64,000 nucleotides of DNA from Daphnia pulex (taxonomy: Eukaryota > Arthropoda > Branchiopoda > Diplostraca > Daphniidae): assembly GCF_021134715.1 (NCBI RefSeq), contig NC_060018.1, positions 12,045,501 through 12,109,500 on the forward strand, written 5' to 3'. Both the position numbers and the translations under genes were made by a program. Positions 1-64,000 of the stretch are shown piece after piece. Each line of letters opens with the position of its first letter. The first letter of the stretch is position 1. The notes under the pieces are model-generated. The model saw nothing but the letters and a program-made list of their open reading frames with translations, was not told the origin of the DNA and searched no databases.

Positions 1-153
1 TACGGTTTACAACCTCTATCAGCTGGCGTAGGCAGGAAAACTAGTGTCGTTTTTATACGCCCCTTAAGTAAAAAAGGTAGCAGAGCGCCAGTGGTGTATA
101 GAAACGACACTAATTTTCCTGCCTAAGCCAGCTGATAGAGGTTGTAAACCGTA
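1..153. repeat. Long inverted repeat (foldback/MITE-like element)
   Basis: Positions 1 to about 61 and 92-153 are reverse complements with about four mismatches, separated by a loop of roughly 30 bp. The outer end of the right arm is at 153. The left arm starts exactly at the window edge, so it may extend further and any target-site duplication on that side is out of view. No coding capacity is visible. The shape fits a foldback or MITE-type non-autonomous DNA element, but I do not recognise the family. Confidence 0.7.
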
Positions 154-379
154 AATGAAGTGTTCTGCAGTCTCTGATTTCAGAAACTCGGGAAACGAAT
201 AAATCTGGGAAAATTCGAAAATAATTCGGATCATCATGCAAAACTCACAGTTAGTTTATGAAAGGGTAGTGTATACACGGTTTGAAAATAAAAATTCCTT
301 CTTAAAAATTAAATATATAAAAAGCTATGTGAAAAACAAGTTCGGGCCATAAGCCCATAAGATAACATGGTTGGCGTCG

Positions 380-600
380 GAGTGATCCGATACTTTTGGA
401 GCCACTTTTAGAGGCCTATCCCATGAACGAAAAAATCTGAAAAAAATTCAGACAAAACAAAAGAGGTAAAATGACATAAATTCCAAGTTTTGTGAATTTA
501 TGTCATTTTTTCACTTTTTGCCACCCGAAAAACCAACTAGAAAAATACACGCCGCCTTACGGAACGGCGCGGGGTGATCCCATACTTATGGAGGGGACTG
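380..600. repeat. Hairpin with flanking repeated motif
   Basis: A perfect 16-bp stem is formed by 468-483 and 494-509 with a 10-nt loop, and is AT-rich. It is flanked by two similar blocks of about 20 bp near 381-400 and 573-592 (consensus GTGATCCNATACTTNTGGA). A second short GC-rich palindrome (CGCCG...CGGCG) lies near 550-570. This could be the remains of a small mobile element. No gene is seen between 154 and 1258 apart from the IR 5' flank described separately. Confidence 0.4.
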
Positions 601-702
601 TACATTATATATCGATATGAAAACGTTTGAACGAAACGAAACGACAAAGTGTACAGAACAAACTACTGCTTGTTCGATATGCAATCAAAAATTATTTTGG
701 TT

Positions 703-822
703 GAGCGTTCACCAGTGAGTTATTATTAGATATATTGTTTACGACTGTCCACTCCCGGCGTCATGGTTACAACACGTTGGCAATTGCATGTCATCAGGAG
801 AGATTTTTATATAGATAGTGCT
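703..822 (+). promoter_or_regulatory. 5' flank shared by IR-A and IR-B
   Basis: The block at 703-822 upstream of IR-A resembles 6756-6863 upstream of IR-B. Shared words include GCGTTCACCAG, TTGTTTACGAC and CAGGAGAGA followed by TATATAGATAG. The distance to the start codon is about 440 bp in A and 400 bp in B. Conservation outside the exons suggests either that the duplication unit included the promoter or that selection keeps a regulatory element. No transcription start can be fixed from sequence alone. Confidence 0.4.
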
Positions 823-1258
823 CAATAAAGCTTTCAGACGTATGTGCTTCTACCTGACCGCTGACCTATTGCAGACAATCAGTTCGGGAAACTCAGTAAC
901 AAGTACTAAAATCTTTTGTTTTAGTCATGAACTTCATACCATAAATGCTTAAATCTGTCTGCAGTTATGGCAAACTCATCAGCATCAAATTGAGATATGC
1001 CCAACAGGCGCTCTCTAGCCAATAGCTGCATAGCGCGCGCGCCTTAAAATATTTATTTAGTCTATATATATACAATCGATAATATATGACAACAATGGAT
1101 ATGCGTGATATGAATTGCGTGCAATAAGAAATGTCATTAATCGACGGTATATCACTCGGATAGAGAATAACGATATAAACGCAAAGGGAACGAACGTGAG
1201 CTATTAGTTTAGCAAGTATTACATCAGAACCTTCCGACCGAAGAGGATCGCAAAGAAA

Positions 1259-3454
1259 ATGGTCTTAACCAGCCGAAGAAAATTTGCGTTTCTGGTATGT
1301 TTGATGGTGATTTTGATTAGAATCACCAACGCATCTAATGGTAGAGAAGTCAACGCCATCCTGCAAAACCTGCAAAGCACTTTGCGAGGAAAGGAACTAC
1401 AAGTCGTCACAGGCCACGTATGTAAAACATTTTAACCATAGCATCATCTGATCCCACACATGTATAATGTATTATATACAACTGGAATGTATACTACTAT
1501 ATTCAATTTTCAGTTTCCACCATACATTTCCATTTTGCGGAATTCATCTGGCCATATTACTGGGTATTCAGACTATCTCTACCAACAGTTGTTGTACCTG
1601 TCTCGGAAGTTAAAGTTCACGTAAGTCTTTATAAGTTTTGGCCTCTGGGCACAAAAGGCACAATTGTGACTGAGGCCGTTTTTTTTTAAATAGTTACAAT
1701 ATATTCCCTGCGCCTGAAAACACTTATGGAGTGGAGTACAACGAAACTTGGAGCGGAGTAATCGGAGCAATAGAAAAACTCGTACAAACTTATAATACGC
1801 CGATTTATTGTCATTCGAACGAATATATGTTCTCAGATTAGTATAATATATATACAAATGTTTTCTCATGTTTAAATTCAGGAAGCGGATATTGGTTTAG
1901 TGCCATTGACTGTCTCACTAGAGTGGTACGAAGCTATTGAATTCTGTGGATTCGTAGGTGGTGACAATACTGGAATTCTTATCAAATATCCTGCCGCTAA
2001 CATTTCATTTACCAGCACTTTCGACGTGTTTTCAATAGGAGTATTTTAACGACTATTCACAAATTTAAACTCGATTCTTTTAAAAACAAAATTATCATTC
2101 GATATTATATTATACCTGCAGATATGGATCGCCTTCGTAATTTCTGGAATAGCCATCGTTGCAATGTCTGTCATTTTTTCTTACGTAACAAAACGCTTGG
2201 GTGCTGTAAATGAAAAGCCCGAGATGCGCGCTGGGATTGTTATGTGGTATCTGTATGGAACCATGGTTTCTCAGGGTTAATTATTTTTTATCTGTCTTTT
2301 ACTTTTACTGCATATTTCCTCCACTTTTTATAGTATTAAATTTCGGATGATATTGTTTAAGGGACCTATTTTCCGTGCCAACAACCATCGCAGAAACTCC
2401 TCGTTGCGACCTGGTGTCTTGTAGCTTTTGTCTTCGTCAACATTTACAGCTCGACTTTGACGTCTTACATGTCGGTGACTTATCAAAGACCCGAAATCAA
2501 TTCCTTTCGCGATTTGGCTCTTGCCACACATTACAAGGCCACTGTATTAATCGGATCGATTCAAGACACAGACTTGCAATGCATCACCGAGGTTTATTCG
2601 TCATTTTAACTTGACTATATTAACCGATATTAACTAATAAAAATCCTACGTGATTTTCGCGTTTTTAACGATCCCAGAAAGGATATTTGAAAATAATCTC
2701 TGACCGAATCCAGAAATGTTCATTATTGGAATGCCGGAAATTCTCCTTCGAGGAAATGGCCGTTTCGGTTTTAGAGGATAAGAATTGCGTTTCGATTATA
2801 GTAACTAATAACCAACAAGCTACCTATTTGTAGCTAATGAACGTAATTTTTTTCTAATTATTCATTATCTATTTATATATGTTGCATTCAGCCATGGTCT
2901 GCTGGCATAGCTTGCCTACAGCAGTTCAATACCAACAGGTGTCGTCTCGCTATGGCGTTCGAGTCAACTTCGTGGAAGCCCATGTTCTTGGCCGTTCCCA
3001 AATCGAGTCCCTACAAAGAAGAAATCAACCGAGCGTTAGTTAGGATTGTTGTTATTCGTTAAAAAGAAAGCTTCTTAATTATGTTTGGTATATTATGTTT
3101 TATATTGATCGTTTGTGTAGGTCGTTATGGTTTTTTGACACTGGACTGCGGGATTATTGGTTTGAAGCGTATGAAAAACCACCCGAAAAGTGTCGACTCG
3201 ATTTCAACAGCAAAGGCGTTGTGACCAAGAAATTCGACAATCAAATTAAACTCGAACATTTTTACCTACCATTCCTGATTCTTTTTGGTGGCTATTTACT
3301 AGCATTCATGCAGTTTCTAAGGGAGAAATTCATCTTCCCACTTCGCCGTAGCAGTAGCTGTACTACTAGTAATACTAGTAGTAATTTTAGAATCGTCCCC
3401 ATAATTTACCTTGTGTCGTCTTATACAATTAACGTTATAATTCAAGCCGAATAG
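1259..3454 (+). CDS. Ionotropic receptor IR-A (intact, nine exons)
   Basis: This gene encodes an ionotropic-receptor subunit of the iGluR superfamily, a ligand-gated cation channel expected in the plasma membrane of chemosensory neurons. Exons are 1259-1417, 1514-1620, 1694-1781, 1882-2040, 2122-2275, 2362-2591, 2678-2800, 2892-3034 and 3121-3454. Every phase closes, giving 498 aa. Visible parts are a signal peptide (about 1-25), the S1 half of the ligand domain, M1 beginning IWIAFVISG (about 172-193), a pore loop (about 227-240), M3 with VNIYSSTLTSYMSV (about 248-261), S2 and M4 (about 432-455). There is no amino-terminal domain, as is usual for divergent IRs. Two things are odd. The ligand-site Arg position is Trp (W133, codon TGG at 1924; IR-B and IR-C have Arg). 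The C-terminus runs about 38 residues past the end used by IR-B and IR-C, starting with a Ser/Thr-rich stretch. Exon 7 uses an acceptor a few bases downstream of the paralogs' because the homologous TAG is TAA here. The family is certain; the ligand is unknown. Confidence 0.9.
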
Positions 3455-3689
3455 TTCCTGATAAAAAGAAATTGTATTCTGGAAAGTCATTTTTTACACA
3501 GGCTATCTTATACTGATCAAAATGTGTCGATGACATGGATCAAAAGAAAGTCATAATATTCCTCACATATTGTTCCGACATGTTCACGTAAGATGTTGGC
3601 TTGAGTTATTACAGAGGATGATATCAGTATCGTCAGACATCTGAAAATAAAACAACATTTTAAAAATCAATTGAACTTGAGTTAAAAGC

Positions 3690-3753
3690 GGCCCTGTGGC
3701 CCAATGGATAAGGCGCTTGCCTACGGAGTTGGAGCAAGAGATTCCAGGATCGA
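3690..3753 (+). pseudogene. tRNA-Arg pseudogene
   Basis: The acceptor, D-arm and anticodon region match the intact tRNA-Arg(ACG) at 6338-6410, but about 7 bases are inserted just after the anticodon loop. The T-arm and the 3' acceptor strand are lost: the sequence diverges right after the CCAGG of the T-stem. It cannot fold as a tRNA. It lies about 235 bp downstream of the IR-A stop codon. The rest of 3455-4156 shows nothing recognisable. Confidence 0.75.
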
Positions 3754-4156
3754 CAATTAAGAGATTAAAATTAAAATTTAAGAAAATTTGATTATGTTAT
3801 TATGATTTCTTGTGGGAATATGAGTGGAACTAGTACGATTGAAATATATGCATCATAGTGATCATACTAGACCTTATATTTGTTTGGTGTTCTGATTGTG
3901 CTTACATCGTCAATTTAAGCTTTAATATGAGATCTCAAACACCGAGAGAGTGCATTACAGTTTGATTAAAGATCTAAATTCAATCTAAATTGTAGATGAG
4001 TTGATGAATGATGATGTGTACTAATTACAAAGCTTTTACTGTTTTTTTTCCACAGTAAACCAACATTTACTACCGTAATAATAGAATAATAATATATAGG
4101 CCTACAGCACATTGGAATCATCCTTTGAGTCATATTTTCTTTCAAATTAATCATCT

Positions 4157-5745
4157 TCAATATTGTCGCTCCTCAGGCGTGAGTTTGACGAGCGTTTCAC
4201 TAATGTCCCAAAGCTTCTTCGCTAGGCCAACATCCATGCCCAACTTCGATGTTTGTGAGATCTGTGTCAAAAGTAAAAGTATGAAAGTGAATACAAAATT
4301 GCACCACGAGTATTACAAGAGAATTATTGACCTTGCAGTCGGTGAAATATTCTCCACTAACGTCGGCGACTTCGTCAGCCACAGCCAAGTGAATAGTGGT
4401 CTGAGCACCTTGTTTAACTGTCTGCAACCACAGTAAAATTAAAAATTAAGAACCGCAAATTAAAAATTATGAACTGCAAATTAATGACAAAATAAAAACA
4501 CTGCGAAATAATCTGCACATATGTAACTAATAACATCCATGAAAATAAAACCTACTTAAAAAAAAAGAAAGACATTACCTTGAAGAATATAGGAATTAGG
4601 GCGCTGACCACTGTCTGGAACACTATACAGAAAAATGAAAAGAAAAAAATTAGATTGAAAATAGTAAGGGTAGCAACATTCATTTGAATTGTTTACATGA
4701 TGAAGCGTTCCTGAATATTCCGGTATTAACGGCCCCAGGACATAAACAGTTGACAGTCACACCTATTTTGAATAAATCCAGTTTGAAAATTGCTGGCAAG
4801 CTTTATTTGAATATCGACACTCACCGGACTGGGAGATCAAATGGGCGAGGTGCCGAGTAGAAAGAATTATACTCAACTTTGAGTAATAATAACTAAAACC
4901 CAAAAATTCAAATAAAATTTCGTTAAAAAATGACAGCAAACAGATTAAAGAAGAATTTGAAATCTACATCGAGTTATAAAAGCTGCTGCCGTTGTGATAG
5001 AGTTCCGCATTTAAATTGTTCAAATCGAAAGTCTTGATAAAGGAATGAGCGACAGATGTGACGTTGATGATCCGGGACGGAGCTGATTTTTTCAACAGTC
5101 CTGAAGTGATTAGGATTAAAACAGCAAATAAGACTCAAGAGACTGTAAGTTAGGATAGCGCTCAAATAACATATACCTAGTAAGAGATTTGTTAACAAGA
5201 AGTGGCCGAAATAATTAGCCTGCATCTGATACTCGAGTCCGTCGTCCGTCAACTTTTTCTCCATTGTCACACATCCGGCGTTATTGATGAGGATGTCGAG
5301 TCGAGGCTCATTCTTCAGAATTTCAGAAGCGAATTGGCGAACGGACGCCAGAGATGCCAAATCAAGTTGATTGACAACCACATTATTGTTGCCCGATTCC
5401 CGAATAATGTCGTCTGCAAAAATGAGCGAATTTGAACGATAATTATAATTGATTGCGGTACGTAATTACGTAACTATTGCAAACTTTACCTCTAGCGTCG
5501 TCTGCTCTCTTGAGGTCCCGACAAGCGAGAATCACTCGAGCACCTCTCTTTGCCAAGTCGATGGCCGTTTCCTTGCCGATTCCCGAATTGCCTCCGGTGA
5601 TGATCACGGTTTTACCCGTCAGTTTGTTTCGACTTCTACACACGCCCATCGTCAGCACGAGACGAGCTTTCAAAACAGAGAGCACTAACAGAACGAGCAA
5701 TGCGATTTTCACCCAAAAAGGTAACGCCAACAGAAACGTCAACAT
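4157..5745 (-). CDS. Retinol dehydrogenase-like SDR (RDH11-14 type)
   Basis: This is a short-chain dehydrogenase/reductase that probably uses NADP(H) to reduce or oxidise retinoid-like or other lipid aldehydes or alcohols at a membrane. Exons in coding order are 5745-5490, 5413-5177, 5100-4968, 4892-4825, 4762-4697, 4622-4579, 4421-4332 and 4261-4157. All phases close, giving 332 aa, normal for RDH11-14. An N-terminal hydrophobic anchor covers about residues 5-32. The cofactor motif TGGNSGIG is at 50-57, NNAG at 129-132, the catalytic-region Ser at about 180 (INVTSVAHS) and YxxxK at 210-214 (YYYSK). The C-terminal part has the RDH signature QGAQTTIHLAVADEVADVSG. Exons 4 to 6 are tiny (44-68 nt), so a quick reading wrongly suggests the active site is missing. 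Substrate assignment is family inference only. It lies between IR-A and IR-B on the opposite strand. Confidence 0.9.
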
Positions 5746-6337
5746 TTTTTCACTGGCGAATTAAAAGAAATGTGGTTCTGGTTAAACCGGTGATATGGCG
5801 GACAGCAATAACTACCCGCTGTGTTTAGTCTCGGTAAATTCTTAGTCTTGTATAGCACGGCACCTGTTACACACGGCATAAATAATGCATAAAGCTGCGA
5901 AATATTTCAACGAAATTGGTGTTTAAGTCAAGACTAGATTAAATAACAGGTGTGCATTTGACGATGGAGTAGAAGAGGAGATTCGGAGCACACTGCAAGA
6001 GAAACTCACTGAGACCACAGTCTGAAGATGGACAACCAAGGTGTACGGTATACAATGCACTAACGCAGATGATGTTCAAGGTTGAAACGTTGTTTATATT
6101 CGGGGTAAGGACTAAAGAGAAAGAAAATAAAAAGTTCTCATCCGCCCCTTTCACAATGCCGTTGGCTGTACAGCCAAACACAACGAACCGCGTTTCTCGC
6201 TATATTTTTTCATGAATTCAAAATTCTTCTTTCACACGCCCTCAAGGCTGTAAATCATTCCCAAATCAAACTTTCGCCGCTTTCCCTATTCGTTTCTTGT
6301 TCATTTTAATTTGAATTTGATTTCCCATATTAAATAT
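5746..6337. other. Intergenic spacer
   Basis: This spacer separates the 5' end of the SDR gene from the tRNA-Arg. It presumably carries the SDR promoter and 5' UTR. No conserved coding, TATA-type element or repeat could be supported. Short open frames here have no recognisable product. Confidence 0.5.
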
Positions 6338-6410
6338 GGTCCTGTGGCCCAATGGATAAGGCGCTTGCCTACGGAGCAAGAGATTCCAGGTTCGATCCCT
6401 GGCAGGATCG
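6338..6410 (+). tRNA. tRNA-Arg (anticodon ACG)
   Basis: This 73-nt cloverleaf has a 7-bp acceptor stem (GGTCCTG with CAGGATC, one G-T pair), discriminator G, a D-arm with AATGGATAA, anticodon stem CTTGC/GCAAG, loop CTACGGA (anticodon ACG, reading CGU and, after A-to-I editing, CGC and CGA), and T-arm CCAGG-TTCGATC-CCTGG. The internal A and B boxes are intact. There is no intron. It is the only complete copy among several related relics in the window. Confidence 0.93.
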
Positions 6411-7266
6411 TCATTCAGTAAAGGAAATTGATTATGACGGAGAAAGTGTTTATTTTGGTAAAATTTAGAAGGCAATTCTGGAATTATAAACCTGTTACTC
6501 ACGGAAACTGATTAACTTATCCCCGTATACCAATTAGTGAATTGTCATGCGCCATTCAATTTGTTTATTCTAGCATTTCTCTATAAAAGGAGCTTTGCTA
6601 ACAAGTTTTCCTAAAAACCCAAAAAAGGAAATAAAACTTTGAAAGAGATTAATTACGTTGGGTTTTTCTTAAGGGAAATAAAGAACGTAAATATGTCTCT
6701 CTACTAAATGACAATCGATCTTTCTATTAATACCGGTCGGCAAAAAAATGGTCTATAGCGTTCACCAGGGTGTACGTGTTGTTTACGACGGCCAACCTCC
6801 GATGCCATAGCTACAACGAGTTGGCGGCTGCACGGATTCGCAGGAGAGACTTCTATATAGATAGCAAAACATTGAACCGATATACTACATCTTTAGCTAA
6901 CCTCGCTAACCTTTTATAATACAGCCAATAGTTTTGGCTTTTGGGTAATTCAGCAATGCATTTTCTGTGTTGACCGTGAACGTCATCCATCTTATAGATA
7001 TGTCCGCTGTTGCTGGGTATTATGGCAAACTCTTTGGGATATGGAAGGATGTCCACGACTCTTGCCAAAAGCTGAATAACCTTGACTATTTATTCATCTC
7101 AAATCGATGTAGGATATGCGTGATATGAATAGCGTGCAAAGACCTCATGTGGTTATATAAATCGACGATATTATACCCGGATAGGAAACGATATAAACCA
7201 AGGGGACGATCGGGTTTATCAAGTACATCAGAATTTTCCGACCGAAGAGGATCGCTAATAAAGAAA
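6411..7266. other. Spacer and 5' flank of IR-B
   Basis: This contains the 5' flank related to that of IR-A (about 6756-6863) and, just upstream of the start codon, a block shared by the IR copies (GACCGAAGAGGATCGC at about 7239, also at about 1236). Nothing else is recognised. Confidence 0.5.
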
Positions 7267-9183
7267 ATGGTCATAAACAAGGGCAAATTTGCTCAATTTG
7301 CTCTTCTAATTTGTTTTTTGGTGTTGGTATTGGCAATCATGAACACAAGTAGCGATAGCGACGTCTATAATACCCCGACGAATCAAATGCAAATCAGTTT
7401 GCGAGGAAAGGAACTACGAGCTGTCACAGGCCATGTTATACAAAACATTTTTAATCATTATGTCTAACAACTAGGTTACTAAAACTGAATTATTAACTTT
7501 TCAGTTTCCACCCTACGTTTCCATTTGGCGGAATTCATCCGGCCACATTACTGGGTATTCAAACCACATGTATCATCTTTTACTCTATTTGTCTCAGAAG
7601 CTAAAGTTCACGTAAGCGATCTTTATCGGTTTGTTCACGAAAAGGCAGCAATTTTTACTGAGACCATTTTAACACCAATAATTAGTTACACAATATTCCC
7701 TGCTCGTGAAAACACTTTTGGAGTCAAAAATATCGGAATTTGGAACGGCGTTATAGGAGCCGTCGCCAATCTCGTAAGAACAAAACTACGTCGATTTCCA
7801 TTTTAACTTTTATTTTCTGAGATTAAAAAAAAAATTGTTTCACGAATTTAATCCAGGAAGCTGATATTGGTTTGGTGCCGGCGACCGTTTCACTGGAGAG
7901 ATACGAAGCCATTGAATTCAGTGGATTCGTGGGTGGTGACAACACCGGGATTCTTATCAAATATCCTGCCGCTAATATTTCGTTTACCAGCGCTTTCGAC
8001 GTGTTCTCGTTAACAGTAATATCTAACTCAATTTTTTTAAAAAAGTTATATCATTGAACTTCTTACCTGACAAAACGATTGCGTATTAATGAGTGCTGGC
8101 CGGTGATGAGCACTGGGCATTTTCTATGGCACTTGTATGGAGCCATCATTTCCCAAGGTAAAACTCACTCGATAGTTTTCGATATTTCTTACAGCAACTG
8201 CAGTTCAATTCTTCGCTTCATACAGGGAACCATTTTCAATGCCATCAACCATCGCAGAAACTTCTCGATGCGACCTGGTGTTTCGTAACTTTCGTCTTCG
8301 TCAACACTTACAACTCGACTCTGACGTCTTACATGTCGGTGACTTATCAAAGACCCGAAATCAATTCCTTTCGCGATTTGGCTACTGCCACACCCTACAA
8401 GGCCACTGTCTTAATCGGATCCATCCAAGACATCGATTTGCGGGTGATAATGGAGTTTATCTGTCTCAGTATAATCTAAATTAACTAGCACAAATTAATT
8501 TTGGTGGTTGTAATATTTAGCGATACCAAAATGGTGATCTGAAAATGATTGCCGATCGAATCCAGAAATGTGCGCTGGATTGCAGGAAATTTTCCTTCGA
8601 GGAACTGGCCATTTCCGTTTTAGAGGAAGAGAACTGCGTTTCGATTATAGTAATAAGCGCTATATTATCTATTCATATTTTATTCTTATAACTCGATATA
8701 AATTTCCTTAATTCAGCCCTGGGCTGCTGGCATAGCTTGTCTGAAGAAGTTCAATTCCAAAAGCTGTCGTCTCGCTATAGCGTTCGAGTCAACGGTGTGG
8801 AAGCCCATGTACTTGGCCGTTCCTAAATCGAGTCCCTACAAAGAAGAAATCAACCGAGCGTTAGTATTTGATAATTATTTGTTCGGAATAGGATGACACA
8901 GTTTCTAAAAAAAATTTTGGCGGGTAATGTGTACTATATTGATTGATTATGTAGGTCGTTATGGTTTTTTGACACTGGACTAAGGGAATATTGGTTAAAA
9001 GCGTATGAAAAACCGCCCGAACAGTGTCGACTGGACTACAACAGCAAAGGCGTTGCGGCCAAGAGATCCAACAATCAAATTAAAATCGAACATATTTATC
9101 TACCATTTCTGATTCTTCTTGGTGGCTATTTACTAGCATTCATGCAGTTTCTAAGGGAGAAATTCATCTGCCCCCTTCGGTAA
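7267..9183 (+). pseudogene. Ionotropic receptor IR-B, first membrane segment deleted
   Basis: This close paralog of IR-A and IR-C has these recognisable coding exons: 7267-7434, 7505-7611, 7686-7773, 7857-8015, a remnant about 8061-8157, 8226-8443 (or to 8454), 8521-8649, 8717-8859 and 8955-9183. The signal peptide, S1 with the ligand-site Arg (SLERYEAIEF), pore/M3 (VNTYNSTLTSYMSV), S2 and M4 are all open and spliceable. Exon 5 lacks its 5' part, which in IR-A and IR-C begins at the acceptor and encodes M1. Reading from the only nearby AG (8045/8046) in the required phase gives a stop within four codons. One base is also missing at the exon 6 donor used by IR-A, although an upstream GT (8444) would restore phase. 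Without M1 the subunit should not form a channel, so a recent pseudogene is most likely. An unusual splice form cannot be excluded. Confidence 0.8.
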
Positions 9184-10154
9184 AAGGGGACCATAAGAAT
9201 AAGAGTGATTTTGGACTCCTCGCATATATAGGCATAACAATTGACATTCAAGACTATAGCTCCTGAAACTAAAAGATATTATTTTATTGATCGAAATGTG
9301 TGTCAAAATATTCTGAGCTTACAACATACATACGTACACATTCTATAATGCCAAAGACAAATATATAAAATAATCTTCGACAACAAACAACAAATTAAAT
9401 TATTAAAATCAAATTGTAAGCTTCATGCTCATTTCTTTTTTTTTTGTCAGGCAGTTAATGAGATACGGTACATAAGAAAAAAAATATTTGTATAGTATGT
9501 CAGTTCCGTTCTTGAATTTTATGAACAAGTTTTTACGAATCTAATCGAACAAATTCAATGTTTTCGTTATACAGAGCTGTAGCTGTATTAAAGTCTTTGG
9601 GTCGATTTACCCTTTGCTTGAATTATTAAGACACAAGCAAATGGAGTGTGGTGTTGTTGTCTTTGTTTCACCTCGGGCAAGAAATCTTTGACTGTTGTGA
9701 TTAGGTACTTTGAATAAAGCTATAACTTTTGTAATTTTTTAAACTGCAATTTATAATTTAAAAAAAAAACGACTCAAATCTATCCGGGTTTGGCGACCAT
9801 CTACTGACGTAGTTTTTGTTTAAGGCTAAAACGCGAATATAGAACAACCGAATATAGTGAAGTGGCAAAAAACATCGAATTCTAATAGGGACAACTGAAA
9901 GAATTTTTATTAAAATTCAGGAGGAAATAAATATAAATAAAAGAAAAATAAGGAAAAAAAAAACTCTTATAGTTGCACAAACTGCCAGGAACTGATCCGG
10001 GTCGGCGGCCATCGACTATTGCCAGAATAGTTTGGGCTTTTTGTGCGCATCTTTTTAAATTAATCGCATTTTTGTTTCACGACTTGTGTTTAAATATTAC
10101 ACCCGATTCCATGTCATCCACTGAAATATAAAATATTTTCTTTTTCAAACATTA

Positions 10155-10286
10155 TGAGGGAGCGAGTGGGTGTATTGGATAAGGCGTCATTTATGAATAT
10201 TAAGTGCAGCGGTGCACGTTGAGACCAGGGTTCGAACCCCCAAGTGAGAATTGTTAGTTGCTCATACAGCCGCTGTGGCTCCCTCA
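10155..10286 (+). repeat. Possible tRNA-derived SINE or Pol III unit
   Basis: An A-box-like stretch (GGGTGTATTGGATAAGG) is followed at 10228-10241 by a perfect B-box-like T-arm (GGGTTCGAACCCCC). Terminal 9-mers TGAGGGAGC (10155-10163) and GCTCCCTCA (10278-10286) are exact reverse complements. The spacing and the missing anticodon arm exclude a normal tRNA. A short tRNA-derived element is the best explanation but is unproven. Confidence 0.35.
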
Positions 10287-11289
10287 GGAAGCGATTATGT
10301 AGCGTCAACTGATTCAACAAATTGTTACAGCCAGGGCAAGCCATTTGCAGCGATGCGGTGGACACACTTGGGCAGTTTAAACTATGGGTCCCTAGCCGGG
10401 GATGGGCTAAGGGGTTGTGACACGTAAAAAGAGTCTCTTGGGGTTGGGTTGAGATTTCCTTACGGGTACCAGTTATCCTCTAACGCATAGTTGGCTGTTG
10501 AAAATGTAGCAAGTAACATCAAGCTTGATGGTATCAAGTCGTCTTCCACCGGGTCTGTTGGCCGACCCGTGATGCCTAATAGTGGCCGTGTGAACATAAC
10601 AAATTCCAAATTAAATAATACGAGACGCCGAGCTTTTTTGAAATCATTTATTTTTTTCCAACCTGGTTTAAGTCCCCAGTACTTATTTTCCCTTTTCATG
10701 GTGGGATTGATTATTTGCTGGTCCATGTCACTTTTCTTATTCGGTCCTACATTTGCTTTCTATTATTTTTTCTAATAAAGCGGTCCGTTTGAATTCAATA
10801 TCCAAGCTATTTACTTTAAAGCGAATGGTAACGATCAAGCCTAAAGCCTGGATTCACGTTTGAATTAAAAATTCACGTTTTGAATTATCTTTCATTGGGG
10901 CCAAGGCCAACTGTACCGCAGGTGAGTGTTTAAACATAATGCAATTAAATTCATCTTCAGGCCAAGTACAGTACATGGAAAACTGAGTGAAATTTGGGCG
11001 GGGCCAAATGAAAATGGTTGTTGTTGTGAAAGAAAAAACGAATTTTTCTGCCTTGTAAATTTTTTCCCTTTTTTTATTGTTGTATTATTCTGAAATGCAA
11101 ATGAGGATCGAGTTCAAAGAGAAATTGACAAGAAGGAAAAAAAAACATAATGAAGCATAGCCGTCGGGCGTCGGCTGCCTTAAGAAAGACGTACACAGAA
11201 ACCAACACACAGACACACTTATAGGGAATGATTGATTTTATTTCTGGCAATTAATTAAATGTACAGACAAATTTGCTGTCATAATGTGA

Positions 11290-11361
11290 GAACCTGTGGC
11301 CCAATAGATAAGGGGCATGCCTACGGAGCAAGACCTTCACGGTTCGATCCCTGGCAGGATA
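11290..11361 (+). pseudogene. Degenerate tRNA-Arg(ACG)-like gene
   Basis: This is full length relative to the tRNA at 6338, with the same anticodon loop CTACGGA and an intact T-loop. Acceptor pairing is broken at both ends, the anticodon stem is mismatched (CATGC against GCAAG), and the D-arm and T-stem carry substitutions. It is probably an inactive copy. Confidence 0.6.
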
Positions 11362-11606
11362 GATAAAAAGATAATAGCTAGATATGAGGAAAAGTTTTGA
11401 TTATTTTATATGGTTGTCGAAGTACGATGGTTGTAAGTGTTTCGAATTAAAATATTGAAATGCACAAAAGTAGTTTTAATGTGTGTAACTTCGGTCTAAA
11501 TCCATGACTCTTACAATTACAATTTCTATTTGCATTGCATTAAATTTGTTATACAGTTTAAACCTATTATGAGACTATGTAACACGAGTGCACTTTACGA
11601 ATTCGA

Positions 11607-13732
11607 TTAAAGTTGTATTACAGACTCATTGGGCCTACTAGCTTCGTCTATTTTAATGGGATTTCTGTATTTCCGAGAAATGAGCTCCAAAGCAAAAGCC
11701 AAGACCGAAGCAACGACGCCAACAAAGTAGAGCAGGAAAGCACTCAAAAGATTATCTAGTGTTAATTTTTCAGTGGGAGTTGAGCGCAAAGTAGGAACCG
11801 GAGCTGAGCACCGGTTTGGTTTCGGCAAGAAGCTAGCTCGCCAATAGTTCAACAAACCCATTTGTTGTAGCCATACAATCCTTTAAAAAAAATCAACCAA
11901 TGCAATCCGCTTATTTTCGTTAGAAAAAATCAAAGAGGTTGAATGGTTATTCACATGTAACAACTTACTCGTAGTTAAATAAGCTTGTTTGGGGACTTGA
12001 TTTGGGCAAGGCAAGGGCTTGCTGATCTGAGAAAAGCGGCTCCTTGGCTATCGCTAGGCGACAATGTCTAGTAGATAACAAATCATCGTGGATTCGCACA
12101 AACAGCGTCGTTTCTTCCTATTCGATATTTTATTGTTAAAAAAAATAATAATAATATGTTAAATTGTAAGGTAAGGTTATACAATTCAAAATTACGTGAG
12201 CAAATGCTTTCCCCTGATAAAAGATTTTATCTTCGATGTTCTCCAAGGTTGTCAACCGGTCTTCAGGGTGAGCTCGGAGCTGATCGCCAATTTTAGCCAA
12301 CGGTCCGGACGTTGCAGCCTGTTGAAGCCGCAAGCCGGTTTTTAATAATTTTAACTTCAATTGCAAGAAAGAAAGGAATTTTATTCAGTATTTACAAATA
12401 GTGCAGCTTCCACTGATGTGTGTTTGGACACCGCTACGGAGATCTCCCGGCTATCCGCTAAACTTTGGACTGTGGTGATCAACGGCAGGAATTTCGGAGC
12501 CATTAAATAGGAAACTAAAATTCCGGTGTAAGAGTTGATGAATACAACAGCCATCAGACACCAAGTGGCCACCAACAGTCTCGTCGCCAACGTGAAAGTT
12601 GCAACCTCCTTGGCTAAAAAGTTAGACAGATATACGTATGACCTTTAACGGGATCGTAGATAAAAACTCATTACGATTAGCTAATATGACTCGGAGGAGA
12701 AACCAAAAGTGGGGAATCAATTTCGTGTCGCCGTGGAACGATTGCGGATAATTGTTTACTTGAAATCGAGAAATCAGCCAGAGGGCGATGGCCACAAACA
12801 GCAGGCTAAGTATAATCCCAATCCATACCTGTTAATTTGATATAAAATAACAAAAGTGCGAATCATTCGTAAATCATTATTGTGCGTATAATTATTCAAA
12901 TGCCTCAGATTGAAAGGGTTTCACGATGCCAGAGATGGTACTATCCAATCGTGGATAAGGAATCAGTAACGAGATGGGATCGTCCGAAAAGGCGACAGTG
13001 AAATCAACGAATTTGGATCGCGGATAAGTTATAGATAAAGCTGTTGCCACCATGTCAATTTCCTAGAAAAAACCACAAACGAAGTGATGTCGATTTTTTT
13101 TGGCATACATTATTAATTAACGCCTATTTAATCTATTTAATAAAATGTCTATTTCTATTTATACTCCACGAATGAGCAATCCGACCAATCCATTCCACGA
13201 TCCGTTAACAAAGGCACCATAGGCTCCGTCCAACGGTTCGACATATTCAAAACTAAAATAATAAATCCAAAACAATCGGAATTCTATTTCCCGCGCTGCA
13301 TAACACGTCTTGTTTACTGTTTTAAAATAACTCACGTGAAATTATGTCTTTTAGCTACCCATTCAATGATTTGGTGGACGTGTCCATTAACATGGCGGAT
13401 GCGTGTTCCAAAACGTTCGATAATAATATACGGAGAAATCTGTAATAACGTATTGATTATCGTAATTTCTATCATGTTAGCCAGAATAAAAAAAAATAAA
13501 CATTTAAAAAGAAATTCAAATTTCTTACGTGTATTGTTCCAATGATCAAATGGTGTCCGCCAAGTACTGACTTCTTAACTGTGTTTGATGTGCCTATTAA
13601 TATAAACCGGAATGTCAAAATTATCCAACATTTACTAAAGTGGCTTAACAGTGTTATGGTGTACATACTGCTAGCTATTCCATCCTGGACAGCACAGCTA
13701 CAGAGTACGACGATCCAGTGGTAAAAGAGCAT
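11607..13732 (-). CDS. Divergent ionotropic receptor IR-D (intact)
   Basis: This is a second, divergent IR subunit with the same nine-exon plan as IR-A. Exons in coding order are 13732-13529, 13439-13336, 13252-13165, 13062-12904, 12828-12675, 12613-12396, 12354-12196, 12117-11969 and 11880-11607. All phases close, giving about 502 aa. The chosen ATG (13732) gives a signal peptide beginning MLFYHWIVVLCSCAV. S1 retains the ligand-site Arg (SITYPRSKFVDF, about R147). M1 begins VWIGIILSLLFVAIALWLI, M3 contains VFINSYTGILVSYLM, S2 contains CRLAIAKEPLFSDQQALALP and M4 contains LLSAFLLYFVGVVASVLAFA. The exon 4 donor appears to be GC (GAG|GCATTT); exon 4 is exactly 159 nt, as in the A, B and C genes, which supports that junction. 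It probably functions as a chemosensory channel subunit; the ligand is unknown. Confidence 0.87.
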
Positions 13733-14735
13733 GATGGCCAACAATTTCTTCAACAAAACCACGAAGCAAGTTTGCGTTTATATACACCATCTCTGATAGG
13801 CTACTATAGATACGGTGGCAGACTGGATAGGGGATTGAAGGGCCCTTGTGTAACGGAGACAACTCGGCTCGATACTTGACTGTCACCCGTGATTTTATTT
13901 TTTAATGACGTAGTTGGGGCTTGGCCTTGCATCACCCTAGCTAATACTCACTGGAACATTGGCCAGTCCACCGTCAGAATATTTCATTTACCGAGCGCGT
14001 TTTTTCTGCTCGCTGAATTGCTAATGAACCAGGGAAACAGGAATCGGGGACAATATAAAGTAGTTTCGCTCCTTCCGTCCATGATGCACTAATGCAGAAA
14101 GTACGTACGGATAGATGTGAGAAAAAAGGTCCAAGGTTTAATAAAACTTGGGGCATCGCGCAGACTATTTCATTCATGAATGTGGTTGTGATGGTTTTTC
14201 ACATGCGGTGACAGAGCGAACCAAAATAGGTTGAGGCTTTATCGACTACTGAAAGTACTGATTGAGTTTAATAATTCCGCTGCGACTACTTTTCTTTGAA
14301 TTGAGTTCGACTCCGTTTACTTTTAATCAATGTTACTAATCTAAATTAATGAAGTGGAGAACTTGAAATGAATTCCGCTATCTAATCGATAAAAGCACTG
14401 GCTAAGTTCGATAAGCGGTATCAAAAGAGAGGTGGGTAAGATTACATGCGATTAAGTGAGCAAAACGTAACATTTTTGTTTTTCATTGTTCACAATAGAC
14501 AGAATTTGAAATTTTGTGCACTTCTTTAATTACAAAATTATATGTCGATGTAATTTATACAAACATTTTATTTTAAGAGAGCATATAAAATTCCAGAAAT
14601 ATGATAATCGATGATAATAAACACAAAATTTACTAATAAGCGAGATGCAAATGTCCGATAACTCAATGACCGATCGTTGAGTAGTGTCAGAGAAACAGTA
14701 TTATTTCAAATAAAAATAAATTTGAACATTTGAAT
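13733..14735. other. Intergenic spacer
   Basis: This separates the 5' end of IR-D from the 3' end of the zinc-finger gene (both - strand). AT-rich DNA near 14560-14730 should contain the zinc-finger 3' UTR; a minus-strand AATAAA lies at 14572-14567. No other gene is supported. Confidence 0.5.
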
Positions 14736-17700
14736 TCACTTTTGGAAGTTGCGATTTCTTGCCGTAATTACCGACACCCGTTCAGGACTTGTTTCGCTGG
14801 AAGCTCCCAAAATAACAACAGGATCGACTGCCTCTAGCATAATAGTGTGATCTGCTCCCTCCTCTACTTCAGAATGGTGCTGATCCGCATGCGAACTGGA
14901 AACGAGCATTGTTCCTCCGTGGTTTCCCGTCAAAAGTCGCAAACCGGATTCAGAGTTCATAAGATTCCTGCTCAGCTCGTCCCGGTTAGACTCGCTCACG
15001 GTTAACAGATGCGACAAATTCATCTCCTGAGTCAATGCGATCCCTTGGACCTGTCCATCGCTCTGGGTCAGGAAAAGATCGCTCAAGTCCCTCAAGTCCA
15101 GCAACGTGGTCGAGTCCAATGTTGGCAACTAAAAGAAAAGGAATTTTTTTTTTTAACTTTCAATTCAACTGACACGAACTAGAACTAGCGATATGTATTA
15201 CTTGGACATTGCCGGCTTCGTCCAAGTGGAATTTCACAGTCAAATTGCCCAGGGATCCACTTTGATCGCCCAAAGAATTGTGTTGATTCGACAGGTCGCC
15301 AGATATCGCGATGACTTTCGCCAGATGAGCTTCAGAATCCATGTCTCCGTTCAACACTCGCTACAAAGAAAAAAATATGCGCTTAGCAACAACGAAGAAT
15401 AAATAAAACTACGAAATAATTTGGGTGGATTTTACCTGTTTGTTCGACTTAGCTTTTAATTTCCTCTTGTTGGCGGCAGAAGACACTGTGCGGATCGCAC
15501 CGGGTTTACCGACTGCCTGGGCAGCTTTCCGGTGACTCTTGAGGTGAGATTGTCGGTGACCGGTTGTCCGGAAGAACAAATTACACTCCGGACACTTGAA
15601 GGGTTTGTCCCCTAGAAAAGAAAAGGCCGTGAATCTAAACTATTCAAAATAATGAATTCCTCGACTTGCCTGTGTGAATTCTCATGTGGATTCGAAGCGT
15701 GTTCCGGCATGAGTAAAGGCCGTTGCAAAGCTCACACGACACAGTCTTGTTACCATTGGCAGAATGAGTACGCGAATGAGCCGTCAAAGTGGATTTGAGC
15801 GTGAAACTTTTATCACATATTTCGCAGGCGAAAGGACGTTCCCCCGTGTGAGTTCTCATATGACGAACAAGATCCGATTGTTTTCTAAACACAACAGTAA
15901 AAAAAAATAATTAGAATTGCAAGGCCTTTGTCGATTACATATTCAACCCTTATTACTTGAAACTCTTGTTACACTGAGTGCACTCTTTAAGGCTTTTCGA
16001 AATCTTGTCTATAACGTTGGCAACACCTCCTTGAGTGGAAGAAGTATCAGTAAATATAGCCGAGTCCTGATCTTTAAAGCTCGTTTCCACTGTAACAATT
16101 AGTAAAGTAGATTAAGACTTTCTTTCCATTTATAATGTTAATAGGAAATGTAATCGATAACTCCTACGTACGAGCATTAGTTTGAGTGCATCCTTCTTCG
16201 GTGTGACGTAAGTAGAGCTGAAACGACAGAAATTTGAGCCCGCACGAATCGCACACGCAGTGCATAGGTTCTGGGTCTGGGTCGGTGTGAGACTTTTCGT
16301 GAGCCTATTAAACCCAAGGTCGCTCAAATGACGTGTCAATAAAAGGCTTTCCTTAAGTACGTTAACGGATTCAGACAACTTACCGTCAAAGCTTGAGCGG
16401 TTGCGAATGATTTGGTGCAGATAGGGCAAACGTGGGATTTATTAGCTCCACAGTTACTTCGCATGTGGGTCTTTAAATGGGAAGCTCGTTTAAATTCTCG
16501 TCCGCATGAAAGACATCTTTTCCGACATTCAACAAGCAAACATGAAGTACACCAAATCAAATCTAAATTTAAAAACAAAATGTACATACTTGGTTTCTTC
16601 TCTTTTAGAATCCTCCGTTGGTGCAGTAAGTAGTTCAGATTCCTGCGAATGGAAACAGAAAATAGTTGAAGATTAACTGCCTCCTTGTTTCAATGTACGG
16701 ATTTTCCAACCTGGAAAGTAAAGCTTTGCGACAGAACTTGGTTGTCGTACAATGTTGGAAGATCAGAGTGGGCTGGAGCGTCGGTAACATCGGACGCCTC
16801 CTCACCATCGAATTCCATGCCTAGCTGCATGGGACCAAAGGAGGAAGCATCACTCAAGGTCGACGTCGTGCAAGGAAGACTATGTACGTCGGTGACTTCT
16901 CTCGTTCCATTTAAAGTAGATTCGTCACTTGGCTGAGTTGTGCTGCTATCAGCTGGCATGTTGCTTGGCTCGTAATTCAACTAGAAAATCAAACAAACAT
17001 GGAATTCAATTATTTTAAAGCTATTGATAAAAATAATTACCAAATCCCAATGTGATTCGGTTTGGGTTTCAGACATTGGTGGTAATGTTGTTGAATTTTC
17101 GAGCGCCTCCGCATCAATGGAAACTTCAGGCAGTTCTGAAGAGGACTGCGCTTGTTGCTGCAAACAATAAAAAAAAAATCGATTAGCTTGTAACTGTAAA
17201 TGAACCCATTTGCGAGTTTCTTTACCATATGGATGACTTCGTTTGTGTGGGTCCCTACGTGTTTTTTACAAACCGAATAAGTCTTGAAGGACTTTTGGCA
17301 GTAAGGACATATAAAAGGCCTGGAATCACTATGGCTTGCTTTATGTCGATTCAGTGTACCCCGCGTAGTAAAACTGCGATTGCATTCCGAGCATTGAAAG
17401 TTGGGAGCAGACGTTCTTTCGTGCGTTAGATGGTGAGCTTTGAGAACCCACTTGGAAACAAAATTCCTATGAAAGATTAATCAATCAATTTAATGAAGCA
17501 CAGTTATTTTTAACCTAATTTTGTTTAACAACAAAAAGAAACTAACCGGAGGCAGATGTTGCAAGTGAAAGGTTTCAATCCCGAATGAGTTTGTATGTGT
17601 TGGTTGAGATGAGCAGATTTCTTGAAAGCAGCGCCACACTGCAAACATTTAAAAGGACGGATTTGACGCGTGCCGTTTTTCTCCTCTGATCTGCTGAACA

Positions 17701-20649
17701 GCTGGGCATTCACCGGTTGTCTCGGGAGGATTCCTAATAGGATAAACATTAATTGTTCAACATGCCAACTGGTTTGCAGCTTTGCAATGAATTCATTACC
17801 CGACTCGGTTAGTTCTAATGGTTCAGCCAGCGTCACAGACATATTTGCACCCGTTTTTAAGCTATCGCTCGCTATTCGTGGCTCTTCCGATGTGAGAGCA
17901 GTCTTAGTTTTGCTTTTGGCAGATCGCTGGTGAGCCTGGAGGTGTACTTTGAAATAACTCCGATGTCGAAATTGCTTGCCACAGAACTGACAGCAATAAG
18001 GTCGCTGCCCAGTATGGAGCCTAATTTAGTCATGTGTAATACAATATTATTCAGACTGCAGACGTAAACCGACTACGATTAACTGGAACTCACCTTTGAT
18101 GAAGAACAAGGCTTGCCTGACTGGCCAACTTTTTACAACAGACAGGGCACTCAAACGCCTTGGTCCCATTGTGCGAATTCAAGTGAGACATCAAAGTGGA
18201 TTTGAGACGGAACGTTTTGTGACAAACAGGGCACTGTCGAGACAAAATTTGGTTATTAGGAATTTCGGTATTGAATGTACACTCAACAAAGAAAATACCT
18301 TATAAGGCATAATGGAGTTGTGAATACGAAGGTGACGAACCAGATCCAGCGGTTTCTTGAACCGCTTCGGACAGTTTCCGCACAATAGGAAGCGAACAGA
18401 ATTCTCCATGCGATATTCAACAACATATTGCCTTTAAAAAAATATATCGTAAACTTGCCATTCTACATTGCTTTAACACGGGATACGTAAATTTATTAGA
18501 CTCACACTAGTTTAGCTGGATTGGCTCTATCTACGAGAGTAGTGGTGCAGGCACTTCGTTCTTTTGTTTTATTTTGTTCTCCGTTCCGCTGATCTGAGAG
18601 ACAAATGTAACCCATGTACGGATGAAACCTCAGAAGAAAATAATGAATAAGATTTCTGTCACACCTGAATTCTCCGTGCCACCATCTGAAAGTGGTAATC
18701 CGATACGTTCCAGAGCCTTTTGAAGGATATCGTTCTTGTGGCTGAGATCGTCCCGTGGCGCTGAGTCATTGTCATTTATATTCAGAGCTGCCATGGAATC
18801 TGAATTTTGCAATTGTGGCATTGTCAAATGCGTCTAATAAAGAAGGAAATAGTCATTAAAGAAAAAAAAAGGCAAAACCTATATAAACTTAAAACACACA
18901 CACCTGGATGCCATCACAATGAAATTTGCTCATATGAGATGTCAAACTCGATACATTCCTGAATACGGCACTGCAATCATCGCAGCGATGAACGTCTCCT
19001 TGTTGTTCGCTACTGGCAAGAAGGTGTAGACGCCGAACATGAGCTCGAAGGTTTCCTACAGCATCATATTCCGTTTATTAGAATGCACACAATTAACAAA
19101 AATTTAAACATGCTAGATACCTTTCTGACTTGAGGCGTAAGGACACAACGTGCATTGGTAGGGTTTTTCCCGTCCATGAATGGCTTTTTGGTGGCTAACC
19201 AGCGAATTCTTCTGACTGAAACCCCGATTGCATTGATCACACTATCAAATGAATGAAACAATTATTTGAGTATCGAAATTGATTATGTAATATTTTTAAA
19301 ATTGAGTAACCTTGTAAGGCCGCTCGCCTGTATGAACTCGCTCATGTCGAGCACGGAGACTCGGCTTATCGAATTCCATAGAGCAGTGAGAGCATCTGAA
19401 ACGTGGTTTTCCAACAACTTTGTTGTTTTTACTTTTTTTCTTGCAAGACAAGATAGAATTCACCTGTTTAACAAATCAAAGTTGTAAAAAGACTCAATTA
19501 AAATATTCCTACAGTTTCGGTACCTTCTGATGATATCTCGAATGCTCCTTTAGTGCCCTCATAGTGTTGAAGTTGTCATGGCATTGCTTACAGGGGAAGA
19601 TTTTTATAACAGGATCTGTTTCACGATTCGCCGAACCGTTAAATGAGTGATTCAGTTCGGCAAGCGTTAAAGGTGCGGTTTTGTTCAGTTGGTGTTCTTC
19701 TTCTATGTGACGCCGTAAAGCCCTCATAGTCTCGAATTCGTTATCGCACTGCTGACAGGTAAGTGTATCTTCCTCAATGTGAAGGGAGATGTGAGCTTTT
19801 AAACTGGCCAGTCTTGAAAATTTCTTCCCACACTCTGGACACTGACTTGATGTATTGTGTAAGGCCATATGAAGTTTAAGATTTTTCTATTTGTTAATGA
19901 AATAACATGACATAAATAAAATTGGTATTATGGTAATTAGTAGTAGTGATTTGGCAAGACAAGTCTTACCTCGACATTAAACGAAAGGTTACAGTTGGGG
20001 CATTGGTGAGGCTTCTTGTCTAAATGTTGCAGCTGATGCCTTTTATAGTCTGCATTTTTCTTAAATGTAGCTCCACACTCTGAGCATGATAACACATCAT
20101 TTATCTAAATAAGTGATGTTGATAATTAACATGAACAACATTGTCTACATACATTAGATGCAATTACCATAGAAGTTTCGACATGAAAACTGTCAGGATG
20201 ATTTCTGCCAACTTGTATTTCTGTCAAATTGGGTTGCTCACCACCTTCAATCTCATCTTGAAGGGGTGAGCTTGTGATGATAGCTGCACCATTTTCAGAA
20301 ACAATGCCAACCTTGTACGACATAAAAACAAATTCCAAATAAAAAGGCTTTGTGCATCATTTAGATGTGCTGGCAAGTGGCAACTAACCTGTGAAGAATC
20401 TATGAACAGCACCTGCACTCCATTCCCTGTTTTCAGCAGCTTGTTGATATCAAAATCTGTGGGAAATATGATTGAGCCAGCACTTTCGGCATCCAAAATT
20501 TCAGTTCCTCCTATCAGAAATGCAATTCTATCAAGCCATTACACAATTTGGAAATAGTTTTTCTAGTTATTACCTAGTGAGTCTGACAGGACGAAACTGA
20601 ATGCAGTGGCTGGATTAGTTCCATCACAATCATTCGTGGATAACTCCAT
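14736..20649 (-). CDS. Large C2H2 zinc-finger protein (about 24 fingers)
   Basis: This is a probable nuclear DNA-binding regulator. I reconstruct 24 coding exons: 20649-20574, 20510-20389, 20311-20168, 20104-19970, 19886-19524, 19463-19311, 19241-19121, 19055-18904, 18833-18665, 18593-18506, 18431-18299, 18233-18094, 18020-17547, 17466-17226, 17157-17041, 16980-16711, 16642-16590, 16516-16384, 16304-16172, 16089-15957, 15884-15670, 15611-15436, 15360-15202 and 15128-14736. All phases close, giving 1,430 aa, or 1,408 if an internal 66-nt intron (17799-17734) is removed. About 24 C2H2 fingers occur in clusters, for example [21 protein letters not shown] and [21 protein letters not shown]. At least two are atypical, ending in Cys instead of the last His. 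An acidic N-terminus, Ser/Thr-rich linkers and a finger-free C-terminal 180 residues complete it. The exon 21 donor is GC (ACAG|GCAAGT). The layout recalls ZNF236-type proteins, but I cannot confirm orthology. Confidence 0.85.
17734..17799 (-). other. 66-nt in-frame intron or retained exonic segment
   Basis: Within exon 13 of the zinc-finger gene, a GTAATG donor (17799) and an ATTAG acceptor (17734) bound 66 nt with no stop in frame. Removing it joins ELTESG to ILPRQPV without changing frame. The segment reads as hydrophobic residues unlike the surrounding linker, which suggests an intron. Retention would still give an open protein, so both isoforms are possible. Confidence 0.5.
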
Positions 20650-20914
20650 ATTAGCTTAGTTTTTTCTTTGAAAATTTAAAACTGTGTCAGTCAAGTGTTT
20701 TCAGAAATCGCCATCCGAACCAAAATTCTCCAAAAAAAACAACATGTCGTCTGTAAGGATACGACGTTGTCGTACGATCAAAATAAACCCAAATAAAGCG
20801 ACGGAAATGAGTGAAATGTTTGATTGCACTTGGCAACGTGCTAACAAGCGTGCAGAAGAACCAAAATTTGTGTTTGCGGTGTTTTGTGAACGAATTTTGT
20901 TTACTGTTTTCAAA
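20650..20914. promoter_or_regulatory. Bidirectional promoter, zinc-finger gene and RBM42
   Basis: Only 265 bp separate the start codons of two divergent genes, so both 5' UTRs and core promoters must share it. The RBM42 frame is open upstream of its chosen ATG back to an ATG at 20684, so a longer N-terminus is formally possible. No TATA box is evident. Confidence 0.6.
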
Positions 20915-23559
20915 ATGGCTAGTTTTCCTCAAAGACAAATGCAAGATGAAATGGAAAGGTAAAAATTCTAAAGAATTAAGACTTCCGTAAATTTTAGTAT
21001 TAAAAAATATTTTTGAAATGCGACAGGTTTGAGGCCGAAATCTCCAACTCCACGTCTAAACCTAGCATACCATCTGTTTTAAAACCAAACATGATACGTC
21101 CTACTTCTGGGGCACCAGGAGTTTTTCAGCAAAAGTTTCAGCCTCCCACACACTTTCTGCCTACACAGCTTCAAAGGGCTGGAGTACGCCCAACAGTTTC
21201 TTCTATCTCCCAGCCGTTTTCTTCTTCCACATCTGCACCACCTTCCAGCATAGCTTCAAGTGTCGGAACAGCCATCATCAGTAACAAACCTGTTCTTTAT
21301 CTACCTGAAAAAGAGGCTAAGGCATCATCATCAACTTCTGCAACTGCGAATTTGATCAAAACTCCACAGCCTGTAGCCAAAAAGGCAAAAATTGAAGCCA
21401 AATCCCCAACTAAAGTTGTTCCAACAGCAGCAGTAAGACTAGCAATTAACATTTTGTAAAACTTGTTGATAGAACTTTCTATGTTTTCAGAGCGGACCAT
21501 CTGTTTTGAGGGCCCCATCTTCTACGGTTGGTTCAGCAACTGTCAAAGCTGGAACAGAAGAACCCAAAGTACAAAAAATGAAGAAACCCAAAAAATTTGT
21601 CAGGGCGGCTGGTGGTACAGTTTGGCAAGACGACTCGCTGCTGGAATGGGATCCAAGTAATTTTTTCTTCACACTACATGATTTTTAACTTTCCTATTTG
21701 ATCATTTCCTTTCATTTTCAGATGACTACCGAATCTTTTGCGGTGATCTTGGCAATGATGTAACAGATGAGGTACTGGCCCGCGTTTTCGGCAAATTTCC
21801 GTCATTTCAGAAGGCAAAAGTGATCAGAGACGCACGTTCCAATAAAACGAAAGGCTTTGGCTTCGTGAGCTTCAAAGATCCTACGGATTTCACCCGAGCT
21901 ATGAGAGAGATGAACGGTAAGTGATCTCCCAACAATTACATATTTTTTTTTTTTTTTTGGTAGTATGAGACGAGGGAAACATTTGGAATTTCCATTCAGT
22001 TTATTAGTTTTTCGATCATTTCATTTGTGGGAATGTGTATGGTAAAGCATCAATCGTGTGTGGTGCATGAACAAAAATAATTTTCATGGCAATTAAAAAT
22101 CTTCATTCATGGCTTCGGCTGGCTCGAACTCGGGCTCGTTGAAATCGTTTTCAACCTGGTAATAATCTAATCAGAAAATAGTTTGACGAAAATTAGATTT
22201 TTGTTTAAAAAAAAAACACTTAAAAATGAACCAAAGTCAACCTTTATTTTCGTAGTTGAACTTTTCGTAGGGAAATCCTTGTGCATTCGTTTCGTCATAA
22301 GACTTGGATAGCTGTAAAAAGTGAGAGAGCCAAAACGTCAACTTAACGACGAGACATTTTTAGGTATAATAATAATCTAGTTTCATTACCCATCCACCGG
22401 ATCGTTTGACGGCCAAACTGTTCTTCGTATTACCGCCGGGGTAACCGTCTTTGCGCAACGGGCTTATGAAGAAGGGCGGCTGTCGCTTGTTATAGAAATT
22501 GGGCAGCAATTGATGGTTCCAGACGAGTAGCGGTTGCAAATTAGAATGAGTCTTGTTATTCCCGCGCCGAATGAGTCGTCTTGGGATGTCTCGTTCGCTC
22601 ACTGGCGGTTCGCTATGGCTATTTATTCTTGGGAGGTACCGTCTGTTTTTAATCATTCCCAATCAGATTAACTTTTTATCCTTGTTCCGCTGCACTCAAA
22701 CTTAAAACTACAGGATCGACACAAAATTACAAATCCAACAGAGGGTTGGGCGTAAGGATTAGAGGAATATAAGGGTCTAAAACTTACGGTTGTCGGATAG
22801 ACTGGTGATAAATGAGTATGGGATTGTGCGATCGTAGTTTTTTGAACGACTGGCGCTTCTCCAATTGACCCATCAAGGAGAAGGAATCCTCCAGCGAATC
22901 GCCGCCACGGCTGGTTGAGTCGGCCACGGTACAAGTGCTGATCAGGGCCACGAGGCAGATGGTTCGCAAAATCAAATGCAACTCCATGTTCTGTGTTGTT
23001 GTTTTTCCGTTTTTTATCGAGAAGGTTTCTTTCCAATTTGATTTCCTGTTTTTTTGGCGGGGGGCAACAAGGTGTCAATGGCAGCGCCACTTAACCTGCC
23101 ATCGACTGTAGAAAGTTGAGTTCGCTCTGAGGGCATGAACGACCCCGCTATGGGTTCTTATAGTCTCTCTTTTGAGGGGGATGCACATGCGCCTGAAACG
23201 TCGTTTGATGCGGTTGATCATTTTCTCCCCTACTCCGGGCCGTGCCCCGCTTGTTTGTCTTTGAGCCGGATTGCTGCTGCCCTAGCCATCCATCCGACAG
23301 TTTGGTTTACATCATGCTGCCCGAGTTGGCATTTTGTGTGTTGGGTGATGAAGCCGTATTATTATGTTGGCTGGATTCGATCTAGATTGGATGTCAGATG
23401 ATTTTTCTCATTTTGTTTGTCTTCTTTTTTCGCTCAACAGGCAAGTACGTGGGAAGTCGGCCCATCAAATTGCGCAAGAGCAATTGGAAGAACCGCAACA
23501 TTGACGAGGTGAAGAAGCGACAAAAGGAAAAGGACGTCCTGCTGGGCAAGCGCCGATGA
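20915..23559 (+). CDS. RBM42: RNA-binding protein 42 (RBM42)
   Basis: This is an RRM protein; family members act in mRNA binding and splicing and associate with hnRNP K in vertebrates. Exons are 20915-20958, 21027-21432, 21491-21656, 21722-21916 and 23441-23559, giving 309 aa with all phases closed. The N-terminus (QMQDEMERFEAEIS) resembles the RBM42 start, followed by a Pro/Ser/Ala-rich linker (about 25-185). The RRM spans about 206-275, with RNP2 at about 210-215 (IFCGDL) and RNP1 at 249-256 (KGFGFVSF). The C-terminus GKYVGSRPIKLRKSNWKNRN and the lysine-rich tail are hallmark RBM42 features. An upstream in-frame ATG at 20684 would add 77 residues, but 20915 fits the family better. The fourth intron (1,524 bp) is far longer than the others and hosts an antisense gene. 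Confidence 0.93.
22093..22987 (-). CDS. Nested secreted propeptide, candidate neuropeptide precursor
   Basis: This complete gene lies inside RBM42 intron 4, antisense to it. Exons in coding order are 22987-22788, 22642-22390, 22311-22242 and 22166-22093, with GT-AG introns and phases 2, 0 and 1, giving 198 aa. Residues 1-22 form a signal peptide (MELHLILRTICLVALISTCT...). The mature part has no cysteine and no further membrane segment. Paired basic sites lie at KR44-45, KK49-50, RR88-89, RR92-93, KR119-120, RK130-131 and KR146-147. Cleavage at two of the KR sites would expose N-terminal Gln (QSF at 46, QPPFF at 121), suited to pyroglutamate formation. The last 45 residues are acidic and Tyr/Asn/Glu-rich. 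No Gly-Lys/Arg amidation site is seen. I do not recognise the family. A secreted prepropeptide processed by prohormone convertases is the best reading; a cuticle or other secreted protein is the alternative. Confidence 0.72.
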
Positions 23560-26500
23560 TTCTCTCCAAAATTCCACCCCCCGCTTCTCTAATTTACTTT
23601 AATGAGTTGATCAGACTGCTCCTATGACATCCCCAAATGGAAAATCATTACAATCAACAAGATTTCCAGAACAAAAACTTGGTCCATCTTCTCTTCAAGG
23701 TTTGTTGAACTTAGCCAGCGAAAAACAACTTTAGGCTTAAATAGTATTTTAAGGCTTCTCGACTATAATACCTACAAGGATGATGATCGATTGAGAGCCA
23801 TGTAGCTGTCGGGATCCACCCGTGACGCCGTTGGCGTTAATTATTTGCCAGGGGTTACCAAGTTGCATTGTGAACAGTGATTACAGTAGTCGATTAGAAG
23901 TCTTCATGGAAACCATTCATCGCAAGTGGCGAGCTGCTGTCTCCGATGAAGTGTTGCTGCGTAACCAACTGCGGGGCCATTTTGAGTCAATGGAGGGGAA
24001 AATCGACTATATACACCATTAGTTCGTAGAGAGAAGCTTTGGCTCAATTAGGTTATTCGACGTGTATTTATTTTCGAACAATCCTGTGTGTATAACTGTA
24101 TACTCATCCACCCTTGGGCGCGTGAAAAAATCAAAGTTGGTTGGATCAGATTGTACTACCCTGGTACTACCCTTTTAATTGCGACTAGTTAGGAATCTAT
24201 CATCTAAATTTGGTGATAGCTCGTACATATAGATGTGCGAATGGATAATTGAAATGGCTCAAATTGGCGTGCACTCTGAATAAATGAATCTCGTAGGCTG
24301 TATTATCTGTGTAGTTTGTAAGTACTCGAACCAAAGTAGAAGAGTTGGAAACGGGAGGGGTGAGTACTGAGTAGCGTCGTGATCGGTACGAGTCCCCCGA
24401 AAGATGAAAGTAAGTAGAGTGTGTGTTAACTTGTGCTAACGAGGACATGTGGAAAAAGAGAGTGGGAGATGTCTGATGTTGAAAGGATTCCAGGTATTAT
24501 TATTATCAGTTCTATAAGTCTATCTGTCAACACTTTTGTCACGTTTATTGTTACTAGACAGAACAAGTCAGCTCAGCGTGGTAATTAAGTTTACACGAGT
24601 GACACTCTCCTCCCCGAAGGACAAAAACGATCGAATGTTGTCTTAGTGCATTAGATAATTTGTTGAAAACCCTCCCACGCGATATCAATCGTCAGTATTT
24701 ATGTAATTTGGTTGTAACTTTTAGCTCCACCTACGTTATTCTTTTCCCTGGAAAAAAAAAAAGAAAATGAAGTGTACTGCTTAAGTTTGTCAAACTCGAT
24801 GCGTAGAAATGATCGTGACAGTCTACGGGGAATTACAGCGAAATAAGTCGACGGAAAAAGAAGAAGAATGTTGAAGTTTATGATACGCGGACTCTGGGGC
24901 TCGTATATATTAATAACATTGGTGGGGGGCTCTCCTCCGCTCTCCTCTTACGATATTATATCGAGCATATTCTACAGAAACGGCCATCAACCTTTACATG
25001 TCCTATAGAGCTGCTACTGCTGGAGAGAAACAAGACTCCAATAATTGTTGGTTTCGTCTCTACTGCGCCTCGGTCGCTGTGCTGGCTTATGATGTACAGA
25101 GAAAAGACGGAAGAGAGCTCGACTGGCAATTCAATCAAGAAAAGTGTACATGTACCGTGACGTCCGTATAGTGTGCTGCTATTCTAAAAGTGATACACGC
25201 TTTCTATATTTGAAGAGATGGCGCAATCATTCGATCGCTTCATCATTCCCGACCCGTGTTCAAATGTTCATTGGTCACCGATGGCCTCATCAACCAGAAT
25301 TGCGCTATTGTTTTAGAGATCTGACGGTTTTTGTTTCTATGAGATATATGTCGATGAAACAATGAATTTTGGTATAGACGTGACTCCCAGCATAGACTTC
25401 CGGTGGTGATGTAAGACCCACTCATTTAGATGTTTCACGATACCTTTTTTTTTTTGAACTCGAAAAACTTGAGGTGGAAGTGAAGAAAAAGCTTTTCTTT
25501 GTGAAATATCAAAGTGATCGATTGACGCCGGTACTGGCGTATACACCTTCTTCTCCTTGTCGAAGCCAGTCATGTTGCCGTGACACTCGAATGATAACTT
25601 TTGGGTTGGTTGTAATATACCGCCAGCTATAGAAGCTTGGCGGTTATAATATACCGGGGGAAAAAAGACTCTTTTGATACATAGTTGATTGTTATTTTTC
25701 TCTCAAGTGACAAATAGACCTTCACCTCGTCGTGTCATGTATATAATACAATAAAGGTTCTTATTGCGCAAATGTGTCAAGCTCCATGTCGCCATTGACA
25801 ACCGGTGTGGGCGGAAACGACAGTTTCTAGCGCCGCGACAAGAATCTCACGAACATGAAGGGATGACATGGTTGCTGCTGTGTATAGGAGAAGGGCTTAT
25901 AATTGATACACCAAGGATTTGAAGCTGAAATCGAAGCTGCCAGCAACGCAACCATTAATACGCTAGACATAATAATAAGCGGAACTTTGCAATTTAGCTC
26001 TGGCTGTCTGCCACTCACCAGTTTGTGATGCGGCAGCACAACCAAATTTTCATCAAGTTGAAAATAACATAGAAATGGAATCGAATGGAATGGTGGAGCT
26101 CTTTAAAAAAATGGACCGGGATTGTTAATTAATGAAATTCAAATGAATTCTTTTCTTTTGATATAGGGAAATAACTCTCTTCCGTCGGTGGAGCGACAGC
26201 ACGTAGTCGGAAGTTTCCGGAAGTTTCCCGATTTCCTTGTTGTAAACGAAAGTAATCTATATAGACGAACTATATAGAGGATCCATGCGGAAGGGGAAAA
26301 ACTTAATCTTTGGGAGAAAGTCACGATGTTTCGAGGACCAATTTGTCGGCCATTCTTCCAATCCTTTCCATGCGTACACTTATACAGCAGCTGCTGTACA
26401 CTCACTTTGATCGACGTCAGCTTGTTATAATAGACTACATGTATACCTGAAGCATTTATCTATTCCCGCATTCCGACCACGGCGATAGAGGAGAGGCGGC

Positions 26501-28665
26501 CGTCAAGAATTGTTGGGCAACAACAAAAGGCCAATCTCATTAAACGTGGAGCGGCCGACCATCAGCTATAGCGGAGATCCTTTTGTCGTCCAAGTCTTCG
26601 ATTGACCAATTCAGAAACATTTTCTCTCGACTATAGATTCGCTCTCAAAGGCCTTGACTAAATATTTAGGATCTATCTCTTCCTATAAGGTCAAGGGTGT
26701 ATCTACTTTGCTGACGATCGCTTTCAACATTTGAATAGTGGATGAACATCAGCAGAGCCGAAAGATTTCTAAAAGAAAGTTTTACAAAGTCCAATGTCTC
26801 TGCTTTTTATACCTTTGATATTACCTTCATCTTTTAAAAATACCATTAATAAGTTTCTTGGGGCTCACGTACGCTCACTTATTTTATTAGTCCGTCGCGC
26901 AATCATCATCAACCCTTTAACATTTTTGGGTTGTTGCGTAGGCTTGCAGCACGTATAGTGCCGAGACTTATAACCGCATTAGACGCTACTTAGCTTGATG
27001 GGTTATTAATAATATTTATATTAGAGATGGATAGACTCCTGGCTGGAGGGGGAAAATATTTGGATTTTTACACAAACACACCCCACAACCGGCGCAACCG
27101 CCGTGTGCATAATAATCAGAGGATTTCATTTTTGATTCTCAGAATTGCGGTGAAAGAAAATTCCGCTTTACTATTTCGATTGTGAGGTCCAATATTTGAG
27201 CGGAAGTGTATTTGTTCAGAGAGTGAAGAGTTGATTCGGTGCGTCGACACGATCTTGAGGGCGTGATAACAAGATTCTCACGGCATATAGCCATGAAACC
27301 ATCAAATAATATCTGTCAAATCCATGTCTTTCGCCCGTGTCCAGCTTCCTGTCTCTCTTCTTTCTTCCTTCAGAATAAAATAAAATCTGTCAAGCACGAA
27401 TTTTTCCAAGTCTTTTGAAAAAGAAACTACGCCATCACAGCTTTTTTAAAGTGTTAGCGAGTCCGCAGAGTGATGCGGAACAGCTCCCGGCTTTTGTATA
27501 ATACCCAACGCACTGACGACAACTGCACAGAGTTATAATTTTGGTGTGTAATATTATTATGTTGCTTGTAGGGCTTTGCTTTGCTGTCCAGAAAAAAAAT
27601 TTTCGATTTGTGTTGTTTGCTTATTCCAAGGGTTTTTTTAGCTCGTTTTCTTTTACATCCAAATTTCCTAGAGTGCATCTCAAGTCTTAGATCTGTCTTA
27701 GATGCTCTCCCACGCTCTCCAAGCTGTTGTGCAATATAATATGAGCACGCGAAAATGGTGGTGGATTTTATACACATACAGCTAGAAAGAAAACTTGTGT
27801 GAACTTTTGCCGACGACGGTTGAAAATGTTTTTTCCTTTCTCATCCGCTTTCAGACATTTCTTTATATAAATTGAGTACTCAAATTAGAGCGGGAGAATG
27901 CGAATTCCTGATCGGCTTCAAAAAAGGGAAAAAAGTCGCTTCGACAACTTTGAAAGCGACTATAACGAACGCGTAAGTTCGGGACGAAAATTCCACAGAT
28001 TATATACGATCGGACTTGGCTATTGAAGAGCATGTATAGAGAAAAGATAAGAAGAAGAAGAAGGGGGCCTTTTATATGTGTTGCGTCCTCAACTATATCT
28101 TTTGAGACTTTCCTGCCAACCGGAAAGATTAGTATACATTTAGCGTTTCATCACTTTGGTATTCATTGAAATGTCACGAAGGCCCACATTCAGGGCCGTC
28201 TGAAACGCGTGTTTACACAACCGAGCGAAAATTGTCAACCTTTCATTAGTTTGAGTAGAAGAAACTTAAGGTAAAATCTTTTGAGGTTGGAGTTTTCTTA
28301 GTAAATCTTAGCATCTCTTATTTATTGAATGCAGTTCTCTTTATGTCTTTTCCTGGTGCAATCAATTTGCAATTTGAAAGCAGGAAAAGAAAATAGAATT
28401 TACTGGAAAAAGAAAAAAAAGTTATTTCGCAACGTTGCCAGGGATATTTCGATTTGTTATTGTTGCCTCATGATTGTTGCAATCCACTGCAGAGGTTTTT
28501 ATAGCTTTCTCTGAATTTCCCCATTATCTAGTCCGGCGCAGCAGTTTATTCCCTTTTTTTTTGTTAACACTGCAGTTATCTGTGTGATTGCACTGCCAGG
28601 TGGCAATCTATATTCGAATTTTATCATCGCTCGTTCCTCCCGGATATTGTTATTTTTTTCTTTTT
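23560..28665. other. 5.1-kb region without recognised genes
   Basis: This follows RBM42 and precedes the FAM177-like gene. The first part should contain the RBM42 3' UTR. The remainder is unique-looking sequence with scattered short open frames and no recognisable domain. One 47-codon minus frame at 25827-25970 begins with a signal-peptide-like stretch (see findings). No tRNA or clear repeat family was seen. Confidence 0.5.
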
Positions 28666-29368
28666 ATGGAGGATCTGCCAACGGCCAAGGTGTGTATTTT
28701 TACGACAGTTTTTACGTGTTTTGATATTGTGTAATTGTTTATTGATTGTATTATTTAGTCTAGTGGTGCTGGGGATAGCCTTGGAGATATGACTGTCAGT
28801 GTCAATTTGGAACAGTCTACTCTGGGACAACTGTCAAGTCCAATTCAGCCTGACAGAAATGGAAATGGCAGGAAAGTGAAAAGATACATTCACTGCAGCG
28901 ATGGGGTCTATGAAGAATTCAGCAGCGATGAAGAAGGTGTCTACCAGGTCCCTGCCGGTACCTCCCTGGTAGATCCTGTAAGTCCATTTCCAACTCAAAC
29001 ATGAATTGTACATGAAGATTTATTTTTCTGTCTTGTTCCATTTCTAGAAAACAATGACGTGGATCCCTTGGTTCTCCCATGTGTCTTCCAAAGCCCTGGC
29101 TGCCTGTGATTATGTCGGGGAAACTCTTGCAGACTTCCTTGGGATCACTGCCCCGAAATACCAGTATGAAATTGATGAGGCTAAACGGATGCAAGAAGAA
29201 GAGAAGGCTGAGAAGAGAGCTGTCGATCTGGAAATGGCAGGGTGGAGAGATCAGAGTCCGTCCACTCCAAACCCAAACCGTCCACAAGTTCCTCAAACTA
29301 GCACCCCAGCTTCGATTCTTCCTAAAGTCATTCCAAACCAGCCAGCCACCGCTGGCACCCACATCTAG
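28666..29368 (+). CDS. FAM177-family protein
   Basis: This is a small conserved animal protein of poorly known function; the mammalian relative FAM177A1 has been associated with the Golgi. Exons are 28666-28689, 28759-28977 and 29048-29368, giving 187 aa. The family core is clear: a short block KRYIHCSDGVYEEFSSDEE followed by DP-K-TMTWIPW, then CDYVGETLADFLGITAPKYQ and a charged helix of Glu, Lys and Arg (about 150-170) that may form a coiled coil. The C-terminal 40 residues are Pro/Ser/Thr-rich. The first exon encodes only eight residues; its ATG is the first in frame, and the next in-frame Met is internal to exon 2. Assignment to the family is confident; function is not established here. 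Confidence 0.85.
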
Positions 29369-32300
29369 TTCCTTCATTCATTATTTACATCATGTGTTAT
29401 TTCTTACTCTTCCCACTATATCCACACCAACAGATGGCTCTGCTCATGCCTTTAGGTTTGTTTTGTTTCCCTAAATAATATTCTGGCCGCTTTACAAGCA
29501 AATTTCTAGCCGTTTTTCCCTTGTCAAAAATTTTGTACTATAATGTTTACCAACTGTTGAGAGAGTTTCGTTCAAATATGAAGAGCCTGGCTATATGTAA
29601 GGGAGCGCCGTCTTGTACCAATATTTGTCTTTCATTATCGAGTTGAGGTTTTCGTGTGTTGCGTGACTCCGAGATTTCCCCCCGTCTTTTATTTTTCTCG
29701 CCAAATTCGAGAGTGAAAAAAGAAAAAAAAAAGACATGAATTCTTTTTTCTTCGGTACATAATTTATAATCTCCGCGAAGCTGTCAGGAAAAAAAAATGC
29801 TGACGCTACCGACTGTATACGCCGGCCCAATTTGTCGTGAGTTTGTCACGCCATTTTCCGACTCCCATTCTCCACCTCGTACCCTGATTTTTCTTTTCCC
29901 ACAGAAGGAAACAATCGAAAAATGTTCCCTCCGTTCCGACGCGCCGTGGTATATAGTAGCTGCTGCTGCCTTGTATTTTTCCATTCGAGACTCGACACAT
30001 GATTACTGTTTTCTTCTTTTCTTTCCTAGCTCCTCGTTTATTCATTCGTCTAGTAGCTACTATCTATTCTTTTTTATACCTGATTACCATGTAAGGGGGG
30101 AAGACCTCCTCTGAGTTTTCTGGGGTATTGTACCCCGACTGCGTAGACAAAAGAGACCCTATATATAGTTACACAGCAGAGCAATCGAGAGCTAAGAAGA
30201 GTTTCTGCGGTGAATGTGTTACACACCTTTTTTCTCTTCTATCTACTGAATGAAGTTGGTATAAATTTAGCTTCTGCTCTTACTCTTTTTTTTCTTTTAC
30301 TGGGTTATTGTTGTTCGACGCGACTATAAGAATGATATCATCATCTCAGCGTCCAGTCACACTGAGAAGCTTCTACAATACGGTCGGGTCTTTTTTCTAT
30401 TTCTTTTTTGAAATTTGATCGAATTAGTCGAACAGCGGGGCGGCCGAATTTTTTCTTTCCTTTTTTTCTTTTTTTGACTCTTGGAAAAGGAATAAAATGG
30501 ATAATGCCCCGTCATTAGACTCAACATTTGCACTCCCTTGTCGGCGCGGATCCCTTGTAACACCTTCCACACACTTAACGGTGCGCACTGCTGGGCTCCA
30601 CGCAGCTAGAGCTCCTCTCTCTGGCTGGAAATAACCCAAAATAACCGAGCTGCTAGATAGAGTCGGCAGGGAAAATTGAAAACAAAGGGCAGTACACACA
30701 CACATGTATATATGTACACACGAGAGATGATGAAAAGGTGTACACACAACACACATACAGTGGGAACGAGAAAATGCGCTCAAACAGAACAACACACACA
30801 AAGCGTAATAATATCCAGTCAAATTCAATTGAATCCACCATTTTTCTTCTTCTTTTGTTTGTTAGAAAAATGCTAATTAACCCCGAAAAAAGAAAGAAAA
30901 ACAATCAAAAGTTTCGTGACAGTTTCTGAAATTTTCTCATTTCACCCGGAGCGTAAATTTTTTTATTCTTTATTTATAAATTATTTAAATAAAACCGCAA
31001 ATGGATATTTAGCGGGGCGCCCAGGGATGATTATATACGGACCCCAACAGAAGAAAAAGAAAAACACATTTTTAGCGCAATGGTTATATGTAATATTTTT
31101 TCGAATCAAAAGAAATGAGGAAAAACACATCAACAGCGGCCATATACACGAAGTAGTACACACACACCACGGCCCATAACAGCTAGCTTTTTTGGCTTCG
31201 TCTTTCTTCTTCTTGCCTTCTTCATCATCGGCAAATGATAGTCATTATTGTCGACAAAGAGGGGTCTCTCTTTCTCTATGCTGATGTTGCCCTTTTTCGT
31301 CGTCGTGCTATCGCAATGTCCCTCCTTGTTTTTCTCTCCTTCCTGCCGGTGGGAAAACACGCCATAACCCCCCCCCCCCCTCCTCCATAATCCATTCCAT
31401 CTCAAAAGAAAGAAAAAAAGATTTCCATCAAAAAATTATTCCTCCTCCTATATTCCCAGTGTTTTCGTGAATCTTTCTGACGGCGCTTGCTGATGATGCT
31501 TCTGCGTTCGGCGTCAAACAAACTTTTATTTTATTTTGACAAAAGAAAAACCAAAATTTTTCTATATAAAAGTCCCGAATTTTTTAAATGTTAATTTAAA
31601 AGTTTAAAAAATAAAATCCGTGTCATTTTTATTTATTTTTTTATTTTAAAGAAATATAAAACTTCCAGTTTCCAGGAGTAGGTATAGGAGAAGAATAGAA
31701 AAGAAAAGTCGCTCGGGCGGTTTCGATTCGAAACGGTCGTTATTATTTATCGTCTCCTACGGGGTTGTATAATAGGCGAAGAAGAAGAAAAAGAAGAAGT
31801 GGGATGGTCTATGTGTGTATAGCTTCTTATTTTTTTTTTGTCGGTCAAAATATAAAAATAAGGAAAAGGTACGTACATACATACACGGCTGACCTTTTTT
31901 TTGAAGTTGTAATTAATGGCCGAAAGGTTTCTGTGTATACGCTATACGGAAAAGGTAATCAGGAAACAGAAATTACAAAGAGAAAATAGCCGAGGCGACA
32001 TGAAGGGATAGACTATGCAACAACTGCGCTGGGGCACCCATAAATTCAAAAAAAAAGATGGTTACTACTATTAGACTGTTTGGTGGGGGGACGAAAAGGG
32101 AGCCGCAAAATCATGATAATAACTGATGGGGTTCCTATATACACACAACAGACATCATATAAGAAGAAGAAGGCCAAGCGCAGCACCCAAAGATGTTTAA
32201 AAAATGCCAAGAATCTTCTTCTTTCTTCTTTTTTTGGTGGGTCTTTATGTCTACCAAACTGAAATTAGAGAGAGAAAATTTTTTTGGGAGAAATTGAAGA

Positions 32301-35117
32301 GCGCTTTTGTTGTTTTTTGTCTTGCCATTTCAGCAGAAAAAGGTGAAATGAAATCGCCAGTTTTGTGCTGTCGCTGTGTATTGTCGACAGGGTCCTTGTC
32401 GTTATTGCCCGGTGATTATATACGTGTACGTGGTGGTCGGTTTATAACACAACAAGAAGGAAGGCAAAAAAATTGTTTTGAAAGAAAACAGTAAAAGAAA
32501 AAAGATTAGACATTTCCTTATACTATTTAATAACATTTATACCTGCTGGAGTATGCGTGTGGTCTCCATGCCCCAGCACCGACTGTTGAAGGGGAAGAAG
32601 AACATGCACATCTCCTCATCCGCTTTTGGGAAATTTGTGTTTTTCGACCTCGTCAAGCGGAAAAAAAAGACCTAGCCGAGATGTTTTGACGGTCCGCCGC
32701 TCACAGTCCTTCTCTCTGTTTTATTTCAATTTTGTTGGTTTTTTTGAAATTTTGTGTCTATAATTTTTTTCCGAGAGAAGAAATATATAAGAACCAGTTC
32801 GTCACTTTTCGAGGGCGAAGGGGAAAAACGAGACAAAAGAGCGGCGACGTCTGCAGACACACTCGTCGAAACAAAAGAATAAATAAATTTTTATTTTCAC
32901 GTAAATATTTTTCTACGTCTGAAATAATTTTTTGTTTTTAGTGTCTTTTAATTACTTCAACGCGCCGGAATAGACATCAAATATAATACAAGTCCCATGG
33001 CTCGGGATACCTGAGAAATGGTCCATCTTTTTTTTTTTTGCAGTTCAATTTTTGTGTTTTTTTCTTAATTTGAATAAATTTGAATTTTTCGTTCTTTTTC
33101 GGGAAATAGATAAAAATGAATTTTGGAGGGCAATAATTGGCGCCCGAAGCCGTTTGGGTATGCGGATGATGAGTCGAATAACCTGACAATATATTCCATA
33201 GCTGCCGGCTATTATTATGCTTAGATATATATAAGAGTGCTGCGGAGAGAAGAGCTCAACACATAGCGGACGATTGATGCGGGCGAGCGTGAATCGTGCC
33301 GCGTTCAAATGTATATAGCTACATAACGACGACAAGTTCAAAAGGAATAGATATATAAGAATAAGAAAAGAATAAATACCAAAATGGATGGATGGATGAG
33401 AATAAGAGTGTTACATCCCGGCGCCTATAACTCTTTGTTGTGGAAATGTTCAACATTTCTCTGCTGTAATGTGTGTCGGAGAAAAAAATTCAAAAAAAAG
33501 GGCGGGAACATTTACGAAAGCGTATCGGATCGGAATCACTCACGGTATATGTATATCGGGATATACAATGGCCGCCCATCATCATGATGCTCGGAAAAAT
33601 CGAAAAAAAAAAAAGATTTAACATGTAGTATTTGCCTTTTTCTTTTCATCTTTAAAAAGAAAAAAGAAGGGAAAGAAAAAATAACGACAAGAACTACCTG
33701 TCGGCGTAATTATTCAGCAAGTTAATGGCCGACTCGGGCCATTAGCAACTGGCAATAACGGCCACGCAACCATCCAGCAGCAGCATCCTTCTTCGGGATA
33801 CTGAGGAACCTTCCGCCAGTGCCGCCATGATGTCCGGCACCTCAAACAACTTCCAAAAATTCATCGCGACTTGATTTTTTGAAGGAAAGAAAAACATTTT
33901 TAAGTTTACGATTTTTGACCGTCTAAGTTTTTGGTTTTTAAGCTCAGGGTGCCCTAAACTTGCTCACACATTTTTTGGCAAGGCCATTATTATTCTACTA
34001 CTATTATATACTTTTGTTTGAAGTTGGAAATATAAATAATTCCGGAAAAGGAATGAGAGCGCTCCGGTGATTTATATTTTGTTTTGAGCTAATCAGCAGA
34101 AATCTTTTTGTATTCAGTGCTGTGATGTGATCAAAAATTCGAGCATCTAATAAGAGAATAAGAAAAACCAGTTTCCCTGGATGGTGGAGGTCGAGTGCGA
34201 TGACATTTGCCACAAATGGGTATTATATTATATGTAGGTAGTATGCTGGATAGATTCATTCGTTGAACTTCGGGAGTCTTGGGAAATTTGTTCTTTTTCC
34301 TATTTTTCTTTCCAGTTTGTTAGTCTCGGCTTTTTCGTGCCGTGCACGCAGGGGCCAGGCAGGATGACGACTGTGTGCGCAGCGCAACAGATAAGAATAA
34401 GAAAATAAGAAAAGAAAAAGACAAGACGGATGCATTAACGAGCTAATGGAGCGTGTAGAAAATGGGGAGAGGCAGACGGGAAGATATTCCATTGCTGCTG
34501 CTGCTATGCTGCCATATACACACGCGGGAGCGCTTTCTTCACTAATGAACATGTCGTCGTCCCCGCCACCGTCACCCCTGGTGGGTCTGCTGGCGCGCGG
34601 TTTAGACCGTCGTATAGAATCAATCAACATAATTATTTTTCGGAGGGAAAAATTTGTCCTTTATTTAATAAAAATCTTTTCGTTGAATTCATTCGTCGTG
34701 TCACGCAACACATTTGAATATTATACGACGCGTTTGAGAATTAGATCAGATATTATCTAGCGCAAGTAATTGATGCTCAATGATTTAACGTCTACTTAAT
34801 AAGTCGCAGATGGTGTAAGAGCAGTCACTTGGCATCAGTGCAACGAAGCGAAATTGTATAGGTACTTTTTTCGAAAATATAATGACCATTTTTCTTAGAG
34901 AGATAACCACCATTTTGGGCGTGGCGGGTATAGAATTCACATGTCACTCACGATGGCAGACACATTTTGTTCAAATCTGAAATGAAAAAATAAAAAAAAA
35001 ACCCTATAAAGAAGTCAGTTATTTTTTCCAGGAACAACCAGCAACAGTAAAAGAATTAACAAAATATAAATATAAAAACTGGTCTCTCTCTAAAGCTTCT
35101 CATTTACATTCCCAAGC

Positions 35118-35137
35118 GAGAGAGAGAGAGAGAGAGA
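35118..35137. repeat. (GA)n microsatellite
   Basis: A 20-bp GA tract, followed by a GT tract at 35226-35240 and a 12-C run at 35282-35293. It is typical of the surrounding simple-sequence DNA. Confidence 0.9.
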
Positions 35138-38100
35138 AATGGACAAAAAAATAAATATCTCCAAATGTCTACACAGCACAAACAGAAAAACTAGAAAAAC
35201 TTTTATCCAATTGCTACTGTGTGCTGTGTGTGTGTGTGTGTTTAATTCCTGTTCTTGTTGGTTTATGTATATAGCTATATACCCCCCCCCCCACATCTCT
35301 GAAAAAGAAACAACCTTGGCATTTAATATGTAATTTCCCATACTTGGTCATCCCCCGCCGTCCAACTCGTCGCCGTCCCTCGACAATCTTTTAGTATTCA
35401 AGGAGAATATCAACTTCATATCATATATAGAAAAGCTATAGCGACGGCCAATAGGAAATTGTTATTCACAAAATCTCCAATAGATAAACCAGTTTGTCTT
35501 TTTTCTTTGATTCTCAATACTATATAGATGAGAGTGGTCTTCGATTGTTTTTCCATCAACAACTTATTTTCTTTTTCTTATTCTTTTGTGTATTAGCTTT
35601 CGTTATCCCCCCCCCTAATTTTTATTATATACGTGATTGTAATGCTAAAAATCAAACAAGTTTTTTACGGTTTTTTAGAAAGAGACCCCGAAAGAAAAAT
35701 GATTAGCTGCGCAGCAGTTGATTGAGCTGCATGCCGCGGGTTTAAATATATTCTCGATGATTTAAAATCATCGAAAATTCGGGTGTGTGTTGCTGATGCT
35801 GAAATATAAGTCTTTGCTTGATGTTCATTTCCATCAATTGCCCTCCGGAATTTAGTTGTTCTTTATGTAGTAGTACGTCATTTAATATATTATATATCTT
35901 CTTTTCATATGTATTCTTTCTTTATTCCAGCGTTGGCAGTTATATCCTTTTCGGTCCTGACCTCTTGATTTATAAATACAGAGATCGTGACAGCGTTGTT
36001 TGACGGCCGCTGTAGCTCTCTTCACCCGCTCCTATATAGACAGACAATTAGACATTCCCAGGGAAATGATAAAGAAAAAGAGAAGGACTATACAGCAACA
36101 CAAGGAGGCCAGCAGCTGTTTATATCTTATCGCATTCGTTTGTATTATCTTTGGTTTGTTGGAAGTTCGTGTGTAGCTATACAACGATGGATTATAATGA
36201 GTTCTTATTGAATTTCTCCGGTGTATCATTTCATATTTCCGTTTGATTGGGTCTCGAAATTCCATCAGATCGTTTCCATTACATTTTCTATTTCACCAGA
36301 ACACTGAAAAGTGATGTGTCCTATATAATCATCTTCTCTATTTCTTATTACATTTATTCCCGCCGCGCTTTTGTTGTTTCGCTTGTTCTTTACGACCCAG
36401 GCGGCCTTGTGATGGGGTCGCCGGTCGCTCCTGGTCGTACTTCGCGTGCGTAGTTACTTCAAAAGTCTCTGCTGCTGCGGCACAGCACATGTAGACAATA
36501 GAACGTCTCCCTATATAGGCGGCAACTTATTTATATAATATGACGTCGGTCCGGTGTGTGCTGGGCTGTGCTGATGTGCACAACTCGTCTTTTAATCGAA
36601 TTCAGCATGCGAGGGAATTAGAAGTCCCCAGAGATGATGAGTGGCAGGCGGCCACCATTTTGTATTTTATTCCATCACATCAGATTGAAACCTTATTAAA
36701 GAGAGATTGACAGGAATAAAGAACATGGCCGCACACCACCAAGCCTCATATATGCCCTGTACACGTGTAAAATGTGGAACTTTTGGCGGGATTAGTTAGA
36801 CGTGGGGCCCACCCATGTATATTACAAGAACAGCCTTGTAAATGTCTAAACTAGAGCTGTTGGAGACCATCTGCTGTGTATTAAACATGTAGGCTACTAC
36901 TCTAGAAGTGCTGGCGGTTGGAAATGCAATTGCTCGCGTTTTTCTTTTCTATACTACATGCGCTAATAGACATTATGTAGAGCTGTGCTGCCCGTCTTAA
37001 TAGGCCATTTCGTCCCACACACGCAACGACATAAAAGAGCCGAGTCTATTCATTATTTCTTTGGCTGCTGCTGCTGCTGTTGCTCTTATATTCCATTGTC
37101 TCTGGTTTTGATAATGATAACCTTCAATGTCTTATCATTTCTGCGTCTCTCGGAATGTGTTTTCTCATTTGAATCTGAGGCTCTACACTCTTGTCTATTG
37201 TTGCTCACAGCACTCACACAACCTGCTCTCTTTATATTATCTTCTTCCCATGTGGCTTTTTGAGATGTTACACATTATTTTTTCGGGAATTTGTGAGTTC
37301 TGATTACATCGAAAGAAAAACCGGGAGGAATGAAATGATAAGACGCGCACAGCAGTCAAAAGTGATAAAATTATTTCACGATTTTTTTTTTTCGCCGGAC
37401 GACTCGTTAGACAATATTTTTTAACAAGCGTGAAATTCTTTTCCCTTTGATAATTAAGCTGATGAAAAGGATAATTACAATCAACTTTTATTTAGAAAAA
37501 AACAAAAATGTTTCATTTTTCAAATAGTTTTAAATACATTTTTGCCAAAAAGGATTCTCCGGATAGTGTCAAGGGTGGCCACACCTAACTTTATATAGTT
37601 GAGTTTATTATATAATATAATAACAATCGAAAAAGTGCCTTTTATATTACCTTTTCCGTGTGCCGTTGAGCATCAGCTTTTGTTTTATTGTGTGTAATCA
37701 TCAAAATTCTTTTGTCTGTGTATAATTTTGTTTTCTTTATTATATTCCTTCAAGAAAAAACCGGAAGCTTTCATTATATAGTAGGCTACATGTCGAGTCT
37801 TTTTGATTTGCTTGGACGAGCCAAAAAATGGGGGTCCCGCCCACTTATTCATTCAAAATGAAAATTGAATAGGTCAAACGCCTTTTGAAAAAAAAATTTT
37901 CTCACGGGGAGTCGTCTCATTGTTTTCCGTTTACGGTCAACAGTCCATGCCCTGCGTGTCCACAGTTGGCCGAATCTCAATTGAAAAACTGAATAACAAC
38001 AGAAATTCGAATGAAACACAAAAACGCGGGAATGCCACCGCGAGAGTTTGAATATACAGTATAGTCGAAAAAAAGTTCATTACGCCGTTGTTTTCAATTA

Positions 38101-41100
38101 TAACCGACACACTCGGATAGCAGGACACACACACCAACAACAATCCATCACACACACACAAGACAAAAAATCGGTGCTCTCCGCTGTCCCTCACCAAACT
38201 ATTTTGATCCATTTCCATCACCCACTTCTATCTGTATGTGTGTTCAGACTCAAGATATTATAACAGCCTGTGTGCAGCACACGGTGATTCATTCGCGTGA
38301 TATTCACATGCACATCGAAATGGAGCAACTCGTCTTCTTCTTATATAATATTTCTCGTTCCCTTTATAAGCTATGGTATCTACTATATAACAGGCTGTAT
38401 GGGACTGGCTAGGGATCATCCATCATCCGACTAACAAACTCACGAATGTACATCGCTCTTGATTGCAATCACCCGATTTGGTGGCTGCTGAGTGCTGACT
38501 TTAATATCTCAAAAGAAATCAACCGTTTGCCTTTTTTTACATGTTACAATTCTTAATAGTCCAGCAGCATATACATTTTGTCCGACTCCTGTATAAACAT
38601 ACACAGCACACAGCTGACTGGAGGGGCAGCACGTTCCAATTTCTAGATACTCCCGGTCACGCCCTTAGACGCGGATAACATCCGACGACATAGCACCCCC
38701 TCCGCAATATAACACACCCCTTCTTTTGTGTGTGTATATATAGACGTGTGCTGTGTACATATAACCGACACTGAAGGACAGAGAGGGGGGAATATGTTTG
38801 TAGGTTTTTTCCCGTCGTAGTAACGAACCCAAACGGGAAAATGGGGGAAAGTAACAGATCAATAAGTTTTGCTGGATAGACTCTATATACTGCTGCTGCT
38901 GATGCTTTCCCCCCCACCCTTCTTCCTGGAACTATGCGTCACACACGTCTTCTTGGTGGTGTGGTGTGCTGTTGAGGGCGCGTTGCTATGGTGACGACCG
39001 CTCACGAATAATATGAAGGAACATGGCCTATCGAGCAAAACGTTCCTTCACTGTCGTTTCCCTTTTTTATTTTGATTTTTTCTCGTCATTGACTTTAATT
39101 GAGTCGTCAAATTATCGATGGAAATATTCCAACATTTTAGAGGGACGAAAATATCCGTCACGGTCACTCGTCACGGCACGAACTTGGTCTCGTCTGTCTC
39201 TTCAAATTAAATCAAAATTGAGACGGAAAAATCCCAGAAAAGTGCTCTAAATATAAATCAGGAAAGATGTGTGATTGTGAACCAGTTTTATATGCGCGCT
39301 GGACTCGTTAATTTATCATTTCTATTAAAAGAATGTTATTATATAGAAATTTTCTGGTTTGGTTTACCGGTCCATTGGCCAACGCGCAGTAGCGATGGAT
39401 CATTGCGCCATTCGTCGGAATGCTCGCGCCCGTGTCTCTCTCCTTTTTATTTTAATATTTTAATATTCGAAAAAATATTTTTCTTATAGACGAGAGCGCG
39501 GTGATGTGATGCCCATCATTTTAACATTTTCCCCTTTGAATGAATAGAAATGGGGACGTCAAAAAGACACATTTTCTTTGCTGCTATATAGGGGGGAAAG
39601 AATAAAGAAAGTAAAAAAAAGAGATGATAGATCATTCTGTCAATTACATCCACTTAAAAAGGGTCGTGACACACACAACGGCATAACATGAAACGTATCA
39701 AAAAAATGTTTATTTTTATTTTTTTATGTATAAGAGTCCGAAGAAATGAAAATTATAATCCGGCGGATGGCTCACTTGCACAAGTTTCCGGGACTGTTGT
39801 AAGTTATAAAAGACGCGCGTTTCATTTCATCTGCATATCTATGAAGAATTGTGCGGGTCCTCTGTGTGATGGTTATTTCAATAGACCGAATAAAAGAGGG
39901 GAATCTACATATACACAGTTAATGTGGTAATAGAATGTAACTCGCTCTTATCAATCATTTTCACGTCAAACTGCAAAATCGAAAATAAAAAAAAAAAATA
40001 AAAAAATCGAAATTTTATTTTATTTTTTATTCGGAAAAATTGACGTTGAATGATTCACGCTAAACAAGATGTAAGAAATATAACAAATGGAAATTTCGGG
40101 GGATTTTTTATTCAATTGAAAAAAAAAAAATCCAGCGGTCGTGTCGACTAGATTTTTTTTTTGTCATTTCCAAACTCCTCCTAATAATAAAATGAAAACC
40201 CCGAGACACATCACACAAAGATTTTCACTTGGAAGATGTCAAGTTCGGGAGGTCATCACGTCAGACGAATATAACCTGTGCCGTACTATCAAAAAAAGAG
40301 TCTCTCTCTCTCACGCCTCCGCCGCTCGCATATCCATCCAACACTTTTTTCTCTAGTGGATAGGTCGGCGTGAAAAAAACCAGAAAAAAATAACCGCCCG
40401 GCACTTTTCACTTGTATCCCACCCACCGAGAGATGATTTTTCGTGAGTTACACATTTTGCCAAAAAAAATAAGAAAAAGAAAAAAAGAAAACAAATTTTT
40501 GTGCCACATTCTCCGCCCCTCCGGTGGGATTTCAACTTTTTTCTCGGAATAAAAAAAAAAAAACTTTTTGGGTTATACGAGGCCATTTGTCCGTCTTGAT
40601 TGCCACACATCATCATCATCCAACACTGGTGTGTAATAGACAACAGGGACCTGTGCGCTCTGCTCTTGTACAGCACATTTTACCATCATGAATCACCGAG
40701 CGTCTTCTCTGCTTTCAGACCGTCGTCTGAGAGTGTCTATTTATACATCACAGCAACAACCCCCTTTCTATGTGTAATATTACTCTTGTTTTTGTCTTTT
40801 CCATCTTCGTGCACGGCGGATGCTGGCTCGTCGACGTACCTCAGACTGCGGGAAAGTGTGTCCGTCTGGCTGGCTGGCTGACAACAAAACATTCAAATAG
40901 TTATATAAGGGAGAGAGATAACTCTAACGATGGTGAGCGGATTAGTCTCTTTATGTACGACCGCGATAGGACGTGATTTTCTCATGAAACATTTTTTTTT
41001 TCGGATGTTATATAGGGAAGAAGAAAAGCCGCCGTGGTTTTTCTCACGTTGGCCTGGCGTCATTGACGTGCGACAGCCCTTTTTCTTTTTTGACTTCGTC

Positions 41101-42627
41101 AGCCAATCCTCAGACGAATTGACGATGCGTTACCATCTAGAATATAAGAAAAGAAAAGAATATGAAAAAAGGCCTTGGAATGATTAAGTCATGTTATTTC
41201 TTTTTGGGGGTATTTTCTAAGATAGCAAACCGCATATGTAAGATGTAGCCAGCGAAACGTGTACGTATATACTGTGTAGCTTGGGAGTCTAGTGGTCGAT
41301 CCTTTTGTTGTTGTGTGTGTGTCCGGCAGTTTGAAAAAATAAAAAAAATTTCGGGGGGAAAAAATCGGAAGACTCACAAATGTCCCTCAAGCTGAGAGAT
41401 AGATCCAAAACGTAATGAAATATCCTTCCGGAATGTTGCGTATATATAAGCCAAGCCAAAAAAAGAGAATGGAAAAATTTAATTTTTGGAATATTTTTTG
41501 ATTCGCTTGTTATCTCGACGGAAATTCTTGTCATTCCAATTTATTTCAAGTTAACGTTGATCCCTTTTTATATTTGATTTAGAACGCAGAAGAATGTCTG
41601 TGTGTAAAACTAGGAGCTAAATTCATTATTCTTTGTTTATAATAACTATAAAATACAATAACCGGTGTTGAAAGAAATATTTGGGGTGAAATTGACATCA
41701 TCTTTTATATCTATCGATAAACAGGTATAACCTTGATGTTAAATGGACGTTCAACTCCTGCGTCAATGATGCGGTTTTCATCACATAGAAAAGCTGCGGT
41801 CAGCATCTCTCAAATTCTATTGTGTTTAAAGATATTAAAAAGGTGGGGAGCTGTATAGTTTCCACTGTCTCTCTCTCCTTCATCTAATTCCATTTAATGA
41901 TTTGGTGTTGTATAGAAAAAATAAAACCAAGAGCCTTATATACTATTATCCAATTCGGATCTGGATGGACGGTGAACCGGACAGGCTCAACTCGAGCGGA
42001 ACGGACGTATATATATTTAGTGAGACCTGAACTGTGTGTTTCTCTATTACAAGGCCGATAAGAAAAATTTAAAAATATAAAATGGTACACGAAAAAATAT
42101 AAGCGGATTCGATTTCTCAGAAAAATTGATTATCTCCACTTCAATTGTTTTTTTTTTTGTTTTTATTTTTTTTAAATGTCATTTTTATTCATCCGGAGAA
42201 ACAAATTTATCCTTTCACCGGTCACGCAATGGTGTGTTTTTACTCGTGATATTTATTTTCGGCTTGACGCCAAGTGTCCGTCTATGAATGTACACACACA
42301 CACACAGAGAATCTAGTAGAGTGGATATAGTCCGTCTATCCTTTTTTCTTTTCCTTTTCTTTTACGGTTGCAGTTGTGTTTTTCGGGGGTGCCAAAGACC
42401 CGACGAGAGTGCTGGAACCCCAGCTAGCACGACTGGGAAAAATAAAAACCCACCAATAGGAACCGCATTGCCACAGGGTACGTTCTTCCATCTTTCTCTC
42501 TTTCTCTCCTTTTTTAACCATTCTTTCATTCTCTTTCGTTTCTTTTCATTCCCCCCCCCCTTCTCTCTCCCTTTCCCCGTGTATATATAAATATATGTAC
42601 TATATATAAAAATACAAAAAAGAGCTG

Positions 42628-42656
42628 GAAGAAGAAGAAGAAGAAGAAGAAGAAGA
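42628..42656. repeat. (GAA)n microsatellite
   Basis: About nine to ten GAA units form an uninterrupted purine tract, followed by a GT-rich tract near 42779-42800. Both lie in the presumed 5' region of Vang. Confidence 0.9.
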
Positions 42657-42659
42657 GTA

Positions 42660-43283
42660 TGGCGTGGCTTTATCGTGCCGGAGCAGCTCAGTCGAGTGTG
42701 GACGCTTAGCCGCAACAGCAGCAGCTACCAGGAGCAGCAGCAACCAACCAACAATTTTTATTATTTTGTTCGTGTGATTGTGTGTGTGTGTGTGTCTGTG
42801 TAGATTTTTATTTATTTTTTTTTTTTCCGGTGTACTCGGAGAAGATCTGGAAGAAATTTCTAAGAAATAGAAGAAGAAAAAAAGTGTCGATCTACTACTA
42901 CACATGAGTGTCGTCTGCAGCAGTGAATCGCTTATATTTCCAGGGAATAATAAGATCAGAGACGATTCCCAGGGATTTCCATTATGGATTATCTGCTTAC
43001 AAAGTTGTGATTTATTCGTGCGCGTTGTATATGGATTATTATTATTAGACACAATCGATCCGTCCGAAAAAAAAGTCCAGCAGTGCGCACCCCAGCACCG
43101 GTGCTGTAGATTGAAATCAGACACCGGAGAGAAAAAACAACTTCAACAGCAGCAGCGACTATTGTGTGTGTGTGGATGTAATTGCACATCATCATCCTGT
43201 TTTTCTTTAAGACACCAGCAGCAGCAGCAGAGCGAGGCCGGAACAAACTCCTACACATTTTGAAATCAAATTAAAATATAAAG
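42660..43283 (+). other. Candidate 5' UTR exon of Vang
   Basis: A strong donor (AAG|GTGAGT) occurs at 43283/43284 after a CAG- and GAA-rich stretch without a long coding frame. A matching acceptor (TTTTCCAG) occurs at 48076, 37 bp upstream of the Vang start codon. Together they suggest a 5' leader exon spliced over a 4.8-kb intron. The 5' boundary is a guess. Confidence 0.3.
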
Positions 43284-46200
43284 GTGAGTGTTTTTTTATT
43301 TTATTTTTCTTCTTCTAAAATAGTAGAAGAAAGAAAGAAACGCTATTTGTCCAACGGCTGTCCAGCAGCAGCAACACCAAACATTTTTCTTTTTTGGCAT
43401 TCTAATCCCGGTGACAAGATATTTTTATTATTATATTATTTCTGGCCCGGTGTTTATAATCCTTGCGGCCGTAGTACGGGGATAGCACAAGGTCCCCTTG
43501 GCGAATGAAAAGAGAAATGATATAAAAGGACAACACACGACGACGGGAAAAAAAGGAAAAAAATGTTTGAATAGAAAAGATGAAAAGTTACGGCATTTCT
43601 TTAATGTCTTCTTTTTCGTCGTCGTTCGTCGTTCGTCGGACGGTAGAAAAATAAAATAAATTTGTTTTTTTCTGCGCAAATCTAAACTGGCTTAAAACGT
43701 CTAAATTTGGAGATAAGGCGACTAAATAATAGCTGGAACGATTCGACTGGAGAAATTTTATTTTTTTGAAATGAGAGCAGGTTGAATATAATAATAAAAT
43801 AGATCTGGTTTTGATTCCATTCGATATATGTTCCATCTGTTTTGTTTTAACAAATAAATGCAGACCGGTAGGGATGAGATGTCGCTGTTAAGTATTCGTG
43901 ACCCGACGCGGATTGTTTCGAAGGGAAAACAAAACAAAACAAAAATCAAAAAATCTCATTAGTAAGATCTGGTCCCGCCAAGTTTTGAAAAACAAAAAAA
44001 TCTACAAGGCGACATGGCTAAATGGAATTAAAATCAAAAGGGAAACTAAAAACTGGAAATTCGAGATTTGGTCCTTTTTTGTTTGAAATCTTATTGGAGG
44101 GGAAAAGGATATCATCGGGGAGGAGAGGATAGATTAATATATTATTGAGACAAGAAAAAAGAAAAACAGAAAAACCGGTCGATTTATAATGGCTGAACTT
44201 GTTTTTTCCTTGACGAAAAAAGAAAATAAAGGGAAAATAAATAACCCATCCTTGTTTGGATTAAAAGAAGAAAGAAAAAAAGTCATTCGGCAGGTTTAGA
44301 CGTTGTCGTCGTATATATTTTTGTCTTCTTCCAAAATAAAAAATTCGTACTAAAAAAAAGGGGGCTCCGCCCTTATTTATTTTACGCGTAGATAAGAAAA
44401 ACGTCAGATATTGAAATCTTTTTCTTCTTTCATAATGGCATATCCATTTTCTTGCTTCGTTCTTTCTGCTTTGACGAGAGAGAGACCAATTACACGAATA
44501 TTTCACCCTGGCCAATCATCCGATACACCCAAAATGGGATGGACGAAAAAATATCTATGCACAAATGAGCTCATTAAATAGACTGAACAGTTTCCCAATA
44601 TGTCGGAACAGATGGATCCCAAAACCAACCAACCAAAATTCCTTTTTTCTGCCATCAATCGTCTGTGTTATATACCGACAAGAAGATTATCCAGTAACAG
44701 GATAAATATATATATAGATTAATTATACCACTCAAGAGATTTATTAGACTCAACTAAATATCTAATACACACAGCGTCCCAGCAGCAGCAGCAGCTCTTG
44801 ACCAAATATTATGACACCCGTGCTGTTATAGACTCGTGACATTCTCCAACTGGCCCCGGCAACTATATCGAGAGAGATGTTTATCGTAAGAAAAAAGTAA
44901 ATTCTCAAGTAGTAGCCCATAGCGGAGTCGTAAATAAGTCGGCGCCAAAATTTGAAAAATAATAAAAATTTTTAAAAAGTTCTTCTTTGCGGTTGTATTA
45001 GATATATTTTCGGTGGGTTGAAATCTATCAATCTCAACTTTGATGAAAACGAGGGTTGAAAAAACTCGATCTCTTTAGATAAAACAGGAAGAAGCTCTTC
45101 TCCCCCTCTTTTCTTCTGCTGGGATGTTAAATAGTAAAATAGAAGAAGGTAATATAATGATGCGGTATGGCAACAGTGGCGGTTCTCCTTGGTTGTCTTG
45201 CTGCTGGGCCATTCACCTGTTGTTGTTGGGGGATACCAGAAGAAGAAGAAGAAGAACCGGAGGAACTTGAAAATGTTGAATTTTTTTGGCCCTCAGCTTC
45301 CCTCCAGGCTACACCTGGTTCTCCCTTTTCCTTCATTCTTCCTTTTCTTCTTCTTCTTCATTCCATTCGGTTTCAGGGAGGGGGGAACTGTTGCGCGACC
45401 GTTTTCTTCTTTTATTACACCCACAAGAAACCTTCTTCTTCTTCTTCTTCTTCTCTTACCTGTTGAGAGAAAAACAAAAGACGGTCTCGAATATGTCTGG
45501 CCGATTCGTCGTTCTTTTTTTCTTTCTCCGGCAGCCAACAACAACAACCAACAACATTTTTTCTTTTTCTTCACCAAGACCGCCCGCGCTTAAATGTTGT
45601 TTTTCGCGCTCTTCATTTATTTTTTTCAAAAAATATTAAATAAAATAAAAAGTTTTGTTTTTTTCTTTTATTTTTATTATTTTTTTGAGCGGCCGTTGTG
45701 TCCCTTTTTTGGCATGGCTGATGGGCCCAATTGCCTCATTTATCTCCATGTTTCATAGCGTTGTGTTACATGACGAGCCTTTAAGTTGTTGGCTGCTGGT
45801 AGCCCGTAGCCATCTTTTTTTTAGATTTCAAATATAAATATAAAAAATACACGAGAGAAAGAGAAAATGTTGCGCTTATTACAGCAGAACCGCGCAGGAT
45901 TATTATTTTTTAAATCACAAATCCCGAAGTTGTTGTTGTTGTTGTTGCCTTGAATATAAGGAAAAAGGAACCTGGCTGGCTGTGTGCTCCTGTTGGTAGC
46001 TCGACAAATACCAAACAGATGAAGATGATGACGGTCATCTACTAAGAGATAGATGACGAAGCCGAATACCATCTCAAGAAAACATTTTTTTTCTTTTTTT
46101 CGAAATGATGAGAGATTGTTTAGTGCTGTGTGTCACCTGTGTGTGACATTTGTTTTCCTTTCTTACTTATTCGTGGTCGTGAAAAAAAAACAAAAATCAG

Positions 46201-48113
46201 AAAAATCTTTTTTAAAATATTTTTCTTGTGCGCTTCTATATTCTTATCGGACAATCTCATAGACACACAGAGAAAAAGTTTTTTTTTACGATGGATCCGG
46301 CGTGAAGATGGCCGCCCTATAGAATTTTGTTTCCCCCCCTATACTGTTGTGAACAACAACAATGTTGTTTTTGGCTTTTAGAGCTGATAGAGGTCTATAG
46401 TTTTTTGGCAGCCTGGCTGTTTAGATGCTATTTGATGATGATCTCTGGGCCTCTGCCTGACGTTTATTATTTCAATCCCACCGAAAAATGGCCGACCAGC
46501 ACATTTCTATTCCCAAAACATCTTTAGACTTATTTGAAAAATAGAAAAAATTGTTCAACTGCACAGGCGATGGATATAGATGGGGGAAAAAGAGTCGAGA
46601 GTTCGAGACATTTGATATGATGCGCGATCGATGGCGGATGAAACAAGAAAGAAATGAAAGAGGGGCTCCGATATTATTATTCTTCCGATGCTAAATGGAT
46701 GTTCAAACTCCCGCCGAGCAGAGATGGGAGAAAGAAAGAAGATATGTGTGTGTGCCCAGGCACTGGGTCGTCTAGGTTTACACAAGCCCACAGTCGTCGT
46801 ATCTTATTTTTATTTTTTCCCGTCTGTTTCTCGGGAGGGATTAGTTTTTTTTTCTTCTTCTTCCTGTGAGAAATTCCGCCGCCGCCGCCGGTATAATATC
46901 CGATGTATCCATTTCCACACCCTCCTCCTGCCACCACCAAAAAAGTTTATTTCGAGATCCGGCCGGAATAAAAAAAAAGGTTTTTTCTTGGCTGGAGAGA
47001 AGACAAAATCGGGCACGTTCCGATTCCATTCCGTCACACAAATATAAATTACAACAGCAGCTGTTATTCTGGCGGGAGATTTGAAAAAATAAAAAAAAAC
47101 ATCGTCACATTGATATTATTCGACACAATTCCGTGCCAACCGGATTGAACCCTTCCGACACATTTCAAAATATAAAAAAAAGGAATAAAATAAATTCTAA
47201 AAATATTATTCCAGTGTGTCAACTCTATGGGAGATAGAATTACTAAGCTGCTGGCATCTCACAGCAGTCTTATCTACGGTTATATTAGCATCCGGCCGGA
47301 ATTCACCGTTATATTAGATTCAGGCTAAAATAGAGAAAGAGACGAGAGCTGCTGCTGAGTGCTGACTTGAGACGCGGGTCCAATGAACTTTGGAAAAGAA
47401 ACAAAAAATAAAAAGATTGTTCAGATTTATTTTTTTTAGTTGGTCTAACAAACAAGCGAAAATCTCGTTAATAAGTTGTTCAACAACTCGGAAAAAGAAA
47501 GAAGCAGCCCAGGCGACGACAACAGCGTGACACTATAGACAACACGGTGCTGGTGTGTGTTGTCCAGCTGCAGCTGTATGGCCTCTATCTCCTAAAAGGA
47601 AGTGTTGGCCGTCCATGGCTCGAGGGTAATATTTCTCTTGTGATGCCTGGGCTCTGTCTTGATGATTTAGCGATAGTGTCAACGCACTGGACTGGACGTC
47701 TGCTGGACTGGAAGAGAATGTGGTTGTGTCACCGTCAAAAACCCGCACAAAAAACCAGAAATCATTTTAAAAAAAGACGACGGGTACGATTATTATTTTT
47801 TCCAAGGATAGAAACTGGTGGAGAAGATGAACTGGAAAGAGCAGGTCGATTTGAATATAAGGCTGGCGCACGCGCCAGTGCACGAAATGCGTCTAAACGA
47901 TTCACGAGATTACATAAGAAAAATGTTTTTTTGTTATAATTTCTCGATTTGGAATTGGAACAAAACGGGACCAGTTGGGTTTCTCCTGGGCGTTAATCAA
48001 TTCAATCGAATTTATTCTTTTTTCTATTATCTAACGGAATTTTAAATTGATTTTTGATTTTTTTTCAATTTTCCAGCCGAGCGGAAAATTTTCCCAATTT
48101 CTAGCTGGAACGA

Positions 48114-51100
48114 ATGTACGACAACATGACAACTTACATGCTCTCGGATTCGCCGGAATCCGGATCGGGATCCAATCACCAAATCGGCGGAGGCAATTCG
48201 AGTTCCAACGCTCCGTCGCTGATCGGCTCGCCGAGATCGACGCCCGTCTTCGGCAACAACGGCCACGCCCTCAAGGTCCGTTATTGACAATGGCCCGTCT
48301 CTGCTGGACGGGAAAATATTTTTCAAACCAAAAATTATAAATTTTGTTTGAACAGACAAACGGCGGTTTGATGATGAACGGATCATCGTCCGGCGCTAAG
48401 GAGATGGGCGGCCATCAGATGTGGAATAACGTCGGCCATCCGCAGCAGCAGCAGATGCAGTCGCCCGTCGCCCAGCCACCGCTGCCACCGCCGCACCATC
48501 ACCGCAACAACGTCATTGTGGACGACCGCGAGGAGAACCAATCGCTGCGCTCCGATCACTCCAATTCCATGGCCGGCGGCCTGTCGTCTTCCAATCGGGC
48601 CCACTCCAGATCCTCACGCCACCAGCACCAGCACAGCAACCGGCCGCTGGCCTCGACCCAGTCCGGCAAGAGCACCAGTTCCGGCCACCACCGATCGCAC
48701 AGGTCCGTTTCTTTTATAACTAAAATCTGACTCAAATAAAAACAAGACGGGCCAGGTGTTCTGGCGTGGCCCGTCTTGAGCCTTAAAAGGATTGAACGAA
48801 AAAGACGGACCAGCCGTTGTTAAATTTGTTTTGTTCCTTGCCTTTCATGGAGCTGCAACGTTTATCCTATCCTTAATGCTGTTGATATCAAAGTAAATGA
48901 ACCTGCAGTCCTGCAGTCGATGGCGTCATAATTTCAAATCTAAAAATGTTTTTTGTTTGTGGTTGTTGTTTGGCTTTGACAGGAGCGCAAGGGCGGGACA
49001 ACACCGGGATCACCCGATTTCATCGTCGCCCATGCAAACGTCGGCCGTCCTCGGCGACCGCAGCAACAACCAGCACCAAGAAGTCATCGAAGTCCAGATC
49101 CTACCTCAGGTAAAAAAAAACTTTTTGTTGTTTTATTATTCAAATTTTGGAATATTTTCAATGAGATTCAAATATTCCCGCGCTATTTTTGTTTGTGGAA
49201 TATAAACGGCGCCGTTGATCGATTCCCCCTGCATAGAAAAGTCTTTCGTGTAAACAGAAATATTTAGATATGTATAGAATCCGTCCAACCAAAAAGCCGC
49301 GCCGGACCTTGTAAATCGGCGTCCGTCCGCACACACAAAAGAAAAAGAAAAAATGGAAATGAATTTTTTTGATTCAAATGAATTTGATGTTGCGCAATTG
49401 ATTGAATGGGCTGGTGATTCACACAACAGGATGACGGATGGGGCGACAACGCCACGGCTCTGACGGGCAACACGTCCGTGGCCTCCGGATCGATGGATGA
49501 CGTGTCGAGGCTGGGCGGCGGAGACGGCGGACGCGGTGGCGGAGGCGACGGAGGGCCTAACGATCCGGCCTGGTCGTCCAACGCCATGGGCCAGTTTCAA
49601 AGCCAAGGCGGCCACCTTGGCTGGAATTTTAAATGCCAGCGCTACCTGGGCTCCATCACGGCCGCCGTCTTGGCCGTCCTGGCCGTCATGACGCCCGTGG
49701 CCATGGTCCTCCTGCCGCGGATGCAGATCGTTCCACTCCGCTCTGAGCAGCTGCGCTGCCCGGCCGAGTGCGAGGGACTGCTCATCACCCTGACCGTCAA
49801 GCTGGTCCTGCTGGTCCTGGGCAGCTGGGCCGTTTTCTGGCGGCCCACCAGGGCCACCATGCCGCGCATCTTCTTCCTCAGGACCCTGGTCCTCCTCCTG
49901 GTCTTCGTCACCACTTTCGCCTATTGCCTTTTCTACGGTGTTCGGGTGGTCGAGCAACAGGATCAGCTGGACTACAAGGTAAATTACATATCCATTTCAA
50001 TTTCATTTGTTATTTATTTTTGGGTTCCAGGCCGGTCCAGGGCCGGCATGTCGTGCAACAGCGGGCGGTGTAATAGTTTTCTTGGTTGGTTGGTTGGTTT
50101 ATTCTGTGGGTGGTGAGTGAGTTCAAATCACAGCTTGAACTTATCTTTTTTTTTCACTCGGACGGAATAAACAAATATGGCGGATGCATTCCGTGTCTGC
50201 CCGCCGTTTTATTTCATCTCTCGACGAATTTATTACAACATTTTTGTGTTTTTTTGTTTTATTTATTTTTGGTTTTATCCAGGCGATTGTGACGTTCGCT
50301 TTGTCGCTGGTCGACGCTCTTTTGTTTGTCCACTATGCTGCCGTTTTGCTCCTGGAGATCCGCCAAATGCCGCCCAGGTATTACCTACACGTCATCCGCA
50401 GTCCCGATGGCATTTCCAGGGGCTACCCGATCGGAGCCGTAAGCAAATTTTGTTGTTTTTCTTATTTTATTTCGATCGTTTAGATTTGTTTTTTTCTTCT
50501 TGGCCATCAGATATCGATCCAGCGGGCCGCCGTCTGGTTGCTGGACAAGTACTACACGGAATTTCCGATTTACAACCCGTTCCTGGAGCGGCTGCCGCCC
50601 AGGAGGAGCCGCTCAAAGTTGGCCCACTCGTCCTCGTTCAAATTCTACGACCTGGACGCCCAGAACAATCACGGCTCCCTCAATCCGGTAAGTCCACCCG
50701 ACGAAATTTCATTTCAACTTTTTTTCTTATTTTAAACTAAAAATAATTAAAACTATACTTAAAATTAATTGAATTAAACTTAAAATTAAAATTTGAATTT
50801 TTTTTGTTGGGTGGCGGGAAATGTTCCAGGGTAATGCCCGTGGCGTTTTGTCGACGACCAGCTCATCGACGACGGCTCGTCGCAACAATTCCAGCCACAA
50901 CGAGAGATTTTACGAAGAGCACGAATACGAACGACGTTTGAAAAAGAGGCGCGCCCGTTTGGTCACGTCCGCCGAAGAGGCTTTCACCCACATCCGACGA
51001 CTTCAAGCGGAACCAGGTACATGTCAACAATTATACACAACCAAATGTCTTTTTTCCCTCCTTATCCTTGCGGCAATATTCAACACCAATAAATATTAAA

Positions 51101-51893
51101 ATTCTTTTATTTAAAAAATGTTTTTTTGGGGGTGGAATAAAAGGACCGGCCGTTCCGATGGATCCTTACGAAGCGGCCCAGGCGATTTTCCCGTCGATGG
51201 CCCGCCCGTTGCAAAAGTACCTGAGGATCACGCGCCAGCAGCCGCGCCACACGGTCGAGTCCATCCTCCAGCACCTGGCCATCTGCCTCAGTCACGACCT
51301 CTCCGCCCGCGCCTTTGTCGAAAAGTTCCTGGCTGCCTCGCCCGTCATGCAGGTATAACTCGTCCGCATTTCTTTTTTTATTTTATTTTATTTAAAAAAA
51401 AAAAGCGGACCCCATTTTTCATTCGGAATTCCCGACGTCCGTGAAGGGCCACTTTGGTTCATCGTAAATTTCCCCTCAATCTCTTTTCAAATTTCCCGCT
51501 TTAAAAATTTTCCAACAAAATTCCAACATTTGATTGGCAGTCAATTTATTTATGGCCAATAGCTTTTCGAATTTGGCGCGGAAAAATGTCCACAAAATAT
51601 TTGATCGACTTTGAATTTCCCGCTGAAAATAAAAATTTAAAATGTTTGAATTTAATTTTTGGCGGTTTAAATAGAACGACAAGGAAAAGTGTCCGATTCA
51701 GACGTGGTCGCTGGTGTGCGACGTCCTCCTGTCGCGTGGCATCGAGGACGGGACCGTGTTCCAGCTGAGGCAGGGCGACGTCTCGCTCCTTTGCCGCATC
51801 TCCAACTTGCCGCACTTCAACATCACCGAGGAGATCATCGAACCCAAATCCAACAAGTTTGTCCTGCGGCTCAGTTCCGAAACTTCCGTCTGA
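48114..51893 (+). CDS. Vang: Van Gogh/strabismus planar cell polarity protein
   Basis: This four-pass membrane protein is a core component of the planar cell polarity pathway; it binds Prickle at one side of the cell and works with Frizzled, Flamingo and Dishevelled. Exons are 48114-48275, 48356-48702, 48983-49109, 49430-49978, 50283-50438, 50511-50687, 50830-51016, 51144-51352 and 51675-51893, giving 710 aa with all phases closed. The family core begins about residue 213 ([19 protein letters not shown]). Two pairs of membrane segments follow between about 270 and 430. Cytoplasmic blocks [35 protein letters not shown] and [19 protein letters not shown] are diagnostic, and the C-terminal PDZ-binding motif ETSV is intact (707-710). 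The N-terminus is about 190 residues of Ser, Gly, Gln and His-rich sequence, making the protein clearly longer than the roughly 520-aa vertebrate homologs. The first two coding exons both use a GTCCGT donor. AATAAA follows at 51930-51935. Confidence 0.95.
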
Positions 51894-51929
51894 TGAAATA
51901 TTCAAGTGATGGACGGACGGACTCGACGG

Positions 51930-51935
51930 AATAAA
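51930..51935 (+). terminator. Vang polyadenylation signal
   Basis: A canonical AATAAA lies 37 bp after the Vang stop codon, which implies a very short 3' UTR. Confidence 0.55.
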
Positions 51936-54900
51936 TTTTTGTAAAAAAATAATTCAGTTCATTTGACCAATTAAATTTGTTTTGTTTTTTTCGTTTTCTT
52001 TTCAAAAAAATTTATTTTCCCGCGCTGGATAATAATTTTTGAAACAAGAAACTAGTCGTCTTGCGTAAAATTCGTGTCCTTTTCTTGCGTGCAACCCCCC
52101 CAATTTTTTTATTTCCGGTTTGATCGTTGATAATATTCAGAAAAAAAATACTCGCAAACATATCGAAAGATAAGAAGAATTAATGGCCTCCGGACTCGAT
52201 AATAATTAATAAAATTGTTTCGTCCATTTTTGGCTAATAATTATAGACGCGCTGATTAATAATATGATTGGCTCAACAATATGTTTTTTGGGGTTTTTTT
52301 TTTCCTGTGTGTGTGTACATAATCATGTTATAGTCGAGGGCAAATAATGATAATAATAATAATAATAATAATAAAAATAAGGGAACCTCATTCTTCGCAC
52401 CCGTAACAATTTCATTTCCCGACACCCACGCAAAAATTGGCCATTGTTCACGCGGGCTCTGATTTATTTTGTTTGATTTAAAAAAAGAAATTCTTTTTTT
52501 GTTTTGTTTTTGGTCTAATAACAATCGCTGATGTCGACTTTCTCCCTTTGTTATTTGGTTATTTCTCTCGCCTATTCTTTTCTCGACGATGTGTTGTATA
52601 CGTGTGTAATAATTGACACCCCCATTTCTGTTGGCAACAACGAAGTTATTAGACACAAGTACACACAACACACGGTGGAATGTAGGTGCCATGCGTCATC
52701 ATCCCCCTCCATTTGAAAAATAAAATACAAAAAAAAATGATTATTAAAAAAGTACATTGTGTTGTGTATACAAAACAAAACTCTTTTAATAAAATGTTCG
52801 TGTGGTGTGTTGCCATTTTTTGAAAAAAATCTACAATTTTAAAAAATTTAAAATTTTCTCTTTTTTTATAATTTTCACGCGGGAGTTTTTCACGTTGAGT
52901 AATTGGCAGACATTTATTTATTTGTTTTGGCTGAAACTCGTTCATTCATGTCCTGCGGGACCCGTGTGGCGATGATGTAAACCATTTAACAAATCATCAC
53001 CGCCCATCATCAACATTTTTTTAACCTTTTGATGAGAAAAATGTTTTCCATCAAAATTTTGTTTATTTAAAAAAAAAAAGAATTAAAAAAATAAATGACC
53101 GTGATTTAAGCGCGCCACAAAGTTTTGAAAAAGAATTATTACGTCATCGCTTCTCTTTTCATTTGGGTTCGAGGACGTTCACTTCCTTCATTTCTGCACC
53201 CACTCACTTAACAAAAAAGACGTGAAAGGGCCGGCTGCCAGGGGCTGTCGTCGTCTTCTTCTTTCTGCCCCAGCGACCGTCCCGCGTGATTTTTTTTTGG
53301 CCATGTGTGGTCATTGTATAGCTTGTAAGACGACCCTGACGTTTGGAATCTTTTTATTGCACTACAAGGAAAGTCACTCCGCCGTGTCGGTACAGCCACT
53401 GAAGAGGAAAAAAAAAATTAAAATCAAAATCAAATGAAATAGAAAAATAAATTTTTTTTCTTTTCCTAAAAAGCTCCGGATGCTCGGCAGCAGCCCAAAA
53501 AAGAAGAATGTTTTGCTGGATATATATATGATGATGATGGGATGTGTGTGTGTATATCTCGAATGCTCAACGTCAGTTTGCATATTTCATCATGTCTGTC
53601 GGGAGAGACCCACAGAGATATGAGGAGCCGCCCTCTCTCAGCTCGTCTCCCGTCCGGTTATAAAAATGTAAGCGACTCTCCAATGAGAGTCTAACCAACA
53701 AACAACTTATCGAAGGTTTTCGTGTGTGCCAGAGAAATGTGTATAGACATTCCTTTTTTAGTTTTGGGAAAAGAATTCTGATTGAAATAAATTGATCGAG
53801 CTAGCGAAATCGGTTAGACAATTCAATTGATTTGTGACAAGGCCAAAGTTGGGCGAATTTGAATTTGGCGCGCTGCTCATTTTTCAAATAAATTGAATGG
53901 CGCCAAAAATTTCCAGAGCGATAAAAAAAAAACCCTTCACACGCAAATGAGTCTAATGTGAAAAATGTTGTCTGTAATTTCAACTGGTTAGTTATAGAGT
54001 TAGTTAGTTAGTTAACTGCCAGAACTCTATGAGAGAGAGAGAGCTATAGAACCTGTGAGAATGTGGAGGAGGTTTTTTCCGGCCCAAAGATTTTTTCGTT
54101 CGGGAAAAAATGATGATGATGATGATGATGAGGGCCCATCCCGAGCGTCGACAGGTGAGCAACGAAGAAATATTTTTTTAAAAATCTATCTAGTATGCTC
54201 CTTACTTCGCGTTATATCATTATTCTATTCGTCTGCTGTACTGTAGGATTCTATTCTTCTGTAGTAGATATTCGCCCTGTGGCCATGAGCAATCGTTCTG
54301 TGGCCTTATGTGTCTGCCAGTCTGTTGGCTTCGGTAAATTCTAAGCTGGTTTTTTTTTTGAATAATATGCGCCATGAGCTTTGGGAAACTAAATAAGAAA
54401 AATGGTATGGACACCAAAAAACTGGGCTCTCCGCGGGGCAATTGCGTGTTGTGTATGCGCACTGTTCAAACAGCAGCAGCAGCAGTTGAGCCACAGTCGA
54501 TGAGCAGCACACGCCCGCGTTTTTCTCTCACTCCCCATAAGTAAATAACACACACACGACCAAAAACAGGTATAAATTCGGTGGTGGGGGGATATAAAGA
54601 AAATAGAAAAATAAAAGCAAAATACTTTTCCGTGTGTGCTGTGCACCGAAATGTGCACGTTCGCTAATGAAGCCAATGGCGGGGTCTCTCATCATCTCGA
54701 ACGTCGTTCCAACATAAAAATATGGGGAGAATGTTGGAATAATGGAACAAAAACGACCGAGTTAAATTCCTCATCATCAGCACAACAGCCAACTCTCTCT
54801 TGGATTCCAATCTTTTTATTTTTCTTGTGTGTTTGTGAACCTCCCGGGCATAGATCTTCAGCGGGTCGTTTGTTATATTTGATTTTCTTTATATTTTTTC

Positions 54901-57900
54901 TTCGTTCACATTTACACACGTCGTGCTGGAGCAGCAGCACCTTATCATTAAGAACGCGTCAAGTGTGTGTGTGTGTGTGTAAATGCACACAGACACACAC
55001 AGGTAGCAGCTCTCGATGGTACCTCACTGGTTTTTTCGCGTGAAAACTCGTCGTTCATTTTTGTTTAAAAAATTTTTTATTCCTCGAGTTTTTCGGCTGG
55101 TCAAACTGAAATAACGACCCGCTAATGCGCCCATTTTTCACTCTATTATCACCGAGAGCTAGAGGAGGTAGGAAGAAGAAAATAATGATTAAAAATGAAA
55201 AAAAAAAACTAAAGTAACATGACGAAATGTCTATAACGACGGGCGATAACAGTTAGACGTTTTAGACCTGCCTGTTGCACTGCGCTGCTGCTTTGATGGC
55301 TCAAAGTGTAGCTCTATATTGCGCAGTTATTCTTACATATACTTAACTTTTTTTCGAGTGGTTGTGTGTTGTTTAAGGGCGCCATATTTCAAAAACAATT
55401 TTTGGTTTGTTTAAATTTTCATTTTCTGCTCTCGAACGTTCCTCGCTGTCTATATATTACGTAATGTAGCTTTGATTTGTTTTACAACGTCTGCTGCAAC
55501 TGCAGCAAGAGAAAGATGCTTGTCTCAACAGCAGCAGAGACTTGTAGTTTTGAGATTTACTGACTGACTCTGCTCCTACTGACGCATACACACATAACCT
55601 ATAAAGAGATATCAGAAAGAATACAAATAAAATATTCCTTTTGTTTGATTTTCGTTTTTTTTTTAACTTTATGACGGTTGTTATTATTATTATTTACAGT
55701 GTCTTTTTTATTTTATTTTGAATAATAGTCAACGTGACTGGAAACAAAATATATACACTCCCGTGCTGCTGCTGTGTTCTGTGTTCACTCTCCCGCGACC
55801 GAATTTGACCGGATCACGACCGCCCAATCGCATCGGGGCCCAGTAGTCGTAGTCTCCATCGGTCTCCATCTTCCTGCACGACTGAACGTATAGAAAAAAA
55901 GGCCGATTCTGATCGGGAAAGTAAAAAAAAAAATAGTCTTATAAGAGAAAAAAGGGAGTGAGGAAATTACCTTTCAGTGCGTAAAAGAAAACCAAAAAGA
56001 AAAAAAGAACAAAACAATTTCCTTTTTTTATTTTCTCAACGGTTTTATTGGTTTTTATGTTGTACGTGTATACATTGATTCGGTTACCAGCTATATCAGA
56101 CCCACACACACACAACAGAGCATGTATTGTAAATCAAGTTGGCCAATGCACTCTTATTCTTCGGGGTTGTATAAGTAAATTCAATAATAAAAAATACGTG
56201 AGGTTACGAAGGTTATAAAAGGAGCAAAAAAATAAACGCGGGAAATTTTAAAAACAGCCCCAAACAAGTCAAAGAACCGTTTGATCGTTTTGGGTCAATT
56301 TCATTATTCTGTAACACATATTACGTAATAAGAAGCGGGAGAAAAAAAACAAAAACAAAACAAAATCATATAATTTATATCTCCCGCCGTTATTTGATTC
56401 GAAAGTTGTTTTTTCAGACTTTTTTGGCTCGCGCGTTGTATTTTTGGGGGTTTTTGTTCTTTTCTCCTTCTTTGATTTTCGTTTTCTGTTTTCGTTTTAC
56501 GACAGGTCGCTTGTGGGTTTTACAACGTCGGTCCCGTCGTAAATCGCCGCCTAATTGTTTTCGAATCCACGGCATTTCAGCTCATTTCGTATACAGGGAA
56601 AGAAAAAACAGAACAGAAAACATATAAGAGACGATGCGGTGGGGCCCCACTTTATACGCACAGACAAAAACAGACGCGGACATGCATATATACATAGACA
56701 GCACACACACACACACACACACACAGTGGATATGATAGGACGCGGGACTCGATTTTCTATTCACCGTCGGAACAATATAAGAACAAAACAAAAAAAGAAC
56801 CGCATATTAGAGATAGAGGCAGGTGAGCATCAGCGACACACACAGCACAAAAGGGCCCAGCTCTCGGAGAGATATCTGCGCTGTGGTAGTAGTAGTTGGA
56901 TGTTTGTATCTCTCCTTTTTTATTCTTTTCTGCCTTTTTTATTCGATTTTTTACGACAGGGTGGCAGCCAGCAGCAGCCAGCAGCCGGTAGTTCCAGAGT
57001 CCAGCAACATGCACGAGCAGCAACTATGGATATTCATGTCCTGTTGCTGCTGCCTTAAAATAATACTATACATATACCTGGAACACACAGAAAGTGATGC
57101 CTTTTAGATATTTTGGCTGTGGCCAGCAAAAAGGCCAAAGAAAACACAAATTTTTTGGGGGTTTTTAAGAGTCTGGGACCGAAATAAAAACAAACAACGG
57201 ATAGATGGATGGATATTTGGTTTGCTGTTAAACTAGAGCTACATCTATCTCGTCTCTGGGCCGAGATGCTGTGTGTGGGAATAGTATATAACAAGACACA
57301 ACCAAAGAATCTTTCCAGTTTTTATTGATGAAAGGATAGAAACAGGGAAAACAATTTTTCGAAGGTTTTTTGGATTATTTTACGAGGAAATGAATGGGCA
57401 TAACATGGCCGTGTGTGTGTGTGCCGCATCAAAGCGAGAAATACTCCACAGGATGAAGATGAACATTTTTTTTCTGGGGGGAATTTTTGATTTACGTCGC
57501 TCATGATCAGCTCGTAAAAACAGCGAACGATTCGAACATATTCAAACATTTGAATTTGTTTCTCTTTAGTTTTTAGTTTTTTCCTGTTGCTGATTAGCGC
57601 CGCGCATCAGTTCATATATTTCCACTGCTTTTCCCCGCTATAATCAAATGGGTGCATGTAATTTTCTATTTTTGAAAGTTGCGCATTTTATATTTTAAAA
57701 ATTGATGAACCATTTGGATTTTTTTGGAGGGGATATTTGAAAAAGGGCAACACGCTCTGGTGGCCACCGTTCAAACTCGTGAGCGAGAACGGGAAAAAAT
57801 TCGTTCGAAAAGAATTGTAATCAACAAATAAACAAGCGGGCGGGAAGTGGCCCAGATTTGAAATTTCAATATTTAGCAGCACTCTTTCCGGTTCGGGAAA

Positions 57901-58506
57901 TCAATGAGCAATGCTGCTGATGGCTACAACCGAAAAAATAGATTAGGACATTTCAACTGAAAAAGGAATCAGATTTGTCCAAAATAAAGGATATGAGTTC
58001 CGTTGAGCCCGTGTGTATGAATATTTGAATGTTAAGTGCAGCATTTATACTTCTTTTTCCAAGAGTCTGCTGGTCATCAGTAAAAAGTTTTGTAGCCTTG
58101 GAAACACTGACGCGTTTCCGGCCCTGCGTATAAAATAGAAAAAGGGGAAAACAAAACAGAAGAGAACAGATCAATGAATTGTTTTCATTATTACGAACAA
58201 GCGCAAAGTTCAAAATTGACAATATAATTGAAGGCGATCATTACAATAATTTCCGTCGTTGACCTGGCCTCGATTTCATGAGTTTGCCAAAGGCTATACA
58301 CGTGCCGTTTGACGACTTTTATACTTGATATAGTTTACGGACGGAAGACGAAACAGAGTTGGACACTTTAATTGGGGTCCGAACGTTTACAGAATTAATG
58401 GCCCGTTCATTACTACTTGATTCGACCTCACATCAGCCAATAAGTGCGGGTGATCCCCAGTAACCTATGTCTTTCGTATTGGCCATGAACTTTATTATAT
58501 GCCCGT
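51936..58506. other. 6.6-kb gene-poor, microsatellite-rich region
   Basis: No coding exon of a known family is seen. Simple repeats include an ATA/TAA tract at about 52350-52375, (GAT)n at 54110-54131, (GT)n at 54963-54980 and (CA)n at 56702-56724. Several GTGAGC-type donor-like words occur (for example near 54150 and 56821) but none follows a supportable coding frame. It ends at the left edge of the unit duplicated at 63091. Confidence 0.5.
56702..56724. repeat. (CA)n microsatellite
   Basis: An uninterrupted CA dinucleotide tract of 23 bp in otherwise simple-sequence DNA. Confidence 0.9.
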
Positions 58507-58748
58507 GAATTGGACCTTGCTGTCTAGCGTCTAGTCTACTGTGTACTCTGAAGAGAACTGAAACCACACGTGGGAGTGAGATGCGCATTCAATATTGATT
58601 TGAATCTGCAATCGATGCGAATCGCGTGCAAACATATACGTCTTAACTCAACGGTAAACAGCATCGCATGGATGTAGAAAACGAGATATAAACGAACGAG
58701 TTTAGCAAGTAAACGAGGATCTTTCAGCCAAAGAGGATCGCAAAGGAA

Positions 58749-60769
58749 ATGATCGCAACCAGAGAAATAAAATTTGCGTTTCTGGTTGTAGGTTCGGTGA
58801 TTTTTATTGGAATCACGAACGCAACTAACAGCAGCGATGTCTACTTGCGAGGCAGTTTGCAGGGAAAGGAACTACGAGTCGTTACAGGACATGTAGGCTA
58901 CACATATTTGAAAAAGATTTAAAAAATTAAATTGTAAGCTACTATATTGGTATATGCGTGAATTATTAACTTTTCAGTTTCCACCCTACATTTCCATTTT
59001 GCGGAATTCATCCGGCCACATTACTGGGTATTCACACCACATGTATCATCTTTTACTCTACTTGTCGCAGAAGCTAAAGTTCACGTAAGTATTTATTGGT
59101 TTGTTCACGAAAACCAGCATTTGTGACTGAGACCATTTTTAACACCAATAATTATAGTTACAAAATATTCCCTGCTCGTGAAAACACCTTGGGAGTTAAG
59201 AACAACGGAATTTGGAACGGCGTTATAGGAGCCGTCGCTAATCTCGTACGAAAATAGCAAAATTATTAAAATAAGTCGATTTCAATATTCAACTTTTATT
59301 ATTTCTGAAATTAATCAAACAATTTGTTTAAACAAAAAATTAATCCAGGAAGCCGATATCGGTTTATTGCCATTGACTGTCTCACTGGAGCGGTACGAAG
59401 CCATTGAATTCTGTGGATTCGTACGCGGCGACAACACCGGCATCCTTGTCAAATATCCCGACGCCAACATTTCATTTACCAGCGCCTTCGACGTCTTTTC
59501 GATCGGAGTAATAAACTACTACGACTATGTAGGTTATTCACAAACAAATAATATGGTAAATCACTTCGCAGATATGGATCGGAGGGATATCTTCCGGAAT
59601 AGGAATCTGTGCCCTTTCTGTCATTTTTTCTTACCTGACAAAACGATTGCGCATTAACGATTGGCCGGCGATGAGTGCTGAGCATTTTTTATGGCACTTG
59701 TATGGAACCACGATTTCTCAAGGTATGAATCAAAATGATATTGTTCATTGGTGTCGATCAATCTCGCACTATATACAGCTGCTGTCAGCACAGTCAATTC
59801 TTCACTTTGTTGAAAAGGGGTATATTTTCCGTGCCGACAACCATCGCAGAAACTTCTCGTTGCGACCTGGTGTTTCGCAACTTTTGTCTTCGTCAACATT
59901 TACAACTCGACTTTGAGGTCTTACATGTCGGTGACTTATCAAAGACCCGAAATCAATTCCTTTCGCGATTTGGCTACTGCCACAAATTACAAGGCCACTG
60001 TCTTAATCGGATCTATTCAAGACATCGATATGCGGGTGGTGATGGAGGTTTATCTGTCTCAGTATATAATCTAAATTAACTAGCACAAATTAATTTTGGC
60101 GGTTGTAATAGCGATACCAAAATGGTGATCTGAAAATGATCGCCGATCGAGTCAAGAAATGTGCACTGGATTGCAGGAAATTCTCCTTCGATGAACTGGC
60201 CGTTTCGGTTTTAGAGCAAGAGAACTGCGTTTCCATTTTAGTTATATAAGCTAATTTTTTATCTTATTCATATTTGTTTCTTTTATAATTCGATATTCAT
60301 TTCTCGAATGCAACAGCCATTTTCAGCTGGCGTAGCTCTCCTGGGAAAGTACAATTTCCAAAGAAGTTGCCGTCTGGCTATGGCGTTCGAGTCAACTTCG
60401 TGGAAGCCCATGTACTTGGCCGTTCCTAAATCGAGTCCCTACAAAGAAGAAATCCAACGAGCGTAAGAGTATTTGATAATTATTTAATCGTGTAAGATGA
60501 CATTCAGCCACTTAAAATAATTATGGATTAAATCATTTAGATCGTTGTGGTTCTATGACACTGGACTGCGGGATCACTGGTTCGATGTCTATGAGAAACC
60601 GCCCGGACAGTGTCGACTGGACTACAACAGCAAGGGCGTTGCGACCAAGAGATCCAGCAATCAAATCAAACTCGAACAGTTGCATCTACCATTTCTGATT
60701 CTTTTTGGTGGCTATTTAATAGCCTTCATGCAGTTTCTAAGGGAGAAATTCATCTGCCCACTTCAATAA
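58749..60769 (+). CDS. Ionotropic receptor IR-C (intact, nine exons)
   Basis: This is an ionotropic-receptor subunit closely related to IR-A and IR-B but lying about 50 kb away. Exons are 58749-58892, 58978-59084, 59158-59245, 59349-59507, 59572-59722, 59818-60047, 60112-60240, 60317-60462 and 60541-60769, giving 460 aa with all phases closed. It has a signal peptide, S1 with the ligand-site Arg (SLERYEAIEF, about R128), an intact M1 (IWIGGISSGIGICALSVIF), the pore loop and M3, S2 (PMYLAVPKSSPYKEE) and M4 (LPFLILFGGYLIAFMQF), ending shortly after as REKFICPLQ. M3 carries an Arg (VNIYNSTLRSYMSV, R250, codon AGG at 59916) where IR-A and IR-B have Thr. Exon 6 could instead end 12 nt earlier at CGG|GTGGTG, in phase. 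AATAAA lies at 60818-60823. It is the likely source or sister of the partial copy at 63333. Confidence 0.9.
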
Positions 60770-61346
60770 TAAGGTGTGATTTTTTTTAATAACTATAATC
60801 CACAAGCAACTCTGTACAATAAAGTTCTTATTTAATCTCCTTAAATTTGGAACAAGTGTCGATCTGTAGGCCTACTGAAAGTTTAAAGCGATTACAATAG
60901 ATTACAATAAAATGGTAACCACCTCATTTCATCTTCAACAAATATGAAATGTTTATCATGAAAGTGAAAGCTCAAACGGCGGAATATAATGCCAGTCATA
61001 CCCGGTCACACGCGAGAATGAATGAATTAATTTGACCACCAAAATTGTTCTACGAAGTTCAAAAGTTAGGACAGACAACAAATGTTTATAGGAGGTCCGC
61101 ATCGGATGAAACTTTATACTTAATTAAATTAATATGGTCCTGTGGCCCAATGGATAAGGCGCAACAATCGATCCCACATTTATTTCCGTTTTTTTTTTTC
61201 TTTTATCAACAACAGGCTGTACTGAAATATCGTGTATTCATGCGAAAACAAGCACTACATCACCTCCAAGAATAATTATGCCGTTCGTTAGCCGAAGCCA
61301 TTTGAACCACCTCGTATAATGCCATATCAACAAAAGTCACTTTAAC
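60770..61346. other. Spacer after IR-C
   Basis: This contains the IR-C 3' UTR with AATAAA at 60818-60823 and the tRNA-Arg fragment listed separately. No other gene is seen. Confidence 0.5.
61136..61162 (+). pseudogene. Truncated tRNA-Arg fragment
   Basis: The first 27 nt (acceptor strand and D-arm) are identical to the tRNA at 6338, including the preceding AATAT. The sequence then breaks off into unrelated DNA, with only a short T-arm-like ATCGATCCC after it. It lies about 370 bp downstream of IR-C, similar to the relic downstream of IR-A. Confidence 0.75.
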
Positions 61347-62075
61347 TCACTTATTCGCTATTGAAACGAGATGGTTTAATTTTTGTACGAACTGTTGGCT
61401 GTTGTTAGTCAATAACGAGTAAGGCTTGTCTAAAAAATCTTCTTTGGTGAGGATCCTTATCAACTGCGCAATACTTAGCCGAACCTTTTTAGTGCACTGA
61501 ATAAGGTGCAAATCCTTTGCGTCACATCTGGGAACACCTGAGAGTTTGTTCAGTACAAATGTTTCGTTGCTGGATAACTGGACGACAACGCCTTTGACTT
61601 GACGTTCGGCGGAAACGTAGTAGTATCTTCTTCCATCCAATATTTTGAAAACATTAAATGCGGGATGCATTATTTTTCTAGTTGATGTAGTATGGTAGGT
61701 TTTAAATTCAACTACATTGGCTTGAGGGGCAAGAAGACCAGAACATAAGTGCTGGAACAAACGCCTTGGTTCAATACAAAGTTCACCTTCTTCCGGAATA
61801 CAAAATTCTCTTTCTTCATACGTTTTCCATCTCAAACAGTTGTACAGAAAGATTTTTTTCGTGTTGGTTTCATTATTGGCCAAAATTTTCATTTCCGCTC
61901 TTGCTTTTGCTCTTGCTTCGTCTTCGTGAGTCAACATATACATCCTTTCGGCGTAACGTTCCCTATCAGCACTCAATCTCGATTCCCTCGCTTCCAGCAC
62001 TTCTTCATTTCTTCTTTCGTGTCGAAGCGCCCTTATATAACCTCGTATCCACACTTCCCTTTCGCAACTGCAATC
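61347..62075 (-). CDS. Orphan exon-sized ORF, unknown protein
   Basis: An open frame of 242 codons ends with a stop at 61347. It extends upstream to a possible acceptor (CCCACAG) at 62076-62078; no ATG lies near its 5' edge, so it may be a terminal exon or start at an internal Met (for example in ERMYMLTHEDEARAKARAEM). The N-terminal 70 residues are highly charged (Arg, Glu, Ala) and look helical or coiled-coil. The rest is mixed, with hydrophobic and Tyr-rich strands (RRYYYVSAERQVKGVVVQLS) and five or more Cys. There is no signal peptide or membrane segment. I do not recognise the family. Amino-acid composition looks protein-like rather than simple-sequence. It lies within the unit between IR-C and its copy and may be duplicated beyond the window. 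Confidence 0.45.
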   Translation of the reverse strand, partial: DCSCEREVWIRGYIRALRHERRNEEVLEARESRLSADRERYAERMYMLTHEDEARAKARAEMKILANNETNTKKIFLYNCLRWKTYEEREFCIPEEGELCIEPRRLFQHLCSGLLAPQANVVEFKTYHTTSTRKIMHPAFNVFKILDGRRYYYVSAERQVKGVVVQLSSNETFVLNKLSGVPRCDAKDLHLIQCTKKVRLSIAQLIRILTKEDFLDKPYSLLTNNSQQFVQKLNHLVSIANK

Positions 62076-62084
62076 CTGTGGGAT

Positions 62085-62394
62085 ATTTCATTCACAGTTC
62101 AATATCCTTGCAAGTTAATTACGTTTAGTTTGCTCAACTCATATTTTCCTATTTTTACACATAAAGTTCATTGATTGAAATTTAAAAATAACCACCCTTT
62201 AGTTTAATAACTGCAAACTTAAATGCAATTCTGGTAGTTGTGTCATGGTTGGGGCTTGGTTGCGTCACGGCGATGCTATAGACATCTGGTGGTGATTTCA
62301 TTCACAGTTCAATATCCTTGCAAGTTAATTACGTTTAGTTTGCTCAATTCATATTTTCCTATTTTTACACATAAAGTTCAATGACTAAAATCCA
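62085..62394. repeat. Direct repeat of about 95 bp, two copies
   Basis: Positions 62085 to about 62180 and 62295 to about 62390 are nearly identical, offset by 210 bp, and diverge at their right ends. The left copy overlaps the acceptor side of the orphan ORF. A short phrase around CATCTGGTGGTGAT recurs at about 62284, 62413 and 62490. Confidence 0.8.
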
Positions 62395-62412
62395 TAAATA
62401 ATAAAATGCAAT

Positions 62413-62660
62413 TGACATCTGGTGGTGATGCTGGTTGTTGCGTCATGTTTGGGACCTCAAAGATTGCGTCATCACGGCGACGCTATAGACATCTGGTGGT
62501 GATTGGCATGTTTGGGCATGTTTGGGCATGTTTAGGCAGCGACTGGTATAAGCTCCTCCCCCTTGAGACATGAATAAGCTCCTCCCCCAAAATGTTCGTG
62601 ACATTATCCGTGACATTGTGCGTGACATGAATAAGCTCCTCCCCCAGAAGCTTGTTCTTT
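62413..62660. repeat. Cluster of short tandem and dispersed repeats
   Basis: This contains three GGCATGTTT[G/A]G units (about 62506-62536), three copies of AAGCTCCTCCCCC and several GTGACAT units. Degenerate, nested copies suggest repeated slippage or the edge of a mobile element. Confidence 0.7.
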
Positions 62661-63090
62661 TATTATATATAGAAAAGCAAGCTTATCAGCTCGCCGCGAA
62701 GGGATAGTCGTAAGCCAGTTAAAAACTGTCTTAAATGACAAATTCAGGGCCTATTGTTAGGTCGGATTGTTAGGTCGGACTTATTCACAATTCATCCTTT
62801 TCGCAAGTCGCAACCGCCAGATGTCACTAGTCGTCAAGCAATTATTTTAGCAGTTTTTCATTATTTACAGTAGAACTAATTAAGTAAATGGAATTATTTT
62901 TGTTCTGGTCGCACCGCATATTTTTTGTCTAATTTTTAAGACCAAAATGTCTGAAATCTGTCGTGAAACGCCCGAGCTAGGGAGCGTTACATACAGACAG
63001 ACAAAGTGACATGGTTTTTATTTTTCTGCGTATGCGATTATTAGCTTCGCCCTTAGGGCTCGCAATAAAACGACGCGAAAATAAAACGAC
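62648..63090. mobile_element. Possible Helitron-like non-autonomous element
   Basis: A hairpin at 62648-62684 (AAGCTTG...CAAGCTT with inner CTTTT/AAAAG) enclosing TTATTATATATA is followed by a tandem GTTAGGTCGGA motif, a CAGACAGACAGAC run near 62993-63003 and a TTTTTATTTT stretch. This combination recalls Helitron/Helentron-type elements, but no transposase or diagnostic end is visible. The right limit coincides with the IR duplication breakpoint at 63090/63091. Confidence 0.25.
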
Positions 63091-64000
63091 GAATTGGACC
63101 TTGCTGTCTAGCGTCTAGTCTACTGTGTACTCTGAAGAGAACTGAAACCACACGTGGGAGTGAGATGCGCATTCAATATTGATTTGAATCTGCAATCGAT
63201 GCGAATCGCGTGCAAACATATACGTCTTAACTCAACGGTAAACAGCATCGCATGGATGTAGAAAACGAGATATAAACGAACGAGTTTAGCAAGTAAACGA
63301 GGATCTTTCAGCCAAAGAGGATCGCAAAGGAAATGATCGCAACCAGAGAAATAAAATTTGCGTTTCTGGTTGTAGGTTCGGTGATTTTTATTGGAATCAC
63401 GAACGCAACTAACAGCAGCGATGTCTACTTGCGAGGCAGTTTGCAGGGAAAGGAACTACGAGTCGTTACAGGACATGTAGGCTACACATATTTGAAAAAG
63501 ATTTAAAAAATTAAATTGTAAGCTACTATATTGGTATATGCGTGAATTATTAACTTTTCAGTTTCCACCCTACATTTCCATTTTGCGGAATTCATCCGGC
63601 CACATTACTGGGTATTCACACCACATGTATAATCTTTTACTCTACTTGTCGCAGAAGCTAAAGTTCACGTAAGTATTTATTGGTTTGTTCACGAAAACCA
63701 GCATTTGTGACTGAGACCATTTTTAACACCAATAATTATAGTTACAAAATATTCCCTGCTCGTGAAAACACCTTGGGAGTTAAGAACAACGGAATTTGGA
63801 ACGGCGTTATAGGAGCCGTCGCTAATCTCGTACGAAAATAGCAAAATTATTAAAATAAGTCGATTTCAATATTCAACTTTTATTATTTCTGAAATTAATC
63901 AAACAATTTGTTTAAACAAAAAATTAATCCAGGAAGCCGATATCGGTTTATTGCCATTGACTGTCTCACTGGAGCGGTACGAAGCCATTGAATTCTGTGG
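63091..64000. repeat. Second copy of the IR-C region (segmental duplication)
   Basis: 63091-64000 aligns without gaps to 58507-59416 at a constant offset of 4,584 bp. I noticed one substitution (C at 59047, A at 63631). The left breakpoint is sharp: sequences before GAATTGGACC differ. The copy continues past the window end. Confidence 0.95.
63333..64000 (+). CDS. Ionotropic receptor IR-C' (5' part, cut by window end)
   Basis: This is a duplicate of IR-C. Exons 63333-63476, 63562-63668 and 63742-63829 and the first 68 nt of exon 4 (63933-64000) are visible. All splice sites and the frame are preserved. The only coding change seen is His to Asn in exon 2 (CAT to AAT at 63631). Everything from the second half of S1 onward is outside the window, so intactness cannot be judged. 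Confidence 0.9.

Follow-up and report, generated by a model that had tools for sequence, protein, structure and literature searches.

The long fourth intron of the RBM42 gene of Daphnia pulex contains a spliced antisense reading frame that is, in all likelihood, a real gene. Given a real gene, its 198-aa product can be predicted with good confidence to be secreted. Overall, there is about an even prospect that this product is a convertase-cut secreted propeptide, which would make it an orphan candidate among neuropeptides or peptide hormones. The elements of the locus are as follows, in the coordinates of the window (the whole analysed stretch of 64,000 nucleotides).

21917-23440, plus strand: host intron of 1524 bp, number 4 of RBM42; the flanking exons join into the RBM42 RRM
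23155..23162, minus strand: TATA-like box TATAAGAA, ~175 bp before the ATG, within the host intron
22093..22987, minus strand: coding span, ATG to TAA, of the predicted 198-aa secreted propeptide, from exon join and translation
22788..22987, minus strand: exon 1 CDS; predicted signal peptide 1-22, acidic spacer 23-43, first KR/Q
22390..22642, minus strand: exon 2 CDS; two RR pairs, an N-K-T sequon, NKR/QPPFF and VKR/SGGW
22242..22311, minus strand: exon 3 CDS, uncertain; may be skipped, alternative or absent
22093..22166, minus strand: exon 4 CDS, with the acidic C-terminus; another acceptor would start this exon at 22155
21997..22005, minus strand: AATAAA within AATAAACTG, possible polyadenylation signal ~90 bp past the stop, in the host intron

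The joined C-terminal exons of the host, on the plus strand, contain an RRM_1 domain (Pfam), and in PDB they match 'RNA-binding protein 42' best (E 1.1e-58). By eye, the RBM42 introns lie at 20959-21026 (68 bp), 21433-21490 (58 bp), 21657-21721 (65 bp) and 21917-23440; the contrast drawn in the earlier note between a 1.5 kb host intron and others below 70 bp thus holds, at 1524 bp against 58-68 bp for the three preceding introns, the long one being number 4 if RBM42 starts, as assumed here, at the ATG near 20914. All four exons of the nested gene are inside this intron, on the minus strand, opposite to RBM42 on the plus strand, where the same note had placed them. Judging by sequence features, the start, exons, stop and AATAAA (itself at 22005-22000, minus strand) all fall within 21997-23162. 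The TATA-like box TATAAGAA, presumably a variant of the TATA box, and the AATAAA are motif matches only and count as putative control signals; with both inside the host intron, a complete transcription unit could fit there. An intron repeat scan, Rfam, and scans for bacterial-type promoters and terminators yielded nothing informative on the nested gene. According to excerpts of a study of nested genes (PMC8467205), such genes mostly occupy the strand opposite to their host, and, as far as those excerpts describe the animal opposite-strand cases, the internal gene lies wholly within one intron, as it does here; compared with them, there is nothing unusual about this pair, the host intron being long enough to contain the gene. 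A search for literature pairing RBM42 with Daphnia found none.

Several other features were recognised in the window:

4977-5465, minus strand: short-chain dehydrogenase (Pfam)
6338-6410, plus strand: tRNA (Rfam)
8162-8476, plus strand: ligand-gated ion channel fragment (Pfam)
17528-18025, minus strand: C2H2 zinc-finger gene (Pfam)
50942-51355, plus strand: Strabismus exon (Pfam)

At its far end, the window enters a tandem array with a unit of ~4.58 kb (58507-64000), which runs on into the L014 stretch (contig 2 from 12110000) and which could have arisen by recent tandem duplication or consist of arrayed mobile elements. The segment 58507-59416 recurs at 63091-64000 with 99.9% identity, and additional copies in L014 comprise two long pieces with 99.6-99.8% identity and one with 96.9%. 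The array holds repeated minus-strand open reading frames, at 61350-62087, with no Pfam match, and at 58539-58871 and 63123-63455.

The case for a real gene comes from a comparison with chance and from codon usage. The best ATG-to-stop chain was sought on the antisense strand of the intron (21917-23441) and in dinucleotide shuffles of the same sequence, with models scored by generic splice matrices, which are approximate, together with a codon model trained on the Daphnia genome itself. By score alone, the best real model was matched by 4 of 300 shuffles in a first run and reached by 36 of 6000 in a larger one with a lower splice threshold, and both acceptor 1 and donor 3 are weak; these points leave some room for a chance or decayed reading frame with no functional gene, a reading that we nevertheless consider quite improbable because length and score did not coincide by chance. 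Lengths of 172 and 198 aa were attained in only two and one of the 6000 shuffles, respectively, and none of the 6000 matched both the score and the 172-aa length of the best model, which lacks exon 3. Nor does chance sit easily with 198 codons free of stops, headed by a signal peptide that starts exactly at the ATG: an equally hydrophobic signal peptide was found in 3/6000 shuffles at any length and in 0/6000 together with at least 150 aa.

Codon usage speaks against chance as well. The synonymous codon score is 15.8, compared with a null of -9.9 (sd 5.2) and with no value as high in 5000 draws, a signal to which local G+C may contribute, since the null was built from genome-wide trinucleotides and the host intron is G+C-rich. 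Coding G+C by codon position is 0.50/0.38/0.59, that of the gene's own introns 0.32, and that of the host intron upstream of the nested gene 0.47. In a rebuilt codon model, the true frame is the best of six in all four exons, these frame scores being in part a restatement of the absence of stops; exon 4 has the highest score of the four (+7.7), and in exon 3 the true frame is ahead by just 1.4 bits. Exon 2 is open for 84 codons, and the other two minus-strand frames carry 6 and 3 stops. The rebuilt model was self-trained on 22 ORFs kept from 102 (15138 bases), with low-entropy ORFs, duplicates and the L027 and L028 stretches left out; the first model, which was discarded, had repeat arrays among its training ORFs and put the true frame first in three of the four exons. 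L027 and L028 (contig 5, 4000000-4019999) contain very long repeat arrays with open frames of ~200-980 codons (..STPEHARARQ..), and such frames skew naive codon models.

The gene model itself is firmer at the front than at the back. The earlier note had described four exons with correct splice sites and closed phases; of this, the GT-AG joins and the 198 codons stand, and the exon 2-3-4 junctions are provisional. The ATG lies in the context AACATGG, with an in-frame stop upstream; the introns measure 145, 78 and 75 bp, all GT...AG; and the CDS of 597 nt encodes 198 aa plus the TAA. The exon 1 donor GTAAGT scores +2.44 bits. For exon 2, the acceptor is weak (-1.02) and the donor is at +0.40; exon 3 combines a strong acceptor (+4.73) with a weak donor, G/GTTGAC (-2.22); and the two acceptors of exon 4 score 2.11 and 2.84. 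Under uniform scoring, the four-exon model comes to 10.5 bits, skipping of exon 3 with the last exon starting at 22155 gives 11.8 bits, and a model that ends in exon 3 gives 6.3 bits. The search optimum, at 13.1 bits and 172 aa, ends exon 2 at 22398, starts the next exon at 22166 and has no exon 3, its ATG and stop being identical to those of the 198-aa model. Common to the three best models are exon 1, exon 2 to 22398 and the final coding stretch 22155-22093, and confidence in exons 1 and 2 is higher than in the 3' third of the model. The minus-strand acceptors 22155 and 22166 are 11 bases apart, an arrangement open to a coupled alternative exon; the start at 22166 is in frame with exon 3 and that at 22155 with exon 2 joined directly, so exon 3 may be alternative.

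No relative emerged from the searches. A search of the genome of origin (133,188,837 bases, 13 contigs) for a paralogue returned four matches with E up to 10, all of them the locus itself, and neither Pfam nor PDB had a match for the 198-aa product, which agrees with the earlier note, where it matched no peptide family that could be named. As a control, Pfam recognised the RPCH precursor of the same genome and missed a 45-aa piece of that genome's orcokinin precursor, so that a Pfam miss is weak evidence for novelty; NCBIfam likewise gave no match, which, for a prokaryote library, says little. A scan of bacterial and archaeal genome contigs with the 84 residues of exon 2, aimed at possible contaminating animal DNA, produced 157 pattern matches, none of which was confirmed. 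Among 12 strings from the product used to search the literature, 11 had no occurrence, and the 6-letter GGWLSK appeared only in phage-display work. A 2011 study of the D. pulex peptidome reportedly contains no such peptide.

The features of the propeptide that the earlier note had singled out are all there. Residues 1-22 form a clear predicted signal peptide by a simple in-house rule rather than SignalP (hydrophobicity 2.61 over 10 residues; -3/-1 rule satisfied), with the predicted cut TVA/DS after A22; the mature part is devoid of cysteine, the only two (C11 and C19) being in the signal peptide. There are seven paired-basic sites, namely, KR 44-45, 119-120 and 146-147, KK 49-50, RR 88-89 and 92-93, and RK 130-131; Gln follows the first and second of the three KR; and the tail is acidic, with a net charge of -10 over the last 50 residues. 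By net charges of segments, basic and acidic stretches are separate along the chain. When the mature part was shuffled 20000 times, p was 0.031 for seven basic pairs, 0.045 for three KR and, for the double occurrence of KRQ, a feature picked after being seen, 0.00055. None of the seven basic pairs in the 198-aa sequence is preceded by the Gly that signals amidation, and therefore no amidated product is expected; such a Gly before the cleavage site is common but not obligatory in neuropeptide precursors. Internal peptide repeats are not significant: the seeming degenerate copies NPILIYHQ, QPLLVWNHQ and QPPFFISP were rejected, since 62 of 200 shuffles equalled or bettered the best self-alignment.

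With arthropod neuropeptide and hormone precursors, such as the RPCH/AKH precursor of the same genome (L029), the nested product shares the signal peptide, the short length of the precursor, predicted cuts at KR and Gln that can become pGlu at the N-terminus of a fragment; it differs from them in lacking an amidation Gly, any known peptide motif, significant repeated copies and a match to Pfam Adipokin_hormo, the family that detects the RPCH precursor. The hallmark of AKH/RPCH is an 8-10 residue pGlu...W-amide directly after the signal peptide, which is absent from the nested product and which Pfam detects in the L029 ORF and not here. By pattern search, a single place in the genome encodes QVNFSTSW followed by Gly-Lys-Arg, and PMC5537346 reports QVNFSTSW as the RPCH peptide of D. 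pulex. Hyrg and limostatin are proposed or known lineage-restricted neuroendocrine proteins (excerpts of PMC4888303); as described there, they are, like the nested product, small secreted candidates that have a restricted distribution and stand apart from the classical families, and Hyrg, unlike the nested product, has no classical convertase sites.

Two places in the genome, ~256 kb apart on contig 9, encode orcokinins, which we take to be those of D. pulex; no literature that prints these sequences was found. The orcokinin hallmark is an NxDEIDR core, as a rule present several times between KR sites, and the classic peptide is NFDEIDRSGFGFN. Orcokinins are non-amidated peptides cut at KR, as those of the nested product are predicted to be, and exon 3 encodes SYDETNAQGFPYE, with a spacing weakly reminiscent of NFDEIDRSGFGFN, such that a divergent orcokinin-type precursor could be envisaged; only 25 of 5000 shuffles matched its ungapped score to the classic peptide. 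We regard this as highly improbable, because the likeness disappears against the genome's own copies in L007, NLDEIDRSNFGTF and NLDEIDRSDFGRF, for which 4111 and 4408 of 5000 shuffles, respectively, did as well or better, and because there is one copy, within the least certain exon and with no flanking basic pair. Lacking the NxDEIDR core, tandem copies and any likeness to the versions in its own genome, the nested product was rejected as an orcokinin. The second orcokinin place (L008, ~1485-1590), inspected by eye, has one whole copy, the start of the preceding copy being replaced by a T-rich stretch; it differs in this from L007, with its two whole copies, and is possibly a partial duplicate.

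If the nested gene encodes a signalling precursor, its path from gene to peptide can be sketched from the sequence. We infer that a TATA-type promoter of its own, on the strand opposite RBM42, would drive the gene, and that the propeptide would enter the secretory pathway and lose its signal peptide after A22. Cleavage by prohormone convertases would follow at KR44-45, KR119-120 and KR146-147, with the RRLIRR cluster 88-93 as a possible further site; the three KR sites have no Arg at P4 and so are not of the furin type. The likely fragments, from the N-terminus, are the acidic spacer (23-43), a basic stretch blocked by pGlu (46-87), GNNKTHSNLQPLLVWNHQLLPNFYN (94-118), pQPPFFISPLRKDGYPGGNTKNSLAV (121-145) and, at the C-terminus, an acidic peptide rich in Tyr (148-198) that might undergo tyrosine sulphation. 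At least one of them, with the pGlu peptide 121-145 as the most plausible choice, would serve as a non-amidated signal. In its most specific form, which we put forward tentatively, the proposal is of an unrecognised branchiopod peptide-hormone gene of no known neuropeptide family that arose in, or moved into, RBM42 intron 4, with the pGlu-blocked, non-amidated 121-145 as the signal and an acidic peptide whose sequence might depend on whether exon 3 is included or skipped.

The earlier note had concluded that the gene encodes one or more new peptide hormones. Of this, the gene and its predicted secretion find good internal support; the hormone is only suggested, with basic pairs in slight excess, no amidation Gly and no repeats. 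The anatomy of the basic pairs fits a convertase-cut, non-amidated precursor, which these figures by themselves fail to distinguish from some other basic protein that is secreted. A real secreted protein without a signalling role, for example in cuticle, mucus or defence, in which the basic pairs occur by coincidence or take part in just one maturation cut, is a serious if unlikely alternative: it accommodates a p of 0.031 for the basic pairs as well as the lack of an amidation site, of significant repeats and of Pfam or PDB matches that would point to signalling, and fits less well with a mature part devoid of Cys, with the lack of low-complexity or cuticle-type repeats by eye, with Gln after two KR sites, and with basic and acidic segments kept apart. 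Internal genes of nested pairs in Drosophila are frequently specific to the testis (excerpts of PMC8467205), which lends support to a young gene active in testis or other male tissue and encoding a rapidly evolving secreted reproductive peptide, as does the lack of a relative in its own genome; we hold this to be decidedly unlikely, given processing sites that suit a convertase-cut signal equally well or better.

The nested gene is a good orphan candidate and can be tested, though it is no established hormone; its predicted fragments are short enough for synthesis and direct detection. In the excerpts of Veenstra's account (PMC4888303), the decapod or insect lineages gained very few neuropeptides, and nearly all new neuropeptide genes there seem to have come from duplication of older ones, with hyrg as a possible exception. 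Should the signalling-precursor reading be true, the nested gene would run counter to this in a model crustacean, as a precursor for which a search of its own genome found no parent gene.
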